From a bacterium (lineage in GTDB: Bacteria > Planctomycetota > Planctomycetia > Planctomycetales > Planctomycetaceae), in contig WGME01000001.1 in NCBI GenBank assembly GCA_016125225.1, positions 1 to 64,000 of the forward strand: DNA of 64,000 nt. Reading direction: 5' to 3'. The translations under genes were made by a program, and so were the position numbers. The notes beneath the pieces were generated by a model. That model worked only from the letters and a program-made list of their open reading frames with translations, did no database searches and was not told the DNA's origin. The stretch's first letter is position 1; every line of letters begins with the position of its first letter. Shown here in pieces: positions 1 through 64,000 of this stretch.

Positions 1-2
1 CT

Positions 3-104
3 CGTCGCAGCCTGTTCGAATACATCGAAGTCTTCTATAACCGAAGCCGAAGACACTCCGCACTCGGATACCTCTCACCACAACAATTCGAACTTGTCGC
101 CTGA
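3..104 (+). mobile_element. IS3-family transposase OrfB, C-terminal end (partial)
   Basis: Frame 3 reads 33 codons ending [15 protein letters not shown] and a TGA. The pattern [20 protein letters not shown] is the C-terminal signature of the rve integrase core of IS3-family OrfB transposases, which catalyse element excision and integration. The gene begins outside the window, so its integrity cannot be judged. No clear terminal inverted repeat of the element was found after the stop. A dispersed palindrome begins about 36 bases downstream. Confidence 0.85.
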
Positions 105-139
105 CGATTTCCCAGCGCCCACCAAATGTGGGTAAGTCC

Positions 140-173
140 AAAGCCGCCACCGCCGTGTGGCGGGCATTTCTCT
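140..173. repeat. Palindromic repeat A, copy 1
   Basis: This 34-nt element contains the hairpin CCGCCAC-N6-GTGGCGG at 144-163. It ends directly against the stop codon of the minus-strand gene at 174. Its reverse complement occurs at 1169-1202 with a single mismatch. It could serve as a transcription terminator for the upstream gene, but it has no good T-run. Confidence 0.8.
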
Positions 174-761
174 TTATCCCGCCGCACCGCATACGACGAC
201 CACCGCCGTTTGGACGCCGCACCACAGGCCCCAACCGCTCCACAATTCCACGGCATGTACCCAGCGGATTTCCCCGGCCCGCCATTGGGCGTTCCAGGTT
301 TGGCACGCGTGCCGGGTGATCAGGTAACCGGGAATCGCAATGACCAGACCGATCGTCACCAGAATTGCCGGCGACCAACCGAGCGACAGCAGCACGCCGG
401 TATCGGTCAGCGATTCTCCTCCGGCGACGGCGAGGTAACAGCCGTTCGCCAGCCAGCAACTGCCCATCAATCCCCAGGGAAATAGCGACCAGGTCGGACG
501 TACCGCCCGCATCACCAGCCACACCACTAACGGAATAAGCGTGCCCGACAGCATGCCGCCCCAGGCGACCACCTGCGGCGACGGATTCGGCTCGACGAGC
601 GTATACGGCAACACCCACGGCAGCAGATTCGTCGCCACCACCTCGCCGCCGGTTAACTCGGCTGCAATGACATGCCCGACCTCATGCGTGAGCAACATCA
701 ACACCCATCCCCACGCCAGACACCCGGCAAACCATGCGGTGCGCAGCCATTCGTTGGGCAT
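174..761 (-). CDS. M50-like membrane metallopeptidase family protein
   Basis: This 195-aa polytopic membrane protein carries HEVGH at residues 26-30 in an early hydrophobic segment. That is the HExxH zinc motif of site-2-protease-type (M50) intramembrane peptidases. Further hydrophobic segments follow, and a late SLTDTG stretch could supply the third acidic ligand. It is smaller than typical M50 proteases and has no PDZ domain, so it resembles the minimal M50-like proteins. The substrate is unknown. The start lies 6 bases after the stop of the upstream minus-strand gene, so the two are probably cotranscribed. The pair is bounded by inverted copies of repeat A. Confidence 0.65.
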   Translation of the reverse strand: MPNEWLRTAWFAGCLAWGWVLMLLTHEVGHVIAAELTGGEVVATNLLPWVLPYTLVEPNPSPQVVAWGGMLSGTLIPLVVWLVMRAVRPTWSLFPWGLMGSCWLANGCYLAVAGGESLTDTGVLLSLGWSPAILVTIGLVIAIPGYLITRHACQTWNAQWRAGEIRWVHAVELWSGWGLWCGVQTAVVVVCGAAG

Positions 762-767
762 GGGGGT

Positions 768-1094
768 TCAGTCTTCGTAAAGGCTATGCGTTTCGTGAAA
801 CCACGTCCGATCGATGATCAACATCGGGAGAAACAACCAACCTAGCTCGTTACCGTCGGTCACATATTCTCCGGTGATATCTCTGCGCCGTTCCCACCGA
901 ACTCCAACGGGCTGCCATAGAGAACGGTCCCAGGCCGCCAATCCAAACCCAGCATAACGGCGTTCTCCGGAGGGACGCCGGACGTATTTTCCATTCACGG
1001 ATAATGTGAGGTAGGTAGCCACATACAGGATGGTCGCCACAGCCAGGATAGCTATGAACGAGCCATGTCGGCGGACATATTGATAAAGAACCAT
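768..1094 (-). CDS. Small membrane-anchored protein, unknown function
   Basis: The protein is 108 aa from the ATG at 1094; an in-frame start at 1160 would give 130 aa. One strong membrane helix (about residues 13-33, FIAILAVATILYVATYL) is followed by an Arg/Trp-rich soluble part and a second hydrophobic patch (LGWLFLPMLII). No family was recognised. Its stop is 6 bases from the start of the M50-like gene, which suggests a two-gene operon. Neither start has a convincing ribosome-binding site, so the N-terminus is uncertain. Confidence 0.5.
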   Translation of the reverse strand: MVLYQYVRRHGSFIAILAVATILYVATYLTLSVNGKYVRRPSGERRYAGFGLAAWDRSLWQPVGVRWERRRDITGEYVTDGNELGWLFLPMLIIDRTWFHETHSLYED

Positions 1095-1168
1095 TGGATT
1101 TCGACTTTGCAGCACCGGGTAAGGATCATGGCCCGTCACTTCAACGCAAGGTGTGTTCAACGATCCAC

Positions 1169-1202
1169 AGAGAAATGCCCGCCACGCGGCGGTGGCGGCT
1201 TT
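1169..1202. repeat. Palindromic repeat A, copy 2 (inverted relative to copy 1)
   Basis: This copy is identical to the reverse complement of 140-173 except for one base. The hairpin CCGCCAC-N6-GTGGCGG spans 1179-1198. Copies 1 and 2 enclose the two small minus-strand membrane genes in inverted orientation. Confidence 0.8.
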
Positions 1203-1206
1203 TCAT

Positions 1207-1234
1207 GCTCTCAACCCTGAGCTCTTAACTCACA
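1207..1234. repeat. Degenerate 7-bp-period repeat tract, locus 1
   Basis: Four heptads can be lined up: GCTCTCA, ACCCTGA, GCTCTTA, ACTCACA. The tract lies between palindromic repeat A (copy 2) and repeat B (copy 1) and is part of a roughly 350-base gene-free stretch. Similar heptad tracts occur at five other spacers in this window. Confidence 0.5.
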
Positions 1235-1235
1235 A

Positions 1236-1270
1236 CTTTTTGCGTCTTTTGTGCCTCTTTGCGGCAAAAG
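1236..1270 (+). repeat. Repeat B, copy 1 (TTTTTGCGTC..GTGCC..GCGGC)
   Basis: The sequence runs TTTTTGCGTC, then TTTTGTGCC, then TCTTTGCGGC. Near-identical stretches occur at 2281-2312 and 54141-54171, and inverted at 2216-2246 and 54090-54120. Here it is a single copy rather than an inverted pair. It is non-coding in all frames examined. Confidence 0.6.
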
Positions 1271-1333
1271 AATTCAGCCCTTGCTCGCGCTGCGGGCTGG
1301 TTGTTGCGACAATTGACGGCGAGATGCACCATT

Positions 1334-1358
1334 CACGCCACTCGGCGGTGGCGGCTTT
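1334..1358. repeat. Palindromic repeat A, copy 3
   Basis: The hairpin CGCCAC-TCGGCG-GTGGCG is followed by GCTTTTC. The core is the same as copies 1, 2 and 4. It lies about 95 bases upstream of the cyclophilin gene in a stretch that otherwise holds only repeats. Confidence 0.65.
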
Positions 1359-1449
1359 TCAGGGGTCGGACTTGAGAGCGTGAATCCCATGGCCGGAGTT
1401 GGTAGGATTTCGGGTTCATACGAATCAGAAATCCGAAGGAATCGAAACG

Positions 1450-2190
1450 ATGTCGCGCTGGGTGCTGTTGAGTCTGTGGGCGGTGACTGTGGTGGGGTGT
1501 GCCGGGGGTTCGGCGACCAATGAATCGGCGGCTCCGGTGCCGTCGGCTCCGTCGATCGCTCCGGCTGGCGGCACGAGCAGCATGGCCCAGTCGCCCGATG
1601 TCTATCAGGTGGAGTTCGACACCACGAAGGGAAAATTCGTGGTGGAAGTTCATCGCGACTGGGCTCCCAATGGAGCCGACCGGTTCTACCAACTGGTGCA
1701 GGAGAAGTTTTTCGATCAGGTGAAGTTCTTCCGGGCCGTGGAAGGCTTCATGGTGCAGTTCGGGATTCATGGCAACCCGGAAGTCAGTGCGAAATGGCGT
1801 GAAAACATGATGCCGGACGACCCGGTGGTGAAGTCGAATACCCGCGGCATGATTACCTACGCCAAGCCGGGCTTCCCGAACTCCCGGACTACGCAGGTCT
1901 TCATCAACTATGGCAACAACGCCAATCTCGATGGCATGGGCTTCGCGCCGTTCGGAGAAGTGATCTCCGGCATGGACGTGGTCGACTCGCTCCACAAGGG
2001 TTATGGCGAAGAACCGAGCCAGTATCAGCCGCAGATTCAACAGCAGGGGAACGCGTTTCTGGATCAGGCGTTTCCCGATCTCGATTCGATCATCACCGCG
2101 AAGTTGATTGGACCGAAAACCGAAGACGCCGCCCCGGCGGAAGCGACCGAGAAGCCCGTCGTCGACCCGGTGCCGACGAAGGCGGAATAG
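1450..2190 (+). CDS. Cyclophilin-type peptidyl-prolyl cis-trans isomerase, lipoprotein
   Basis: The 246-aa protein begins with a lipoprotein signal (hydrophobic stretch ending VVGC, Cys17), then a Ser/Ala/Pro-rich linker. A cyclophilin domain at about residues 50-205 contains FFRAVEGFMVQFG (catalytic Arg region) and a TTQVFINYGNN stretch typical of the family. It should catalyse proline isomerisation in the periplasm, anchored to a membrane. The acidic, Pro-rich tail is not part of the fold. The ATG at 1450 is chosen because AAGGA lies 9 bases upstream and the lipobox then falls at the usual place; an upstream in-frame ATG at 1399 would bury the signal peptide. Confidence 0.9.
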   Translation: MSRWVLLSLWAVTVVGCAGGSATNESAAPVPSAPSIAPAGGTSSMAQSPDVYQVEFDTTKGKFVVEVHRDWAPNGADRFYQLVQEKFFDQVKFFRAVEGFMVQFGIHGNPEVSAKWRENMMPDDPVVKSNTRGMITYAKPGFPNSRTTQVFINYGNNANLDGMGFAPFGEVISGMDVVDSLHKGYGEEPSQYQPQIQQQGNAFLDQAFPDLDSIITAKLIGPKTEDAAPAEATEKPVVDPVPTKAE

Positions 2191-2215
2191 TTCTCTGGCT
2201 TTTGAAGGAATGGCT

Positions 2216-2313
2216 TTAGCCGCAAAAGGGCACAGAAGGCACAAAAACAAAAGCAGAGGATTGAGTTTTTGACTCTTCTCTTCTTTTTGCGTCTCTTGTG
2301 CCTTTTTGTGGCC
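2216..2313. repeat. Inverted pair of repeat B (long imperfect hairpin)
   Basis: The left arm (2216-2246) reads GCCGCAAAAGGGCAC and onward. The right arm (2283-2312) is its near reverse complement, TTTTTGCGTC to TTTGTGGC, and many differences are G:U compatible in RNA. The arms are about 29 bases with a loop of about 35 bases. It sits between the cyclophilin and RNase HII-like genes, so it may act as a terminator or mRNA-stabilising hairpin. The same inverted arrangement occurs at 54090-54172. Confidence 0.65.
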
Positions 2314-2346
2314 CACGAATGGAATTTCTGAACGACGGAGCGTTCG

Positions 2347-3276
2347 GTGGCTGTGGTCATCGGGATCGATGAAGCCGGGTTGGGGCCGAACCTGGGGCCG
2401 TTCGTGGTCTCGGCGACGGTCTGGCAACTGCCGGAGGGAGCTACCCCTGGCGATCTGCCCGAGTTACTCGCGACGGCCGTTTCCTGCGATCCCAAGTGTG
2501 GCGATGGTCGGCTGGTTCTCGGTGACTCCAAGCAGCTCTTCCAGCCGCATCAGGGGTTGCATCGGTTGGAAGCCAGTGTCCTCGCACTTTGCTCGGCGTG
2601 TGGACACGACATCGCAACTCTGAAGTCGTTGTCGAAGTTGATCGAACAATGTGAACCGACCTGGCTGGAGGAGCCGTGGTGGCGGGACGGCGATCATGAA
2701 TTGCCCATCGATGCCGATCTGGTCGCGATTCATGCTCAGGCCGAACGGTTAGCATCATCCCCTGTCAAGTTGCTGGGAGTTTGCAGTCGCGTGGTGCCAC
2801 CGGGCGAATTCAATCAACTACTCGCAAGCCGTAATAAAGCCGAGTTGACCACGGGGTGTCATCTGGAACTGCTGCGGGCCGTCTGTGCGAAATTTCCGCA
2901 TGAGACCAAGACAATCTTCAGTGACAAGCATGGCGGACGGAACCGGTATGCGGCGGCGTTATCAACCCACTTCGATGGTGCGTGGATCGAAACACTCTGC
3001 GAGGGGCCGGAGTGCAGCGAATACCGCTGGGAGGGGGTGACGGTCCGCTTTGAACCGCGGGCCGAAAAACATCTGCCGGTGGCTGCGGCTTCGATGGTTT
3101 CAAAGTATCTGCGGGAAGTGCATATGACGCGCTTCAACCAGTTCTGGCTAGAACTTGTGCCGGGCTTGAAACCAACGCAGGGTTACCCGCTGGATGCCCG
3201 GCGATTTCTGGACGACATCCGCGATGTGCTCGCGCGTCAGGCCATCGATCCGTCAGTCCTCTGGCGAGTGAAGTAG
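2347..3276 (+). CDS. Ribonuclease HII-like protein (enlarged)
   Basis: The N-terminus VIGIDEAGLGPNLGPFVV matches the GIDEAGxGPxxGP motif of RNase HII, with Asp8/Glu9 as metal ligands. A DSK motif follows at residues 60-62, and the C-terminal part contains HLPVAAASMVSKYLREV and TQGYP, equivalent to the ASIxAKxxRD and HxGYxT blocks. RNase HII cleaves RNA in RNA/DNA hybrids. At 309 aa it is about 100 residues longer than usual, the extra length lying mostly between motifs. The usual Asp of the last block is Glu (RE instead of RD). The start is GTG. Nuclease activity is likely but unproven, and it may be a lineage-specific paralogue. Confidence 0.7.
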   Translation: MAVVIGIDEAGLGPNLGPFVVSATVWQLPEGATPGDLPELLATAVSCDPKCGDGRLVLGDSKQLFQPHQGLHRLEASVLALCSACGHDIATLKSLSKLIEQCEPTWLEEPWWRDGDHELPIDADLVAIHAQAERLASSPVKLLGVCSRVVPPGEFNQLLASRNKAELTTGCHLELLRAVCAKFPHETKTIFSDKHGGRNRYAAALSTHFDGAWIETLCEGPECSEYRWEGVTVRFEPRAEKHLPVAAASMVSKYLREVHMTRFNQFWLELVPGLKPTQGYPLDARRFLDDIRDVLARQAIDPSVLWRVK

Positions 3277-3476
3277 AGCAGAATCATTGCCTTCCAACGA
3301 ATTTGCTTTATCCGCAACTCCGTCATAATCGATGCAGCGAGCTGGCAGTTTACCGCCAACGATTCGTAAAGAGATTCACCTCCAAACCCTGACGCCAAAA
3401 ATATCCCAAGGTTGATGCAATGCAACACACGTGCGTGTGGGGCCCCATCTCCTCGGGTTACTTAAGGCGGAATGGA

Positions 3477-3854
3477 ATGATGCGTGTGCTGGTCGTCGAC
3501 GACTCCAAGTTCAATCGCAGCCGTGTTGTCGCGGCAATTGCTGGAGATCAGTACGAGATCCAAGAGGCGGTCGATGGTCAGGACGCGTTAGATCGTCTGG
3601 CCACGTTTCCGGCTGATGTCATCTGTACCGACCTGCTGATGCCGCGACTGGATGGCTTCGGCCTGATGCAGGAACTGCGAAACCGACGCCTGACGACTCC
3701 TGTCATTGTGCTGTCTGCCGATATCCAAGCCTCGTCGCGAGACACCTGCAGGGATCTCGGTGCAGTGGCGTTTTTGAATAAACCGGTCGCCGCGGAGGCC
3801 CTGCGTGCGGCCATCGAGCAGGCCGTGTCCGTCGGAACGGCGGTGACGCCATGA
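3477..3854 (+). CDS. Single-domain response regulator (CheY-like)
   Basis: This stand-alone REC domain has VVDDSK near the start, phosphoacceptor Asp in CTDLLMPRLDG (about residue 52), Ser in VLSAD and the conserved Lys in FLNKP. It has no output domain, so it must act by protein contact or as a phosphorelay shuttle. The start is a tandem ATGATG at 3477/3480; the longer frame from 3420 would add a tail unlike any REC domain. Its last codons overlap the CheC-type gene by 4 bases (ATGA), indicating translational coupling. The hybrid kinase downstream is a probable phosphodonor. Confidence 0.9.
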   Translation: MMRVLVVDDSKFNRSRVVAAIAGDQYEIQEAVDGQDALDRLATFPADVICTDLLMPRLDGFGLMQELRNRRLTTPVIVLSADIQASSRDTCRDLGAVAFLNKPVAAEALRAAIEQAVSVGTAVTP

Positions 3855-4477
3855 ATGGTGTTTTGGGCTATTCGATCACGGAAGAGGCGATCGATGTTCT
3901 GACCGAACTGGTCAACATCGGTGTCGGGCGAGCAGCGGCTTCACTGAGCGAACTGATTGGTGAACGCATCGAGTTGGCAGTGCCTCGCCTACGATTGGAA
4001 AAAGCGGAAGAACAGGCAGCACGCAGCCTGGGCCAGCATCATGGCCAATCGACGGTGGTGCTGCAAGACTTTCACGGTCACTTTGCGGGACGCTCCGCGC
4101 TGGTCTTCCCTGCGGAAAGTGGTCTGGTACTGGCGTCGTTGCTGTCGGGAGCGGATGAAACCACATCCGAACTCGATCTCGAGCTCCAGGGCCTGTTGCT
4201 GGAAGTGGGCAACATCCTGCTGAATGCCGTGATGGGAACGTTTTCGAACGAAACTCACTGTGCGTTGGAATACACGCTTCCCCGGCTGTTGACCGAGCGA
4301 GAATCTCTGTCGGGCGTCCTGCATGGCGCGACAACCGACGAAGACGACCTGTTAGTGGCCGACGTGCAATTTCATGTTAAACACCGCGAGATTTGTGGCT
4401 CGGTGGTGATTGTATTTACCTGTGGTTCGGTGATGAAGCTGCTTCAGCTGGTGAAGCCGGAAGTGATGGCATCCTGA
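3851..4477 (+). CDS. CheC-type phosphatase
   Basis: The 208-aa protein shows two copies of the ExxN active-site helix of the CheC/CheX/FliY family: Glu19/Asn22 in TELVNIGVGRAAASLSEL and Glu118/Asn121 in LEVGNILLNAVMG. CheC proteins dephosphorylate CheY-P. The start overlaps the stop of the response regulator gene, which is therefore the likely substrate. No chemoreceptors, CheA, CheB, CheR or CheD genes are nearby, so this appears to be a two-component circuit that borrows a chemotaxis phosphatase. The hybrid kinase starts 72 bases downstream on the same strand. Confidence 0.85.
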   Translation: MNGVLGYSITEEAIDVLTELVNIGVGRAAASLSELIGERIELAVPRLRLEKAEEQAARSLGQHHGQSTVVLQDFHGHFAGRSALVFPAESGLVLASLLSGADETTSELDLELQGLLLEVGNILLNAVMGTFSNETHCALEYTLPRLLTERESLSGVLHGATTDEDDLLVADVQFHVKHREICGSVVIVFTCGSVMKLLQLVKPEVMAS

Positions 4478-4549
4478 ACCGTACACCATTCGGACAGACG
4501 TCTGCGTGAAACACGCTTGTTACAAACAGAACGTGTCTGGTGCAATTAA

Positions 4550-6397
<1,848 letters not shown>

Positions 6398-6416
6398 CCG
6401 CTTAGCTATGCCGCCC

Positions 6417-7160
6417 TCAAGGCTGCCAATGAATCACGACGAGTTGCGTGACAGGACAACCGTCGTCGGCCGCCCAGGCCGTGATCAAAGATTCTGACCG
6501 CGACAGTTCGATCGTGGACTGCAGTCGCCGCTTCGAGGGGGCTGCTCCCTGAGACATGCCTGGTCGCGAGGCTTCCTGCTCGACGATGAACTGCAAACGG
6601 CAGAGTTCATCGTTCAACCGGAAGGGTTGCGCCTCCACGCTGATCTTCACCGGGACCGGTCCCGGCACTGCACCTGCGGTCGTCTGTCGTTGACCATCCG
6701 CCACAGTGATTTCCGGCAGCGAAACCGGGCGTGCCAGATTTCGTGATTGCCAGATCGCGAGCGTCCTCTGCCACTGCTCGGTCGGTAGAACCAGCAAGGT
6801 TGAAACCTCTGCGGGCTGCGGCATCTGGCCTGGTGCAGAGGGCCGCAGGCTTTCCAGAATCCGGGGCATCATCTCCGCCTGAGAAACACCAGGCACGGTG
6901 GCCATCTCGATCACTTCGACCTGAATGCGAGTCGGGGGTGCCGCCCGCAAAGTGGCCGACTGATCTCGGGGAGCCAGTTGTGCTTGAGTCCGCAGGGCCG
7001 CCGCCCAGTCCTGCCAGCCGGCGGCCTCCAGATGATCGACGGCAGCTTGCAGGTGGGCTCGCTGCTGGGCATTAGGAACCGGCCGGGGTACCGGCGGACT
7101 TGCCGTCGCGCCGGGCATTTGCGTGATAAGACAGAGTGGCAAAATCCAGGCGACCGACAT
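6417..7160 (-). CDS. Secreted protein of unknown function with secretin-like strands
   Basis: The protein is about 247 aa with an N-terminal signal peptide (VAWILPLCLITQMPGATA). A short helical region (about residues 30-60) is followed by TRIQVEVIEMA and later PVKISVEAQPF and STIELSRSESLITAW. These strand patterns recall the beta-strands of secretin domains, but there is no N-domain and no full secretin fold, so the similarity may be superficial. The gene converges on the kinase gene with 19 bases between the stops. ATG at 7160 is preceded directly by an in-frame GTG at 7163. Confidence 0.6.
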   Translation of the reverse strand: MSVAWILPLCLITQMPGATASPPVPRPVPNAQQRAHLQAAVDHLEAAGWQDWAAALRTQAQLAPRDQSATLRAAPPTRIQVEVIEMATVPGVSQAEMMPRILESLRPSAPGQMPQPAEVSTLLVLPTEQWQRTLAIWQSRNLARPVSLPEITVADGQRQTTAGAVPGPVPVKISVEAQPFRLNDELCRLQFIVEQEASRPGMSQGAAPSKRRLQSTIELSRSESLITAWAADDGCPVTQLVVIHWQP

Positions 7161-7407
7161 CACAGAACCCTAGGGAACCGATTCGTTAGCGCAGCGTCCT
7201 ATCTGATGGAAACCCTTCGTGGAAGGGGAAACCCTGCCGAACTGTGCCTCCCTTCATCTCACAATGAGCAGTTTCTTCGGAAACCAGCGGTTCCTGCCGC
7301 GAAACCTTGGAGACGGTTCCGGGGTTTATTACCGTCATCTTTGTGAGACGATTACGACCACACGCCGCTGGTCCACCGAATTCCCCGCTTCCTGATCGAG
7401 GTGCAAG

Positions 7408-9255
7408 ATGGCCCCCTGGTTGAGCCGATTCTGGGTCTCGCTGTCCGTGGGCACGACCTGCCTCACCGGAACCTTGATGGTCCATGCCGCTGAGATTTCG
7501 AGTCCCACGGCGGCAGAAGTCGCCCAGCAGGTGGATCGCCTGATTCTCACCGAACTGGAAGCCGCCCAAACTCCCTTGGCGGGTCTGGCCAACGATGAAG
7601 ATTTCCTGCGACGGGTCTCGTTCGACATCGCTGGGGTGCCACCGACACCGCAGCAGGTCACGCTGTTCGGTTTGAACCCCGATCCCCGCAAGCGAACGGA
7701 AGTCATTCAGCAGCTTCTCGCGTCCGACAACTATGGCAAGAACTGGGGCAGCTACTGGCGCGATGTCGTTTACCTCAGTGCGACCAACATGCGAGCCCGT
7801 GGTGCGTCCACGGTCTTCGAAGAATGGATGGTTGACCAACTCAATCAGAACCGTCCGTGGGATGCCATTGTCACCGACATTCTGACCGCCACCGGGAACA
7901 TCGGTGAGAACGGTGCGACCGGACTGGTCTTTGCCCACGGGGGTGAAGCGGAAGAAGTCGCCGCGGAAGCCAGCCGCATTTTCCTCGGCATCCAGATGCA
8001 GTGTGCCAACTGCCACGATCATCCGACCGACATCTGGAAGCGCGAGCAGTTTCACGAACTGGCCGCGTACTTCCCCCGGGCCTCGGTGCGACCGATTCAG
8101 GTCGATGGCATGCAGCGTGGCTTTGAAGTGGTGTCGGTCAATCAGACACAACGCAACCCGGTGGAAGCCTTCCGTGAAAATCCCGAACGCATCGTCTCCA
8201 TGCTCGATCGGAACCGTGACCGCAAGCTCTCCAAGTCGGAAGCGGAGGGCGGTCCGATGGGGCAATTCGGCCGTATCTTCCCACGGCTGATCGAAATCGG
8301 CGATACCAACAAGGATGGCATGCTCAGCGTCGAGGAACTCCGCAAGATCGAACCGCCGATGATGCCCGGTCGTGGGAATACCGAACATTACATGGCCGAT
8401 TTGAAAGACCCGTCGTCGAAAGGGACGTTGATCCAGCCGAAGTTTTTCGTGGATGAAAGTCAGCCGGGAAAAGGCTTGTCGGATCTCGAACGTCGTCAGG
8501 CCGCCGCGAAAGCCTTCACCGACCCAGAGAACCCGTGGTTCGCCAAGGCGATCATCAACCGCGTGTGGAACGAAATGCTCGGCCAGGGCTTTTACATGCC
8601 GGTAGACGACATGGGCCCCACCCGCAGTCCGGCTTATCCCGAGGCGATGGACACCCTCGCTGCGGCCTTTGTCGCACATCATTACAACCTGAAATGGTTG
8701 ATCGAAACCGTGGCCAGCACGCAGACCTATCAACGGCAGGTGCGACCGCAGAGTGTCTCCACCGATGCCTTGCCGTTCGCTTCGCAAACCCCGACACGCT
8801 TGCGGTCCGACCAGCTTTACAGTGCCTTGTCGACCGTGCTCGGCTTCAGTGAATCCGCACAACCGGCTCGGGGTGGCATGATGGCCGGGGGCATTTACGG
8901 CGGTGGTCGCTCCCCCCGGGCTCAGTTCAACCAGATCTTCACTTTTGACCCCAGCACGCCGCAGGAAGACATCACCGGCAACGTGCAGCAGGCCCTGTTC
9001 CTGATGAACACCCCGGCCTTCCGCAATGCCGTCTCCGCGACCGGGAATTCGCGACTCTCGCAGATCTTGCGGAAGTACTCCGACGATCAGGACGCCATCA
9101 GCGAACTCTATCTGCTAGCGTTGGCACGCGAGCCCTCCGATCGTGAATTGCAGGTCTGCCAGAAGTATCTGGGCGAAGTCGGCAGCCGCGGCGAAGCCTA
9201 TGAAGACCTGCTATGGAGCCTGCTCAACAGCAGCGAATTCCTGTCCAAACGCTAG
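7408..9255 (+). CDS. DUF1549/DUF1553 protein with embedded EF-hand pair
   Basis: The 615-aa protein has a signal peptide ending about VHAAE. The DUF1549 region covers about residues 35-250 and holds a CxxCH (C199-C202-H203, CANCHDHP), and the DUF1553 region covers about 355-605. Between them lie two calcium-binding EF-hand loops, DRNRDRKLSKSE (about 267-278) and DTNKDGMLSVEE (about 299-310). These families are abundant in planctomycetes, occur next to DUF1501 genes, and have no established biochemical role; periplasmic haem or metal proteins are suspected. It has no N-terminal PSCyt1 cytochrome part. The DUF1501 gene follows 65 bases downstream, very likely in one operon. Confidence 0.88.
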   Translation: MAPWLSRFWVSLSVGTTCLTGTLMVHAAEISSPTAAEVAQQVDRLILTELEAAQTPLAGLANDEDFLRRVSFDIAGVPPTPQQVTLFGLNPDPRKRTEVIQQLLASDNYGKNWGSYWRDVVYLSATNMRARGASTVFEEWMVDQLNQNRPWDAIVTDILTATGNIGENGATGLVFAHGGEAEEVAAEASRIFLGIQMQCANCHDHPTDIWKREQFHELAAYFPRASVRPIQVDGMQRGFEVVSVNQTQRNPVEAFRENPERIVSMLDRNRDRKLSKSEAEGGPMGQFGRIFPRLIEIGDTNKDGMLSVEELRKIEPPMMPGRGNTEHYMADLKDPSSKGTLIQPKFFVDESQPGKGLSDLERRQAAAKAFTDPENPWFAKAIINRVWNEMLGQGFYMPVDDMGPTRSPAYPEAMDTLAAAFVAHHYNLKWLIETVASTQTYQRQVRPQSVSTDALPFASQTPTRLRSDQLYSALSTVLGFSESAQPARGGMMAGGIYGGGRSPRAQFNQIFTFDPSTPQEDITGNVQQALFLMNTPAFRNAVSATGNSRLSQILRKYSDDQDAISELYLLALAREPSDRELQVCQKYLGEVGSRGEAYEDLLWSLLNSSEFLSKR

Positions 9256-9320
9256 TTCTCTTTTGAGATCTTCTCTAACTTTCGAATTCAATACGCCTTC
9301 AAGAGATAAGGAACGCGGTC

Positions 9321-10625
9321 ATGTTCCAAGCCTGGCAAGAACACGTGCGACTCAACCGTCAGGGACTTTCGCGCCGTGGGTTCATGCATGCGGTCTCGGC
9401 CTCCGCGATCGCGGCGGGCACGCTCAGTTTCCGCGATGTGGTGACCGTGCGGGCGGACGATCTCCGTCGGCAAGGCCGCTCGATGATTCTCCTCTGGATG
9501 CAGGGGGGGCCAAGCCAGCTCGAAACCTTTGATCCCAAGCCCGGTCATGAGAACGGCGGTGAGACGAAGGCCATCGACACCAACGTGCCGGGGATTCAGA
9601 TCGCCGAGGCCTGGACCAACGTCGCGAAGGTGGCCGATCAACTCGCGATCATTCGTTCGATGACGAACAAGGAAGGTCAGCACGACCGGGCGACCTACCA
9701 ACTGCACACCGGGTATATTCCCTCGGGATCGGTGAAGCATCCGGCCCTCGGGTCCAACATCGCGCATGAGATCGCCTCCGCTGAAGTCGACATTCCTTCG
9801 GTCGTCGCGATCGGTGGAGGTCGTGGTGGCATGGGCTTCGGTGGTACCTCGGCTGGTTTCCTCGGAGTTGACTACGAACCGTTCCAAGTCGCTGATCCGT
9901 CGCGGCTGCCGGACAACGTTGCCGTGGCGAATGGCGAAGGCCGTTATCGCCGCCGCCTTGGTCTGCTCGGCCAGATCGAACAGGAATTCGCTCAGCGCGG
10001 AGGTGAAGTCGTGGTCGATAACCATCGCCGCATTTACGACAAGGCCTCGAAACTCGTCCTCAGTCCGAAGACCAAAGCCTTCGATCTCAGCGATGAACCG
10101 CAATCGTTAAAGCAACAGTACGGTAGTTCGTCGTTCGGCCAAGGCTGCCTGCTGGCACGGCGGCTGGTTGAAGCCGGAGTCACCTTTGTCGAAGTCCGTC
10201 ACGGCAGTTGGGACACGCATCAGGACAACTTCGAGAGCACCACGCGACTGGCGGGCGAAGTCGATCCCGGCTTTGCAGCCCTCATCAGCGACCTCAAGGA
10301 TCGCGGTTTGCTAGAGACCACCTTGGTCGCCTGGATGGGCGAGTTCGGCCGCACACCCCGGGTGAATCCCCGTGGTGGCCGTGACCATTACCCGCGCGTC
10401 TTCAATGCCGTGCTCGCCGGCGGTGGTGTGAAGGGCGGGCAGGTGATCGGGGCCTCGACGAAAGATGGCACCGCTGTCGATCACGATCCGGTTTCTGTCC
10501 CCGACCTCTTCTGTTCGATTTGCCATTCTCTCGGCGTGGACCCGGCGAAAGAGAACATGAGCCCGCTCGGTCGCCCGATGAAAATCGTGGATGGCGGCCA
10601 AGTGGTCTCAACGTTGTTTGGTTGA
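9321..10625 (+). CDS. DUF1501 protein (sulfatase/phosphatase-fold), Tat exported
   Basis: The 434-aa protein has a Tat signal, SRRGFM followed by a hydrophobic stretch (residues 18-36). The body carries DUF1501 hallmarks: SMILLWMQGGPSQLETFDPKP, QGCLLARRLVEAGVTFVEV, WDTHQDNF and MGEFGRTPRVN..GGRDHYP. DUF1501 belongs to the alkaline-phosphatase-like superfamily and the Asp/His residues in these blocks could bind metal. AAGGA precedes the ATG. It pairs with the DUF1549/1553 gene upstream. The biochemical function of the family is not known. Confidence 0.9.
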   Translation: MFQAWQEHVRLNRQGLSRRGFMHAVSASAIAAGTLSFRDVVTVRADDLRRQGRSMILLWMQGGPSQLETFDPKPGHENGGETKAIDTNVPGIQIAEAWTNVAKVADQLAIIRSMTNKEGQHDRATYQLHTGYIPSGSVKHPALGSNIAHEIASAEVDIPSVVAIGGGRGGMGFGGTSAGFLGVDYEPFQVADPSRLPDNVAVANGEGRYRRRLGLLGQIEQEFAQRGGEVVVDNHRRIYDKASKLVLSPKTKAFDLSDEPQSLKQQYGSSSFGQGCLLARRLVEAGVTFVEVRHGSWDTHQDNFESTTRLAGEVDPGFAALISDLKDRGLLETTLVAWMGEFGRTPRVNPRGGRDHYPRVFNAVLAGGGVKGGQVIGASTKDGTAVDHDPVSVPDLFCSICHSLGVDPAKENMSPLGRPMKIVDGGQVVSTLFG

Positions 10626-10635
10626 TCGAACCGGA

Positions 10636-12018
10636 TTACACAATGTCGATGACGCGACCCCGGCTGATGGGCAACGGTCGGCCGGTGACATCGTGCACGA
10701 CGGTGTCGGCGTGATACCCCAGGCAGTGGAAGATCGTCGCCAGATAATCGTTCGGATGGACGATATCGGTCACGGGATAGGCGGCTTGCTCATCGGTCTC
10801 GCCATAGACCGTGCCCCCTCGGATGCCACCACCCGCGAGGGCGATCGAGAAGACGCTGCCCCAGTGGTCACGGCCCTTTCGCGCATTGATCCTTGGCGTA
10901 TGGCCGAACTCGCCGACCCAGCAAACCAAGGTCTGATCAAGCAGCCCGCGATCAGCCAGATCGCCAAGCAACGCGGAATAGCCCTGATCCATCAACGGCA
11001 TCAACCAGCCCTTCAGGCTTTCGCTGTGGGCGATATGGGTGTCCCATGAGCCGTTGTTTTCCTTGCCATCAAGACGTGGCCAGTTGACATGGACGACGGA
11101 GACACCCGCTTCGACCAGTCGCCGCGCGAGTAACGCACTTTGACCAAATGGCGTGCGGCCGTAGCGATCACGCACGGCTGCGGGTTCCTGCGAGAGTTCA
11201 AACGCCTGCCGGGCCCGTCCACCGACGAGCAGATCGAGTGCCTGTTCCGCTTGCCGATCGTATTGCGACTCCGCGACTGTTTGCGGGCTGGTTCGCTGCC
11301 GAACGATTTCATCCAACAAAGAGATACGGGAACCGAAGCGGCTGGCATTCATCCCCTCGGGTAATTCACAGCCGGGGACCGTGAACGAGGGATCATTGGG
11401 ATCACAGGTCAACAGCCACGGATCATGTTGCGGCCCGATGACGCCGCCCCCCTGCCCCGGCCAGACCTTCTCACCCACATTCGCCAACCGTCGCGGGATC
11501 GTGATCGCAGGTGGAAGAGCGGTCGACTCCGTACGCAGGGCACGAATCATTGCCGCATAAGACGGAGCATCGTTCGGCTTCTCCGGCAGGGCATTCTCGC
11601 GGCTGAGCGGAATGTGCGGCACACCGGTCAGCATCTGGTAGCCGCTCGAAGAATGGGAATTATCGCCGGTGACCATCGTGCGGATAACGGCGACCTTGTC
11701 GGTATGCAGCGCCGTCTGCGGCATCAGTTCACCGACCCACAATCCCGGCGTGCGAGACGCGATCACACCGAAATCACCACGAGCCGCCTGCGGCCCGAAC
11801 GGCTTCGGGTCCCACGTTTCATGTTGAGGCACACCGCCCGAGAACCAGAGCACAATGACCGACTTCGCCTGCCCGAACGAACGGCTGGTTTCCGCCGCCC
11901 GAGCGGATTTCGTCCCCGAAAACTGGCTCAATCCGAGATGCCCGAGACCCAAGGTGCCCCAGCGCAGGCAGTCGCGCCGGGCGTGCAATCCAGCCATGTC
12001 AGAGCGTGCCGATGCCAT
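10636..12018 (-). CDS. DUF1501 protein, Tat exported
   Basis: The 460-aa protein has a Tat signal (ARRDCLRWG). Motifs include SVIVLWFSGGVPQHETWDPKP, QSALLARRLVEAGVSVVHV, SWDTHIAHSE, VGEFGHTPRIN and GRDHWG. It is a distinct paralogue of the DUF1501 protein just upstream, and the two genes converge with only 10 bases between stops. No DUF1549 partner lies next to it on this strand. The start could be 12018 or the in-frame ATG at 11997, which places the twin arginine nearer the N-terminus. Confidence 0.88.
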   Translation of the reverse strand: MASARSDMAGLHARRDCLRWGTLGLGHLGLSQFSGTKSARAAETSRSFGQAKSVIVLWFSGGVPQHETWDPKPFGPQAARGDFGVIASRTPGLWVGELMPQTALHTDKVAVIRTMVTGDNSHSSSGYQMLTGVPHIPLSRENALPEKPNDAPSYAAMIRALRTESTALPPAITIPRRLANVGEKVWPGQGGGVIGPQHDPWLLTCDPNDPSFTVPGCELPEGMNASRFGSRISLLDEIVRQRTSPQTVAESQYDRQAEQALDLLVGGRARQAFELSQEPAAVRDRYGRTPFGQSALLARRLVEAGVSVVHVNWPRLDGKENNGSWDTHIAHSESLKGWLMPLMDQGYSALLGDLADRGLLDQTLVCWVGEFGHTPRINARKGRDHWGSVFSIALAGGGIRGGTVYGETDEQAAYPVTDIVHPNDYLATIFHCLGYHADTVVHDVTGRPLPISRGRVIDIV

Positions 12019-12237
12019 GCTGGTTTATCCGTGCTGAATCTCGTGGGGGTGAATCGGGAAGGAATAACGTACACCATCTCCGAGCACCCATCAATATCGA
12101 CTGATGTCAAGTTTCCCGTGATGGCTTCGTCGCAGACACTAATTCTGATGGGGACGAACACCATGTGAACACTGGCAAATGCCCGGCCAACCCATCAAAC
12201 TGCGTCGATAGGTCTTCCGCTTTCAGGAGTGCTGTCG

Positions 12238-15200
12238 ATGCGGTTCTGTCTTTCGGTGTTTTGTCTCGGCTTGAGTTTCGTAGCTCCTACGCTGTTGTCC
12301 GCCGAACCGCTGACGCTCCACATGCGATCGCGGACCGAAGTGGCTCCCGATTCCGGCCGGTATCATGCGGTGACCCAGCCGGTGGAGTGGAACCCGAAAG
12401 AGACGGCGATTGTCGTCTGCGATATGTGGGACACACACACCTGTCCCAACGCCGCGTTGCGGGTCTCGCAGATGGCCCCGCGGATGAACGAAGTTCTGAA
12501 GGCCGCGCGGGCCAAGGGCATCTTCATCATTCATTCCCCCAGCGGGACGATGAAATTCTACGAGGAACATCCCGGCCGTCAGCTGGCGATGTCGGCTCCC
12601 ATGACCGAGCCGATCAAGCCGCTGCAGACCTGGTGCAAGATCGATCCCGAACATGAAGACCCGCTCCCCATTGATGACACCGATGGTGGCTGCGATTGCG
12701 AACGAACCTGGAAGCCGGGCGATCCGTATCCGTGGACCCGGCAGATCGCCACGATCGAGATCATGGACGGCGACGCAATCACCGATTCCGCCGAGGCGTA
12801 TTACCTGCTCAAGCAGCGGGGCATCAAGAACCTGATTGTCATGGGTGTGCACACCAACATGTGCGTCCTCGGCCGTCCGTTCTCGATCAGGCAGATGGTC
12901 TACCAGGATTTGAATGTCGCCTTGATGCGCGACATGACCGACACCATGTACAACCCGGAGATGAAGCCTTTCGTCAGCCATTTCACGGGGACCGATCTCG
13001 TTGTGGAACACATTGAAAAATTCTGGTGCCCGACGCTGATCAGTGGCGACTTCCTCGATGGTCACGAGTACCGCTTCCCCGCCGATACCCGGCCGCATGT
13101 GGTGATTGTGCAAGGCGAGTCGGAATACAAAACTGCCGAAACGCTGCCGAAGTTTGCGTTGGACCATCTCGGCAAAGATTACCGCGTCTCATTCGTCTGG
13201 CTCGATGAGAAATCTAATGCCAGCTTCCCCGGTATTGAAACGGTCAAAGATGCCGACGTGCTGTTCATCAGCGCTCGCCGCCGACCCATTCCTCCGGAAC
13301 AGATGGCGATTTTGAAAGCGCATGTCGCGGCGGGCAAACCCGTTATCGGTATCCGCACGGCGAGCCATGCGTTCCACCTGCGGAATCAACCCGCTCCCGC
13401 AGGACTCGCCGACTGGCCCGATATCGATGCCACCGTCTTCGGCGGCAGCTACACGAATCATTATGCTCACGACAAGCAGTCGACAATCTGGCCATTGCCC
13501 GAACGCAAAGACCACCCGATTCTCGCGGGTATTCCGTCGGCAGAGTTCCCCGGTGGTGGCGGCCTCTACCAGACCGCGCCATTGAAAGAAGGAGCCGTCG
13601 AACTGCTCCGTGGCAAAGTCGAAGGAGTCGAACAACCCGAACCTGTCGCCTGGACCTTCACCCGCCAAGACGGTGGCAAGTCGTTTTATACGTCATTGGG
13701 CCATATCGATGACTTCCAGCGTGCAGAGTTCACGACACTGCTGAAGAACGCGATCGCATGGGCGAGCGGGGGGCGTCAGCCCCCTGAACGGACTCCCAAA
13801 GCCACGGATAAATCGGTTTCGCTCAACGACACCGCTAATAAAATCGAAGTTAAGCAGACGGCATCGAACACGAGTGGAACACGCACTCAGGGGGCTGACG
13901 CCCCCCGCTCGCTCGTTGTTCCAGGCACCTGGAATGATCAATCGCCGGCTCTCAAAGACTATGACGGTTACGCGTGGTACCGGGCGAATGTCACCATTCC
14001 GGCGGAGTGGGCCAAGCGGTCGATGTACCTCTATGTCGAAAAGGTCGATAACGCCTGCGAGACCTTTTTCAATGGCGTGAAGATCGGCGTCAGTGGCAAA
14101 TTGCCGCCGGAGTATGAAAGCGGCCTCATCGGCAACGAGCACCGCTATGTCGTGCCGCCGGAACTGGTGAAAACCGATGGCCCGAACCTCGTAGCGATTC
14201 GCGTTTATGATCACGATGGCAACGCCGGTTTCAAAGGGATGGCCCCGCACCTGCTCGCCGGGAATGAAGCCATCTCTTTGGCCGGTACATGGGACTTCCA
14301 TGTCGGCGATGATCTGACACTTGCCTCCACACCGCTCGCGAAATTCGAAGCCTTCGCCAAGATCGGCCCGGCTCCGCAACTCAGCCGGTTTGCCACCGTC
14401 ATCCGTCGGCAAGCGCAGGACAAACCGCTGTCGCCGCAGCAGTCCCGCGATCTGTTCAAGATACCGGACGATCTCGAAGTCGACATCGTGCTGACTGAGC
14501 CGACGATCTCGCAGCCGGTCTTCCTCAATTTCGATGAACGCGGCCGCATTTGGGTGCTGAACTATCTGCAATATCCTGAGCCGGCGGGCCTGAAGCTGTT
14601 GAGCAAAGATCAATGGTGGCGGGCCGTTTACGACAAAGTCCCCTTGCCGCCGCCACATGGTGACAAAGGGGCCGACAAGATCACCATTCATGAAGACACC
14701 GATGGCGATGGCACCTTCGACAGCCATAAAACTTTTGTCGATGGCCTGAACATTGCCACGGCGTTTGCTCAGGGACGCGGCGGCGTCTTCGTCCTCAACC
14801 CGCCCTACCTGCTGTTCTATCCCGACAAGAATCAGGACGATGTGCCCGACAGTGATCCCGAAGTGCTGCTCGAAGGTTTCGGCATCGAAGATACGCACTC
14901 TACCATCAACAGCCTGCGTTGGGGGCCGGATGGCTGGTTGTATGCCGCTCAGGGAAGCACGGTCTCCGGGGCGGTGCGACGACCGGGCGAGAAGGCCGTC
15001 GTCCATTCGCAAGGCCAGAATATCTGGCGGTATCATCCCGAACTCAAGAAGTACGAGATCTTCGCGGAAGGGGGCGGTAACGCTTTCAGTGTCGAGATCG
15101 ATTCCCAGGGCCGCATCTTTTCCGGCCACAACGGCGGCAACACCCGCGGCTTCCACTACATGCAGGGAGCGTATCTGCAAAAGGGTTTCGGCAAGCACGG

Positions 15201-17379
15201 CCCCCTTTCCAACCCGTTCGCCTTCGGCTATTTCCCGGCGATGGAACACGGCGACTACGCCCGTTTCACGCACAACTTCATCATCTACGAAAGTGATGCC
15301 CTGCCGGAGAAGTATCATGGCGTGATTTTCGGCGTGAACCCGATCAACAGCCATGTGGTGCTGAGCGAACGCATCCCCGTCGGCAGCACCTTCAAGACCC
15401 GCGACATCGGTTTCGCGATTGATTCCTCCGACACCTGGTTCCGCCCGGTCGATATCAAAGACGGCCCGGATGGCAACATCTACGTCGCCGACTGGTACGA
15501 CGGCCAACTCGCTCACACGGCGAACTATCAAGGCGGTATGGACCGCGACCACGGCCGCATTTACCGCATTCGTAGTCGAAATGTTAGCCGCGACCCGCAG
15601 GGGAGCGCTGCAGCCAAGGCACGTCCGGCTTTGACGACGCTGTTCGCATCCACCCGAGCGGATGATATTCCTCATTCGAACGAGATCGCGAAGTACCTGA
15701 CATCACCGAATCGCTGGGAACGTCAGACGGCGTTGCGTGTGTTAGCTGATCGCCGTGAGGAACCTGCGGAGGCCTGGATTCCAATATCCGAACATGAAAG
15801 GGACTCAAATGGCGAATGGAAGGATCAGGAATTTCTGGATGGCATCTGGGCGGTTTTCCTCACGTCAGACGTCGATGAGAAGTCCGCGTTGGATAACTTG
15901 ACGCTCGGTCCACAGACGCGGCTCTGGACGATTCAACTGCTGGCGAATACTCAAAAGTTATCACCAGAGTTTTCCAAAGCCGTCATTGAGTTGGCCAAAG
16001 TCGAACCCGACATTCACGTCCTTTGTCAGCTGGCATCATCCGCGAAACGTTTACCGCCAGCGCAGTCGTTGCCCATCACTCACAACCTGATGACCCGGTC
16101 GCAGTTCATTGACGACCCACGTTTTCCGTTGCTCGTCTGGTGGGCGCTCGAAGCGAATGTCGAGCCCGCGCGCAATGAAGTCCTAGCGATGTTTCAGGAC
16201 GAAAAACTCTGGCGGGAACCCCTGGTCGAGAAAGAAATTTTGCCACGGTTGATGCGGCGGTTCGCGGCGACCGGTCAACGGGCCGACCTTGCCGTCTGCA
16301 CGCAGTTGCTGAAGTTTTCACCGACGAAGGAGACCACCGCTGCTCTCATGCGCGGCTTTGAAGAAGCCTACCAGGGCCGCAGCTTGAACAACGTACCGGC
16401 GGAGTTGGTGGAGGCGTTATCCAAAGCCGGTGGTGGTTCGCTCAGCCTCAAGATTCGGCAGGGTGATCGCGAGGCCACCGCTGAGGCACTCAAGGTTCTG
16501 GCGGACGAAAAGGCTTCCAGCGGCAAACGCGTCGAGTATGCCAACCTGTTCGGCGAAGTCACCTCACCCTCGGCTTTGCCGGTGATGCTGGAGGTGCTGG
16601 CGAAGACCAGCGACGACAACGTCCGCAGCACGATTCTCGGTTCGCTGCCGTCGTATAACGATGAAGATGTCCCGGTCACCGTCCTCAAACTTTACAGTCA
16701 ATGGACCGATGATGTCCGCAGTGTTGCCCAGTCGCTGCTGGTCAGTCGCAAGCCATGGGCGAAGGCGTTTCTCGACGCGATCGCCCGGGGAGATATTCAG
16801 CCTTCATCGATCCCCGTCGAAACCGTCCGCAAGTTGACGATCTATGGCGATACCGACATCGCCGCGACGGTGAAGTCGCTGTGGGGCGAAGTTGACGGGG
16901 CATCTACCGCCGAGATGCAGGCCGAGCAGCTACGGTTGACCGCAGCTCTCAATGATGGTGGCGGGAACCCCTATCCCGGCAAAAAGCTTTATATGCAGTC
17001 GTGCGGGAAGTGCCATGTGCTGCACGCACAAGGCGGCCAGATCGGTCCCGACCTGACCACCTTCAAGCGCGACGATGTGCCCCGACTATTAATCAACATC
17101 CTCAACCCCTCGGCGGAAATCCGTGAAGGGTACGAAACCCATGTCGCCATTCTCGATGACGGCCGCGTGGTGCAGGGCTTCCTGGTTGAGCAGGACCCGC
17201 AAGTGATCGTACTGCGGACCAGCGAAGGCCAGACGGTCTCCATCGAACGCGAAGGGATCGAGGAACACGTGGTGATGAAGAAGTCGCTGATGCCCGAGGG
17301 ACAATTGAAGGCCCTCAGCGATCAGGATGTCCGCGACCTCTTCGCCTACCTGCGCAGCACACAGCCCCTAAGCGATTGA
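12238..17379 (+). CDS. Giant multidomain secreted protein: isochorismatase-like, ThuA-like, jelly roll, PVC-type haem-binding propeller, HEAT, cytochrome c
   Basis: The 1713-aa product has a signal peptide (residues 1-22). Residues about 45-265 form a cysteine-hydrolase (isochorismatase-like) domain with acidic residues at 62/65 and Cys209 in HTNMCVLGRP. Residues about 285-508 are ThuA-like (FISARRRPIP, GKPVIGIRTASHAF). Residues 509-558 are encoded by an inserted palindromic element. A beta-galactosidase-type jelly roll follows (about 560-690), then the PVC-type membrane-bound dehydrogenase propeller (about 740-1115, GRIWVLNYLQYPEP, HEDTDGDGTFDS), HEAT-like helices (about 1130-1560) and a cytochrome c with CGKCH (1589-1593). 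ATG at 12238 has AGGAG 8 bases upstream. The combination suggests a periplasmic redox and hydrolytic enzyme of unknown substrate. Confidence 0.9.
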   Translation: MRFCLSVFCLGLSFVAPTLLSAEPLTLHMRSRTEVAPDSGRYHAVTQPVEWNPKETAIVVCDMWDTHTCPNAALRVSQMAPRMNEVLKAARAKGIFIIHSPSGTMKFYEEHPGRQLAMSAPMTEPIKPLQTWCKIDPEHEDPLPIDDTDGGCDCERTWKPGDPYPWTRQIATIEIMDGDAITDSAEAYYLLKQRGIKNLIVMGVHTNMCVLGRPFSIRQMVYQDLNVALMRDMTDTMYNPEMKPFVSHFTGTDLVVEHIEKFWCPTLISGDFLDGHEYRFPADTRPHVVIVQGESEYKTAETLPKFALDHLGKDYRVSFVWLDEKSNASFPGIETVKDADVLFISARRRPIPPEQMAILKAHVAAGKPVIGIRTASHAFHLRNQPAPAGLADWPDIDATVFGGSYTNHYAHDKQSTIWPLPERKDHPILAGIPSAEFPGGGGLYQTAPLKEGAVELLRGKVEGVEQPEPVAWTFTRQDGGKSFYTSLGHIDDFQRAEFTTLLKNAIAWASGGRQPPERTPKATDKSVSLNDTANKIEVKQTASNTSGTRTQGADAPRSLVVPGTWNDQSPALKDYDGYAWYRANVTIPAEWAKRSMYLYVEKVDNACETFFNGVKIGVSGKLPPEYESGLIGNEHRYVVPPELVKTDGPNLVAIRVYDHDGNAGFKGMAPHLLAGNEAISLAGTWDFHVGDDLTLASTPLAKFEAFAKIGPAPQLSRFATVIRRQAQDKPLSPQQSRDLFKIPDDLEVDIVLTEPTISQPVFLNFDERGRIWVLNYLQYPEPAGLKLLSKDQWWRAVYDKVPLPPPHGDKGADKITIHEDTDGDGTFDSHKTFVDGLNIATAFAQGRGGVFVLNPPYLLFYPDKNQDDVPDSDPEVLLEGFGIEDTHSTINSLRWGPDGWLYAAQGSTVSGAVRRPGEKAVVHSQGQNIWRYHPELKKYEIFAEGGGNAFSVEIDSQGRIFSGHNGGNTRGFHYMQGAYLQKGFGKHGPLSNPFAFGYFPAMEHGDYARFTHNFIIYESDALPEKYHGVIFGVNPINSHVVLSERIPVGSTFKTRDIGFAIDSSDTWFRPVDIKDGPDGNIYVADWYDGQLAHTANYQGGMDRDHGRIYRIRSRNVSRDPQGSAAAKARPALTTLFASTRADDIPHSNEIAKYLTSPNRWERQTALRVLADRREEPAEAWIPISEHERDSNGEWKDQEFLDGIWAVFLTSDVDEKSALDNLTLGPQTRLWTIQLLANTQKLSPEFSKAVIELAKVEPDIHVLCQLASSAKRLPPAQSLPITHNLMTRSQFIDDPRFPLLVWWALEANVEPARNEVLAMFQDEKLWREPLVEKEILPRLMRRFAATGQRADLAVCTQLLKFSPTKETTAALMRGFEEAYQGRSLNNVPAELVEALSKAGGGSLSLKIRQGDREATAEALKVLADEKASSGKRVEYANLFGEVTSPSALPVMLEVLAKTSDDNVRSTILGSLPSYNDEDVPVTVLKLYSQWTDDVRSVAQSLLVSRKPWAKAFLDAIARGDIQPSSIPVETVRKLTIYGDTDIAATVKSLWGEVDGASTAEMQAEQLRLTAALNDGGGNPYPGKKLYMQSCGKCHVLHAQGGQIGPDLTTFKRDDVPRLLINILNPSAEIREGYETHVAILDDGRVVQGFLVEQDPQVIVLRTSEGQTVSIEREGIEEHVVMKKSLMPEGQLKALSDQDVRDLFAYLRSTQPLSD
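13764..13910. repeat. 147-bp inverted-repeat element inserted in frame inside a CDS
   Basis: The left arm 13764-13787 and right arm 13887-13910 are perfect 24-nt reverse complements. Each arm is itself a hairpin (GGGGGC-GTCA-GCCCCC). Total length is 147 bases, exactly 49 codons, so the host reading frame continues. The translated segment is low in hydrophobic residues and rich in Thr, Ser and Lys, and lies between the ThuA-like and jelly-roll domains. Confidence 0.85.
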
Positions 17380-17392
17380 TGGTACAAGTAAA

Positions 17393-17414
17393 CCCACCCA
17401 TCGCGATGGGTGGG
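17393..17414. terminator. Perfect palindrome between convergent genes
   Basis: An 11 + 11 base perfect palindrome, CCCACCCATCG/CGATGGGTGGG, is followed by CTTCTT. It lies 13 bases after the stop of the giant fusion gene and 12 bases before the stop of the convergent sulfatase gene. It is well placed as a bidirectional terminator. Confidence 0.7.
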
Positions 17415-17426
17415 CTTCTTGCAAAT

Positions 17427-18710
17427 TTACGGTGTCGGTTTCCACCACGCATCGAGTTCCGCTCGCAGCTTGGCTTCGAGATCAGGGTGCGTCGTCAACA
17501 GGCTCTTGGTTTCGTGGGGATCGGCCACAACATCGTAAAGTTCTGGAGCCGCCGAACTCAGCGGTCCCGGTTCGATGGCTTTCCACCGACCGTCGGCGAG
17601 AATCCAACGGTACATCAGAGTCTTCGAGGGATCATCGATATCGACGATGTCGTGTTCAAAGATTTCGCCATACAGCCGATTCCGATCGGTCTTGCCACCG
17701 GCCTTCGCAATGGCGGCGAGATCCAGTCCTGGCAAAGGGTCTTTCGGAGTGATGCCACAGGCGGTGAGAATGGTGGGGGCGATATCGATCGTGCTCACCG
17801 GTGTGTCAAACATCCCGGCGGGAATGTGCCCCGGCCAGCGGACGATGATCGGTGTCCGCAATCCGCCATCGTAGGGCGACCGCTTGCTGCGCGCGGCATA
17901 CTTGGGCGAATCGGGGTCCTGAATCCAGCCGTTATCAGTCGCGAACAGCACGATCGTGTTGTCGCGAAGTCCTCGTGCATCGAGCAGGCCGAGCAACTCG
18001 CCCACTGTTTCGTCGAACCATTCACACATGGCGTAGTAGCGGGAAATGTGGTCCGAGCGGTCAGCTTTCTGATACTTCTTGAAAAGCCGGTCGGGGGGAT
18101 TGTGCGGCGAGTGCGGCAGCATCGGGGCATACCAGAGGAAGAACGGTTTCCCCCGGCTGTCATCCAGAAACTGCGGGATTGGTCCCAGACCCTCGCGACC
18201 GATTTTCAGGCCGAGGTCACCATGCCGACCGCCCCGTTTCGGGTCGCCGTGGGTCATGCCGAGCGTAAAGCCCCCTTCTTTCGGATTCCCTTCCCACCAT
18301 TTTCCGGTCTGTAGACTGATGTAGCCCTCTTCGCCCAGCCATTTCGGAATGGTGGGCATCCGGCGGATGTGGCGGAGCATTTCCGACCGGTCGGTCCCCT
18401 TGGGTGGATCATTTCCGCTAATCTTGTGCTCATGTGGATAACGCCCGGTGATCAACGTGGCGAGACTCGGGCGACACAGGCTGCTGGGAACGTAACCGTG
18501 TGTAAAAGTTGCAGACTCTTTGGCAAGTTGGTCAAAGTGCGGCGTCTGAATTTCGGGGTGCCCCATGAACCCGAAATCGGTCCAGGCCTGGTCATCTCCC
18601 AGTATCAACAGCACATTCGGAGGGGTCGGTTCAGCCGCCGCGGCAAAACCGCTGACGAAAATCAGTGTGAGGAATGCCAGTTGCTGTAAATGGAACGAGT
18701 GGTGCAACAT
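17427..18710 (-). CDS. Type I sulfatase-family protein
   Basis: The 427-aa protein has a signal peptide ending near GFAAAA, then PNVLLILGDDQAWTDFGFMG (metal-binding DD at 39-40). The activation site is CRPSLATLITGRYP (Cys79). Cys at the formylglycine position fits an FGE-matured sulfatase. The canonical CxPxR is here CxPSL, with Leu83 in place of the Arg; similar CRPSLAT forms occur among planctomycete sulfatases. ATDNGW and KRSPYDGGLRTPIIVRWPG complete the family pattern. It should hydrolyse sulfate esters of polysaccharides in the periplasm or outside the cell; the substrate cannot be told from sequence. Confidence 0.9.
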   Translation of the reverse strand: MLHHSFHLQQLAFLTLIFVSGFAAAAEPTPPNVLLILGDDQAWTDFGFMGHPEIQTPHFDQLAKESATFTHGYVPSSLCRPSLATLITGRYPHEHKISGNDPPKGTDRSEMLRHIRRMPTIPKWLGEEGYISLQTGKWWEGNPKEGGFTLGMTHGDPKRGGRHGDLGLKIGREGLGPIPQFLDDSRGKPFFLWYAPMLPHSPHNPPDRLFKKYQKADRSDHISRYYAMCEWFDETVGELLGLLDARGLRDNTIVLFATDNGWIQDPDSPKYAARSKRSPYDGGLRTPIIVRWPGHIPAGMFDTPVSTIDIAPTILTACGITPKDPLPGLDLAAIAKAGGKTDRNRLYGEIFEHDIVDIDDPSKTLMYRWILADGRWKAIEPGPLSSAAPELYDVVADPHETKSLLTTHPDLEAKLRAELDAWWKPTP

Positions 18711-19058
18711 GGGAAGTCAATCCTGGAGGAAGATCATCGGGAGAGGTTCACAGATTTGCCGGAACAAGGTCTGGTTCGACGATAAGTCGCACCGCCGGTT
18801 CCTGCAACCCTGATGGATGCATTGAATTCGATATGAGAATCGTGTGAACAACTTCCGACGAAGCAAGGCATCAAAATCGGTTGACACGGCTGGTTGACCA
18901 ACGTCTAATGCGCGTGGTGATCGACGGTGTCTTTCCGATGGGATCGACAAAATTTTCGGGCCTGGAACATGACTTTGGTCTGTCTGTGTTGGACAGCCCA
19001 GGGGCATGGCGGGCCGCACCGTCATAAGTCTCGTCACAAGTGTTGAGAGGAATAGTTC
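18711..19058. other. Gene-free spacer of about 350 bases
   Basis: No coding region could be supported here. The spacer separates divergent genes (sulfatase leftward, cytochrome rightward) and holds the promoter at 18881-18909 with a leader of roughly 140 bases upstream of the cytochrome start. A GAGAGGAA ribosome-binding site lies just before 19059. No riboswitch-like structure was recognised. Confidence 0.6.
18881..18909 (+). promoter_or_regulatory. Sigma70-type promoter for the small cytochrome c gene
   Basis: TTGACA, a 17-base spacer and TCTAAT form a near-consensus promoter. It leaves a 5' leader of about 140 bases before the start at 19059. Confidence 0.6.
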
Positions 19059-19424
19059 ATGCGGAAGAGTGCGACTTGGATGGTGTGCGGCGTTGCCGTG
19101 GCCGGCTTGATTCTGGCCTCATCGATGCGGACTGCTGAAGCCCGCCCCGATTACCTGAACAAAGCCTTCATCCCGATGTACGAAACGACCAAGGCCGAAG
19201 CCGAGAAGGTCAAATGCGGAGTTTGCCACTACGGCACCGACAAGAAAAACCGTAACGATTACGGCAAGGCCATGGGCGAAGCCCTCGGCGGTAAGAACAT
19301 CAAGGACGTCGAAAAGCTGAAGGAAGCTCTGACCAAGATCGAGAAAGAAAAGAGCTCGGTCGAAGGCAAGACCTTCGGCGATCTGATCAAGGACGGCAAG
19401 CTGCCCGGCAAGAACCCGGAATAA
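19059..19424 (+). CDS. Small secreted mono-haem cytochrome c-like protein
   Basis: The 121-aa protein has a signal peptide cleaved near AEARP. A single CGVCH haem-attachment motif (Cys53, Cys56, His57) precedes a Lys-rich helical domain. The spacing DYxKAMGEALGG after the haem site, and the compact size, suit a class I-like periplasmic electron carrier. The distal Met ligand is not evident. It is monocistronic: a strong promoter lies upstream and hairpins follow the stop. Its Lys-rich surface suggests docking to an acidic partner, which is inference. Confidence 0.8.
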   Translation: MRKSATWMVCGVAVAGLILASSMRTAEARPDYLNKAFIPMYETTKAEAEKVKCGVCHYGTDKKNRNDYGKAMGEALGGKNIKDVEKLKEALTKIEKEKSSVEGKTFGDLIKDGKLPGKNPE

Positions 19425-19430
19425 GCTGAG

Positions 19431-19493
19431 TTGACCTTTCGGGTCAATTTCTGAGACATTGCAAGGCCACTCGTCTTCCGGCGGGTGGCCTTG
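19431..19493 (+). terminator. Tandem hairpins after the cytochrome gene
   Basis: The first hairpin, TTGACC-TTTCG-GGTCAA followed by TTT, spans 19431-19450. The second, CAAGGCCAC..GTGGCCTTG with a 9-bp stem, spans 19462-19493. They end the cytochrome transcript and lie upstream of the EVE gene. Confidence 0.65.
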
Positions 19494-19539
19494 TGTATTA
19501 GACGCCCGGAATGCTTCCCGTTCATCATTGAATCTGACC

Positions 19540-20043
19540 ATGCCGAAATCGAAAGCCCCCGCAGACGTGCGCTACTGGTTGTTCAAATCAGAGCCCTCGG
19601 CGTTTTCGATCGATCATCTGGCGAAGTCACCGAAACAAACAGCCCCGTGGGATGGCGTCCGCAACTATCAGGCGCGGAACTATCTGCGTGATGGCGTGCA
19701 GCTCGGTGACCTCGTCTGCTTTTATCACAGCAGCGAACCACCGCTGGGAATCTTCGGCACCATGCGCGTGGTTCGCGCGGCTTACCCCGACTTCACTCAG
19801 TTCGATCCGAACAGCAAATACTACGACCCGAAAAGTCCGTCCGACAATCCCCGCTGGATGATGGTCGACGTGCAGTTGATACAGAAATTCGACACGCCGG
19901 TGCTTCGCGAGAATCTGGCGGAACACAAAGTGACCGCCGGCATGCTGGTGATGAAGAAAGGCTCGCGGTTATCAATTCAACCGATGACCGCCGCCGAATG
20001 GAAAGCGGTTCATCAATTGGCAAAAGCGAAACCGCTGACATAA
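19540..20043 (+). CDS. EVE-domain protein
   Basis: The 167-aa protein consists of one EVE domain: YWLFKSEPSAFSIDHL, WDGVRNYQARNYLRD, GDLVCFYHSS, GIFGTMRVV and the ending LVMKKGSRLSIQPM. EVE domains belong to the PUA-like fold and are thought to bind modified bases in DNA or RNA; THYN1 relatives are widespread. The ATG at 19540 gives the canonical N-terminus, whereas an in-frame start at 19459 would run through the upstream hairpin. The flippase-like gene follows in the same direction. Confidence 0.92.
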   Translation: MPKSKAPADVRYWLFKSEPSAFSIDHLAKSPKQTAPWDGVRNYQARNYLRDGVQLGDLVCFYHSSEPPLGIFGTMRVVRAAYPDFTQFDPNSKYYDPKSPSDNPRWMMVDVQLIQKFDTPVLRENLAEHKVTAGMLVMKKGSRLSIQPMTAAEWKAVHQLAKAKPLT

Positions 20044-20084
20044 CCCGTCGAACTGGAAGTGATCGTCCCGAAGGAGCTGGTCCG

Positions 20085-21155
20085 TTGCGGAAAGCCTGGT
20101 ATCACCATCGCGGCTTGCAGATCCTGCTGACGTCTCTGGTGTCGGTGGTCTGCGTGTGGTGGGCTGTTCGTCCGTTGCTATCCGATCCGGAAGAAATTCT
20201 GACGGCGTTCCAGCAAGCCAACTATTTGACCCTGCCCATCCTCTGGATTTGCATCACACTCTTTTACTGGTTGAAGGCCTGGCGTTGGCGGTTGCTGCTC
20301 AAACCTGTCGGCGATTTTAACACGTCGCGTGATCTCGTCCCGCCCACGATGATCGGGTTCGCCTTCAATAACCTCCTGCCCGCGCACATCGGTGACTTTG
20401 TGCGAGTCTACTTTTTCTCCAGGAAAACCGGTGTGCCCTTTACGGCAGTACTGTCGAGCGCCGTGTTGGAACGCGTCTTCGATGTGATTGCGATCCTTGG
20501 CTATCTCGGACTGGGATTGCTGTTCGTTCCCGGTTTAGATGACTCGTTTCGGCAGCAGGCGATCTACGTGGCCGTGATGGCAGCCGTTGCTGTGACTGGC
20601 GGCATGGTCTACGTGTTCTGGACTCGTCCGTTCGTTAATTTCACGGAGGCCATTCTCGCCCGATTGCCGTTTGTTCCGGAAAAATTACGGAGCAAGCTGT
20701 GCCGTATGCTGGAAACAGGGGCGGATGGACTTCAATCGCTCAAAAGCCCCAAGCTGATCGTCGGCATTCTCGGTTCGTCATTCGCTCAGTGGGCACTCAA
20801 TGGCCTGCAGATGTATATCGCCTTGTGGAGTTTTGGCGTCGAAGTCAGTCCGTTAGTGGCCTGTATTCTCCTGGGTGTCACCGCATTCGGGGTGACCATT
20901 CCCGCCGCGCCTGGCTTCTTCGGAGTGATTCAGCTCTGCTTCATGCTGGTGCTGAAATACTTCGTCGATGACCCGGCTGCCGTCTTTGGGGCGTCGATCT
21001 ATTTCCATCTGTCGCAGTACATTCCAGTGACGCTGGTGGGCCTCTATTTCTTCAATGCCACCGGGATGACGATGGCACAGATGGAAGCCACGGCTGAAGC
21101 GGCAGAAGAGAAACCGGCGACGGTGCCGGTCGATGTTGTCTCTCAACCGTCTTAG
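20085..21155 (+). CDS. Lysylphosphatidylglycerol synthase TM-region family protein (UPF0104)
   Basis: This integral membrane protein of about 356 aa has some eight hydrophobic segments. Features are VFDVIAILGYLGLGLLF, the PTMIGFAFNNLLPAHIGDFVRVYFFSRKTG region (split here into N-LLPA-GD-R), and GVTIPAAPGFFGVIQ. These match the LPG_synthase_TM/YbhN family, implicated in phospholipid flipping or glycolipid metabolism. An ATG frame opens at 19998, but TTG at 20085 has AAGGAG 8 bases upstream and avoids a 45-base overlap with the EVE gene, so TTG is preferred. The C-terminal tail is acidic. Confidence 0.85.
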   Translation: MRKAWYHHRGLQILLTSLVSVVCVWWAVRPLLSDPEEILTAFQQANYLTLPILWICITLFYWLKAWRWRLLLKPVGDFNTSRDLVPPTMIGFAFNNLLPAHIGDFVRVYFFSRKTGVPFTAVLSSAVLERVFDVIAILGYLGLGLLFVPGLDDSFRQQAIYVAVMAAVAVTGGMVYVFWTRPFVNFTEAILARLPFVPEKLRSKLCRMLETGADGLQSLKSPKLIVGILGSSFAQWALNGLQMYIALWSFGVEVSPLVACILLGVTAFGVTIPAAPGFFGVIQLCFMLVLKYFVDDPAAVFGASIYFHLSQYIPVTLVGLYFFNATGMTMAQMEATAEAAEEKPATVPVDVVSQPS

Positions 21156-21248
21156 CTCCCGGTGAGCCACCGGGAGCCATACGCTCAATTGAATGTCATT
21201 GCGGCACAATGTTGAAATAAGCGTCGACCACCGGTCATTGACCGGTGG
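21155..21248. terminator. Two hairpins between convergent genes
   Basis: GCTCCCGGT-GAGCC-ACCGGGAGC spans 21155-21177 and CCACCGGTCA-T-TGACCGGTGG spans 21228-21248. They separate the flippase-like gene from the convergent MoxR gene. The outer edges CTTAG and CTAAG are also complementary, so the pair may be one mobile palindromic unit as well as a terminator. Confidence 0.6.
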
Positions 21249-21257
21249 CTAAGACGA

Positions 21258-22259
21258 CTACGCCATCACTTCCGGCAATGACTTTACGCACTCGTTGACC
21301 AAATCGGATATGTTCAGGTTCTCGGCCTGACCGTCATAGTTGAGCAGCATGCGGTGCTGCAGGACTTCAGTGGCGAAGTGGCGGATGTCGTCAAAGGCAA
21401 CATGCGCCCGGCCTTCGGCTAATGCTCGAACTCGTGCGGCTCGAATGAGGCCTTGCGCCGCTCGCGGGCTGGCTCCCCAGCGGATGAACTGCTTCACGCG
21501 CGGCGTGGCGAATTCCGAATCGGGATGCGTCGCCAATACCAGACGGCAGGCGTAGTCGCGCAAGGCATCGGTGACCACCACCTTCTCCAGTGTCTGCCGG
21601 AGTTCCATGATGCGGTCGCCGTTGAGCAGTTTGGGCAGTTCGATGCCGGTCTTCAGAATCGTCCGGCTGACGACTTCATTGAGTTCATCCCGAGTGAGGA
21701 ACGGCACAGTCACCTTGAACAGAAACCGGTCGAGTTGGGCCTCCGGCAGCGGGTAGGTCCCTTCCTGTTCAATCGGGTTCTGTGTGGCAAGCACAAAGAA
21801 TGGCGGCTTCAACTGGTGGATCACGCCTCCCGTCGTCACCGATTGTTCCTGCATCGTTTCCAGCAGGGCTGATTGCGTTTTCGGCGAGGCCCGGTTGATT
21901 TCGTCGGCGAGCAGCAGTTGCGCGAAGATCGGGCCGCGGCGAAATTCAAACCGATAGCGCCCGGCTTCATCACTCGTCATGATGTTGGTGCCGATGATGT
22001 CGGCGGGCATTAAATCCGGCGTGAACTGAATGCGGCGGAAATCGAGATCGAGGACCCGCGACAAGGCCTTCACCAGTTCCGTTTTGCCCAGCCCGGGAAC
22101 CCCTTCCAGCAGCACATTACCCCCGGCAAAGATGGCAACGAGTGCCGCCTCCACGGTTTGCTGCTGGCCGACAATCACACGGCCCACGGCTTCGCGGACG
22201 CTGTTGAAGTCACTTTGAAAGCGACGGGCTTCGGCCTGCAATTCCGCGGGATCTGTCAT
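21258..22259 (-). CDS. MoxR-family AAA+ ATPase
   Basis: The 333-aa protein has Walker A GVPGLGKT (53-60), Walker B LLLADE (115-120), sensor-type ATQNPIEQEGTYPLPEAQLDRF and the C-terminal lid with RWGASPRAAQGLI. MoxR ATPases act as chaperone-like factors that insert cofactors or assemble complexes, often with DUF58 and VWA proteins. Such partners are not adjacent here. A DUF4350 protein, often found in MoxR operons, is encoded 21 kb away on the other strand. The upstream spacer has heptad repeats. Confidence 0.93.
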   Translation of the reverse strand: MTDPAELQAEARRFQSDFNSVREAVGRVIVGQQQTVEAALVAIFAGGNVLLEGVPGLGKTELVKALSRVLDLDFRRIQFTPDLMPADIIGTNIMTSDEAGRYRFEFRRGPIFAQLLLADEINRASPKTQSALLETMQEQSVTTGGVIHQLKPPFFVLATQNPIEQEGTYPLPEAQLDRFLFKVTVPFLTRDELNEVVSRTILKTGIELPKLLNGDRIMELRQTLEKVVVTDALRDYACRLVLATHPDSEFATPRVKQFIRWGASPRAAQGLIRAARVRALAEGRAHVAFDDIRHFATEVLQHRMLLNYDGQAENLNISDLVNECVKSLPEVMA

Positions 22260-22288
22260 GAACCAAGCTCCGGAGTGCGATTGAACAG

Positions 22289-22396
22289 GCTAAGGGCTGA
22301 GGGTTGAGTGCTAAGAGCTAAGTGAAAAATCACAGACGATCTTTCCCAAGGCTGGCATTTTCCACTTAGCACTGGCCTCTTGACACTTGGCGACTC
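22289..22396. repeat. Degenerate 7-bp-period repeat tract with inverted halves, locus 2
   Basis: The left half (22289-22323) contains GCTAAGG, GCTGAGG, GTTGAGT, GCTAAGA, GCTAAGT. The right half (22362-22396) contains CCACTTA, GCACTGG, CCTCTTG, ACACTTG, GCGACTC. The halves are loosely complementary (GTGCTAAG against CTTAGCAC). The tract fills the spacer between the MoxR gene and the end of the upstream minus-strand gene. Confidence 0.55.
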
Positions 22397-22452
22397 AGCG
22401 TTGTTTGTAACTTGCCGTCATAGAAACGGCAATCCGCGCGATCATCAGATTC

Positions 22453-24351
22453 TTACGGAACACGGAACTCCACCGCCGTATTCACGATATCAGCCCCCGT
22501 ATCGATCTCATAAGAAGTAACGTTGTCCCCCACTTCGATGGTCTGCTCTTTCGCCTCGCCCGCAGCGGTCCAGCGATGCGTAATGGTCCACGGCGTTACG
22601 GGGCGTTCCACCGTTTCCACGCCGCGGGTGACGATGCGCAAATCATTGAGCGCGGGTTGCCCTTCCATCAGAAAATAAATCGCGGAGTAACGTTTCATGG
22701 GGGAATCCGAGATCGTCATTTGGACATCCTCGCCTGCATGATCGCCGAAAATCAGAAACGACGTCTCATATGGTTGGGGATTCGCGTCGAATTCCCCCGG
22801 ACCACGAAATGTTGGGTGAATCCGAAGCACCGTCTTCACCGGCAGAGATCGATCACACGCAAAGCGGCCGATGATATCAAAGTGGGTCAGCTCTGTTCCC
22901 AAAGGTGGAGTGATACGGCCAGTGAAAGGGCCGATCACACGAGCCGTGGCGTCACCCGGATGAAACTCGCGGGGCGGGCGGATGACCGGTGCCAGATAGC
23001 TGTTTTCGTCGGCGGTAGACGCTTCCAGCGTAAAGGTCCGCGTGGGCTGATTCGTTTCGTCATTCCGGCCGATCTGCAACGTGTTGTTGCCGGGTTGCAA
23101 GGCGGGCAAAGACGTCGCGGCGAGTTGCACCCAGGTGGTAATCTTTAATGACTTCACGACGGCTTCGTCGGGTTTTCCCTTGAAGGCGATGCGGAGCAGA
23201 TAGCCGTAGGCACCGGTCACTTTGTCGGTCAGGTCGACGGTCGCGGGAAACGTCTTCGTTTCCAATCCCAACCAGGTGACTCCGTTGTCGAGCGAACAAG
23301 TAAGCGTCAGGCCTGTGCCATCGATATCGATGACCGACGCCCCGGCATCGTCTTTGGCATCGGCGAGTTTGCCCAATTCCGGCACGATGACATAGGGCGT
23401 GCGCAGATCGAGAATCACCGAGCCGGTGCCGTCCTTTGCGACGGTCCATCCCTGCTCGGCCGCGGTGACATTATCGATCAACAGCCCGGCATCTTCGAGA
23501 CCACCGCTATTCGCCGTGAGGGGCGGCTGATAGACGAGTTGGCCATTCGCATGCAGGGGTTGATCGCTGCCGGGTAACTTGGGTCCGGCGGGGGACCGTT
23601 CGAGTTCGGCGAGGGCCTTCTTATCTTTCAGCAAGGTCGCGGGTAACAGCCAGCGTTGACCTTGGGGCGTGAAGTACTGCGTGAAGGTCATGCCGCGTCG
23701 CAGGACAAAATCACCGGTATGTCCGAGTGGTGACGGAAAGTAAGTGACAAGGTGGGGTTGTTCGCGGACCAGCTTGGCCATCACCTGCGGATCGCTGTCG
23801 GGATAGAAGCGGGGTCCACGGGGTTGCTCCCAAGCTACGGGAGTCTCTATCAGTTCCTTCATTGAATAGAAGCCGCCATTCGATTTTGGGAACGCGGCAT
23901 GGCGGACCACATCGAACGCCGCCCGCTGACCGTCGATTTCAATCTCGGCGAAATAATGTCCCGAATCCCCCAACCGAATCAGGCGGGTATCATCTCCCCG
24001 GCACTGGCTCCACAAGGTCACAAACGCGGCGGTGATATCACGCTCGGTCGCATAGCCATACACATGCCAGAGTTTGAGGGGATCACGCACGGTCGAGAAA
24101 TCGACCAGCTTATCGGGACCTTCTTGCGGTCCCTGAGCGACCACTGTCAACCGGGACATGTCATCCAGCAACTGCAACGCCCGCTCATCCAGCGAGACTG
24201 CCGATTCACGCAGCCAAGTATGGGCCGACAAGCGGTCCGGTGTGCCCGCCGTCCGCACGCGTGGCGAATAAACCGAAGCGTCTACGGGAAGAATATGCCC
24301 CATAGACAACAGCAAACCCGCGACTAGTAGACGCAAAGGGAATGATGACAT
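22453..24351 (-). CDS. Large secreted protein with transglutaminase-like N-terminal domain
   Basis: The 632-aa protein has a signal peptide (FPLRLLVAGLLLSMG). Residues about 85-170 resemble the transglutaminase core, with TERDITAAFVTLWSQCR, HYFAEIEIDGQRAAFDVV and a His and Asp in register. The position of the nucleophilic Cys is occupied by GYATERD, so catalysis is doubtful. The C-terminal two thirds are beta-rich (LDLRTPYVIV, LGLETKTFPA) and look like carbohydrate-binding or fibronectin-type sandwiches. ATG at 24351 is preceded by CAGGAG; the frame extends to 24396 without support. It is divergent from the next cytochrome gene. Confidence 0.65.
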   Translation of the reverse strand: MSSFPLRLLVAGLLLSMGHILPVDASVYSPRVRTAGTPDRLSAHTWLRESAVSLDERALQLLDDMSRLTVVAQGPQEGPDKLVDFSTVRDPLKLWHVYGYATERDITAAFVTLWSQCRGDDTRLIRLGDSGHYFAEIEIDGQRAAFDVVRHAAFPKSNGGFYSMKELIETPVAWEQPRGPRFYPDSDPQVMAKLVREQPHLVTYFPSPLGHTGDFVLRRGMTFTQYFTPQGQRWLLPATLLKDKKALAELERSPAGPKLPGSDQPLHANGQLVYQPPLTANSGGLEDAGLLIDNVTAAEQGWTVAKDGTGSVILDLRTPYVIVPELGKLADAKDDAGASVIDIDGTGLTLTCSLDNGVTWLGLETKTFPATVDLTDKVTGAYGYLLRIAFKGKPDEAVVKSLKITTWVQLAATSLPALQPGNNTLQIGRNDETNQPTRTFTLEASTADENSYLAPVIRPPREFHPGDATARVIGPFTGRITPPLGTELTHFDIIGRFACDRSLPVKTVLRIHPTFRGPGEFDANPQPYETSFLIFGDHAGEDVQMTISDSPMKRYSAIYFLMEGQPALNDLRIVTRGVETVERPVTPWTITHRWTAAGEAKEQTIEVGDNVTSYEIDTGADIVNTAVEFRVP

Positions 24352-24480
24352 GACGGTGGCTCCTGAGCAGGGAATTTTCCGACAATTCTGCGGCACCGGA
24401 CGTGCGATCGCTACTGCAATGACCTAGAATCTCATATCAACTGTTGTACATGCAATGACAACGACAGGAAACCTGAGCCG

Positions 24481-26694
24481 ATGATCCGTTCTCCCTATTT
24501 GCTGTCGCTGCTGTACGTCATCTGTGTGTGTGTCAGTTCAGAGGCCGCTGCTCCATCGTTTCGTAACGATGTGATGGCCGTGGTCTCGAAAGCCGGCTGC
24601 AACCTAGGCACGTGTCATGGCAACGCCCGCGGTAAAGGGGGCTTTCAACTTTCGTTGCGGGGGCAAGACCCGAACGGCGATTACGACGTGCTGACGCGCG
24701 ACTGGTTGTCTCGCCGCACGAATGTGTCGGAACCTGACCGCAGTCTGTTGCTCCTCAAGCCAACGATGCAGCTCGCTCACGAAGGAGGCCAGCGGTTTAC
24801 CCGCGATTCCCAGGAGTATGCCATCCTGCGGGACTGGATTGCCGCCGGGATGCCAAAAGATACGGAGTCCACGCCGCAACTCACCTCGCTCGATGTCGCC
24901 CCGCAACGGGTGATTCTTGAAGCCCCGAACTGGAATGTCGAACTCAAAGTCTACGGCAACTTGAGTGACGGCAAACGGCGGCCGCTCAACGGTCTCGCCG
25001 TGTATAAAATCGGCCAACCGATCGCGAAGGTCAGCCATGATGGACTGGTGCACGGGGAATCGGCGGGCGAAACCGTCGTACTGGTGCGGTATCTCGATCA
25101 GCAGGTGCCCGTGCGGTTGGCCTTCATTCCACAGCGTGACAATTTCACCTGGAACGGCCCGACACCGGCCAACGTGGTCGATCAGCAGGTCTTCGCCAAG
25201 CTGCAGGAGCTTAAACTGCAACCGGCGGCGCTCGCCGATGATGTGACGTTCATCCGGCGATCAACGCTCGACATCATCGGCCGTATTCCGTCGGCGGAAG
25301 AAGCCCAGCAGTTTTTGAATGACAAATCGGCTGATAAGCGGGCCCGGTGGATTGATCAGTTGCTCGAACGGCCTGAGTTCGCCGACTGGTGGGCACTCAA
25401 ATGGGCTGACATGCTGCGGCTGGAAGAGAAGACGCTTGATGCCAAAGGGGCTGGCGACTTCCATGCCTGGCTGCGCGATGCGATGTCGACCGGGCAACCG
25501 CTCGATCAGTTGGTGCATGATCTCATCACCTCGCGGGGCAGTACCTACAGCGAACCGGCTTCGAATTTCTACCGGGCATTACGCGACCCGTTCACCCGGT
25601 CGGAAGCGGTGGGCCAACTCTTCCTCGGCGTGCGGCTGCAATGTTCGAAATGCCATAACCATCCGTTCGATCGCTGGACGCAGGACGATTACTACGCGTG
25701 GGGCAACGTCTTCGCGCGGGTCGATTACAAGATCCTCGAAAATGAACGCCGGGACACAAATGACAAACACGAATTCTCCGGCGAGCAGATCGTCTTCATG
25801 AAAGACAACGGGGATGTGGATGATCCGCGGACCGGCCAGCCCCGCACACCAAAACTGCTGGGCGAAGCGGCCCCGGAACTGGTGAAGAATCGCGATCGGC
25901 TGGTGCAACTCGCCGACTGGTTGACTTCAGCGAATAACGACCGCTTTGCGGAGATGCTGGTCAATCGCATCTGGCGGCACTTGATGGGTCGCGGTCTGGT
26001 CGAACCGGTCGATGATTTCCGAGCCACGAATCCGGCTTCGCATCCAGAATTGTTGCTCACACTCTCTCAGGAATTGCGGTCCAGTGGTTTCGATCTGCGG
26101 CACATGGTGCGGTTGATCGCGAACTCGAAAACCTATCAACTCTCGGGGCAACCAGCGACGGGTCAACCTGAAGACGACATCAACTATTCCCACGCGCACG
26201 TGCAACGATTGTCTGCGGAGCAACTGGCTGATGCCCTCGCCGATGTGACCGGCGTCGCGGTGCCGTATCGTGACTTCCCGAAGGGGACCCGTGCGGTGGA
26301 GTTGCCGGGCGTCGGGGCGATGCTGCGACGACGTGGCGGACCAGCGGCGGGCGATGAATGGCTGCGGGTCTTCGGGCGTCCGCCACGATTGCAATCGTGT
26401 GAATGTGAACGCACCGAAGAGACCACGCTCACTCAGGCGTTCCAGCTGTTGAGCAGTGAACTGATCCAGCAGCTGACCGCCGATCCACAGAACACCGCCG
26501 CCAAACTGGCGAAGAAGGAACCAGCCGACCAGGCCATCACCGATCTTTATTGGACGACGGTCTCGCGTCGCCCCGGCGATCAGGAACTGGCGAAACTCAC
26601 GGAATACGTCCGCTCGCATGAGGATACCACCGTGGCCTTGCAAGACGTGCTGTGGAGTCTGGTGACTTCGCACGAGTTTTTGTTACGACGATAA
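24481..26694 (+). CDS. DUF1549/DUF1553 protein with N-terminal cytochrome-like region
   Basis: The 737-aa protein has a signal peptide (LLSLLYVICVCVSSEAAA). An N-terminal segment contains CNLGTCHGN (a CX4CH form) and GKGGFQLSLRGQDP, the PSCyt-like pattern. A Big2-like stretch follows (about residues 130-215). The DUF1549 part contains LQCSKCHNHPFDRW with CxxCH, and the C-terminal DUF1553 part ends in LWSLVTSHEFLLRR. It is a probable periplasmic haem protein of unknown reaction. No DUF1501 gene follows; a small membrane protein gene begins 10 bases downstream. Confidence 0.88.
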   Translation: MIRSPYLLSLLYVICVCVSSEAAAPSFRNDVMAVVSKAGCNLGTCHGNARGKGGFQLSLRGQDPNGDYDVLTRDWLSRRTNVSEPDRSLLLLKPTMQLAHEGGQRFTRDSQEYAILRDWIAAGMPKDTESTPQLTSLDVAPQRVILEAPNWNVELKVYGNLSDGKRRPLNGLAVYKIGQPIAKVSHDGLVHGESAGETVVLVRYLDQQVPVRLAFIPQRDNFTWNGPTPANVVDQQVFAKLQELKLQPAALADDVTFIRRSTLDIIGRIPSAEEAQQFLNDKSADKRARWIDQLLERPEFADWWALKWADMLRLEEKTLDAKGAGDFHAWLRDAMSTGQPLDQLVHDLITSRGSTYSEPASNFYRALRDPFTRSEAVGQLFLGVRLQCSKCHNHPFDRWTQDDYYAWGNVFARVDYKILENERRDTNDKHEFSGEQIVFMKDNGDVDDPRTGQPRTPKLLGEAAPELVKNRDRLVQLADWLTSANNDRFAEMLVNRIWRHLMGRGLVEPVDDFRATNPASHPELLLTLSQELRSSGFDLRHMVRLIANSKTYQLSGQPATGQPEDDINYSHAHVQRLSAEQLADALADVTGVAVPYRDFPKGTRAVELPGVGAMLRRRGGPAAGDEWLRVFGRPPRLQSCECERTEETTLTQAFQLLSSELIQQLTADPQNTAAKLAKKEPADQAITDLYWTTVSRRPGDQELAKLTEYVRSHEDTTVALQDVLWSLVTSHEFLLRR

Positions 26695-26704
26695 ATTCCA
26701 CCTC

Positions 26705-27301
26705 GTGGATTTGAAGATGATCAAAACCGATCAGGGTTTAACGGAACGAGAGTTCAAGCCCGGCATAGCGAACCTTGTTGCCGGCGTTATTATCGGCCTG
26801 CTCCTGATCACAGCCGGACTGGCGGGGATCTATTTTCCTGCTCGGCAAGCTCTGCTCGCCGGTGGCAACTTGCCGTTCTGGGTAAAAAAAGGCTGGTGCT
26901 GGTTCGCCATCCTGATGTTCTGGGGTCTGGGGACGGGAGCCATCATGGGGGGAGGTTGGCTCATTCTGGCCATGCGAACGCTCCTCAGCTTTCGCGTCAA
27001 ATACACCGAGACCGGGTTGGAACTCGTCGAGGGGACAAACAGCCGTTCGATTCCCTGGCACAATGTCACTTCGGTCGTGGAAACGCATTTGTATGAGCGG
27101 CCACCGGTGCTGAAAGGACCGGCGAAACTTCTGCTGCCAAAGCTGATGAGCAAGAGCTACAAGTTAGAGGTCAGCGACGGAGAGCCCTTCGAGTTTGATG
27201 GAAACAGCGTGCAAGGCCACACCACTCTCGCCGTGCTGATCCAGCAAAAGACGAGACCGCTCAACGTCCCTTGGGACATTGTGGAAGAGCACGTGGGATG
27301 A
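26705..27301 (+). CDS. Membrane protein with C-terminal PH-like region
   Basis: The 198-aa protein has two membrane helices (about residues 24-48 and 62-92). The soluble C-terminal half is strand-rich, with FRVKYTETGLELVEGTNSRSIPWHNVTSVVE, a pattern of bacterial PH-like (bPH) domains that follow membrane hairpins. No enzymatic motif is visible. Starts at GTG 26705 or ATG 26717 are both possible. It is close to the preceding cytochrome gene and may be cotranscribed with it. Confidence 0.55.
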   Translation: MDLKMIKTDQGLTEREFKPGIANLVAGVIIGLLLITAGLAGIYFPARQALLAGGNLPFWVKKGWCWFAILMFWGLGTGAIMGGGWLILAMRTLLSFRVKYTETGLELVEGTNSRSIPWHNVTSVVETHLYERPPVLKGPAKLLLPKLMSKSYKLEVSDGEPFEFDGNSVQGHTTLAVLIQQKTRPLNVPWDIVEEHVG

Positions 27302-27514
27302 ATCGTGTGAGGGGCCATTGGCTCACCTCTCAATGGTTCGGCCGATCTGAGAATTCCTCTATTCAGACGGGTCGTTAAACAGCCCTATTGCGATGTCTAG
27401 TAAGTCTGGGAATTTCCCGGCTCCGACGGACTGAAGTCTGTCAAGACCAACACCGACGACAGGCGCGAATCGCAAACCATTACCAAACAGTATGTTACGA
27501 CACAAAAACGCTGA

Positions 27515-27543
27515 TTGACCCCGTTTTCCGCTGTCCCTATACT
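27515..27543 (+). promoter_or_regulatory. Sigma70-type promoter for the LptD-like gene
   Basis: TTGACC, a 17-base spacer and TATACT are close to the sigma70 consensus. Transcription would start near 27550, which supports a coding start at 27638 or 27659 rather than the in-frame ATG-like codon at 27515. Confidence 0.6.
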
Positions 27544-27637
27544 TCCGCCCGATTACCACGGAAGATTCTGCCGGTTGTGCCGCTGGCAGGCGTGGTGGTT
27601 GTGGTCGGTATCCTTATCCCATCGTCGGGGAGCGCCC

Positions 27638-30600
27638 GTGCCGGGCCGCTTACGCCCAATGACTGCTGGTCGCGGACTGTGGCTGGTGGCGACACTTCTG
27701 GTCGCCGCTTCCGCCCTCAGTGCGCTCCTGGTACGGGCCGAGCCCAGCCCCAAAATCGCAGGGGATGCCGGGCCGATTCAGATCTTTGCTGACTGGTCTC
27801 AGGAATGGGCTGACGACAAAGGCCATGTCGCGATGTTCCGCGGTCACTGCCGCATCGTGCAGGGCGACTTCGGTTACTCGGCCGATAAGGCTGTCGTCTG
27901 GGTGCGTCGCGAAGCCACGCCGCAAGGTCCGATCGATCGCCTCGCGGTCTATCTGGAAGACGAAGTCTTTGCCCGGACAGCCGACGGCGATGCTTCGGGG
28001 TCTCAACTGGTGGCCCATTTGAAAACAGCTCAGGGCATCACCCTTACGGTCCGTGGTCGCCAGACCGACACACCGGGCTATCAGGACGAACTCTATCAAC
28101 GGGCGTTATCACGAAGAGACGGTCAATTGCGGACCGAGTTGATCCAGACGCAATTGACGATCGACCCGCAGACCTGGCAGGCGCAGATGGTGCAGCTGCC
28201 GGGGTCAGCCGCGCCGGTTCGTCGCGTGCGGATTTTCCAGCGGGGAGCACTCCCCTTCAGTGTGCAAAGTGAAGTCACGCCCAACAGCACGCCTCCCGAG
28301 CAGGTGGTCTATATCACGGGTGGAGTGCAGTTGCTGTTCGATGGTCTCGATGCCAGCGTGGGAACGATTGACCTGTCGGCTGATCGGGCCATCATCTGGA
28401 CCACGGCTCTCGGTGGCACTGGTATGCAGTTTGAACTGACGCAAACCACCGACCAGCCTTATGAAGTCTATCTCGAAGGCAACATCGTGATCCGTCAGGG
28501 CGAAAACGTCATTCGCGCTGACCGGGCCTATTACGATGCCCGTGAAGACCGGGCGCTGGTGCTGAATGCGGAACTGAAAGCGTTTCTTCCTGACGAAGAT
28601 GTCTCGGTCCGCATTCGCGCTGATCGCCTGCGGCAAACATCCGCAATGAGCTACCACGCTCAGAACGCCTGGATTTCGACCAGTCAACTTGGTCGGCCGG
28701 GGTATCGGTTGCAAGCCAGCGATGTCTTTATCGACTATCGTCCCAGCGGTTCGTTGTTTGGCGGGCCGGTGCCCGTGCAGATCGACCAGACGACCGGGCG
28801 GGAGATACCGCAGCTCACGCCTTGGGCGACCATCACAAACAGCACGCTGGTGGTGGGTGAAACACCGGTCTTCTACTCCCCCTATGTCAGCGTTCCGGCC
28901 GATGACCCCGGCATTCCCTTGCAGGCTTTGACCTTCCGGCAAGACCGCATCTTCGGGACACAAATCCGCACACAGTGGGATGCGTTCCAATTGCTGGGTT
29001 TGGAACAACCGCCCGATTCCAAATGGACCGCCGAGTTCGACTACCTCAGCGATCGTGGTCCGTTGCTGGGGACGAATGGCCGTTATCGTGGGATCGATGG
29101 CCATGGCAACCCGTTCATGGTCGGCGGCCTGGCCACCTATGTGCATGATGATGGCGACGACAATCTGGGCTTCGATCGCCGCTCGCTGGTGCCGGCCGAT
29201 CAGAACCGCGGGATTCTTCAACTGCAGCATCGCCATTTGCTGCAAGACAACTGGATGCTGCAAACCGAAATCGGCTATGCCAGCGACCGCAACTTCCGTG
29301 AGCAGTACTACGAACAGGACTTCGATCAACAGAAAGATGTCGAAACACTAGGCTGGCTGAAAAAGCAGGAAGATCACTGGGCCGCATCGTTGCTGGTGCG
29401 GCCGCAGACCAACGAGTTTGAGAACACCACGCAATGGTTGCCCCGTGGCGATTTCACCACGCTCGGTCAACCGATTCTGGGGGACTGGCTGAACTGGAGC
29501 AGTCACAGCTACGCGGCCTATGCCACGCTGGAACCCGCGGAAGCCCCGACCGATCCGAACGATCTCTATTCGCCGTTGCCCTATGTCACCAGTGCCGACG
29601 GTGTGGTGGCCATGACCCGGCACGAGATCACGGCACCGTTCAATCTCGGCCCCGTGAAGCTCTCGCCGTATGCCCTGGGTGAAGCCGCGTTCTGGGGCGA
29701 CAGCTTCACCAACAACTCGATCGATCGCTACTACGTGCGGGCCGGTTTACGAGGCAGCATGACCGCCTGGAAGGTTTATCCGTACCTCAACAGCGACATC
29801 TTCAACCTGACCGGTCTGGCTCATAAGATGGTCTTCGACTTCGATTATGGCTGGGCCGACAGCAGCCGCGATCTCTCCGAGATTCCGCAGTGGAACGAAT
29901 TTGATGACGATGCTCAGGAACGCTTCCGTGAGCGTTTGCTGGTTAACACCTTTGGTGGCGTACTGCCCCCCGAGTTCGATCCGCGGTTCTATGCGGTCCG
30001 CAGCCTGACCGGCACCAGCGTTACGGCTCAGTATCATGAACTGGTCGACGATCAACAGGCGTTGCGACTGGGTTGGCGACACCGACTGCAAACCAAAGTT
30101 GGCCCGCCCGATCGGCAGCGCATCAAAGACTGGATGACGCTCGACCTGGGCATCACCTATTTCCCTGACTCCACGCGCGACAACTTCGGTGAAGAACTGG
30201 GGCTGTTCAGCACGCGGTATGCCTGGCATGTGGGTGACCGCACATCGATTCTGGCATCCAGTCTGGTTGACTTCTTCGATAACGCCCAAAACCTGTACAG
30301 CGTGGGTGTGCTGAGCCAGCGCAGCGTCCGTGGCAGCGTCTACATGGGTTACCGGCAGATTCAGGGTGGGCCGCTCAACAGCCAGATTCTCACTGCCAGC
30401 TACAGCTACCAGATGAGTCCGAAATGGATTTCGACGGCCTCTACGGCCTATGACGTGGGTGAAGGCCAGAACCGCGGGCAATCGCTGACGGTGTCGCAGG
30501 TCGGCGAATGGTACGTCATTCATTACGGCTTCAACTACGACGCCAGCAAAGACAACTTGGGAGTCTCGCTGGCTATTGAGCCTCGACTCGGAAAGAAGGG

Positions 30601-30643
30601 GGGCCAACTCCCCCAATTGAGTTCACTGTTGCAAAGTTATTAA
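27638..30643 (+). CDS. LptD/OstA-like outer-membrane assembly protein
   Basis: The protein of about 1001 aa has a signal peptide (GRGLWLVATLLVAASALSALLVRAEP). The N-terminal third has repeated OstA-type jelly-roll strands (YSADKAVVWV, DLSADRAIIW, IRADRAYYDAREDRALVLNAEL), the pattern of LptA/LptD periplasmic domains. The C-terminal part is rich in aromatic and polar alternating strands typical of an outer-membrane barrel. LptD inserts lipopolysaccharide into the outer leaflet. It is longer than E. coli LptD, with two or three jelly-roll units. GTG at 27638 has GGGGAG 5 bases upstream; ATG at 27659 is the alternative. No other lpt gene is adjacent. Confidence 0.75.
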   Translation: MPGRLRPMTAGRGLWLVATLLVAASALSALLVRAEPSPKIAGDAGPIQIFADWSQEWADDKGHVAMFRGHCRIVQGDFGYSADKAVVWVRREATPQGPIDRLAVYLEDEVFARTADGDASGSQLVAHLKTAQGITLTVRGRQTDTPGYQDELYQRALSRRDGQLRTELIQTQLTIDPQTWQAQMVQLPGSAAPVRRVRIFQRGALPFSVQSEVTPNSTPPEQVVYITGGVQLLFDGLDASVGTIDLSADRAIIWTTALGGTGMQFELTQTTDQPYEVYLEGNIVIRQGENVIRADRAYYDAREDRALVLNAELKAFLPDEDVSVRIRADRLRQTSAMSYHAQNAWISTSQLGRPGYRLQASDVFIDYRPSGSLFGGPVPVQIDQTTGREIPQLTPWATITNSTLVVGETPVFYSPYVSVPADDPGIPLQALTFRQDRIFGTQIRTQWDAFQLLGLEQPPDSKWTAEFDYLSDRGPLLGTNGRYRGIDGHGNPFMVGGLATYVHDDGDDNLGFDRRSLVPADQNRGILQLQHRHLLQDNWMLQTEIGYASDRNFREQYYEQDFDQQKDVETLGWLKKQEDHWAASLLVRPQTNEFENTTQWLPRGDFTTLGQPILGDWLNWSSHSYAAYATLEPAEAPTDPNDLYSPLPYVTSADGVVAMTRHEITAPFNLGPVKLSPYALGEAAFWGDSFTNNSIDRYYVRAGLRGSMTAWKVYPYLNSDIFNLTGLAHKMVFDFDYGWADSSRDLSEIPQWNEFDDDAQERFRERLLVNTFGGVLPPEFDPRFYAVRSLTGTSVTAQYHELVDDQQALRLGWRHRLQTKVGPPDRQRIKDWMTLDLGITYFPDSTRDNFGEELGLFSTRYAWHVGDRTSILASSLVDFFDNAQNLYSVGVLSQRSVRGSVYMGYRQIQGGPLNSQILTASYSYQMSPKWISTASTAYDVGEGQNRGQSLTVSQVGEWYVIHYGFNYDASKDNLGVSLAIEPRLGKKGGQLPQLSSLLQSY

Positions 30644-30662
30644 TGGAGGCTGAAGGTCTCGA

Positions 30663-30683
30663 GCTGAGTCCTGATACCTGACA
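30663..30683. repeat. Degenerate 7-bp-period repeat tract, locus 3
   Basis: Three heptads, GCTGAGT, CCTGATA, CCTGACA, lie in the short spacer after the LptD-like gene. The same words (CTGATACCTG) recur at 52548-52560. Confidence 0.4.
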
Positions 30684-30730
30684 CCGATGAATTCTGGCCT
30701 GTCTTTCTTCTGTGTTCGGAGCGCTCGATC

Positions 30731-31144
30731 ATGCCGGAACTGCTCGAACCACTGAGTTGCGAAAAATCCGATCGCAGACGGGCGCCCTGGCGACAACGGC
30801 TCGTCGAGACCGAACGGGGGCTGACACGGGGATTCCGCAGCGACGGATCGCTGTATTTCTATGTCTTCGTCGATTGTGCGGTCCTGCTGGTCGGTGGGGT
30901 ACTTGATCTGAACTTGTGGCAATGGTTCATCGTCGGCCTCGCCGTCACGATGGTGATTACAGCCGAATTGTTCCAGCAAGCGCTGCGGACCTGCATCGCC
31001 GAATTGCGTGAACTGCAACCGGCCGGACATTGGGACCGGGCATTGCATCTGGCAACCGCTGCCGTGTCGGTCGCTTTCGCGGGCGGCTCGGTGGTCGTGG
31101 CTTTGGTCTACTGGCAACGTATTCGCGAACTCTTTTCGAGTTGA
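30731..31144 (+). CDS. DgkA-like membrane protein with missing catalytic residues
   Basis: The 137-aa protein has three membrane helices laid out as in diacylglycerol kinase DgkA: GLTRGFRSDGS, then AELFQQALRTCIAEL, then the third helix after WDRALHLATAAVSVAFAG. In E. coli DgkA the second block is ELxNSAIE and the third contains KDxxSAAV. Here Glu79 is kept, but Asn is replaced by Gln82, the catalytic Glu by Arg86, and the Lys-Asp pair by other residues. It is therefore either an inactive homologue or a chance topological match. Its neighbours NfeD and FloA are membrane-organisation proteins. Confidence 0.45.
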   Translation: MPELLEPLSCEKSDRRRAPWRQRLVETERGLTRGFRSDGSLYFYVFVDCAVLLVGGVLDLNLWQWFIVGLAVTMVITAELFQQALRTCIAELRELQPAGHWDRALHLATAAVSVAFAGGSVVVALVYWQRIRELFSS

Positions 31145-31254
31145 TGGCCAAAGGGAATGATCGGCCGTGAATTGCGGTCGGTGGCGCGTTGGCTACACTG
31201 GAATCTGCGGGACACCTGTCGTTGCCGCAACTGTGTCAGTCATCGGAACCCCGC

Positions 31255-31839
31255 ATGTTTGAATCGTACGGCTTACTGGCCCTGGTTCTGCTGGTCGCAG
31301 GACTGCTGATGCTCGCCGCGGAAGTTTTTCTGCCATCCGGCGGCATGCTGGCCATCGGGACGACCATCACTCTCTGCCTGGGTCTCGCCGCCGCTTATAC
31401 GGCCTGGTACCAGCGTCACCCACTGATGTGGTGGACCTTTTGCGGCATGGTGGTGCTGTTAATTCCCACAACCCTGGGGGGAGCGTTTTATCTCTTACCC
31501 CGCACGGCGATGGGAAAGCGGGCCCTGCTGGAAGCCCCTGATCTTGAAGATCTCGAGCCCCATGTGGAAGCCACGGCTCGACTTGAAAAACTGGTCGGTC
31601 AGTTCGGGAAAACCACGTCACTGTTAAATCCCGGCGGGTTGGTGAATGTGCAAGGAGAACGCTTGCACGCGTTCAGCGAAGGCCAGATCATCGAACCGGG
31701 AACAATGGTCGAAATCCTCGAAGTGCGGGGCACACGCGTCCTGGTTCGTCCCGGTGAACCCCCGGCACCAGACGCCGAGAACACTGTTGCCGATGCCGCT
31801 CCGCGTGATGTCCTCGACTTTGAACTCCCCGCAGAGTAG
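31255..31839 (+). CDS. NfeD-family membrane protein
   Basis: The 194-aa protein has an N-terminal Met followed directly by a helix (LLALVLLVAGLLMLAAEVFLPSGG), two more helices, and a soluble C-terminal OB-fold-like domain with GLVNVQGERLHAFSEGQIIEPG and VEILEVRGTRVLVRP. NfeD proteins partner with flotillin/stomatin family proteins at membranes. The flotillin-like gene follows 146 bases downstream, the classical NfeD-FloA pairing. The ATG at 31255 is chosen because the longer frame from 31189 adds a non-conserved tail. Confidence 0.88.
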   Translation: MFESYGLLALVLLVAGLLMLAAEVFLPSGGMLAIGTTITLCLGLAAAYTAWYQRHPLMWWTFCGMVVLLIPTTLGGAFYLLPRTAMGKRALLEAPDLEDLEPHVEATARLEKLVGQFGKTTSLLNPGGLVNVQGERLHAFSEGQIIEPGTMVEILEVRGTRVLVRPGEPPAPDAENTVADAAPRDVLDFELPAE

Positions 31840-31985
31840 CCTCAGCGGACCAGTCTGGACTAAACTGGACTGGCATGAACCCCCGTTCAAACCGAAGGTC
31901 TTGTGATCCGACCGGGTTAGCGGTGCGTTCATGCCAGATAGCAACTTCGCCTTTTCATCGTCTGTGATCTCGGTAAAGGAACCCC

Positions 31986-33044
31986 ATGACCGAAGCTTTG
32001 CTGCTCGCTCAGAACAACAACGGCTGGTTCGTGGTTGGGCTTGTGATCGCCTTTTTCCTGTTTATCTTCGGCCTGATCGTCTTTGCCCTCGCGGCCCGCT
32101 ACATCGGCCTGTGGATTCAGTGCTTGATGACCGGCGCGGGAATCGGGTTTCTGACACTCGTTTACATGACGATCCGGAAGGTGAATCCGACCGTGATTGT
32201 CCGCGCCAAAATTATGGCAGTGCAGGCGGGCATCACCGATGTGTACCCCCTGAGTACCCGCGATCTGGAATCGCACTTTCTGGCAGGTGGCCGGGTGCCC
32301 AATGTGATTCGGGCCCTGGTAGCGGCTCATCGTGCCGGGATCGATCTCGACTGGCAAACGGCCCAGGCCATCGACCTCGCCGGTCGTGACGTCCTTGAAG
32401 CCGTGCGAACCAGCGTTTATCCGAAAGTGATTGATTGCCCCGATCCGCGTAAGAGTGGTGGGGCCGCCCTGGAAGCGGTGGCTGGCGATGGCATTCAACT
32501 CAAAGTTCGCGCCCGCGTGACCGTGCGAACCAACATTCATCAGCTCATCGGTGGTGCGACGGAAGAAACCGTGGTCGCCCGCGTCGGTCAGGGGATTGTC
32601 CAAGCCATCGGTTCGACGCCGTCTTACAAGCTGGTGCTGGAGAACCCGGACCGCATCTCGCAGACCGTGCTCGACCAAGGGTTGGAAGCCCAGACGGCCT
32701 TTGAAATCGTCTCCATCGACATCGCCGATATCGATGTTGGCGACAACATTGGTGCCCGGTTGGGTGCCGATCAGGCCGAAGCGGACATGCGGGTCGCTCA
32801 GGCCAACGCCGAACAGAAGCGGGCCGAGTTCACCGCCCGCGAACAGGAAAACATTGCCACGGTGCAGGCGAACCGGGCCGAAGTGGTGCTCGCCGAGGCC
32901 CAGGTGCCGATGGCGGTCGCCGAAGCCTTCCGCAGCAAAAGTCTGGGCTTGCTCGATTTCTACGAATTGAAGAACGTTCAGGCCGATACTCAAATGCGGC
33001 AGGCCATTGCCGGTCAAAGCCCGGCGGGTACGGCGAACCGCTAA
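31986..33044 (+). CDS. floA: Flotillin-like protein FloA
   Basis: The 352-aa protein has two short N-terminal hydrophobic segments (about residues 14-38 and 45-62). The SPFH-like domain contains [35 protein letters not shown] and [21 protein letters not shown]-terminal Ala/Glu-rich coiled coil follows ([25 protein letters not shown]). This is the FloA (YqfA) family, which scaffolds membrane microdomains and affects membrane fluidity. The length is typical. It is the central gene of a membrane-organisation cluster with NfeD upstream and a small anchored protein downstream. Confidence 0.94.
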
Positions 33045-33085
33045 GTCAGACTGTGGGAACCGAATTCTGAGATCACGAGGTCGAG

Positions 33086-33697
33086 ATGTTTCAGCCTGTA
33101 CTGGCCGCAGATTTCGGAAGTTACGTCGGTCTGGCCATTCTGGTGTTTTCGGTCCTCGGCTGGATCATCAACGCCATCAAAGGGAATGATCCCAACGGCA
33201 AGCCCTTGCCGAAGCGGAATAAGCCCAAGCGTGATTTGCGCTCGGAACTCGAAGTCTTCCTGGAAGAACTGCAGAAGCCGCAGGAACCGGTCAAGCGGCC
33301 CCCGCCGCCTCAACCAGCCCCTGCCCCGCCCCGACAGACCACGGCCAAAACTCGTGCGAACCGTGGACAGAAATCGACGGCGAATGCTCCACGACCGTCG
33401 AACAAGCCGAACCGCAACAAAGGCTCGGGGCAATCGGTCCGCGAGCATGTCGCCACGTTCATGGGCGATAACCGTGTCGCCACGGAAGTGCAACAACATC
33501 TGTCGCACCGCATCGATCAAGCCGTACAACAAGATCTTTCGGGGGGCACTGTCGCGGCAGTTGAACCCGCAGAAGTGCGACGCAGCACGCCCCATCCTCT
33601 ACTGTCAATGCTGGCACGTCCGGAAGGGATGCGGCAAGCCATCCTTATCAACGAAGTGCTGCAACGCCCGCGGTCACTTTCACGGCCGAAATCATAA
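33086..33697 (+). CDS. Single-pass membrane protein with Pro-rich linker, unknown
   Basis: The 203-aa protein has one N-terminal helix (about residues 10-30) followed by a basic stretch (KPLPKRNKPKRD). A strongly Pro-rich linker (PPPPQPAPAPPRQ) and a polar C-terminal region with short helices follow. No domain was recognised. It starts 41 bases after floA in the same direction and probably belongs to the same operon; a role as a floA-associated factor is inference. Confidence 0.65.
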   Translation: MFQPVLAADFGSYVGLAILVFSVLGWIINAIKGNDPNGKPLPKRNKPKRDLRSELEVFLEELQKPQEPVKRPPPPQPAPAPPRQTTAKTRANRGQKSTANAPRPSNKPNRNKGSGQSVREHVATFMGDNRVATEVQQHLSHRIDQAVQQDLSGGTVAAVEPAEVRRSTPHPLLSMLARPEGMRQAILINEVLQRPRSLSRPKS

Positions 33698-33764
33698 GAG
33701 CACCCTCTGACAACGGAACAGGCCCCTCGTCACCAGTGAGTCGTGACGGTATCATGACCTGATT

Positions 33765-34925
33765 ATGGCCGAAGCCCTCACAGCCAGTCTGCTTCCGAGT
33801 CGGCAACGCGATGAACCGTTCGTGTTGCTTTTCGCCGGGCGTTTCTTCCTGCGGGGCAGTACGGCCTATACGCTGCGGTTAGCCGAATTCCTGCCCGAAC
33901 ATGGCTTTCGCATTTCGGTGGTGTGCCCCAAAGCGGAAACGGTCGACGCCGAGCATCGCAAGCTGCTGCAGATTCACGAATACCCGTATCTGCAGGCGAT
34001 GTTCTGGAGCCCCGTCGTGTTGGAGATGCTGGCCCGGTCGCTGCGTAAAGACCCGCCCGATCTGATTCATATCCAGTCGCGCAATGCCATTCCGCAAGGG
34101 CTCTGGCTGGCCCGGCGGTTACGCGTGCCCGTCATTCAAACCGTGCACGATTACATGCAGCCGCGCGAACGCCTGCGGACCGACCCACAACTCACGCAAC
34201 GGATCATCGCCGTGAGTGAATCAGTCAAAGCCGATTTGCTGGGCCGGTCGGGTGTCGATAACCAACTCATCACCGTGGTTCACAGCGGCGTCAGTTGCGA
34301 CCTGTCTCATCAGGACGCCGAGGTGCTGACGCCCGGTCGCGTGCCGGTCGTGGGAACGGCGGGACCGTTGGAAGCGGTGAAGGGCTTTCCGTTCTTCCTC
34401 GGGGCAGCGGCTCGCGTGTTGTCGATGGGTCGACAAGTGGAATTCGTCATCGCCGGAGCCGGACCGGAAGAAGAAAACCTGCGGCGGCTGGCCCGTGAAC
34501 TGGGCATCGCCGAGCATGTCACCTTCGTTCCCAACCTGCTCGATTTTTCCGATGCCCTCGAAGCCATGGACATCTTCTGCCTCCCCTCACTGCAGCAGGG
34601 CATTGGCACCATTATGCTCGAAGCAATGGCCCTCGGTCGCCCCGTGATCGCCACCAAAGTCGGCGGCGTCTACCGGGTCATCCGCGACAATGAAACGGGG
34701 CTGCTGGTCCCGCCGTCAGACAGTGCCCGGCTGGCGGAACGCATCATCGAACTGCTCGATGATCCTGAACGTGCCCGCACCATCGGTGCCGCCGCCCGCG
34801 AAGAAGTGCTGCAGGAATTCCGCGTCGACCAGATGGTCTCCCAAACCGCCGCCGTCTACCGGGACGTGCTCCGACAAACCTCAGCGACCCCGGCCAAGAC
34901 CGAAACGCAAGTGATCTCTTCGTGA
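33765..34925 (+). CDS. Family-4-type glycosyltransferase (GT-B)
   Basis: The 386-aa protein has a GT-B architecture. The N-terminal domain begins LLFAGRFFLRGSTAYTLRLAEFL and contains LIHIQSRNAIPQGLW and QTVHDYMQPRE. The C-terminal nucleotide-sugar domain contains VGTAGPLEAVKGFPFFL, FVIAGAGPEEENLRRLA and the EX7E-type block LEAMALGRPVIATKVGG. It should transfer a sugar from an NDP-sugar to a surface glycan or lipid. The gene lies 67 bases after the small membrane protein, so it may be cotranscribed with floA. Confidence 0.9.
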   Translation: MAEALTASLLPSRQRDEPFVLLFAGRFFLRGSTAYTLRLAEFLPEHGFRISVVCPKAETVDAEHRKLLQIHEYPYLQAMFWSPVVLEMLARSLRKDPPDLIHIQSRNAIPQGLWLARRLRVPVIQTVHDYMQPRERLRTDPQLTQRIIAVSESVKADLLGRSGVDNQLITVVHSGVSCDLSHQDAEVLTPGRVPVVGTAGPLEAVKGFPFFLGAAARVLSMGRQVEFVIAGAGPEEENLRRLARELGIAEHVTFVPNLLDFSDALEAMDIFCLPSLQQGIGTIMLEAMALGRPVIATKVGGVYRVIRDNETGLLVPPSDSARLAERIIELLDDPERARTIGAAAREEVLQEFRVDQMVSQTAAVYRDVLRQTSATPAKTETQVISS

Positions 34926-35221
34926 CTCTCCACCGTTCCGAGAGGTGGAGGGACAACGATGCCGACCAATCTGCCACCAGCACGAGATACAACCACAACA
35001 CAATGCCTGGTAATCACTTACACCAAAACAGGCATCGAACTGTAATGATGCTTTCCACTATCAGAACCCGAACTTCCTATGCAGGCAAGCGATAGGACGT
35101 GACGAATTGCAATGATCCACGCCAGTTGAACCTGAGATTCTTATTGAACAAATTTCACAAATTTGTTACACATGAAACACGAACCCAACTGAAGTGATAT
35201 CTACCTGGAAGAGCAGACCTA
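34926..35221. other. AT-richer spacer before the Fic gene
   Basis: A terminator-like hairpin CTCCACC-N9-GGTGGAG lies at 34928-34950, just after the glycosyltransferase stop, without a T-run. The remainder (about 34960-35221) is clearly richer in A and T than the flanks and has no supported gene. It contains AACAAATTTCACAAATTTGT at 35148-35167, a palindrome-like operator candidate. The change in composition marks the left edge of a probable horizontally acquired block. Confidence 0.5.
35148..35167. promoter_or_regulatory. Palindromic operator candidate upstream of the Fic gene
   Basis: AACAAATTT-CA-CAAATTTGT contains the inverted words ACAAATTT and AAATTTGT. It lies 55 bases before the Fic start. 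The Fic protein has a C-terminal winged helix, so autoregulation through this site is possible. This rests on position and symmetry only. Confidence 0.35.
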
Positions 35222-36388
35222 ATGCTTGCAAGTGACTTCGCTGAAAAGTTTCCGGGCGAATTACGACCAATAAAGAAAGGCGTCCTTTCATTCGTACCAA
35301 ATCCCTTACCCCATTACATGTGCTCGGGATCATTTCGAACAACAGATGAACGAGCGCACAGATCATTAGGGCGATTGGAAGCAGTGTTACCGACATTGCC
35401 AAATCAATCATTGATTACAACACCCTTTATGCGCCGGGAGGCAGTCCTCTCAAGCAAAATCGAAGGAACGCGAACAGAATTGGCTGGCTTGTACCTATTT
35501 GAAGACATGCGCTGCAACGTGGAAGAAGGTGAGCCGAACGACCATGATGAAACCGACGCAATGACCGTGATGAATTACGTTGATGCACAAAATTACGGAT
35601 TCCAGAGCATTAGGGAATCGCCTATCTGCAACCGTATTCTTTGTGAGATGCATGATCGGCTTATGTCTGGAATTCCGGGAAATCGAGGCTTCGATAAAAT
35701 GCCAGGAAAATTCAGACGTACACAAGCCCACATCGGGGACAGTGACATACTGCTGGCTCGATATGTGGCACCACCAGCCGAAGAAATTGACCGCCTAATG
35801 ACTGACCTAGAAGCCTACATAAATTCAGAACACGATGTTCCAACCTTGGCCAAAATCGCTATGGTCCACTATCAGTTTGAGGCAATTCATCCGTTTTTCG
35901 ATGGAAACGGAAGAATTGGACGGCTGCTAATCTCCCTGATGCTTTCCAAAACCGGAATTCTCCGCGAACCGTTACTGTATTTGAGCGCATATTTTGAGCG
36001 GAATAAAACGGAGTACGTACGCCTTTTACTTCGAGTAAGCACCCATGGTGATTGGGGATCATGGATCTCATTCTTCCTTGAAGGTGTCGAGTCCGTTGCA
36101 AATGACGCCGCAACTAGGGCAGCAGACATTCTGACTCTGCGCGAAAAATATCGATCCGCACTTCAAAGCAAGCGATCCGCAGCAGCAAAACTACTTGAGC
36201 TAGTTGATAGCCTTTTCAGATGGCCAATTACGACAGTCAAACGAGCCACCGGCTTTTTAGAGATGTCACCGCAGGGCGCTACCAAGCATATCCAGCGGCT
36301 TCAGCAAGCTGGGATTCTGGAAGAAGTCACAGGTTACAAACGTAATCGACTGTTCATGGCAAAAGAGATCGTAGAAATCCTTTCATAA
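35222..36388 (+). CDS. Fic-family protein (putative AMP transferase) with winged helix
   Basis: The 388-aa protein has the complete Fic motif HPFFDGNGRIGR (residues 223-234; His223 catalytic). An N-terminal inhibitory helix SSKIEG (77-82) fits the (S/T)xxxE(G/N) motif of class II Fic proteins. A C-terminal winged-helix region (about 320-388, TTVKRATGFLEMSPQGATKHIQRLQQAGIL) suggests DNA binding. Fic enzymes transfer AMP or other groups onto target hydroxyls. Base composition is much more AT-rich than neighbours, suggesting recent transfer. No toxin-antitoxin partner gene is adjacent. Confidence 0.93.
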   Translation: MLASDFAEKFPGELRPIKKGVLSFVPNPLPHYMCSGSFRTTDERAHRSLGRLEAVLPTLPNQSLITTPFMRREAVLSSKIEGTRTELAGLYLFEDMRCNVEEGEPNDHDETDAMTVMNYVDAQNYGFQSIRESPICNRILCEMHDRLMSGIPGNRGFDKMPGKFRRTQAHIGDSDILLARYVAPPAEEIDRLMTDLEAYINSEHDVPTLAKIAMVHYQFEAIHPFFDGNGRIGRLLISLMLSKTGILREPLLYLSAYFERNKTEYVRLLLRVSTHGDWGSWISFFLEGVESVANDAATRAADILTLREKYRSALQSKRSAAAKLLELVDSLFRWPITTVKRATGFLEMSPQGATKHIQRLQQAGILEEVTGYKRNRLFMAKEIVEILS

Positions 36389-36465
36389 ATGACGACGTAA
36401 CAATTTAACATCAGAGTTCATTCCCTAAAGTCACAACACGATATCCGCCACGGTGCATGACACAT

Positions 36466-36495
36466 TTGCCACACCTCACTCGCATGAGCTATGCT
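36466..36495 (+). promoter_or_regulatory. Putative sigma70 promoter of the sialic-acid operon
   Basis: TTGCCA, an 18-base spacer and TATGCT lie about 40 bases upstream of the lyase start. A regulator site could not be recognised. Confidence 0.45.
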
Positions 36496-36536
36496 GACGG
36501 GTCTTTCCCGCACGCTTCTCTGCGAAAGACTTTGTG

Positions 36537-37454
36537 ATGGCTGCCCGATTGACCGGCCTAGTTGCCGCGACGCATACCCCGTTTCATGACGATGGTTCGC
36601 TGAATCTCGATGTCATCGAACTGCAGGCCGAGGGATTGGTAAAGGCCAAGGTCGCGGCGGCATTCATCACGGGGACCACTGGCGAATGTTCGTCCCTCAC
36701 GGTGGAGGAACGGATCGCGGTGACCCGGCGCTGGACCGAGGTCGTGAAAGGTTCACCACTCAAGGTGATCGTGCATGTCGGCTCGAACTGTCAGGCCGAT
36801 TCGGTCGCCCTGGCGAAAGCCGCTGCCGAGTGTCATGCCGCTGGTTTTTCGGCCTTCTCTCCGTCGTATTTCAAACCGGCGAATGTGCCCGAACTGCTGC
36901 GATTCCTGGAACCGATCACGGCGGCCGCAGCCGGGTTGCCGTTCTACTTCTATGACATCCCGTCGATGACGGCGGTCTCGCTGTCGATGGTCACGTTCCT
37001 CGAACAAGCCCCGGCGAAGTTGCCGAACCTGGCGGGGATCAAATACACCAACGCCGACCTCATCCAGTTGCAGGAACTGCTGCGGCTCGACCCCGGCCAT
37101 TTTGACATCCTCTTCGGCAGCGACGAAGCCTTGCTCGCCGCCTGGACGCTCGGTGTGAAGGGGGCCGTCGGCAGCACGTACAACTTTGCGGCGGCGATTT
37201 ATCATCGCGTGCTGGCGGCGTTTGATCGCGGCGACTGGGAAACCGCCCGGCAGCAACAGGCCGAGTCGGTTCGACTGGTGCGGTTGCTGTGCCAGTACAC
37301 TTACATGCCGGCGTCGCGTCATGTCCTCACTTTGCAAGGCATTCCCGTCGGTCCCACGCGGTCGCCGCTGAAGCAACTCTCGGCGGAAGAACAAACCTCA
37401 CTGGAACGCGACCTGCATGCCAGCGGGTTATGGCAGGTGCTGCAAGCCGATTGA
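36537..37454 (+). CDS. nanA: N-acetylneuraminate lyase (DapA/NAL family)
   Basis: The 305-aa TIM-barrel aldolase has GTTGE at residues 46-50, Tyr139 in FYFYDIPSMT and Schiff-base Lys169 in LAGIKYTNADL. The DIPSMTAVSLSMVTFLEQ block is more like N-acetylneuraminate lyase than DapA. The reaction is cleavage of sialic acid to N-acetylmannosamine and pyruvate. ATG at 36537 is preceded by an in-frame GTG at 36534. Downstream are a kelch epimerase and an MFS transporter on the same strand, completing an uptake and breakdown route. The downstream enzymes NanK and NanE are not encoded in the window. Confidence 0.87.
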   Translation: MAARLTGLVAATHTPFHDDGSLNLDVIELQAEGLVKAKVAAAFITGTTGECSSLTVEERIAVTRRWTEVVKGSPLKVIVHVGSNCQADSVALAKAAAECHAAGFSAFSPSYFKPANVPELLRFLEPITAAAAGLPFYFYDIPSMTAVSLSMVTFLEQAPAKLPNLAGIKYTNADLIQLQELLRLDPGHFDILFGSDEALLAAWTLGVKGAVGSTYNFAAAIYHRVLAAFDRGDWETARQQQAESVRLVRLLCQYTYMPASRHVLTLQGIPVGPTRSPLKQLSAEEQTSLERDLHASGLWQVLQAD

Positions 37455-37465
37455 AGGAGCATCCG

Positions 37466-38548
37466 ATGCGCTCGCTCGCGATCTCCGTGATCATCATCGC
37501 TCTCTGCTGCCCGAACAGCGGCCGTGCTGCGGAACCCGCGGCGCTGCGCTGGCAGAAGTTGTCGTCACTGCCCGACAAAGAAGGTTTTGCGGGGATGGCA
37601 GCCGGGGTGAGTGGCGAAGCCCTCATCGCCGCAGGTGGGGCCAACTTTCCGAACGGTTGCCCGTGGGAAGGAGGCAGCAAGGTCTGGTACGACGATCTCT
37701 GGGTGCTGAAATCGCTGGATGGTGCATGGCAACGTCGACCGGAACGCTTACCTCGTCTGCTGGGTTATGCGGTCTCGGTGACGTATAGGGATGCGGTCAT
37801 CATTGCTGGAGGAGAAACGCCGAACACGGATGGTACTGGTTCGCATGCCGTGGCCGATGTGCTTCGGTTGCGCTGGGATGGCAGCCAGATCATCACCGAA
37901 GCTTTGCCGCCCTTGCCGCAACCAACAATGAATGCCAATGGTGTGCTGGTTGGTCCATTTTTCTATGTGATCGGTGGGACTTCGGGGCCAACAGCGACGA
38001 GTACCTATCACGCCGTCTGGTCGATGAATCTCGCGATACCACTCGATGAAATGGAATGGGTCGCACATCCCAAGTGGCCGGGTCCGCCACGGATGCTCGC
38101 CGTCACTGCCAACTGGAACGGTGAATTGTTCCTGTGCAGTGGGGTGGATCTGCACGCCGATGCAGAAGGCAAACCCGCGCGGACCTATCTCACCGATGCC
38201 TATCATTACAGCTTAGAACATGGCTGGAGAAAGATCGCAGCCGTGCCGCGGGCCGTTGTTGCGGCAGGTGCTCCTGCTCCCGTGGATGATGCGGGTTTCT
38301 TGATCGTCAGCGGTGATGATGCATCCCAGTTATCCATCCCGGTCGCTGAACGGACCGGCTTTCCCGCCACAATCTGGAAGTATGAACCGCTGAGGAACCG
38401 CTGGAGTGATGTGGGGAAGACGCCTGCTCCCCGGGTCACGTTGCCGGTGGTGATGTGGCAAAACCGGGCGATCTTTATCAGTGGGGAACAACGCCCGGGA
38501 GTCCGCTCGCCCGAGGTCTGGAGTCTGAACCTTTCCGCCAAAGATTGA
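37466..38548 (+). CDS. Kelch-repeat N-acetylneuraminate epimerase-like protein
   Basis: The 360-aa protein has a signal peptide (LAISVIIIALCCPNSGRAAE). Six kelch-type blades carry GG pairs (LIAAGGANFP, VIIAGGETP, YVIGGTSG, FLCSGV, LIVSGDD, IFISGEQRP). The pattern fits NanM, the periplasmic mutarotase that converts alpha to beta sialic acid. It starts 11 bases after the lyase stop with AAGGAG directly upstream. Its context with nanA and an MFS transporter supports the epimerase role more than sequence alone does. Confidence 0.8.
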   Translation: MRSLAISVIIIALCCPNSGRAAEPAALRWQKLSSLPDKEGFAGMAAGVSGEALIAAGGANFPNGCPWEGGSKVWYDDLWVLKSLDGAWQRRPERLPRLLGYAVSVTYRDAVIIAGGETPNTDGTGSHAVADVLRLRWDGSQIITEALPPLPQPTMNANGVLVGPFFYVIGGTSGPTATSTYHAVWSMNLAIPLDEMEWVAHPKWPGPPRMLAVTANWNGELFLCSGVDLHADAEGKPARTYLTDAYHYSLEHGWRKIAAVPRAVVAAGAPAPVDDAGFLIVSGDDASQLSIPVAERTGFPATIWKYEPLRNRWSDVGKTPAPRVTLPVVMWQNRAIFISGEQRPGVRSPEVWSLNLSAKD

Positions 38549-38555
38549 CGCGCTC

Positions 38556-39800
38556 ATGTCCGATGCTGCCAAATCGTCGCTGCGCTATGCGTGGTTCATT
38601 GTCGCCCTGCTACTGCCCGTCGGTCTCTTGAATTACCTCGACCGGCAAATGCTGGCCTCGATGAAATACTCGGTGATGCACGATATCCCCACGATCGGCA
38701 GCGATGCCAACTGGGGCTACATGCTGGGCCAGTTCAAATGGGTCTACGCCTTCCTGAGCCCCATCGGTGGCTACATTGCTGACCGTTACAGCCGCCGCTT
38801 GACGATCTGCGGCAGCTTGTTCGTCTGGTCGGCAGTGACGTGGCTGACCGGGCATGTCACCACGTTCAACGAGCTGCTGCTGGCCCGTTCTTTGATGGGC
38901 ATCAGTGAAGCGTTCTACATTCCGGCGGCGCTTGCACTCATCGCAGACTATCATCGTGGCGAGACCCGTTCGCGTGCGGTGGGGATGCATCAGATGGCGA
39001 TCTACTGCGGCGTGATCGGCGGAGGTTTCACCGGTTACATCGCCGATGCTCCCGACTTCGGCTGGCGGTTCGCGTTCGATGCCTGCGGCATCTTCGGCAT
39101 GTTGTATGCACTGCCGCTGGTGTGGCTGCTGCGTGATGCGCCGAAAGTGGCAGCGACCGAAGAGGTGCACGAGACACAACCTTCAATCTTCACGGCGGTG
39201 TCAGAACTGCTGACCAACGGGTCGTACATACTGCTGGTGCTCTACTTCACGTTGCCGGCCCTCGCTGGTTGGGTGGTGCGTGACTGGATGCCCGCGCTGC
39301 TGAAAGAACAGTTTCAGATTGGCCAGGGGATGGCAGGTGTTTCTGCGACGTTGTATCTGCAGATCGCCGCCATCTTTGGAGCCATCGGCGGGGGTTGGGC
39401 GGCCGACCGCTGGATGAAGACAAATGCGCGCGGCCGGATTTATGTCAGTGCCCTCGGCATGGCCTGCATCATTCCATCGATGTTCGGCGTGGGAAATGCC
39501 ACCTCGCTGATCATGGCGGTCGCGTTTCTCATGCTGTTCGGTCTGGGTTGGGGCCTGTTCGATGGCAACAACATGCCGATTCTCTGCCAGATCGTGCGGC
39601 CGGAACTGAGGGCCACCGGGTACGGCATCATGAACATGGTGAGCATCAGTTGCGGCGGACTCGCCGATTGGGGCTTCGGCGAACTCCTCGACCATAAGGT
39701 GCCGTTGAATATCATCTTCGGCGTGTTCGCCAGTTTGGCGCTGCTGTCTGGGGTGCTGGTCCTGCTCATCCGGCCACGACCGGCACTGATGCATCAGTAG
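38556..39800 (+). CDS. MFS transporter, probably sialic acid
   Basis: The 414-aa protein has about twelve membrane helices. The loop motif YIADRYSRRLTICGSL matches the MFS GxxxDRxGRR/K signature. The N-terminus LPVGLLNYLDRQMLASM resembles organic-anion/hexuronate-type (ACS family) transporters. It begins 7 bases after the epimerase stop. The operon suggests it carries sialic acid or its epimer across the inner membrane. A perfect 9-bp hairpin follows the stop. Confidence 0.88.
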   Translation: MSDAAKSSLRYAWFIVALLLPVGLLNYLDRQMLASMKYSVMHDIPTIGSDANWGYMLGQFKWVYAFLSPIGGYIADRYSRRLTICGSLFVWSAVTWLTGHVTTFNELLLARSLMGISEAFYIPAALALIADYHRGETRSRAVGMHQMAIYCGVIGGGFTGYIADAPDFGWRFAFDACGIFGMLYALPLVWLLRDAPKVAATEEVHETQPSIFTAVSELLTNGSYILLVLYFTLPALAGWVVRDWMPALLKEQFQIGQGMAGVSATLYLQIAAIFGAIGGGWAADRWMKTNARGRIYVSALGMACIIPSMFGVGNATSLIMAVAFLMLFGLGWGLFDGNNMPILCQIVRPELRATGYGIMNMVSISCGGLADWGFGELLDHKVPLNIIFGVFASLALLSGVLVLLIRPRPALMHQ

Positions 39801-39820
39801 TAATAGAACGCAGTCATAGA

Positions 39821-39842
39821 CCCAGGGATTGCGATCCCTGGG
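39821..39842 (+). terminator. Hairpin after the sialic-acid operon
   Basis: CCCAGGGAT-TGCG-ATCCCTGGG is a perfect 9-bp stem with a 4-base loop, 21 bases after the transporter stop. It lacks a T-run, so it could also be a dispersed palindrome. Confidence 0.5.
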
Positions 39843-39948
39843 CGTCACGAGAAATCAATAAACCATTTCTTTTCAATGCCTTACAACATCTTCCGCTTTC
39901 CGCTCTGGACCTCCTCCCCCGAATTCGTTGTAATCTGACGGCCCGTGC

Positions 39949-42030
39949 ATGGTCGCGCGGATGGTCCGTCAGCAGGGATGCGAATCGGTGAACTCCTGGG
40001 TCCGACTTGGTCGGCAGTTATGGCGTTATCGCCGCCAGGCCACGCTCTCCGTGGTCTTCGGGTTGGGCGCTGCGCTGATGTGGAGTGCCGAGTTGCTCCT
40101 CACCTTTCCCGTGGTGACCGTTTTCGTCGAGGGATTGACTCTCGAAGAGTATGTCGCCCGTGAGGTGACCGTGACGGAAACGCGGCTGGCTGATCATCGG
40201 TTGCATCTCGCGCGGGTGAATCGTCAACTCGCCGATGCTACGGAGGGCCGCACGCAGGTCGACCCATCGGAACAGGTGGGCTGGCTGAAAGAACAATCGA
40301 AGTTGCAGGCCCGCATCGATCGCGACGCCTGGCGGTTGTGGGTTCTCAGTTGGAATTCGGCGCATGTGCTGCCGTGGCTGCCGCACAATCAGTTCCGTCT
40401 GCTGGTGGCACTATTCGGCGGGTTGATTGCCGTCACGCTGATCAAAGGCCTGTGCATCTACATTCAGGATCTGACCGCCGGAGCGGTCGCGGAGTTATGT
40501 GTCATCGATCTCCGGGCACTCGCCTTTCGGCAAATCCTGAAGCGCGATCCGCAATCGGTCGAATTTGATGGAGCCGCGAAACTACTGAGCGGCCTGACTT
40601 ACGATTTGCAGGGGCTGGCACACGGGCTGACCACACTCGGTGGCCGCGTGGTGCGTGAGCCGTTGAAAGCCCTCACCTGTATTGTGGCGGCCTTCTGGCT
40701 CAACTGGCAGTTGACGTCGTTGTCGCTGCTGTTTGTCCCGTTAGCAGCTTGGCTGTTCCACAAGATTGGTCAGCGACTCAAGCGGGCCATTCATCGCGTG
40801 CTCGACACCATGGCCCGCATGTACAAGTTTCTCGAACAATCTTTCACGAACATTCGCGTGGTGCATGCTTACCAGATGCAGGGGTCCTTGCGACGCGAGT
40901 TCCAGCAACAGAATCGCGACTTCTATCGGCATTCGTTGAAGATCGTGAAGATTGATGCCCTGACGAACCCCATCACGGAAGTGCTGACGTTGTCCGCCGT
41001 GATGGTCGCCTTAATGCCGGGAGCTTATCTGCTGCTGCGCGGAACGGAACGCATCTGGGGCATCCGCCTGACCGATGGCCCGGTGAGCGTGCAGGAACTC
41101 GCGACGCTGTATGCCTTGCTCGCCGGAGTGATCGACCCGTTACGCAAGTTCTCGAAGTACTTCACGACGATCAAGCAGTGCGGCACCAGTCTTGACCGCA
41201 TCTACGGTCACGTCGATCAACCGCCGCTGGTCACTCAATCGGCCGAAGCGGTCTGGTTGCCGCCGCTACGGAATGTCATCGAATTCCGTGATGTCCATTT
41301 CCATTATCACGGGCATGGCCACAGCGAGAGCGAACGAACCGGCGTGCTGCATGATGTTTCCCTGCGCGTGGAAGCCGGCGAAACGATTGCCCTCGTTGGT
41401 CCGAACGGTTCAGGGAAATCGACGTTTCTCGGTTTGCTACCCCGGTTCTATGACCCGACGGAAGGAGCCATCCTGTTTGATGGCATCGATCTGCGGGATG
41501 CCCGTTTGCGGGATCTGCGGCAACAGATCGCGATCGTTCCACAGGAAGCGTGTTTGTTCAACGACACGCTGGAAGCCAACATTCGATACGGCAAGCCCGA
41601 AGCGACCGCAGAGGAAGTCCGCCGGGCAGCCGATGCCGCCCATGTCACGGAATTCGTCGAACAACTGGCGAATGGCTGGGAAACGATGGTCGGCGAGCGC
41701 GGGCGGGAACTGTCCGGTGGGCAGCGGCAGCGTGTGGCGTTGGCCCGTGCCATGTTGCGCGACCCACGGATTCTCTTGCTCGACGAACCGACTGCCGCAG
41801 TCGATGCCCAAAGCGAACTCTATTTGCAGACCTCGCTGCGTCAGTTCGTGAAAGGCCGTACGACCTTTCTGATCACGCATCAACTGGGATCGGCCGTGTT
41901 GGAGTACGTCACCCGCATCGTGGTGTTTGATCGCGGGCAGATTATTGCTGTCGGGCGACACGAACAGCTGCTCGCCACGTGTCCGGTTTATCGGCAACTG
42001 GCCGCCCCCATCGAGCGGTCGGCGGCATGA
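39949..42030 (+). CDS. ABC exporter, fused permease and ATPase
   Basis: The 693-aa protein has an N-terminal six-helix permease and a C-terminal ATPase. Walker A GPNGSGKST is at 484-492, signature LSGGQ at 588-592 and Walker B LLLDE with Asp612/Glu613. Between the first and second membrane segments lies an unusual insertion (about residues 60-140) rich in charged residues and coiled-coil-like, followed by WVLSWNSAHVLPWLPHNQFR; ordinary MsbA-type exporters have only a short loop there. The family moves lipids, peptides or drugs out of the cytoplasm. The stop overlaps the next start by 4 bases (ATGA). Confidence 0.92.
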   Translation: MVARMVRQQGCESVNSWVRLGRQLWRYRRQATLSVVFGLGAALMWSAELLLTFPVVTVFVEGLTLEEYVAREVTVTETRLADHRLHLARVNRQLADATEGRTQVDPSEQVGWLKEQSKLQARIDRDAWRLWVLSWNSAHVLPWLPHNQFRLLVALFGGLIAVTLIKGLCIYIQDLTAGAVAELCVIDLRALAFRQILKRDPQSVEFDGAAKLLSGLTYDLQGLAHGLTTLGGRVVREPLKALTCIVAAFWLNWQLTSLSLLFVPLAAWLFHKIGQRLKRAIHRVLDTMARMYKFLEQSFTNIRVVHAYQMQGSLRREFQQQNRDFYRHSLKIVKIDALTNPITEVLTLSAVMVALMPGAYLLLRGTERIWGIRLTDGPVSVQELATLYALLAGVIDPLRKFSKYFTTIKQCGTSLDRIYGHVDQPPLVTQSAEAVWLPPLRNVIEFRDVHFHYHGHGHSESERTGVLHDVSLRVEAGETIALVGPNGSGKSTFLGLLPRFYDPTEGAILFDGIDLRDARLRDLRQQIAIVPQEACLFNDTLEANIRYGKPEATAEEVRRAADAAHVTEFVEQLANGWETMVGERGRELSGGQRQRVALARAMLRDPRILLLDEPTAAVDAQSELYLQTSLRQFVKGRTTFLITHQLGSAVLEYVTRIVVFDRGQIIAVGRHEQLLATCPVYRQLAAPIERSAA

Positions 42031-43463
42031 TGTTGAAACTTATGGAACTTCGGCTCGACACCGCCGCAGATTTCGAAGCCACCTCGGTCTTCCCGGCCTG
42101 GTCGGGGCGACAATGGGTACGGCCCTGCGCGGGACTCGTAGCTGCGGTTCTGCTGGCCTGTACTCTGTATGCCATCTCGCCCTCGGTGACGGAGATTCGC
42201 AGTCCCGATGGCGGCACACCGCTGCTGCTGGCCGATGTCGTTCAGCAGGCGGGAGACTGGCCCGGTTATCGCGGCCCGACGCAACAGGGGCTGGTGCCAT
42301 CGGACGGACCGACATCTCCCCCCGCCGCACAAGGGCATCTGCCGGTCTGGGGACATCACACCTCGGGCGTCACCAGTTCCCCATGCGTCTGGGGGCAGTC
42401 GGTGTTTTATCTCGAGCAGTCGGCCCAGTCAGGGGCACGGCTGGTCTGCCTGCACCGCGAAACCGGAGCGATGTTATGGTCGAGCCGCTGGGATGACGCA
42501 GTTCCGTCATCCACTTCCCGGCAATTGCCGACCCCGGTGTGCGACGGAAACCATGTGTTTCTCCCCGTCACAACAAAGGGTCGCCTGCAGTTGCACGCAT
42601 GGACGCTCGAAGGGCAACGCGTCTGGACTTGCGATGCCGGGCCGTGGAGCAACCCTGCTGCAAAGATTGTCTCGCCTGTCGTTCATGGTCCGCTGGTCAT
42701 TCTGGCGGCCGATCAGGCTCGAAATGCCTGGAGCTTCTGGCAAGCGCACAGCTATGTGGTGGCGATACATCGTGCGACGGGGGAAATTGTCTGGCGGACT
42801 TTGCGACCCGATGGGGCCAGTTCCGGAGTCCCCATCGTCGCCAAGGTGGCCGATCGCGAACAACTCATCCTGGCTGCCCGAGGTGGCATCCGCAGTTATG
42901 ATCCGGCCACGGGCAAAGAACTCTGGCTGTGTCGCTGGCGGTCTAACCGTGTCGACTGTGGCGTGGTCACCGACGCAGAGCATGTGTATGCAGCCAGTGG
43001 TGCCCCGGATGGAGAGATCCTCTGCCTGCGGGCCGATGGGACCGGCGACGTCACCGATACGCATGTGGTCTGGCGTGATCGGCGGCTCGTTGTCGATCCG
43101 GTCGCCTTGACCCTCGCCGATGCCGTACTGATTCACCAGCAGGGTGATGGCACGCTGCTCGCTGTTGATACCGGGACTGGAAAGATGGTCTGGCGGAAAA
43201 AACTTTCGGCGACACTCGCTGCACCCGTGCTACGGTATCGGTCGCAACTGCTGTGTGCAGACGATACCGGCACCATCCATCTGCTGGATTTGCAGCGTCG
43301 CGGCGAGACAATTTATGAAGCCCGGTTAGGAACCGGCGTGCTGGCCTCTCCGGCGGCCATCGATTCAGGACTGATGATGGCCACCGCCCAAGGGCTGATA
43401 CGGTTGAAAACAGCCCCCGCAGCCGTCGCCCAGGAACCCACCCCGCCGCAACTCACCCGCTGA
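42027..43463 (+). CDS. PQQ-like beta-propeller membrane protein
   Basis: The 478-aa protein has a short cytosolic tail, one membrane helix (about residues 36-54, LVAAVLLACTLYAIS) and an extracytoplasmic propeller. Repeats such as LVCLHRETGAMLWSSRW, VVAIHRATGEIVWRTL, IRSYDPATGKELWLCRW and LLAVDTGTGKMVWRKKL show the D/A-x-x-TGxxxW tryptophan-docking pattern of PQQ enzymes and BamB. No PQQ-binding residues were identified. Translational coupling to the ABC exporter suggests it handles or docks the exported substrate. Confidence 0.83.
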   Translation: MMLKLMELRLDTAADFEATSVFPAWSGRQWVRPCAGLVAAVLLACTLYAISPSVTEIRSPDGGTPLLLADVVQQAGDWPGYRGPTQQGLVPSDGPTSPPAAQGHLPVWGHHTSGVTSSPCVWGQSVFYLEQSAQSGARLVCLHRETGAMLWSSRWDDAVPSSTSRQLPTPVCDGNHVFLPVTTKGRLQLHAWTLEGQRVWTCDAGPWSNPAAKIVSPVVHGPLVILAADQARNAWSFWQAHSYVVAIHRATGEIVWRTLRPDGASSGVPIVAKVADREQLILAARGGIRSYDPATGKELWLCRWRSNRVDCGVVTDAEHVYAASGAPDGEILCLRADGTGDVTDTHVVWRDRRLVVDPVALTLADAVLIHQQGDGTLLAVDTGTGKMVWRKKLSATLAAPVLRYRSQLLCADDTGTIHLLDLQRRGETIYEARLGTGVLASPAAIDSGLMMATAQGLIRLKTAPAAVAQEPTPPQLTR

Positions 43464-43557
43464 AAGTTCCGCGGCGTGGACTGGCTGAGAGCAACCCTCA
43501 CGCTTTATGCTACGTGCTCTTTCGTTGGTCTGTGGACCTCTGCTGAAATGACGTGGC

Positions 43558-44682
43558 ATGTCGAGTCGTGGGACTCAATGGTTCTGGCCGATCGCGATTC
43601 TCATCGTGCTGGCATTGCATGTCTGGTATCCCGATACGGGGACCGGCATTCTGCACGACACCTACAGCCCGACAGCCGATGGTCAAAAGGCGTTTTATCG
43701 GCTCGTCAGTGAACAGGCCGGTTGGACCGATCGCAACACCACGCCGCTGGTACGAGCCATTCAGGTGGGCTATCTGGAACCGACGTTGTGCATTCTCGGT
43801 CCGGAGCGCTGGCCTACCACGTCCGAATGGGAAGCCATTCTCGACTGGGTGGCCGAAGGGGGCGAACTCTTGCTGGCCTGCCGTGGCTTTGAAGAAGCCA
43901 CGATCCCGGAACTCGACATCCGTTATGTCCCGCGCGATCAGGTCGGCCCCCCCGATGATTCCCTGCCCCCGCAAGCCGATCTGCTCGATTCGCCGGGCAT
44001 CGCCTGGTGGACCGATGGACGATTGGTCGCCCCGCATTCAAAGGTCCTGGTGGAATATGATGGCACCACCCAGGCTGTCAGCGGCATCTACGGTGAGGGG
44101 CGTTATGTGGTCACGGCCAGCAGCCTGATCTTCTCGAACCAACTGCTGACCTATGGCGACAACCCGGTTCTGGCCATGCGTCTGCTGGAGCAAGTCAGCT
44201 ATCTCGACGGCGTGACGTTCGATGAATCGCTCAACAGTACCGGGACACCGAAAACCATCGGTCTGCTGTTCGATCCCGATTTACGGCCCATCACCCTGCA
44301 ATTGATTCTCCTCACGTTCCTGTATGGCTGGTGGAACAGTCTCCGCTTCGGACCGTGGCATCTACCGGCTATACGCGGGCGACACAACATTGTGGACCAT
44401 ACCGATGCCGTCGGCCTGGCCTACTGGCGATCAAAGAATGGTGTGGCGGTGTTGCGGGCCTATGTCCAAATCATTCAACAGCAGTTCTTCGAACGTTCCA
44501 CGGGGCATCCGAATCTGCATTTGTGGGAATCGGCAGCCCGGCGACTGGGGCAAACCGTCTCTTCCCTGCAGGAGAGCTGGCAGCAGGCTCACGGCGTGGC
44601 TCAGCAGAAGCACGTCGATCGCCGAGTGGCTGCCGATCTGATCCGCAAGCTGTCTCAACTGCGTGCCGCCGTGCGGCTATGA
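43558..44682 (+). CDS. DUF4350-domain membrane protein
   Basis: The 374-aa protein has an N-terminal helix (FWPIAILIVLALHVWYP). A DUF4350 region follows (SPTADGQKAFYRLVSE, WVAEGGELLLACR, GEGRYVVTASSLIFSNQLL). A second helix lies near residue 245 (LQLILLTFLYGWW) before a cytosolic helical C-terminus. The family is often encoded with MoxR ATPases and DUF58 proteins, but its molecular role is unknown. Here it follows the propeller gene by 94 bases. Confidence 0.8.
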   Translation: MSSRGTQWFWPIAILIVLALHVWYPDTGTGILHDTYSPTADGQKAFYRLVSEQAGWTDRNTTPLVRAIQVGYLEPTLCILGPERWPTTSEWEAILDWVAEGGELLLACRGFEEATIPELDIRYVPRDQVGPPDDSLPPQADLLDSPGIAWWTDGRLVAPHSKVLVEYDGTTQAVSGIYGEGRYVVTASSLIFSNQLLTYGDNPVLAMRLLEQVSYLDGVTFDESLNSTGTPKTIGLLFDPDLRPITLQLILLTFLYGWWNSLRFGPWHLPAIRGRHNIVDHTDAVGLAYWRSKNGVAVLRAYVQIIQQQFFERSTGHPNLHLWESAARRLGQTVSSLQESWQQAHGVAQQKHVDRRVAADLIRKLSQLRAAVRL

Positions 44683-44808
44683 TGTTGTATGACCATGAAT
44701 AAGGCCTGAGTTCTGCCGTTCATCGGGCTGTTGCCTTTGCTCCGTCGCGGGTTTCCTGCGACAATGCTGGTTCACGATCTTGAACTCCACGGAATTGCTG
44801 CTGCCGCC

Positions 44809-44967
44809 ATGAAGATTCCCGCCAAGAAAAGTATTCTGTGCCTGGCCCTTTTTCTCTTCATGCACGGGGGCCTCATTGTTCTGGAACTCGATGGGAACGG
44901 AACCTTGCAGGCGATTTCGGGCATCTTCGCCATTGCCGCCGGTGTCTTCTTCTGGCTGGAACAGTAA
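44809..44967 (+). CDS. Small hydrophobic protein, unknown
   Basis: The protein is about 52 aa with a short basic start (MKIPAKKS) and two hydrophobic segments (ILCLALFLFMHGGLIVL and ISGIFAIAAGVFFWL). No family was recognised. ATG at 44809 is the last plausible start; a longer frame from 44731 lacks support. It lies 24 bases before the acetamidase gene and may be cotranscribed. Confidence 0.45.
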   Translation: MKIPAKKSILCLALFLFMHGGLIVLELDGNGTLQAISGIFAIAAGVFFWLEQ

Positions 44968-44991
44968 CCCTACCCGCTGAATGGTCTCCGC

Positions 44992-45903
44992 ATGGAACAT
45001 CATTTCACGCCGACGCACTATCACAACACCCTCGGCCCGCATGAACCGGTGCTGCGAGTGCAACCCGGCGATACGATCTGTACCACCACGGTCGATGCCC
45101 GTGGGTATGATCAACACCGCCAACAGATCACGCCACGGGGTAATCCGCAAACGGGACCGTTCTTCATCGAGACAGCCGAACCCGGTGACACCCTGGTCCT
45201 GCATCTTGAGCACATCTTTCCGAACCGCGAATATGGCTGGTGTGGCTCGCATGTCGCCGAAAACATTGTCGACCCGGCTTATGTGAAATACCTGCCAGAT
45301 GCCCCCCTGGCCGAATGGAAGATCGACCGTGATCGCTGGACGGCGACGTTAACCGGCCCAGAGTCGAAACTCGGCGAACTGACCATTCCTATTGAACCGA
45401 TGCTGGGTTGCTTTGGCGTTGCACCGTCACGGCGGCAGGCCATCTCAACCGCGACCTCCGGAGAGTACGGCGGCAATACCGACTACCGTGGCTTTGTCGC
45501 CGGCACCACGGTCTATTTCCCCGTTTTTGAACCGGGAGCGTTGTTGTTTCTCGGCGACGGTCATGCCGCGCAAGGCTGTGGCGAGATCGTTGGTTCCGGG
45601 ATCGAAATCTCGATGGATGTCCGCGTGACTGCCCATGTGCGGAAAGGCATAACCATCGGCTGGCCCCGGGGTGAAGACAGCGAATGGATCTTCACCGTCG
45701 GTTGTGCACGGCCGCTCGATCAATGCGTGCAACACGCCACAACCGAAATGCTCAAGTGGCTGCAAACCGACTTCGGCCTCGATGCGCTCGGCGCCAATCT
45801 GCTTATGGCCCAATGCGTTCGCTACGACCTCGGTAACATCTACGACCCCGCCTACACCATGGTCTGTAAGCTGCCCAAGACCGTGCTGCCCCCCCGCCTC
45901 TGA
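44992..45903 (+). CDS. Acetamidase/formamidase family amidohydrolase
   Basis: The 303-aa protein shows FmdA/AmdA family blocks: VQPGDTICTTTVDARGYD, NPQTGPFFIETAEPGDTLVLHL, IEPMLGCFGVAP, GNTDYRGFVAGTTVYFPVFEPGALLFLGDGHAAQGCGEIVG. These enzymes hydrolyse formamide or acetamide to ammonia and the acid. It is cytosolic, with no signal peptide. A Tat-exported unknown gene follows 35 bases downstream and may be in the same operon. Confidence 0.92.
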   Translation: MEHHFTPTHYHNTLGPHEPVLRVQPGDTICTTTVDARGYDQHRQQITPRGNPQTGPFFIETAEPGDTLVLHLEHIFPNREYGWCGSHVAENIVDPAYVKYLPDAPLAEWKIDRDRWTATLTGPESKLGELTIPIEPMLGCFGVAPSRRQAISTATSGEYGGNTDYRGFVAGTTVYFPVFEPGALLFLGDGHAAQGCGEIVGSGIEISMDVRVTAHVRKGITIGWPRGEDSEWIFTVGCARPLDQCVQHATTEMLKWLQTDFGLDALGANLLMAQCVRYDLGNIYDPAYTMVCKLPKTVLPPRL

Positions 45904-45938
45904 CTTCGCCCGCCACCCTGATTGCAAAGGCATCCTCC

Positions 45939-47192
45939 ATGATCTCCTGCCACCGCCGCGATGCCCTCAAGCTGACTGCCGCTACGCTGCTGGGAACGGC
46001 CCTGCCGCGCTGGACCACGGCTCAATCGCCACCCGCCACGGTCGCACCGAAATCCGTGGCGGGTGTTATCACCATCTACCGCGAAAAATCACATGCCGAT
46101 GTGTTACTCGGCAAGATCCTCGAAGGGTGGCAGCAGGATGGCGGCCCCGGTCCCGCGTTGAAACTCGCCTCGCTCTATGTCGACCAGTTTCCTGATGATG
46201 ACCTCGCTCGTTCGTTGTGTCAGAAGTATCAGGTCCCGCTGTTCGACACCATTGCCGGGGCGGTCACCGTCGGCACGGATGGCATCCCGGTGGATGGAGT
46301 CATCAGCATCGGAGAGCACGGCGATTATCCGTTCAACGATCTGGAGCAGCACCTCTATCCCCGACGGCGATTCTTCCAGGAGATCACCGACACCTTTGTG
46401 AAGCATGGCCGCGTGGTGCCCGTCTTCAACGACAAGCATCTCGGGCCGCAGTGGGAGGATGGCAAGTGGATGTACGACCGTGCGAAAGAACTCGGCGTTC
46501 CTTTCATGGCGGGTTCGTCATTGCCGGTGGGTTATCGCACGCGGGAATTTGATGTGCCGATGGGTTGCGACATCGAAGCCATTGTCGGAATTGGTTACAG
46601 CGGTTGGGATGTGTATGGGGCCCATGCGTTCGATTGCACGCAGTGCCTGGCCGAACGCCGTCGCGGTGGCGAGCACGGCGTGAAATGGGTGCAGACATTA
46701 CAAGGCGAGGCGATGTGGCAAGCGGTCGATGACGGTCTTGTCGATCTCGCCACGTTGCAAGCGGCCTATGCAACCGCCCCCAAAGCGAACGACCGGGGGA
46801 TGCGGGCCGATGACGGTGCCGCCCTCTTTCTCTACGAATACACCGATGGCCTGCGCGGGGCTCAGTTCATGTTTCCGTCAGTGCGGCTCACCACCGTAGC
46901 GGTGAAGTTGAAAGGGCAATCACAACCTTTGGCCACTTGCTTTGAAGAACGCGAGGAACCGAGTTACCCGCACTTCGCGTATCTGCTCAAAGGGATTGAG
47001 CAGATGATGCACACCGGCCGGCCGACTTACCCGGTCGAGCGGACGTTGCTCACCAGCGGCCTTCTCGATCGCGCGCTGCGGTCGCATGCAAAGCAAGGCC
47101 AGCGGATCGAAACACCGGAACTGCAGATCGCCTACAAACCCGTTGATTATCCACACGCCCCGAAACCGAATCTGCTTGCACCACCCCGCTGA
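45939..47192 (+). CDS. Tat-exported protein of unknown function, Gfo/Idh-like
   Basis: The 417-aa protein has a Tat-type N-terminus (CHRRDALKLTAATLLGTAL). After a Rossmann-like start (AGVITIYREKSHADVLLGKILEGW) come FPDDDLARSLCQKYQVPLFDT and GRVVPVFNDKHLG, then GVPFMAGSSLPVGYR. The layout recalls Gfo/Idh/MocA-type or creatininase-like planctomycete proteins, without a clear NAD-binding GxGxxG. Its function is unknown; nitrogen metabolism linked to the upstream amidase is only suggested by position. Confidence 0.6.
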   Translation: MISCHRRDALKLTAATLLGTALPRWTTAQSPPATVAPKSVAGVITIYREKSHADVLLGKILEGWQQDGGPGPALKLASLYVDQFPDDDLARSLCQKYQVPLFDTIAGAVTVGTDGIPVDGVISIGEHGDYPFNDLEQHLYPRRRFFQEITDTFVKHGRVVPVFNDKHLGPQWEDGKWMYDRAKELGVPFMAGSSLPVGYRTREFDVPMGCDIEAIVGIGYSGWDVYGAHAFDCTQCLAERRRGGEHGVKWVQTLQGEAMWQAVDDGLVDLATLQAAYATAPKANDRGMRADDGAALFLYEYTDGLRGAQFMFPSVRLTTVAVKLKGQSQPLATCFEEREEPSYPHFAYLLKGIEQMMHTGRPTYPVERTLLTSGLLDRALRSHAKQGQRIETPELQIAYKPVDYPHAPKPNLLAPPR

Positions 47193-47239
47193 TCTCAACA
47201 AAGATCGCGATCAGATGGCCCCACTTACCGCTGCAAACT

Positions 47240-47635
47240 TCAGCCTTCGAATTCACTCGGAGTCGTGCCGAGGTCGACGATGCTGCAGGCCTGAATGATT
47301 GGCAACCCGAGCGCTTCGGCTTCGGCAATCAACTTCTCACTTTCCGTGCCGGGGTTCAGCCAGACTTCCTGCGGATATTTCGTGGCGATATCGGCCAGCA
47401 AGCCGATGCCGACCCACGGCGGTACGTACATCGTCACGCGTTCCACACGATCGACCGGCACATCGCGGATGGTGGGGTACGCAGGCCAGCCTTCGATTTC
47501 GACTTCCGTCGGATGCACGGGATAAACCGTGTAGCCCAGTTGGGCATGCGCCCGCACCGACTTGTTGCCATACTTTTTGCGATCGGTACTAGCCCCGATC
47601 ACGACACACGTTTTGCTGCTGGAATCTGTTGTCAT
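47240..47635 (-). CDS. CoA-binding domain protein
   Basis: The 131-aa protein is a single CoA_binding_2 domain: VVIGASTDRKKYGNKSVRAHAQLGY, VYPVHPTEVEIEGWPAYPTIRDVP, TMYVPPWVGIGLLADIA, EVWLNPGTESEKLIAEAEALGLPII. Related proteins bind CoA through a Rossmann-type fold; their physiological role is not defined. It converges with the Tat-exported gene, 47 bases between stops. Confidence 0.9.
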   Translation of the reverse strand: MTTDSSSKTCVVIGASTDRKKYGNKSVRAHAQLGYTVYPVHPTEVEIEGWPAYPTIRDVPVDRVERVTMYVPPWVGIGLLADIATKYPQEVWLNPGTESEKLIAEAEALGLPIIQACSIVDLGTTPSEFEG

Positions 47636-47770
47636 GGCTCACCTGTGAACTGCGAACGGTTACCACCGTATTGTGCCAATCGTTGGGGGGTCAGGGCAAA
47701 CCGTCAACACATGCTCGCATGTAACTATGTTATTCCCGGTGAATTCTCATGGATGTGATGCATCTTGATC

Positions 47771-47801
47771 TTGTCGCCTGACGAAGAACGAGGCATATAA
47801 T
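47771..47801 (+). promoter_or_regulatory. Putative promoter of the cyanophycinase-like gene
   Basis: A perfect -10 box TATAAT at 47796-47801 is preceded by TTGTCG at 47771-47776, a 19-base spacer, which is longer than optimal. The gene starts about 65 bases downstream. Confidence 0.45.
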
Positions 47802-47867
47802 TTTGAACGATGTGCTCACAGGCGGATGGCTCTCTGCCGCCACGACCGACAAGGAAAGTCTCTTCGC

Positions 47868-49127
47868 ATGCCCTTTCGAAAATGGCTGATGGCCGGGCTA
47901 CTGCTCAGCAGCGTGGCACCGGCCATCGCGATGGAAACCGATGCTACGACGACCACCACGGTCGCCGGGTCGCTGGTGATCATGGGTGGGGCCGAGCGGT
48001 TCGATCATCGCGAGATCTGGGAAGAGATCGTGCAATTGGCTGGTGGACCCGGAAGTCGCATTGCAGTCTTCCCGACAGCGAGTCTCGATCCCATCCGCAA
48101 AGGGAACTGGGTTGTCGAGACGCTCAACAAAGCCGGAGCGCAGGCGTTTCTCGTCCCGCTCGCCTGGCGGCATATGGAACGTGAACCGCATGAGGTCGCC
48201 CACGATGCCGACATCATCGCCGCCGTCCGCGAAGCAGGGGGCGTCTTCTTCATCGGCGGCGGACAGGAACGCATCACACGGGCCTTGCAGTCGCCGCGCG
48301 GCGAACCGACGCCGTTGCTCCAGTCCATCTGGGATGTCTATCAACAAGGGGGAGTAATCGCCGGGACCAGTGCCGGGGCGGCCATCATGAGCCGCGTGAT
48401 GTACCGCAATCCCGACTCCGTCCTCGAGACCCTGGAGCAAGGCGTCCGGATGGGACAAGAGATCGACCACGGCTTCGGCTTTCTCGATCACAACTGGTTT
48501 GTCGATCAGCACTGCTTGATTCGTGGACGATTCGCAAGGGCCTTGGTGGCGATGGTCGATCAGGAGTTTCAATTCGGCTTGGGAATTGACGAGAACTCGG
48601 CCGTCGTCATCGAACAGAATCAGTATCTGCGGGTGATCGGTTATCGCGGGGCGCTCGTCTTCGATTTATCGCAGGCCGAGCATGATCCCGATTTGGGCCG
48701 GTTCAATCTGACGAATGCCCGGCTCTCGTTTCTCGACCGTGGCGACAAACTCGACTTGCAGACGTTGGAGATGACCCCGTCGCCGCAGAAGCTGGACGAT
48801 ACCAGGCTCGATCCGAACTCGCCTGAGTTTGAAACGGTCGAACGACCGAAACTCTTCTTTAATGATGTGCTGGGGAACACGGCCGTAGTCGACCTGATGG
48901 CCAAGCTCATGGACAATGACGACCCGGAAGCGATTGGTCTGGCCTTTGATGGCCATCGCGCCAAGCAGGGAACCACCCACGGATTCGAATTCCGTTTCGC
49001 CCGAGACCAGCGAAGTGTTGCCTGGTATACCGAAGCCACCGGTGGCGACGACTACACGATCTTCAACATCCGTGTCGATATCCGACCGATCCGCTTACCG
49101 GGGCCGTTGTACGAATACGACGAATGA
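47868..49127 (+). CDS. Cyanophycinase-like S51 peptidase, secreted
   Basis: The 419-aa protein has a signal peptide (WLMAGLLLSSVAPAIA). The S51 fold shows SLVIMGGAERFD, GGVFFIGGGQERITRAL and the nucleophile block GVIAGTSAGAAIMS with Ser168. Cyanophycinases cleave the storage polymer multi-L-arginyl-poly-L-aspartate into dipeptides; an exported form would digest external polymer. The C-terminal part (about residues 300-419) is an extra, partly beta-rich region. No cyanophycin synthetase is in the window. Confidence 0.87.
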   Translation: MPFRKWLMAGLLLSSVAPAIAMETDATTTTTVAGSLVIMGGAERFDHREIWEEIVQLAGGPGSRIAVFPTASLDPIRKGNWVVETLNKAGAQAFLVPLAWRHMEREPHEVAHDADIIAAVREAGGVFFIGGGQERITRALQSPRGEPTPLLQSIWDVYQQGGVIAGTSAGAAIMSRVMYRNPDSVLETLEQGVRMGQEIDHGFGFLDHNWFVDQHCLIRGRFARALVAMVDQEFQFGLGIDENSAVVIEQNQYLRVIGYRGALVFDLSQAEHDPDLGRFNLTNARLSFLDRGDKLDLQTLEMTPSPQKLDDTRLDPNSPEFETVERPKLFFNDVLGNTAVVDLMAKLMDNDDPEAIGLAFDGHRAKQGTTHGFEFRFARDQRSVAWYTEATGGDDYTIFNIRVDIRPIRLPGPLYEYDE

Positions 49128-49167
49128 AGTCTCAAGTACCCACCTTGGATGGCAGTGAATCTTGCCT

Positions 49168-50574
49168 TCAATTGGCATCCCGCAAACGGGCAATCAACCG
49201 ACCCGCTTCCGCTGCGTCGTGCTGATCTTTCGTCAGTTCACGCACCCTCACCAATGCCGGTTCCGCGAACCGTCCCAACTCGGCAATAACGTTCGGAATT
49301 GATGGCGGTTCAGATCCGCCCTTGGCCGATCGCGTTTCTCGTGCCAGCCGATAAACACGTACGGCTTTGGCAATCTCCGCTTCCTGATCGGGCGGCAACA
49401 GTTCCATCCGCCCCACCAGCACTCGAATGACTTCATCAGGGGCCGGCTCAACGGTTAAAGGCAATACACGATCGGTGAGCGATTGCGGTACCATGTAGAA
49501 TAATCGCAATCCCTGCTCCCGGAACCACGAATTGGACCAGGTTTTCACCATCGCGGCGGCTTCTTTTTCGAAGAGCCCTTCGGCCACCAAAGCCTGCTGC
49601 ACTTCCTGCTTCAACTCCGCCAGCGATAACGTTTCTTTGCCAAGCTCCAAGGTGACAGTGCCAGCGGGAGCAATCGCGGGATGCGCGGACCGCAGAATCC
49701 TTAGCTTGTGTCTCGGTCCCTGCACATCGATCAGAAACAGCGATTGGATCGGTTCTGTGCCTGTGTTGGTCACCTGCACACGACCAGACGTATCGACCTG
49801 GGCTTGCAGCGGCAGTTCGAACTTGCCGACCCCGCGATAAAATAGAAACTTCTCGACATGCAACCCACTGGGCGGTGGGAGTGTGGCGCTGAAGATATCT
49901 TTCCCCGTGGGCTTTGCCGCTGCCGGCAAATTGACTGCGACCAAAGCCGAGTCCGTTTCACGGGCAGCCCCATAGTGACCGTAGCCGTTATCCGACGGCG
50001 GAGCACCAGCCATCAAACGTTCCGCCAGAACCGCTGATAAAGCCGCATCCCCCAGTTGCGGTTGCAGCGATGCCTGTGGGATCAGCATCACCGTCCCCCA
50101 ATCGAGTTCCGACGGCCCCCGCACCGACGGCAACATCGGTTGATATGCCGGCAGCATGTTCCGCACCGGCGGATAGAACTCGGTCAACAACCCCTCCGGG
50201 AACTGCACCTTCACCCGCACTTCGCGCGGCTCATCGACATAGAAATAGGTCACCGGTGTCTCCATTCGCAGCGGCGCAAAGAGCGCACTCTTCGCCAGCG
50301 CCGACCGGGCTCCCGCCTGCCGTTCCCGACTGAGCACAAACCCCGGCAGGTCTTCATCGAGCAGCGGCCGGAAATCGAGTTGCACGCCATCCGACCCGGC
50401 GAAGGAGGTAAACGTCCCCCACTCATGCACCACAAACGGCTGAGTCGCCCCACTTTGACGGGGTCCATTGTCACTCACCGCCGAGCGGGCCGCTTGCGGC
50501 GTGATCCAGGTTCCCACCACAAAGGCTGCGGTCGCAAGTCCCGCAACGGTCAGGGCATAGGTAACACGTGGCAT
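49168..50574 (-). CDS. Secreted protein of unknown function
   Basis: The 468-aa protein has a signal-anchor (LTVAGLATAAFVVGTWI). Its first conserved-looking block is FVVHEWGTFTSFAGSDGVQLDFRPLLDEDLPGF. Later come ETPVTYFYVDEPREVRVKVQFPEGLLTEFYPPV and a long C-terminal helical region (about residues 340-468). The mid-part is beta-rich (LPLQAQVDTSGRVQVTNTG). No enzyme motif was seen and no known domain could be named. The gene is divergent from the AT-richer accessory patch to its right. Confidence 0.7.
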   Translation of the reverse strand: MPRVTYALTVAGLATAAFVVGTWITPQAARSAVSDNGPRQSGATQPFVVHEWGTFTSFAGSDGVQLDFRPLLDEDLPGFVLSRERQAGARSALAKSALFAPLRMETPVTYFYVDEPREVRVKVQFPEGLLTEFYPPVRNMLPAYQPMLPSVRGPSELDWGTVMLIPQASLQPQLGDAALSAVLAERLMAGAPPSDNGYGHYGAARETDSALVAVNLPAAAKPTGKDIFSATLPPPSGLHVEKFLFYRGVGKFELPLQAQVDTSGRVQVTNTGTEPIQSLFLIDVQGPRHKLRILRSAHPAIAPAGTVTLELGKETLSLAELKQEVQQALVAEGLFEKEAAAMVKTWSNSWFREQGLRLFYMVPQSLTDRVLPLTVEPAPDEVIRVLVGRMELLPPDQEAEIAKAVRVYRLARETRSAKGGSEPPSIPNVIAELGRFAEPALVRVRELTKDQHDAAEAGRLIARLRDAN

Positions 50575-51257
50575 GATGATCGTCCTCCTCGAGTGCAGAG
50601 AATGGCACTCCTTTGACGTGCAGGGACGGACAGCGTTCCGCCTTTTTACGCCGCAGACTTCATCACCGTGGGGGAATCATACGGATCAAAAAATTATTCC
50701 AAACACATTGTCCAGTTCTCATCGGGCGAAGCGTTCGAAGCTGAACGTTTCCCATCGCGCAACCATTCGCGACAGAATGAAAGCCGTCGATGAGGACCGC
50801 CATGGGGTCAGCCTCGCGGAATTGGTTGTCGCATGTATTCGGCGGGATCGGCTTGCGTCCAGGTTGAGACGTGGGAAGCCTCCGCGGTACACGGCTCAAC
50901 TTGTGCTTCGGAGTTCGCTCCGAAACGGAAACCCAACCGCACCCCTGGGAGCCGGAGTCGGTGGTCGCACCCTTGACTTGTCAGTCCTGTTGACCCGACC
51001 ACCCTCGATCCGTGCGCCTGCTGCCGAGTGGTGACACCCACCGCCGTCACCACTCCGAATGACGGAAAGCCGATCCTGCCGAACAGACGCCACCACTCGC
51101 TATCACCGCGAGCCCGCACCGATGCGCCCACAGCTTAGCCGCGAGGCCACGCCGAGCGATGCGACCACACCAGCGTACGATCTACCTATAATCGGCTCAT
51201 GGCTATACTGCTTAGGGAACGTAGAATCTTGCTGTCAAGTCGATACGAGACGAGTGA
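50575..51257. other. Gene-poor spacer of about 680 bases
   Basis: The first part (50575-50900) has no supported coding sequence; its open frames lack codon bias and ribosome-binding sites. The second part (50910-51120) holds a possible degenerate SUMF1-type fragment on the minus strand. The stretch separates a minus-strand secreted-protein gene from the plus-strand small accessory genes. Confidence 0.5.
50910..51120 (-). pseudogene. Possible remnant of a formylglycine-generating-enzyme-like (SUMF1) C-terminus
   Basis: Reading the minus strand from 51120, one frame gives SRVIASGGVCSAGSAFRHSEW and, after a shift of frame, LGFRFG. These recall the ends of SUMF1-type proteins (RVxRGGSWxxxxxxxRSAxR...LGFR), in the right order and spacing. 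No intact frame joins them and no N-terminal part is seen. The similarity is weak and rests on two short blocks. Confidence 0.25.
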
Positions 51258-51737
51258 ATGGATGTCATTGGTAACAGCATGGTGAGCGGGCAAATCAAGA
51301 CCGCTTTGCAAACAGAACATGTATCGCTCCCAGAAGAATTCGTATGGATTGAGCCAGCCGCATTCCAGAAAGTCGAACACTGCTACTTCTTTTCGCGATT
51401 CAGTTCTGAAGCACTTCCGTCGCCAAATCAGTTTTTCGACGAAACGGAAATCGAATGCCTGACAAACCATTTTCATTTTCGACAGGAGACACTGATGTCT
51501 GCCATTTGTGTCTCAGTATCATTGTTCCAGCATGTTCATCGGTGCTGGTCTGAATCGCCGTTCTCAGCCTTATCGATCAGGCAGTATATCTCGTTTCAGT
51601 ACGCTCGTGAGTTCGACAATCGTGCAAGCACAGAAGCTGTTGAAGGAACTTACCGTTTTCACGTCGACCGCCCCAACCAGTCGTATTACGACAGCAATAT
51701 CGAAAACTACCGGGAACCATTTCTGATGTGCTACTAG
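51258..51737 (+). CDS. AT-rich small gene of unknown function
   Basis: The 159-aa protein has a soluble, acidic and aromatic-rich composition (LPEEFVWIEPAAFQKVEHCYFF). No family was recognised. There is no good ribosome-binding site, and an in-frame ATG at 51279 is an alternative start. The gene is AT-richer than its surroundings and ends just before a structured repeat (copy C1) and the SUKH-type gene. An immunity-protein-like role is possible from the neighbourhood but not shown. Confidence 0.45.
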   Translation: MDVIGNSMVSGQIKTALQTEHVSLPEEFVWIEPAAFQKVEHCYFFSRFSSEALPSPNQFFDETEIECLTNHFHFRQETLMSAICVSVSLFQHVHRCWSESPFSALSIRQYISFQYAREFDNRASTEAVEGTYRFHVDRPNQSYYDSNIENYREPFLMCY

Positions 51738-51797
51738 CCCGTGGCCGGCGAATTCTGCCGACTCCGGTGCAGACATCCATCCATCAGTTCGCGCCGT

Positions 51798-51882
51798 GGG
51801 GCAGGGGTGCTCCACGTAAGCGGAAGCCCCTGAAAACTGGGATTGAGAGCTGGGGGCTTACTATCGGAGCGCCCTCCACCCA
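51798..51882. repeat. Structured repeat C, copy 1
   Basis: This 85-base element lies 54 bases upstream of the SUKH-type gene. It shares the order GGGGCAGGGG, GCGGAAG, CCCTGAAAAC, GGGGGCTT, CTATCGGAGCGCCC and CCACCC with copy 2. An inner stem AAGCCCC/GGGGCTT and an outer stem can be drawn. The upstream bases 51741-51767 add a small hairpin CGGCGAATTCTGCCG. Confidence 0.75.
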
Positions 51883-51936
51883 GTCATTACACTATAATTT
51901 TCCCACTTAGGTTTCATTTCAAATAAGTGATCAAGC

Positions 51937-52422
51937 ATGAAGTTTTCACAGGAAGTCCAAGCGGTGCTGAGGAGACAAGGCTGGTCTCCCGAACGGCGTC
52001 TCGATATCAGTGAATGGATGACAGAGCTTGTCGCGAGTGGTTTTCACATTTTGCCCGAGGCGCGATCGATCCTGGAGAATTTTGGTGGCCTCAGAATCAT
52101 TCCGGAAAAAACTCCTCGAGATGCTTATGCCGCTGAGACTATCTGGTTTGATCCTGTAACTGATGTGTTGAGCGAAGTCGATCGAATTAAGGGCTGGGAA
52201 GATACCCTACAGATGGGCCTTACACCACTTGGCGTACGTTATCCGTCTCTCTCAATTATGTTGATTGCCGAAAATGGGCAAGTAATCTGTGAATGGGGAA
52301 GTATCTTTGCTGCCTCTGGAGTTTCATTTGAAGATGCCATGGAGAATTCGCTGGTTTTCGCTCGCAGAAAGTCTGTGATTTATGGGATCGATCAGCATGG
52401 TAATCTCTTTGTCGACACCTAA
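51937..52422 (+). CDS. SUKH-3-like immunity-family protein
   Basis: The 161-aa protein has the start FSQEVQAVLRRQGWSPERRLDIS, the block FHILPEARSILENFGGLRI and later IWFDPVTDVLSEVDRI. The GWxPxR and FGGL motifs match the SUKH-3 group of the SMI1/KNR4-like immunity superfamily, whose members neutralise polymorphic toxins. No toxin, Rhs or YD-repeat gene lies next to it, so it would be an orphan immunity gene. Both flanks carry copies of repeat C: C1 ends 54 bases upstream and C2 starts 11 bases after the stop. Base composition is AT-richer than the flanks. Confidence 0.7.
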   Translation: MKFSQEVQAVLRRQGWSPERRLDISEWMTELVASGFHILPEARSILENFGGLRIIPEKTPRDAYAAETIWFDPVTDVLSEVDRIKGWEDTLQMGLTPLGVRYPSLSIMLIAENGQVICEWGSIFAASGVSFEDAMENSLVFARRKSVIYGIDQHGNLFVDT

Positions 52423-52433
52423 GCACCTTCGGC

Positions 52434-52521
52434 GGGTGGCAGGGGCGCCCCGCGTGAGCGGAAGTCCCTGAAAACGGACATCGATAACCGGGGGCTTCCT
52501 ATCGGAGCGCCCCCGCCACCC
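52434..52521. repeat. Structured repeat C, copy 2
   Basis: The ends GGGTGGCAGGGGCGC (52434-52448) and GCGCCCCCGCCACCC (52507-52521) are inverted with one mismatch. An inner stem GGAAGTCCC/GGGGGCTTCC lies within. Relative to copy 1, several stem positions differ on both sides while pairing is kept. It lies directly after the SUKH-type gene. Confidence 0.8.
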
Positions 52522-52541
52522 TTCGGCTCGAGATACTTATG

Positions 52542-52580
52542 CCCTGAGACCTGATACCTCTCACCTGACTCCTACCCCTC
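52542..52580. repeat. Degenerate 7-bp-period repeat tract, locus 4
   Basis: Heptads CCCTGAG, ACCTGAT, ACCTCTC, ACCTGAC, TCCTACC fill the spacer between repeat C copy 2 and the stop of the DUF1501 gene. Confidence 0.55.
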
Positions 52581-54039
52581 ACGCAATAATTTCGTGCAAC
52601 GGTTCCACTTCTTCCACGCCGACGAGTTTCTGATCCAAACCGCTGAAGAAATAGCTCAACCGGTTGGGGTCGAGGCCCATTTGATGCAGGATTGTGGCGT
52701 GCATCTGTTTCACGTGGGCACGGTTCTGCACGGCGGCCGAACCGAGTTCGTCGGTCTGGCCGTAGCTCACGCCCCCCTTGATGCCGCCGCCGGCCATCCA
52801 GGTGGTGAAGCCGTACGAGTTGTGATCGCGGCCGGTCCCCTTGGCATACTCCGCGGTCGGTTGACGGCCGAATTCGCCGCCCCAGACGATGAGCGTTTTC
52901 GATAACAGACCACGCTGCTTCAGGTCGGCGAGCAACCCGGCAATCGGCTTATCTGTCTCGCCCGCGTGCAGGTTGTGGTTGAACTCCATATCGGAATGGG
53001 CGTCCCAGTTGTCGTCGTTGTGGGCCCCGCCGGAGTAAATCTGCACGAAGCGGACACCCCGTTCGACCAGCCGCCGCGCGAGCAGACACTGTCGGCCGAA
53101 CGTCGCGGTCTTGGGATCATCGAGACCATACAGTGTTTGTGTCGCCGTTGTTTCCTGCGCGATGTCGACCGCTTCCGGAGCATGGGCCTGCATGTTGAAA
53201 GCGAGTTCATAACTGGCGATGCGGGCCGCGAGGTTCGAGTTATCGTGCCGCGATTTCAGATGCTCGGTGTTGTATTCCCGCAGCGTGTTGAGTAATTCGC
53301 GTTGAGCCTTGGTGCCGAGTTCCGCTGGCGGGGCGAGATCGAGAATGGGATTCCCCTGCGACCGCATCACCGTGGCCTGATAACTGGCGGGCATATAACC
53401 GCTCGACCAGTTCTTGGGACCGGAGATGGGGCCGCCGCGCGGATCGAGCATGACGACAAAGCCCGGCAGATTTTCGTTCATCGTACCGAGACCGTAGTTG
53501 AGCCACGACCCGATGCACGGGCTGCCGCTGAGGATCTTGCCCGAGTTCATCATCAGCATGGCCGAACCGTGAATGGGCGAGTCGGCGGTCATCGAATGAA
53601 TGAAGGCGATGTCGTCGACCTTCTCGGCGAGATGCGGGAAGAGATCGCTGACCCACTTGCCGCACTCGCCATACTGCTTGAACTTCCATCGAGGTTCGAC
53701 GATGCGGCCTTCATTGCGATGCCCACCGCGGCCGAACGTTTTCACCTGCACGGTCTGGTTATCGCGGCCCATCATGTCGGGCTTGTAGTCGAAGGTATCG
53801 ACCTGGCTCGGCCCGCCATACATATAGAGGAAGATGCACGCCGTGGCATCCGCATCATGATGCGGATCCTTCGGCGCAAGCGGATTGACGAACTCCGGCA
53901 AGCCCTCAGCCGCGTGAGCGGTACTATTGAAGAAGCCATCTTGCGACAGCATCGCCGTGAGCGCGGTCCCGGTAAACCCGGCACCAGTCTGCCACAGAAA
54001 TTCCCGCCGCGTCCGCCCGCAGAAGTTGTGGTTGGTCAT
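52579..54039 (-). CDS. DUF1501 protein, Tat exported
   Basis: The 486-aa protein begins MTNHNFCGRTRREFLW, a Tat twin-arginine signal, followed by a hydrophobic stretch. Blocks include ACIFLYMYGGPSQVDTFDYKP, MGRDNQTVQV, QCLLARRLVERGVRFVQIYSGG, HNDDNWDAH, GGEFGRQPTAEYAKG and GRDHNSYGF. It is the partner of the upstream DUF1549 gene (54182-56671), with only a repeat B hairpin between them. An in-frame TTG at 54060 is less likely than ATG at 54039. The protein probably folds like an alkaline phosphatase; its substrate is unknown. Confidence 0.9.
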   Translation of the reverse strand: MTNHNFCGRTRREFLWQTGAGFTGTALTAMLSQDGFFNSTAHAAEGLPEFVNPLAPKDPHHDADATACIFLYMYGGPSQVDTFDYKPDMMGRDNQTVQVKTFGRGGHRNEGRIVEPRWKFKQYGECGKWVSDLFPHLAEKVDDIAFIHSMTADSPIHGSAMLMMNSGKILSGSPCIGSWLNYGLGTMNENLPGFVVMLDPRGGPISGPKNWSSGYMPASYQATVMRSQGNPILDLAPPAELGTKAQRELLNTLREYNTEHLKSRHDNSNLAARIASYELAFNMQAHAPEAVDIAQETTATQTLYGLDDPKTATFGRQCLLARRLVERGVRFVQIYSGGAHNDDNWDAHSDMEFNHNLHAGETDKPIAGLLADLKQRGLLSKTLIVWGGEFGRQPTAEYAKGTGRDHNSYGFTTWMAGGGIKGGVSYGQTDELGSAAVQNRAHVKQMHATILHQMGLDPNRLSYFFSGLDQKLVGVEEVEPLHEIIA

Positions 54040-54089
54040 GGTATGCAGATCCGTGTTCAAGAACGGTTGAAATCAATTTCCAATGCAGT

Positions 54090-54172
54090 CAGCCACAAAG
54101 AGGCACAAAAGTCGCAAAAACTTAGCGAGTGATTGAGAATTCTTTTTGCGTTTCTTGTGCCTTTTTGTGGCT
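54090..54172. repeat. Inverted pair of repeat B between two operon genes
   Basis: The left arm (54090-54120, AGCCACAAAGAGGCACAAAA start) is largely complementary to the right arm (54141-54171). The hairpin lies between the DUF1549/1553 gene and its DUF1501 partner, so it could adjust the mRNA level of the second gene. The same inverted pair occurs at 2216-2313. Confidence 0.65.
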
Positions 54173-54181
54173 CAGTCTTTT

Positions 54182-56671
54182 CTAATCCAGATACACAAAC
54201 TCGTTCAGATTCAGTGCCATGAGGCAGAAATATTTCAAAGCCACGGGCCTCGTTAACTGATGCAGGTTGACCAGCCGATCGAACATGATGAGCCCGCGCT
54301 GGATTTCCTCGGATGTCGGTTCCCGTTGCAGCACGCGACGTAAAGCCTCGGTGACCTGACTGGCTCGGTCATCGCCGGCGTCTTGCTGTACCACATCGGC
54401 GAGCCGCTGGGCTTCCTCCAACAGGAAGGCGCTGTTGAGCATGGTGAGCGCCTGTGTGGGTTGCGTGGTGGCGAACCGGACCGGGCAGGTGACATCGGCT
54501 TCGGCGACATCGAAGTTCGCCAGCAACGGGACCGTCAACGAGCGTTTGATATGGATGTAAATGCTGCGACGGCGTTTGTCGTCCGGCGACGATTGTTCCC
54601 AGTTGCGACCTGGTTGCGACTGACCGGCGAGGACTTCCTTCTCGATGGTCGGATAAATGCTCGGGCCGTACATCGTTTCGAGATTGAGGGAATCATTCTC
54701 AGCGAGAATCGAATCCCGCAGTTCTTCAGCGCGCAGACGCCGCATGTCGAACCGCCAGAAGAGATGATTCTGCGGATCTTTGGCAAGGGCTTCATCATTG
54801 GGAGCCGAGGATATGCGATAGGTGTTCGAGGTCAGAATCAGATGATGCAGATGCCGCAGACTCCAGCCGTGTTCCATGAACTCGGCGGCGAGCCAATCGA
54901 GCAGTTCGGGATGCGAGGGTGCTTCGCCTTTCAAACCGAAGTCATTGGGCGAAGTGACCAGTCCTCGCCCAAAGTGCCATTGCCAGATGCGGTTCACCAT
55001 CACGCGGGCGGTGAGCGGGTTCTGCGGGCTGGCGATCCATTCGGCCAGCGCCGTGCGACGACCAGTCGATTGTCCATTCGCCGGAGGTTGGATGTGCGGA
55101 GACGGAGGTGACAAAACCACCGGGAACGCGGGTTCCACGACATCGCCCGGTGCTTTGTGACTGCCACGAATCAGCACGTGCGTCGCCGGAGCTTGCGGCC
55201 CATGTTCGGTGATGCACAACGCCTGAGCGCCGCTGCGGGGCGGATGGTTTCGCAGATCATTCCAGGTCTTGCGAATCTGGGCATAGGTCTCGACTTCCTC
55301 ACGCGGCAGCCATTCCCCGGCGTGCTTGCGGATCACGCGCAGCCGCTGACTGTCGTTCTCAAAGTCATCCTTCTCGCCCCCCTGCAACATGGGCCGCACG
55401 CGGGCTTCGATTTCATCGAGTTGCTTGCGTAGCGTGCCGACTCGTTCATCCCACTGCTGCTTCTCGACCGCAAACATCGCCTCTTCTTCCGGGGTCGCGA
55501 TCGACCGGATCGACGCCGCATAGACCGAGTCGTCCGACCGCTGGCCATAGTGCCGGGTGTTGCGGAAGAAAGCCGCGAAGCTGTAGTAGTCCTTCTGTGG
55601 CAATGGATCGAGCTTGTGATCGTGACAGCGGGCACAATTCATCGTAAGGCCAAGAAACGCCTGCGATGTGGTACCGACGAGATCATCGAGTCCATCATAG
55701 AACGCCAGTTCGGCATCGACGGGTTCATCATCCCACAAGCCGAGCCGGTAATAGCCGGTGGCAATCAAAGCCCGCGAGGACCGCTCGGCGAATTCGTCTC
55801 CCGCGAGCTGTTCCTTGATAAACTCGTCATAGCCACGGTCGCTATTGAAAAAGTCGATCACATAGTCGCGATACCGCCAGACAAACGGCTTGGGATTGTC
55901 GCGTTCGTAACTGTTCGACTCCGCATACCGCACGACATCGAGCCAGTAGCGGGCATAGTGTTCGCCATGATGGGGCGAGTCGAGGAGCTCACGAATGATG
56001 GCCTGATACGTGGCGTCGCTATCATCGGCCTCGAAGCGCTGCACGAGTTCCAAAGAGGGCGGCAGACCGAGCAGATCGTAATGCAACCGGCGAATGAGCG
56101 GCTGCGGCAAGGCGGGGGGGTTTGGAGACAACCCCGCCGCTTCAAACTTCGCGAGGATGAACGCATCGATCGGATTGCGCACCCAATCGGTACGATCAAC
56201 GGTTGGCACCTCAGGTCGCACAATCCGGCGGAACGACCAGTGGTTCTTGGTCTCCTCGTTGACCTGCGGGACTCCATGATGCGGCGTTGCCGGGGCCGTG
56301 GTTCCCTCGGGCATCGAGGCACCGAGTTCGACCCACTTCGTCAGGATCGCGATCTGTTCTGGCGGGAGCTTACCCGCAGGGGGCATCTCGAAGGAGCGGA
56401 AATTGATTGCGTCGAGCAGCACACTTTCGGCGGGCTTTTCGGGATTGATCGCCGGTCCGCTATCACCGCCGGTCAACAGCAGCTTGCGACCGGCAAGGCT
56501 CAGGCCCCCTTTATTTTTTCCTTCGCCATGACATTTGTAACAGTGCTGCTGCAGAATCGGCAGCACCTCGGTTTCATAGAACTTGAGACCTTCCGACGAC
56601 ACCGGGTCGGCCGCCCGAACCAAGCCCGCCAATCCAAAAAACACAGTGAAAATCGAGAGAGCGCAGCGCAT
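54182..56671 (-). CDS. PSCyt1-DUF1549-DUF1553 protein
   Basis: The 829-aa protein has a signal peptide ([17 protein letters not shown]). The N-terminal PSCyt1 cytochrome domain has [16 protein letters not shown] (C44-C47-H48). The DUF1549 part contains [20 protein letters not shown], a second CxxCH. DUF1553 follows, ending with [19 protein letters not shown]. The gene immediately precedes a DUF1501 gene on the same strand, the commonest planctomycete pairing. The function is unknown; haem binding by the PSCyt1 part is expected. Confidence 0.92.
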
Positions 56672-56874
56672 GTCGACGTGGCCGATCTGAACAGAAGGTC
56701 AAACATCTCGCCGGGACTGACGACGATCCTGATCCCAGCGGGATCGTCGATTATATCATCCCATCGACTTTGATCCATGCGATTCGGACGCCCGGGAATT
56801 GAGAATCTTTGTCCTGTGGTGACAAGCGGAGAGAACAGAGCCGATCAATACGCCGAAAGGTGACGGCATTTTCT

Positions 56875-56909
56875 GGCTCTAGCCTCTCGCCCCTCGGCTT
56901 TGGACTCCC
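56875..56909. repeat. Degenerate 7-bp-period repeat tract, locus 5
   Basis: Heptads GGCTCTA, GCCTCTC, GCCCCTC, GGCTTTG, GACTCCC end at the stop codon of the RraA-like gene. Confidence 0.5.
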
Positions 56910-57578
56910 TCACAGCACGCCATATTTTTCAAAGGCGGCGACGGCTTTCATGCCATTGCGGATAGCGTCGCGGACTTCGTTCTCGGCATGCACCTTCACC
57001 CACGCGCGGCGGATCGCTTCCTGTTCGACCGCCTGAGGCACCACCACCACGCCATCTTCATCCGCAAAGACCAAGTCGCCAGGTGAGAAGGTCACGCCCT
57101 CGAGTTCCACCGGCACATCGACATCGATTACCCGTTGGCGATGCAGGCTATCGTAGACACAGACACTGCGGGCAAAAACGGGAAAGTCCAGAGCCTCGAT
57201 CTTGGTGACATCGCGGATGGCCCCATCGATGACCGCGCCGACACAACCGGTGTTGCGAGCAGCCGTGGTTAGGAGTTCGCCCCAGATGCCCGAGCGCATG
57301 GACCCGCCTGCCGCCGCGATGAGGACATCATCGGGCTGGCAACCATCGACGGCCTGCAGTTCGAGTTCATACGGCCGCGGGTCGGGATGCGACATATCAG
57401 CCCACAAGGTGGTCTTGCAACGGCCGACCAACAGGCCCGGCACGGTCAAGGGCGGCAGCGACAACCGGGGTGATTGGTTGCGATACCCCAAACTGTCGAG
57501 CGCATCGCTGACGACGGCGGAATAGAGCGAACTGCGCATCATCGGCAGTGTGATTTCAGTGGGAGCAACGGCGGTCAT
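56910..57578 (-). CDS. RraA-like / 4-hydroxy-4-methyl-2-oxoglutarate aldolase family protein
   Basis: The 222-aa protein shows GCVGAVIDGAIRDVTKIEALDFPVFARS, with the G-x-IRD motif and Arg/Asp pair that bind substrate and metal in the RraA/HMG-aldolase family. A second conserved block is VTFSPGDLVFADEDGVVVVP. The family includes an RNase E inhibitor and pyruvate aldolases; the latter is more likely for a planctomycete. The protein is soluble. The stop is at the end of heptad tract 5. The spacer upstream holds repeat A copy 4. Confidence 0.85.
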   Translation of the reverse strand: MTAVAPTEITLPMMRSSLYSAVVSDALDSLGYRNQSPRLSLPPLTVPGLLVGRCKTTLWADMSHPDPRPYELELQAVDGCQPDDVLIAAAGGSMRSGIWGELLTTAARNTGCVGAVIDGAIRDVTKIEALDFPVFARSVCVYDSLHRQRVIDVDVPVELEGVTFSPGDLVFADEDGVVVVPQAVEQEAIRRAWVKVHAENEVRDAIRNGMKAVAAFEKYGVL

Positions 57579-57608
57579 GCACGTGGTCTTTCAGAACGGT
57601 TCGATTTA

Positions 57609-57643
57609 GTCCAGAGTCGAGGGGCGAGAGTCCAGAGGGCGGA
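57609..57643. repeat. Degenerate 7-bp-period repeat tract, locus 6
   Basis: Heptads GTCCAGA, GTCGAGG, GGCGAGA, GTCCAGA, GGGCGGA lie about 15 bases before repeat A copy 4. A further partial set (GTTCTCG, ACTCTCA) follows that palindrome at 57687-57700. Confidence 0.5.
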
Positions 57644-57657
57644 ACAAAATGCGGAAG

Positions 57658-57683
57658 GCCCGCCACTCGGCGGTGGCGGCTTT
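57658..57683. repeat. Palindromic repeat A, copy 4
   Basis: CCGCCAC-TCGGCG-GTGGCGG followed by CTTTA has the same core as the copies at the left end of the window. It lies 19 bases from the stop of the esterase gene at 57702. Confidence 0.75.
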
Positions 57684-57701
57684 ATAGTTCTCGACTCTCA
57701 A

Positions 57702-59813
57702 CTATTGAGCAGCGGGCATCGGTGGCTTACGGAGTTGCAGTTGCTTCTCGGGCCAGTTCAACGCTTTGGCCGTGTCGAAGGCGTAGCCCAAGCCTTTGGC
57801 GGAGTCGCGATAAATCACCACCTGGCTTTTCTCGGCGGCGAGTGCGACGGCTTGCGGGATATCGAGCGTCTTCAGCACATTCAGCAAGGCAGGGCCGTCG
57901 GGCATGTGACTCGCGGGGAGATCATACAGATCAAGCCGCGTGACCGTTGGTTCCATGATCGCGGCATAGAGCGACAGCACGGCGAGCGGTCCGCGTGCCT
58001 GCAGCCAGAGTTTGCTGTTCCGGTATTGATCGGTTTCCCGCAACACCTGCAAGGCCCGGCAAATATCATAGCACTGCATGCCCTCCCAGGTCTGGCCGAG
58101 AAGATAGAACCGGCGAAGAATCTGCGTGTGGGTTTTCTCGTCCTGGTTCCATTGCGTAGGACCGACGCCGCGCGGTGCGACATAGGCCATCGCCCACGGG
58201 AATGAAGTCAGCATCTGCTTCACATCGGCCACTTCCTGATTTCCGGCTTCGGTGGCGGCGATCTCTTTACCCTCAGCAAAGACCTCGGGGAACTTTGGTG
58301 CCCAGGCGGTGTGAAACTCGGTCCAACCGGTTTGATCGAGCGGGTTGAGAACCGTCAATTCCGGCGTTTTGAGATCGGACCGCTGGAGGACATAAAGACT
58401 CAACGGCAGTTCGGTTTGACTGGTGAAATCGAAGCGTTGCAACGTCAGACCATCGGCCTCTTTGGACACGGCGAGTTTCAGATTGAGCGGCGATTGTTCC
58501 TGTGGCCAGCCATTGAACGTTTTCTCTTTAAGGGCCGTCAGCCATTGGTCGCGGTTCTCCGCCCAGTCACCGGCCGACTTCGGCACGTCGGGGGCTTTTG
58601 CCATCGGTACGAATGTTTGATCGATGGTCGTGTTCAACTCATCGGCCGGCAGTGTCGCGAAGACTTTCAGTTGCTCGGGTTCAAAGAACTTTTCGGCGGC
58701 ATTCTGAATCAATCGCACTTCTCCCTTGAGATGCTGATCGAACCACCGCATGGCATGGATCTGCAATTCCTGCGTGTCCTTGTGACCTCCCGCGGTGATA
58801 TTCAAGGCGACATCATCCGGATGCTTGCCGAGTTCATACAGATGCCGGACTTTCGAGTAGGTCCGGTACACCCCATTCAATGGGAAGATGCCATCGCGGT
58901 CGGTATTGCTGAAGAGCAACGGCCGGGGATAGTTGAGAGCCGCGACATGGTCGTAATCCCAACGGTAGGTGTTGACCATATACATGCAATCACAGTGACC
59001 ACTCACGCAGCCATCGATCACATGGTTTTCGAGGTCTGTGATCCCGGCGACAGGGACGGCGACCTTGATGCGGTCGTCGATCGCGGAGATCCACCAGCTA
59101 TAAGCCCCGCCGCCGCTGCGACCCGTGACGCCGAGTTTCGTGCCATCCACTTCGGGACGTGATTGCAGATAATCGAGGGCTCGCACGCAGTTCCAGGCTT
59201 CCACGCCAGCGGGACAGTATCCGCGACTCAACCACCACCAGCGTTTTTCCCTGTATGTGCCATGATGGATGCCTTCAATCTCGCCGAGCTGCAGAGTATC
59301 GATGATCAGGCAGACATAACCGTTGCGGGCAAACCAGCCCCCATGATGCTGGTAGTGAGTTTTGTTGCCCAGGCTCACGCCATCTTTCACCACGCGGCCA
59401 TGTCCGCAGACATAGAGGATCGCGGGTAACGGCTGCGTGACGGTCTTCGGGCGATACAGGTTACCGGTGACATACAAGCCCGGTCGCGATTGAAAGTGGA
59501 GCTTCTCGACGATGAACTCCGGGTGCTCAACCGTGCCGGTGATGACCGGTTGCAGATCGGTCCGTTCAGGCAAGGGATCGAGTCCGAGCATCTCCAGAAG
59601 TTCGCGGCGGGATTCGCCCGCCTGGGCGTCCCAGTCTTCGATCTTGTGGAACTCCGACAGCGAGGCATCGCGCAGCTTCGCGGTTTCGACGGCGAAGTAG
59701 TCGGCGATGATCTTGTCACCCTGGGCCGTGGATAACGGAGCATCGGCGGCCGACACCAAGACGGGGCTGACGCTGGCCATGAACAGCAGCAGGCCACAGA
59801 TTCGGGACAGCAT
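57702..59813 (-). CDS. Alpha/beta hydrolase, acetyl xylan esterase/dienelactone-hydrolase-like, secreted
   Basis: The 703-aa protein has a signal peptide (CGLLLFMASVSPVLVSAAD). The hydrolase part includes PAILYVCGHGRVV, GYVCLIIDTLQLGE and the nucleophile block GVTGRSGGGAYSWW with Ser233. ALNYPRPLLFSNTDRDGIFP and GGHKDTQELQ supply the Asp and His. The family contains glucuronoyl and acetyl xylan esterases. A C-terminal region of about 300 residues repeats a second hydrolase-like layout (LGPTQ-like strands, LWLQARGPLAVLSLYAA) and may be a degenerate copy. ATG at 59813 puts the signal peptide first; the frame extends to 59996 without support. Confidence 0.8.
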   Translation of the reverse strand: MLSRICGLLLFMASVSPVLVSAADAPLSTAQGDKIIADYFAVETAKLRDASLSEFHKIEDWDAQAGESRRELLEMLGLDPLPERTDLQPVITGTVEHPEFIVEKLHFQSRPGLYVTGNLYRPKTVTQPLPAILYVCGHGRVVKDGVSLGNKTHYQHHGGWFARNGYVCLIIDTLQLGEIEGIHHGTYREKRWWWLSRGYCPAGVEAWNCVRALDYLQSRPEVDGTKLGVTGRSGGGAYSWWISAIDDRIKVAVPVAGITDLENHVIDGCVSGHCDCMYMVNTYRWDYDHVAALNYPRPLLFSNTDRDGIFPLNGVYRTYSKVRHLYELGKHPDDVALNITAGGHKDTQELQIHAMRWFDQHLKGEVRLIQNAAEKFFEPEQLKVFATLPADELNTTIDQTFVPMAKAPDVPKSAGDWAENRDQWLTALKEKTFNGWPQEQSPLNLKLAVSKEADGLTLQRFDFTSQTELPLSLYVLQRSDLKTPELTVLNPLDQTGWTEFHTAWAPKFPEVFAEGKEIAATEAGNQEVADVKQMLTSFPWAMAYVAPRGVGPTQWNQDEKTHTQILRRFYLLGQTWEGMQCYDICRALQVLRETDQYRNSKLWLQARGPLAVLSLYAAIMEPTVTRLDLYDLPASHMPDGPALLNVLKTLDIPQAVALAAEKSQVVIYRDSAKGLGYAFDTAKALNWPEKQLQLRKPPMPAAQ

Positions 59814-59944
59814 GGGAGAACCTTTCTGCGGAACGATCGGCACGGTGGGTCTCTGTCGGCAGGATGGCAAACTCGGGTGCCTCACAGCATACTCATCAGT
59901 ATCGCTCGATGCATCTCCACCCGGTTCGACGACAGGAAAATGGT

Positions 59945-61306
59945 ATGCGTGCGGGATTGTTCGGTCTTGTTCTGCTGGCGGGTTCCCTGCCGACATTGTG
60001 CCAGGGTGCGGAATGGCAAGTCGGTGTCGCTCAGGAAAAAATCACGCCGAGCGAAATGGTGTGGCTGTCGGGATATGGCGGCCGGAACAAACCGGCGGAA
60101 GGGAAAGTGCATGACCTGTGGGCCAAAGCGGTTGTGTTTGAAGATGAGCAGAAGCAGCAGTTCATTTTGATCACCTGCGACCTCGGTTCGATGTATCAGG
60201 AACTGCGGGACGCCGTCGCGAATCAAGCCGCGAAAGAGTTCGGCATCGATCCCGATGTGGTGCTGATCAACATCTCGCACACGCATTGTGCCCCGGAGAT
60301 TGCGAAGGAACGGATCGTCTTTCATCGGTTGAGTGACGCCGAAGAAGCCAAGCTGCAAAGCTACATTGAGACCGAGCTGCAACCGGGCCTGGTGCGATTG
60401 ATTGGCAAAGCTCTTGCTGATCGGCAACCGGCCGTGCTGACGTTCTCACAGTCATCCGCCGAGTTTGCGAAGAACCGTCGCTTTCCCATGGATGGGGGCT
60501 TCGTGAATCAGCCCTATGCTGAGGGCGTGACCGATCATGATGTGCCGGTGCTGCAGGTGAGGACGCCGGAAGGACAGCTGCGCGGCCTCTTCTTCGGGTA
60601 TGCCTGCCACAACACCACGCTTTCGTTCTATCAGTTCTGTGGAGATTACGCGGGCTTCGCACAGGAGATCATTCAGCAGCGGCATCCGGGCATTATCGCG
60701 GGGTTTGTGATGGGATGCGGCGGCGATCAGAATCCCTATCCGCGTCATGGTGAAGAAGGTTTGAAGCACTGCCGGCAACATGGCACAGACCTGGCCGATG
60801 CAGTCGACCGGGCGTTGATGAGTGAGGCGAAAGTGATCCATGGCCCATTAAAAGTCGCAAGGGAAACCGTGACACTCGATCTGGAACCGTTACCGCCGGT
60901 CGCGGAGTTAGAAGCCGCAGCCGCCGAATCTGACAGTTATCCGCAACGGAAGGCGGCGTATCTGGTGCGACAACTGCAAGAACACGGCGAGATTGAACTG
61001 AAGCAGACGTGCCCGTTGCTGGCCGCGAAATTCGGTCAGGAGCTGTTGTTCGTGGCAATCAGCGGGGAAACCGTGGTCGATTATTCTCGCTTCGCCAAAG
61101 CTGACTTTGCCGGACCGGCGGTGTGGGTCGCGGGTTATAACGACGATGTCTTTGCGTATCTGCCCTCACAGCGGGTGCTGCTCGAAGGAGGCTATGAAGG
61201 CCGGTCGGGCATTGTGCATCAACTCACGCCGACCCCGTTTCTGCCGAACGTGGAAAACCATGTGCGTGGCGGCGTGAAACGGCTGGTCGAGCAAGTGTCG
61301 CGTTAG
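59945..61306 (+). CDS. Neutral ceramidase-like hydrolase, secreted
   Basis: The 453-aa protein has a signal peptide (LFGLVLLAGSLPTLCQG). It shows VGVAQEKITPSEMVWLSGYGGR, ILITCDLGSM, VLINISHTHCAPEI, FGYACHNTTLSFYQFCGDYAGFA and MGCGGDQNPYPR, which match the N-terminal catalytic part of neutral/alkaline ceramidases including His residues that bind zinc. The C-terminal Ig-like part of classic ceramidases appears reduced. Planctomycetes often carry such shortened forms, whose natural amide substrate is unknown. ATG at 59945 has AGGAAAA upstream. The gene is divergent from the esterase gene. Confidence 0.83.
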   Translation: MRAGLFGLVLLAGSLPTLCQGAEWQVGVAQEKITPSEMVWLSGYGGRNKPAEGKVHDLWAKAVVFEDEQKQQFILITCDLGSMYQELRDAVANQAAKEFGIDPDVVLINISHTHCAPEIAKERIVFHRLSDAEEAKLQSYIETELQPGLVRLIGKALADRQPAVLTFSQSSAEFAKNRRFPMDGGFVNQPYAEGVTDHDVPVLQVRTPEGQLRGLFFGYACHNTTLSFYQFCGDYAGFAQEIIQQRHPGIIAGFVMGCGGDQNPYPRHGEEGLKHCRQHGTDLADAVDRALMSEAKVIHGPLKVARETVTLDLEPLPPVAELEAAAAESDSYPQRKAAYLVRQLQEHGEIELKQTCPLLAAKFGQELLFVAISGETVVDYSRFAKADFAGPAVWVAGYNDDVFAYLPSQRVLLEGGYEGRSGIVHQLTPTPFLPNVENHVRGGVKRLVEQVSR

Positions 61307-61335
61307 CCACGAGACACGACGTTGTGTTCGATGGG

Positions 61336-61415
61336 GTGTGCCACTGGCTCCGCCAGTGTCTTCTTTCCGATGTGCCCATCACTGGAATCGCACTGGCACA
61401 GCCAGTGGCACACAC
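61336..61415. repeat. Inverted repeat D (GTGTGCCACTGGC)
   Basis: Left arm GTGTGCCACTGGCTCCGCCAGTG (61336-61358) and right arm CACTGGC..GCCAGTGGCACACA (61391-61413) are complementary over about 20 bases, each with an internal small stem. It lies between the ceramidase stop and the terminator of the secretin gene. The word TGTGCCACTGGC looks like part of a dispersed family. Confidence 0.6.
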
Positions 61416-61463
61416 GCATTAACAAGACCCCGTGATGGCGATCACTGGGCTTCGATCCAACAA

Positions 61464-61502
61464 TAAAAAAACCGTCGCGATCTGCCCGAGAGATCGCGAC
61501 GG
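61464..61502 (-). terminator. Rho-independent terminator of the secretin gene
   Basis: On the minus strand a perfect 12-bp stem CCGTCGCGATCT/AGATCGCGACGG with a 7-base loop is followed by a run of T (A-run at 61464-61471 on the plus strand). It is 31 bases after the secretin stop. Confidence 0.9.
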
Positions 61503-61532
61503 CCGAGGATGTGCGACTTCATCCCCTCAAAG

Positions 61533-64000
<2,468 letters not shown>

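Follow-up and report, generated by a model that had tools for sequence, protein, structure and literature searches.

The gene at 12238 to 17379 on the forward strand of the 64,000-nucleotide stretch analyzed here (the window) raises the question of how a perfect inverted repeat came to lie in frame within a multidomain protein, whether it arrived as one element, and whether it now serves its host. The gene encodes 1,713 amino acids from its ATG, within an open reading frame that runs from a GTG at 12229 to 17379 and is open through the element, as originally predicted. The protein combines isochorismatase-like, ThuA, beta-sandwich, DUF7133/PVC heme-binding, HEAT, and cytochrome c domains. According to the original prediction, a small mobile palindrome of 147 nucleotides (nt) had here become coding sequence and supplies a linker, a form of domestication said to be rarely documented.

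The repeat itself proved as predicted. The core arms (13764 to 13787 and 13887 to 13910) are perfect reverse complements, and each is itself a GGGGGC-GTCA-GCCCCC hairpin; the perfect match even extends to 26 nt (13762 to 13787 and 13887 to 13912), with 99 nt between. The left arm, on the plus strand, consists of a foot, (GC)GAGC, followed by the hairpin and a TGA tail, and contributes the in-frame peptide ASGGRQPPE. The right arm, its exact reverse complement on the minus strand, contributes QGADAPRS, and the two are thus inverted with their GAGC feet outward. The 24-nt arm (≤3 mismatches) occurs twice in the window, compared with 0.00 occurrences expected from 100 dinucleotide shuffles of the window. 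When the element was folded with 2 nt on each side, none of 200 shuffles did as well under either DNA parameters (z = -6.8) or RNA parameters (z = -8.1).

Both arms belong to a dispersed set of REP-like hairpins with the pattern GAGC-GGGGGC-GTNA-GCCCCC-TGA, in which the third loop base is variable. The 26-nt pattern (≤3 mismatches) retrieved 19 copies from the 6.35-Mb host genome, compared with no matches for the reversed-control pattern at the same tolerance. Ten of these copies form five inverted pairs with feet outward (the window pair and four more), and six lie within two protein genes. In genomes of the same family, the 24-nt arm (≤2 mismatches) was found in 40 of 170 (host included), spread over 24 of 58 genera, and these 40 genomes hold between 1 and 112 copies each (the most in G101); the reversed control gave no match in any of the family genomes listed. 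The arm search suggested with the original prediction therefore returned a family, not an arm confined to one place in the genome. The consensus of G004 and G043 shows strong conservation of GGC-GAGC-hairpin-TGA plus one base, the bases TTG after TGA and one base are partly conserved in the host genome, and GAAC and TAGC occur as variants of the GAGC foot. As palindromes of 20 to 40 nt with an unpaired foot and many copies per genome, these hairpins are of the REP type, and the inverted doublets with feet outward have the arrangement of REPINs. The strong predicted RNA fold would suit a hairpin that arose by chance or was retained in the gene for RNA or regulatory reasons, yet we regard either as extremely improbable: shuffling predicts no such arms, the compared orthologues lack them, and the dispersal of the same sequence across 40 genomes contradicts both.

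We examined the setting of the arms in the protein. By Pfam, the left arm starts at the end of the ThuA domain (13099 to 13764; amino acids 291 to 512 in GTG numbering), and the BetaGal_ABD2-like beta-sandwich (13933 to 14214; amino acids 569 to 662) begins just past the right arm, in agreement with the predicted position between ThuA-like and jelly-roll domains. An AlphaFold model of this fragment, built on an input alignment of 19 sequences, has the last ThuA helix at residues 210 to 224, the first strand of the beta-sandwich at 271 to 275, and pLDDT values below 50 at 229 to 263, within the 223 to 272 occupied by the element. The arms are thereby predicted to sit in a disordered linker that joins ThuA to the beta-sandwich.

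Relatives that lack the arms also have a linker at this point. Across 18 relatives, most of them from records with Planctomycetaceae or Schlesneria metagenome titles, the linker measures 23 to 78 residues (median, 29.5). The window linker measures 52 residues; discounting the arms reduces it to 36, and discounting the whole element reduces it to 3. The 18 overlap, partly by sharing species, with a 30-locus orthologue set in which 19 loci, the window's own counted, include the ThuA part. No locus in that set besides the window has both arms. The left arm peptide (≤2 changes in 8 residues) was absent from the 29 other loci and from the 18 relatives; at the same tolerance, the right arm peptide matched once in each set, and this sole match (IGALAPRS, L040/L316) belongs to a different palindrome. 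The latter is an unrelated, imperfect, in-frame inverted palindrome in the same linker of L316 (3001 to 4515; fragment codons 230 to 287), 49 nt long with 12 mismatches. Its paired peptides are LAPRSPALRGEGLGVRG and TPHPNPLPAKPGRE, and a similar peptide occurs in a UvrA linker of L190. A peptide downstream in the window protein, RRQAQDKPLSPQQ, was considered as repeat derived and rejected, as it is conserved in relatives. Thus, the insert is missing from the compared orthologues, as had been anticipated, and the same 49 residues were not found conserved in orthologues from unrelated genera. The proposed search for an empty site with a target duplication found neither at base-exact resolution among the relatives compared, all of which are too diverged.

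Taken together, these data make it highly probable that a pair of inverted REP-type hairpins landed in frame in a preexisting, disordered ThuA/beta-sandwich linker. Because the 18 relatives already have a linker there, the element does not supply it, contrary to the original prediction, and the arm peptide looks like a tolerated passenger. That the peptide was instead co-opted into a functionally important linker, a true domestication, seems improbable to us. The frame does stay open and the element fills the predicted disordered linker, as domestication would have it, but relatives manage without arms, and the linker varies freely in sequence and length. The arms are also still perfect DNA palindromes, which is expected of a recent insertion and not of selection at the protein level. 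Domestication as first proposed is thus unproven, and toleration suffices.

The same hairpin lies in frame in other genes. In the host genome, a UvrA-type open reading frame on the minus strand (L100, G000 C19; 2,452 residues from stop to stop) contains four REP arms at three sites, all in frame. In 29 orthologues, none of which carries the arm peptides, the linker at the first site spans 36 to 67 residues. The host linker there has 57, a length that drops to 41 if the arms are discounted and to 14 if the whole pair is. The linker at the second site has 52 residues in the host, compared with 14 to 40 in these orthologues. We note that this reading frame also has other repeat-like peptides (QPSTLNSQ). 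The 60 loci fetched across genomes hold 94 REP copies. When 10 reading frames that extend over arms were compared with Pfam, nine had a match, and in four (L235, L266, L276, and L278) the matches flank or surround the arm; in the remainder, the arm may be outside the folded region or upstream of the true start. These intragenic candidates were chosen partly by their arm peptide. The four genes, all in relatives, encode a lysyl-tRNA-synthetase-like protein, a valyl-tRNA synthetase, a squalene-hopene-cyclase-like protein, and a PSCyt/PSD1 protein. The cyclase-like protein has one arm in G043 and, in a second genus (G087), a pair a few residues away. Relative to PDB entry 3g1z, the G004 lysyl-tRNA-synthetase-like protein is longer by 26 residues, the size of its doublet; relative to the congener G003, it is longer by 14. 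The 26-residue gain suggested insertion of a unit, a reading that the congener value of 14 did not bear out. Alignment of the spacer between these arms to the G003 loop did not surpass that of shuffled sequences (P = 0.61).

These lengths bear on whether the arms arrived together, as one REPIN-type doublet of about 147 nt (arms plus the 99-nt middle), a reading that we consider possible but somewhat doubtful. In Pseudomonas, the doublet is what has been proposed to move in REPINs, according to the available text of PMC3116915, and inverted pairs with feet outward are common here: five among the 19 host-genome places and 12 in the fetched G004 loci, where 24 of 37 copies have a partner. The 26-residue gain over 3g1z also favors it. 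Against a doublet unit, spacers between paired arms differ in both sequence and length within each of three genomes (G000, G003, and G004). In the window gene, removal of the unit would leave a linker of 3 residues, shorter than in any of the 18 relatives, and in UvrA it would leave 14 (57 minus 43), again below the range of the 29 relatives. The 14 residues gained over G003 approach the size of two arms (16) more closely than that of the unit (26). Furthermore, 13 of the 21 copies fetched from G043 are exact, yet inverted partners numbered none at ≤3 mismatches and three at ≤6 (control, 0).

Spacer sequence decides nothing between a unit and single insertions. The 99-nt window spacer (13788 to 13886, plus strand) is single copy in the host genome, with no second match below an E value of 0.3; judged by its length, it is probably native linker. 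Spacers of the host genome differ from one another, the exception being a weak match between C27 and C37 (P = 0.01 to 0.04, uncorrected). Homology between the window and UvrA spacers, plausible by eye, was rejected (P = 0.36 for DNA and 0.22 for protein). Because the middle is single copy, spacer matches are weak, and the 3-residue remainder falls below the minimum of 23, a single 147-nt mobile element is unsupported. Two separate insertions around native sequence fit the linker lengths better, an edge and no more.

A more general form of separate insertion can be put forward tentatively: the single hairpin of about 28 nt, rather than the doublet, may be the mobile unit in this planctomycete family, with linkers receiving one insertion after another and lengthening by whole hairpins. 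Repeated landing at the edges of flexible linkers would then leave two independent insertions bracketing native linker, a pattern that the window gene, UvrA, and the G004 synthetase-like gene would exemplify. This reading draws on the unrelated palindrome pair of L316, which occupies the same linker, and on the second-genus pair in nearly the same loop of the cyclase-like protein.

A candidate for the mobilizing enzyme emerged in G004, in the form of a Y1 transposase whose gene is bracketed by two inverted REP pairs, one per side. We delimited the corresponding HuH/Y1 clade at an E value of 1e-27, our own cutoff in a score distribution with no sharp gap, which places it in 35 of 170 genomes; pieces in G113, G020, G068, and G070 score below this cutoff. 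At ≤5 mismatches, REPs lie on both sides within 300 nt at 17 of 30 clade loci, compared with 1 of 46 other Y1 loci, and on at least one side at 20 of 30 compared with 3 of 46 (the 46 were drawn from 60, with 14 short loci, the clade gene L150 among them, omitted). At ≤3 mismatches, REPs are nearby at 8 of 30 clade loci and on both sides at 5 of 30, compared with none of the 46 other loci on both sides. The reversed control gave no matches around either group. At two clade loci (L194 and L213), the hairpins that flank the transposase gene include copies identical to the window arm. The REP is present in 17 of 35 genomes with the clade and 23 of 135 without it (Fisher P = 2e-4, kinship ignored).

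The clade proteins retain the catalytic HxH motif (30/30) and tyrosine (29/30, the remaining one being a gap), and 28 of 30 have Q at Tyr+4. The transposase match to Pfam PF01797 (Y1_Tnp; cutoff, 23) scored 32.4 bits, and that to the RAYT model NCBIfam NF047646 (REP_Tyr_transpos) scored 36.8 bits, under the cutoff of 80. As single-domain HuH Y1 transposases flanked by REPs, the clade proteins resemble those of the RAYT/TnpA_REP type. The link between clade and hairpin is not absolute, since G043 (29 copies) and G090 (36 copies) are not among the 68 of 170 genomes that match the transposase. The host genome likewise has no clade member, its one match (E = 3e-11) belonging to another subfamily; host copies may thus be remnants or may have been moved by something else. 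Two RAYT-like host genes (L030 and L031; G000 C37:199127 and C36:78266) were rejected as candidates, being flanked by another palindrome, TGTGTGCCACTGGC-GCCAGTG. A Y1 paralogue (L006; G000 C37:10242) was also rejected; the structured repeat that flanks it, present as two direct copies and with CTTAGCCCCCGGT/ACCGGGGGCTAAG ends, is a third palindrome. Outside the clade, a Y1 gene in G005 (L145; C1:536628) is bordered on either side by a hairpin variant with a TAGC foot. Thus, of the small mobile palindrome first proposed, the mobile character of the arms gains support from the dispersed family and the transposase clade, whereas the 147-nt unit gains none.

By analogy with what has been proposed for REP and RAYT systems, the hairpin would be cut and moved as single-stranded DNA by a transposase from this clade or by one since lost. 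Insertions into folded domains or out of frame would be purged by selection, and survivors would thus be seen in linkers. Our literature search showed little on such systems in this phylum, which now has a REP family with an apparent transposase, together with clear cases of a mobile hairpin entering protein linkers. If single hairpins are indeed mobile, the doublet model of REP spread would be called into question, and the growth of linkers by mobile DNA would become directly testable.

The in-frame hairpin pair is a well-supported new case of a phenomenon that has already been described in other bacteria. In-frame palindromes are in print, contrary to the original view that such cases are rarely documented. 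The available text of Di Nocera (2013; PMC3733652) describes in-frame REPs and dimers in genes, names uvrA as one of the targets, reports members in Planctomycetes, and suggests linkers or loops as sites tolerant of intragenic REPs. The present family resembles those GTAG and CGTC REPs in its in-frame copies and dimers, uvrA included, and in its planctomycete hosts. However, its GAGC foot matches neither superfamily as described there, and CGTC appears only at the loop. CGTC REPs are reported, in that same portion of the source, without an associated transposase, whereas an association is seen here. Among the papers listed in a search by title and abstract, none concerned this GAGC-foot family. 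Rickettsia palindromic elements (Ogata, 2000 and 2002; reviewed in PMC10969869) are likewise palindromes, each about 150 bp, that were inserted into protein genes without breaking the frame, a likeness of description. As far as the available part of the review describes them, they repeat as whole elements with a conserved peptide, whereas here only the arms repeat.

With REP/REPIN and RAYT (TnpA_REP) systems, as outlined in PMC3116915 (see also PMC2817692), the family shares a foot and GC-rich hairpin, inverted doublets, and flanking copies around an HuH/Y1 transposase gene. It differs in its GAGC foot, its unconserved spacers, the conserved single copies of G043, and the below-cutoff score of its transposase against the RAYT model. 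A further comparison is with the class 3 TnpA_Y1 proteins (PMC6006769), which the available text describes as planctomycete HuH proteins with a W-T motif and flanking high-copy hairpins, "reminiscent of a REPtron." Our clade shares these features, but it pairs a GAGC foot with Q at Tyr+4, where the foot reported for class 3 in that text is CnGA and the spacing is Y----Q.
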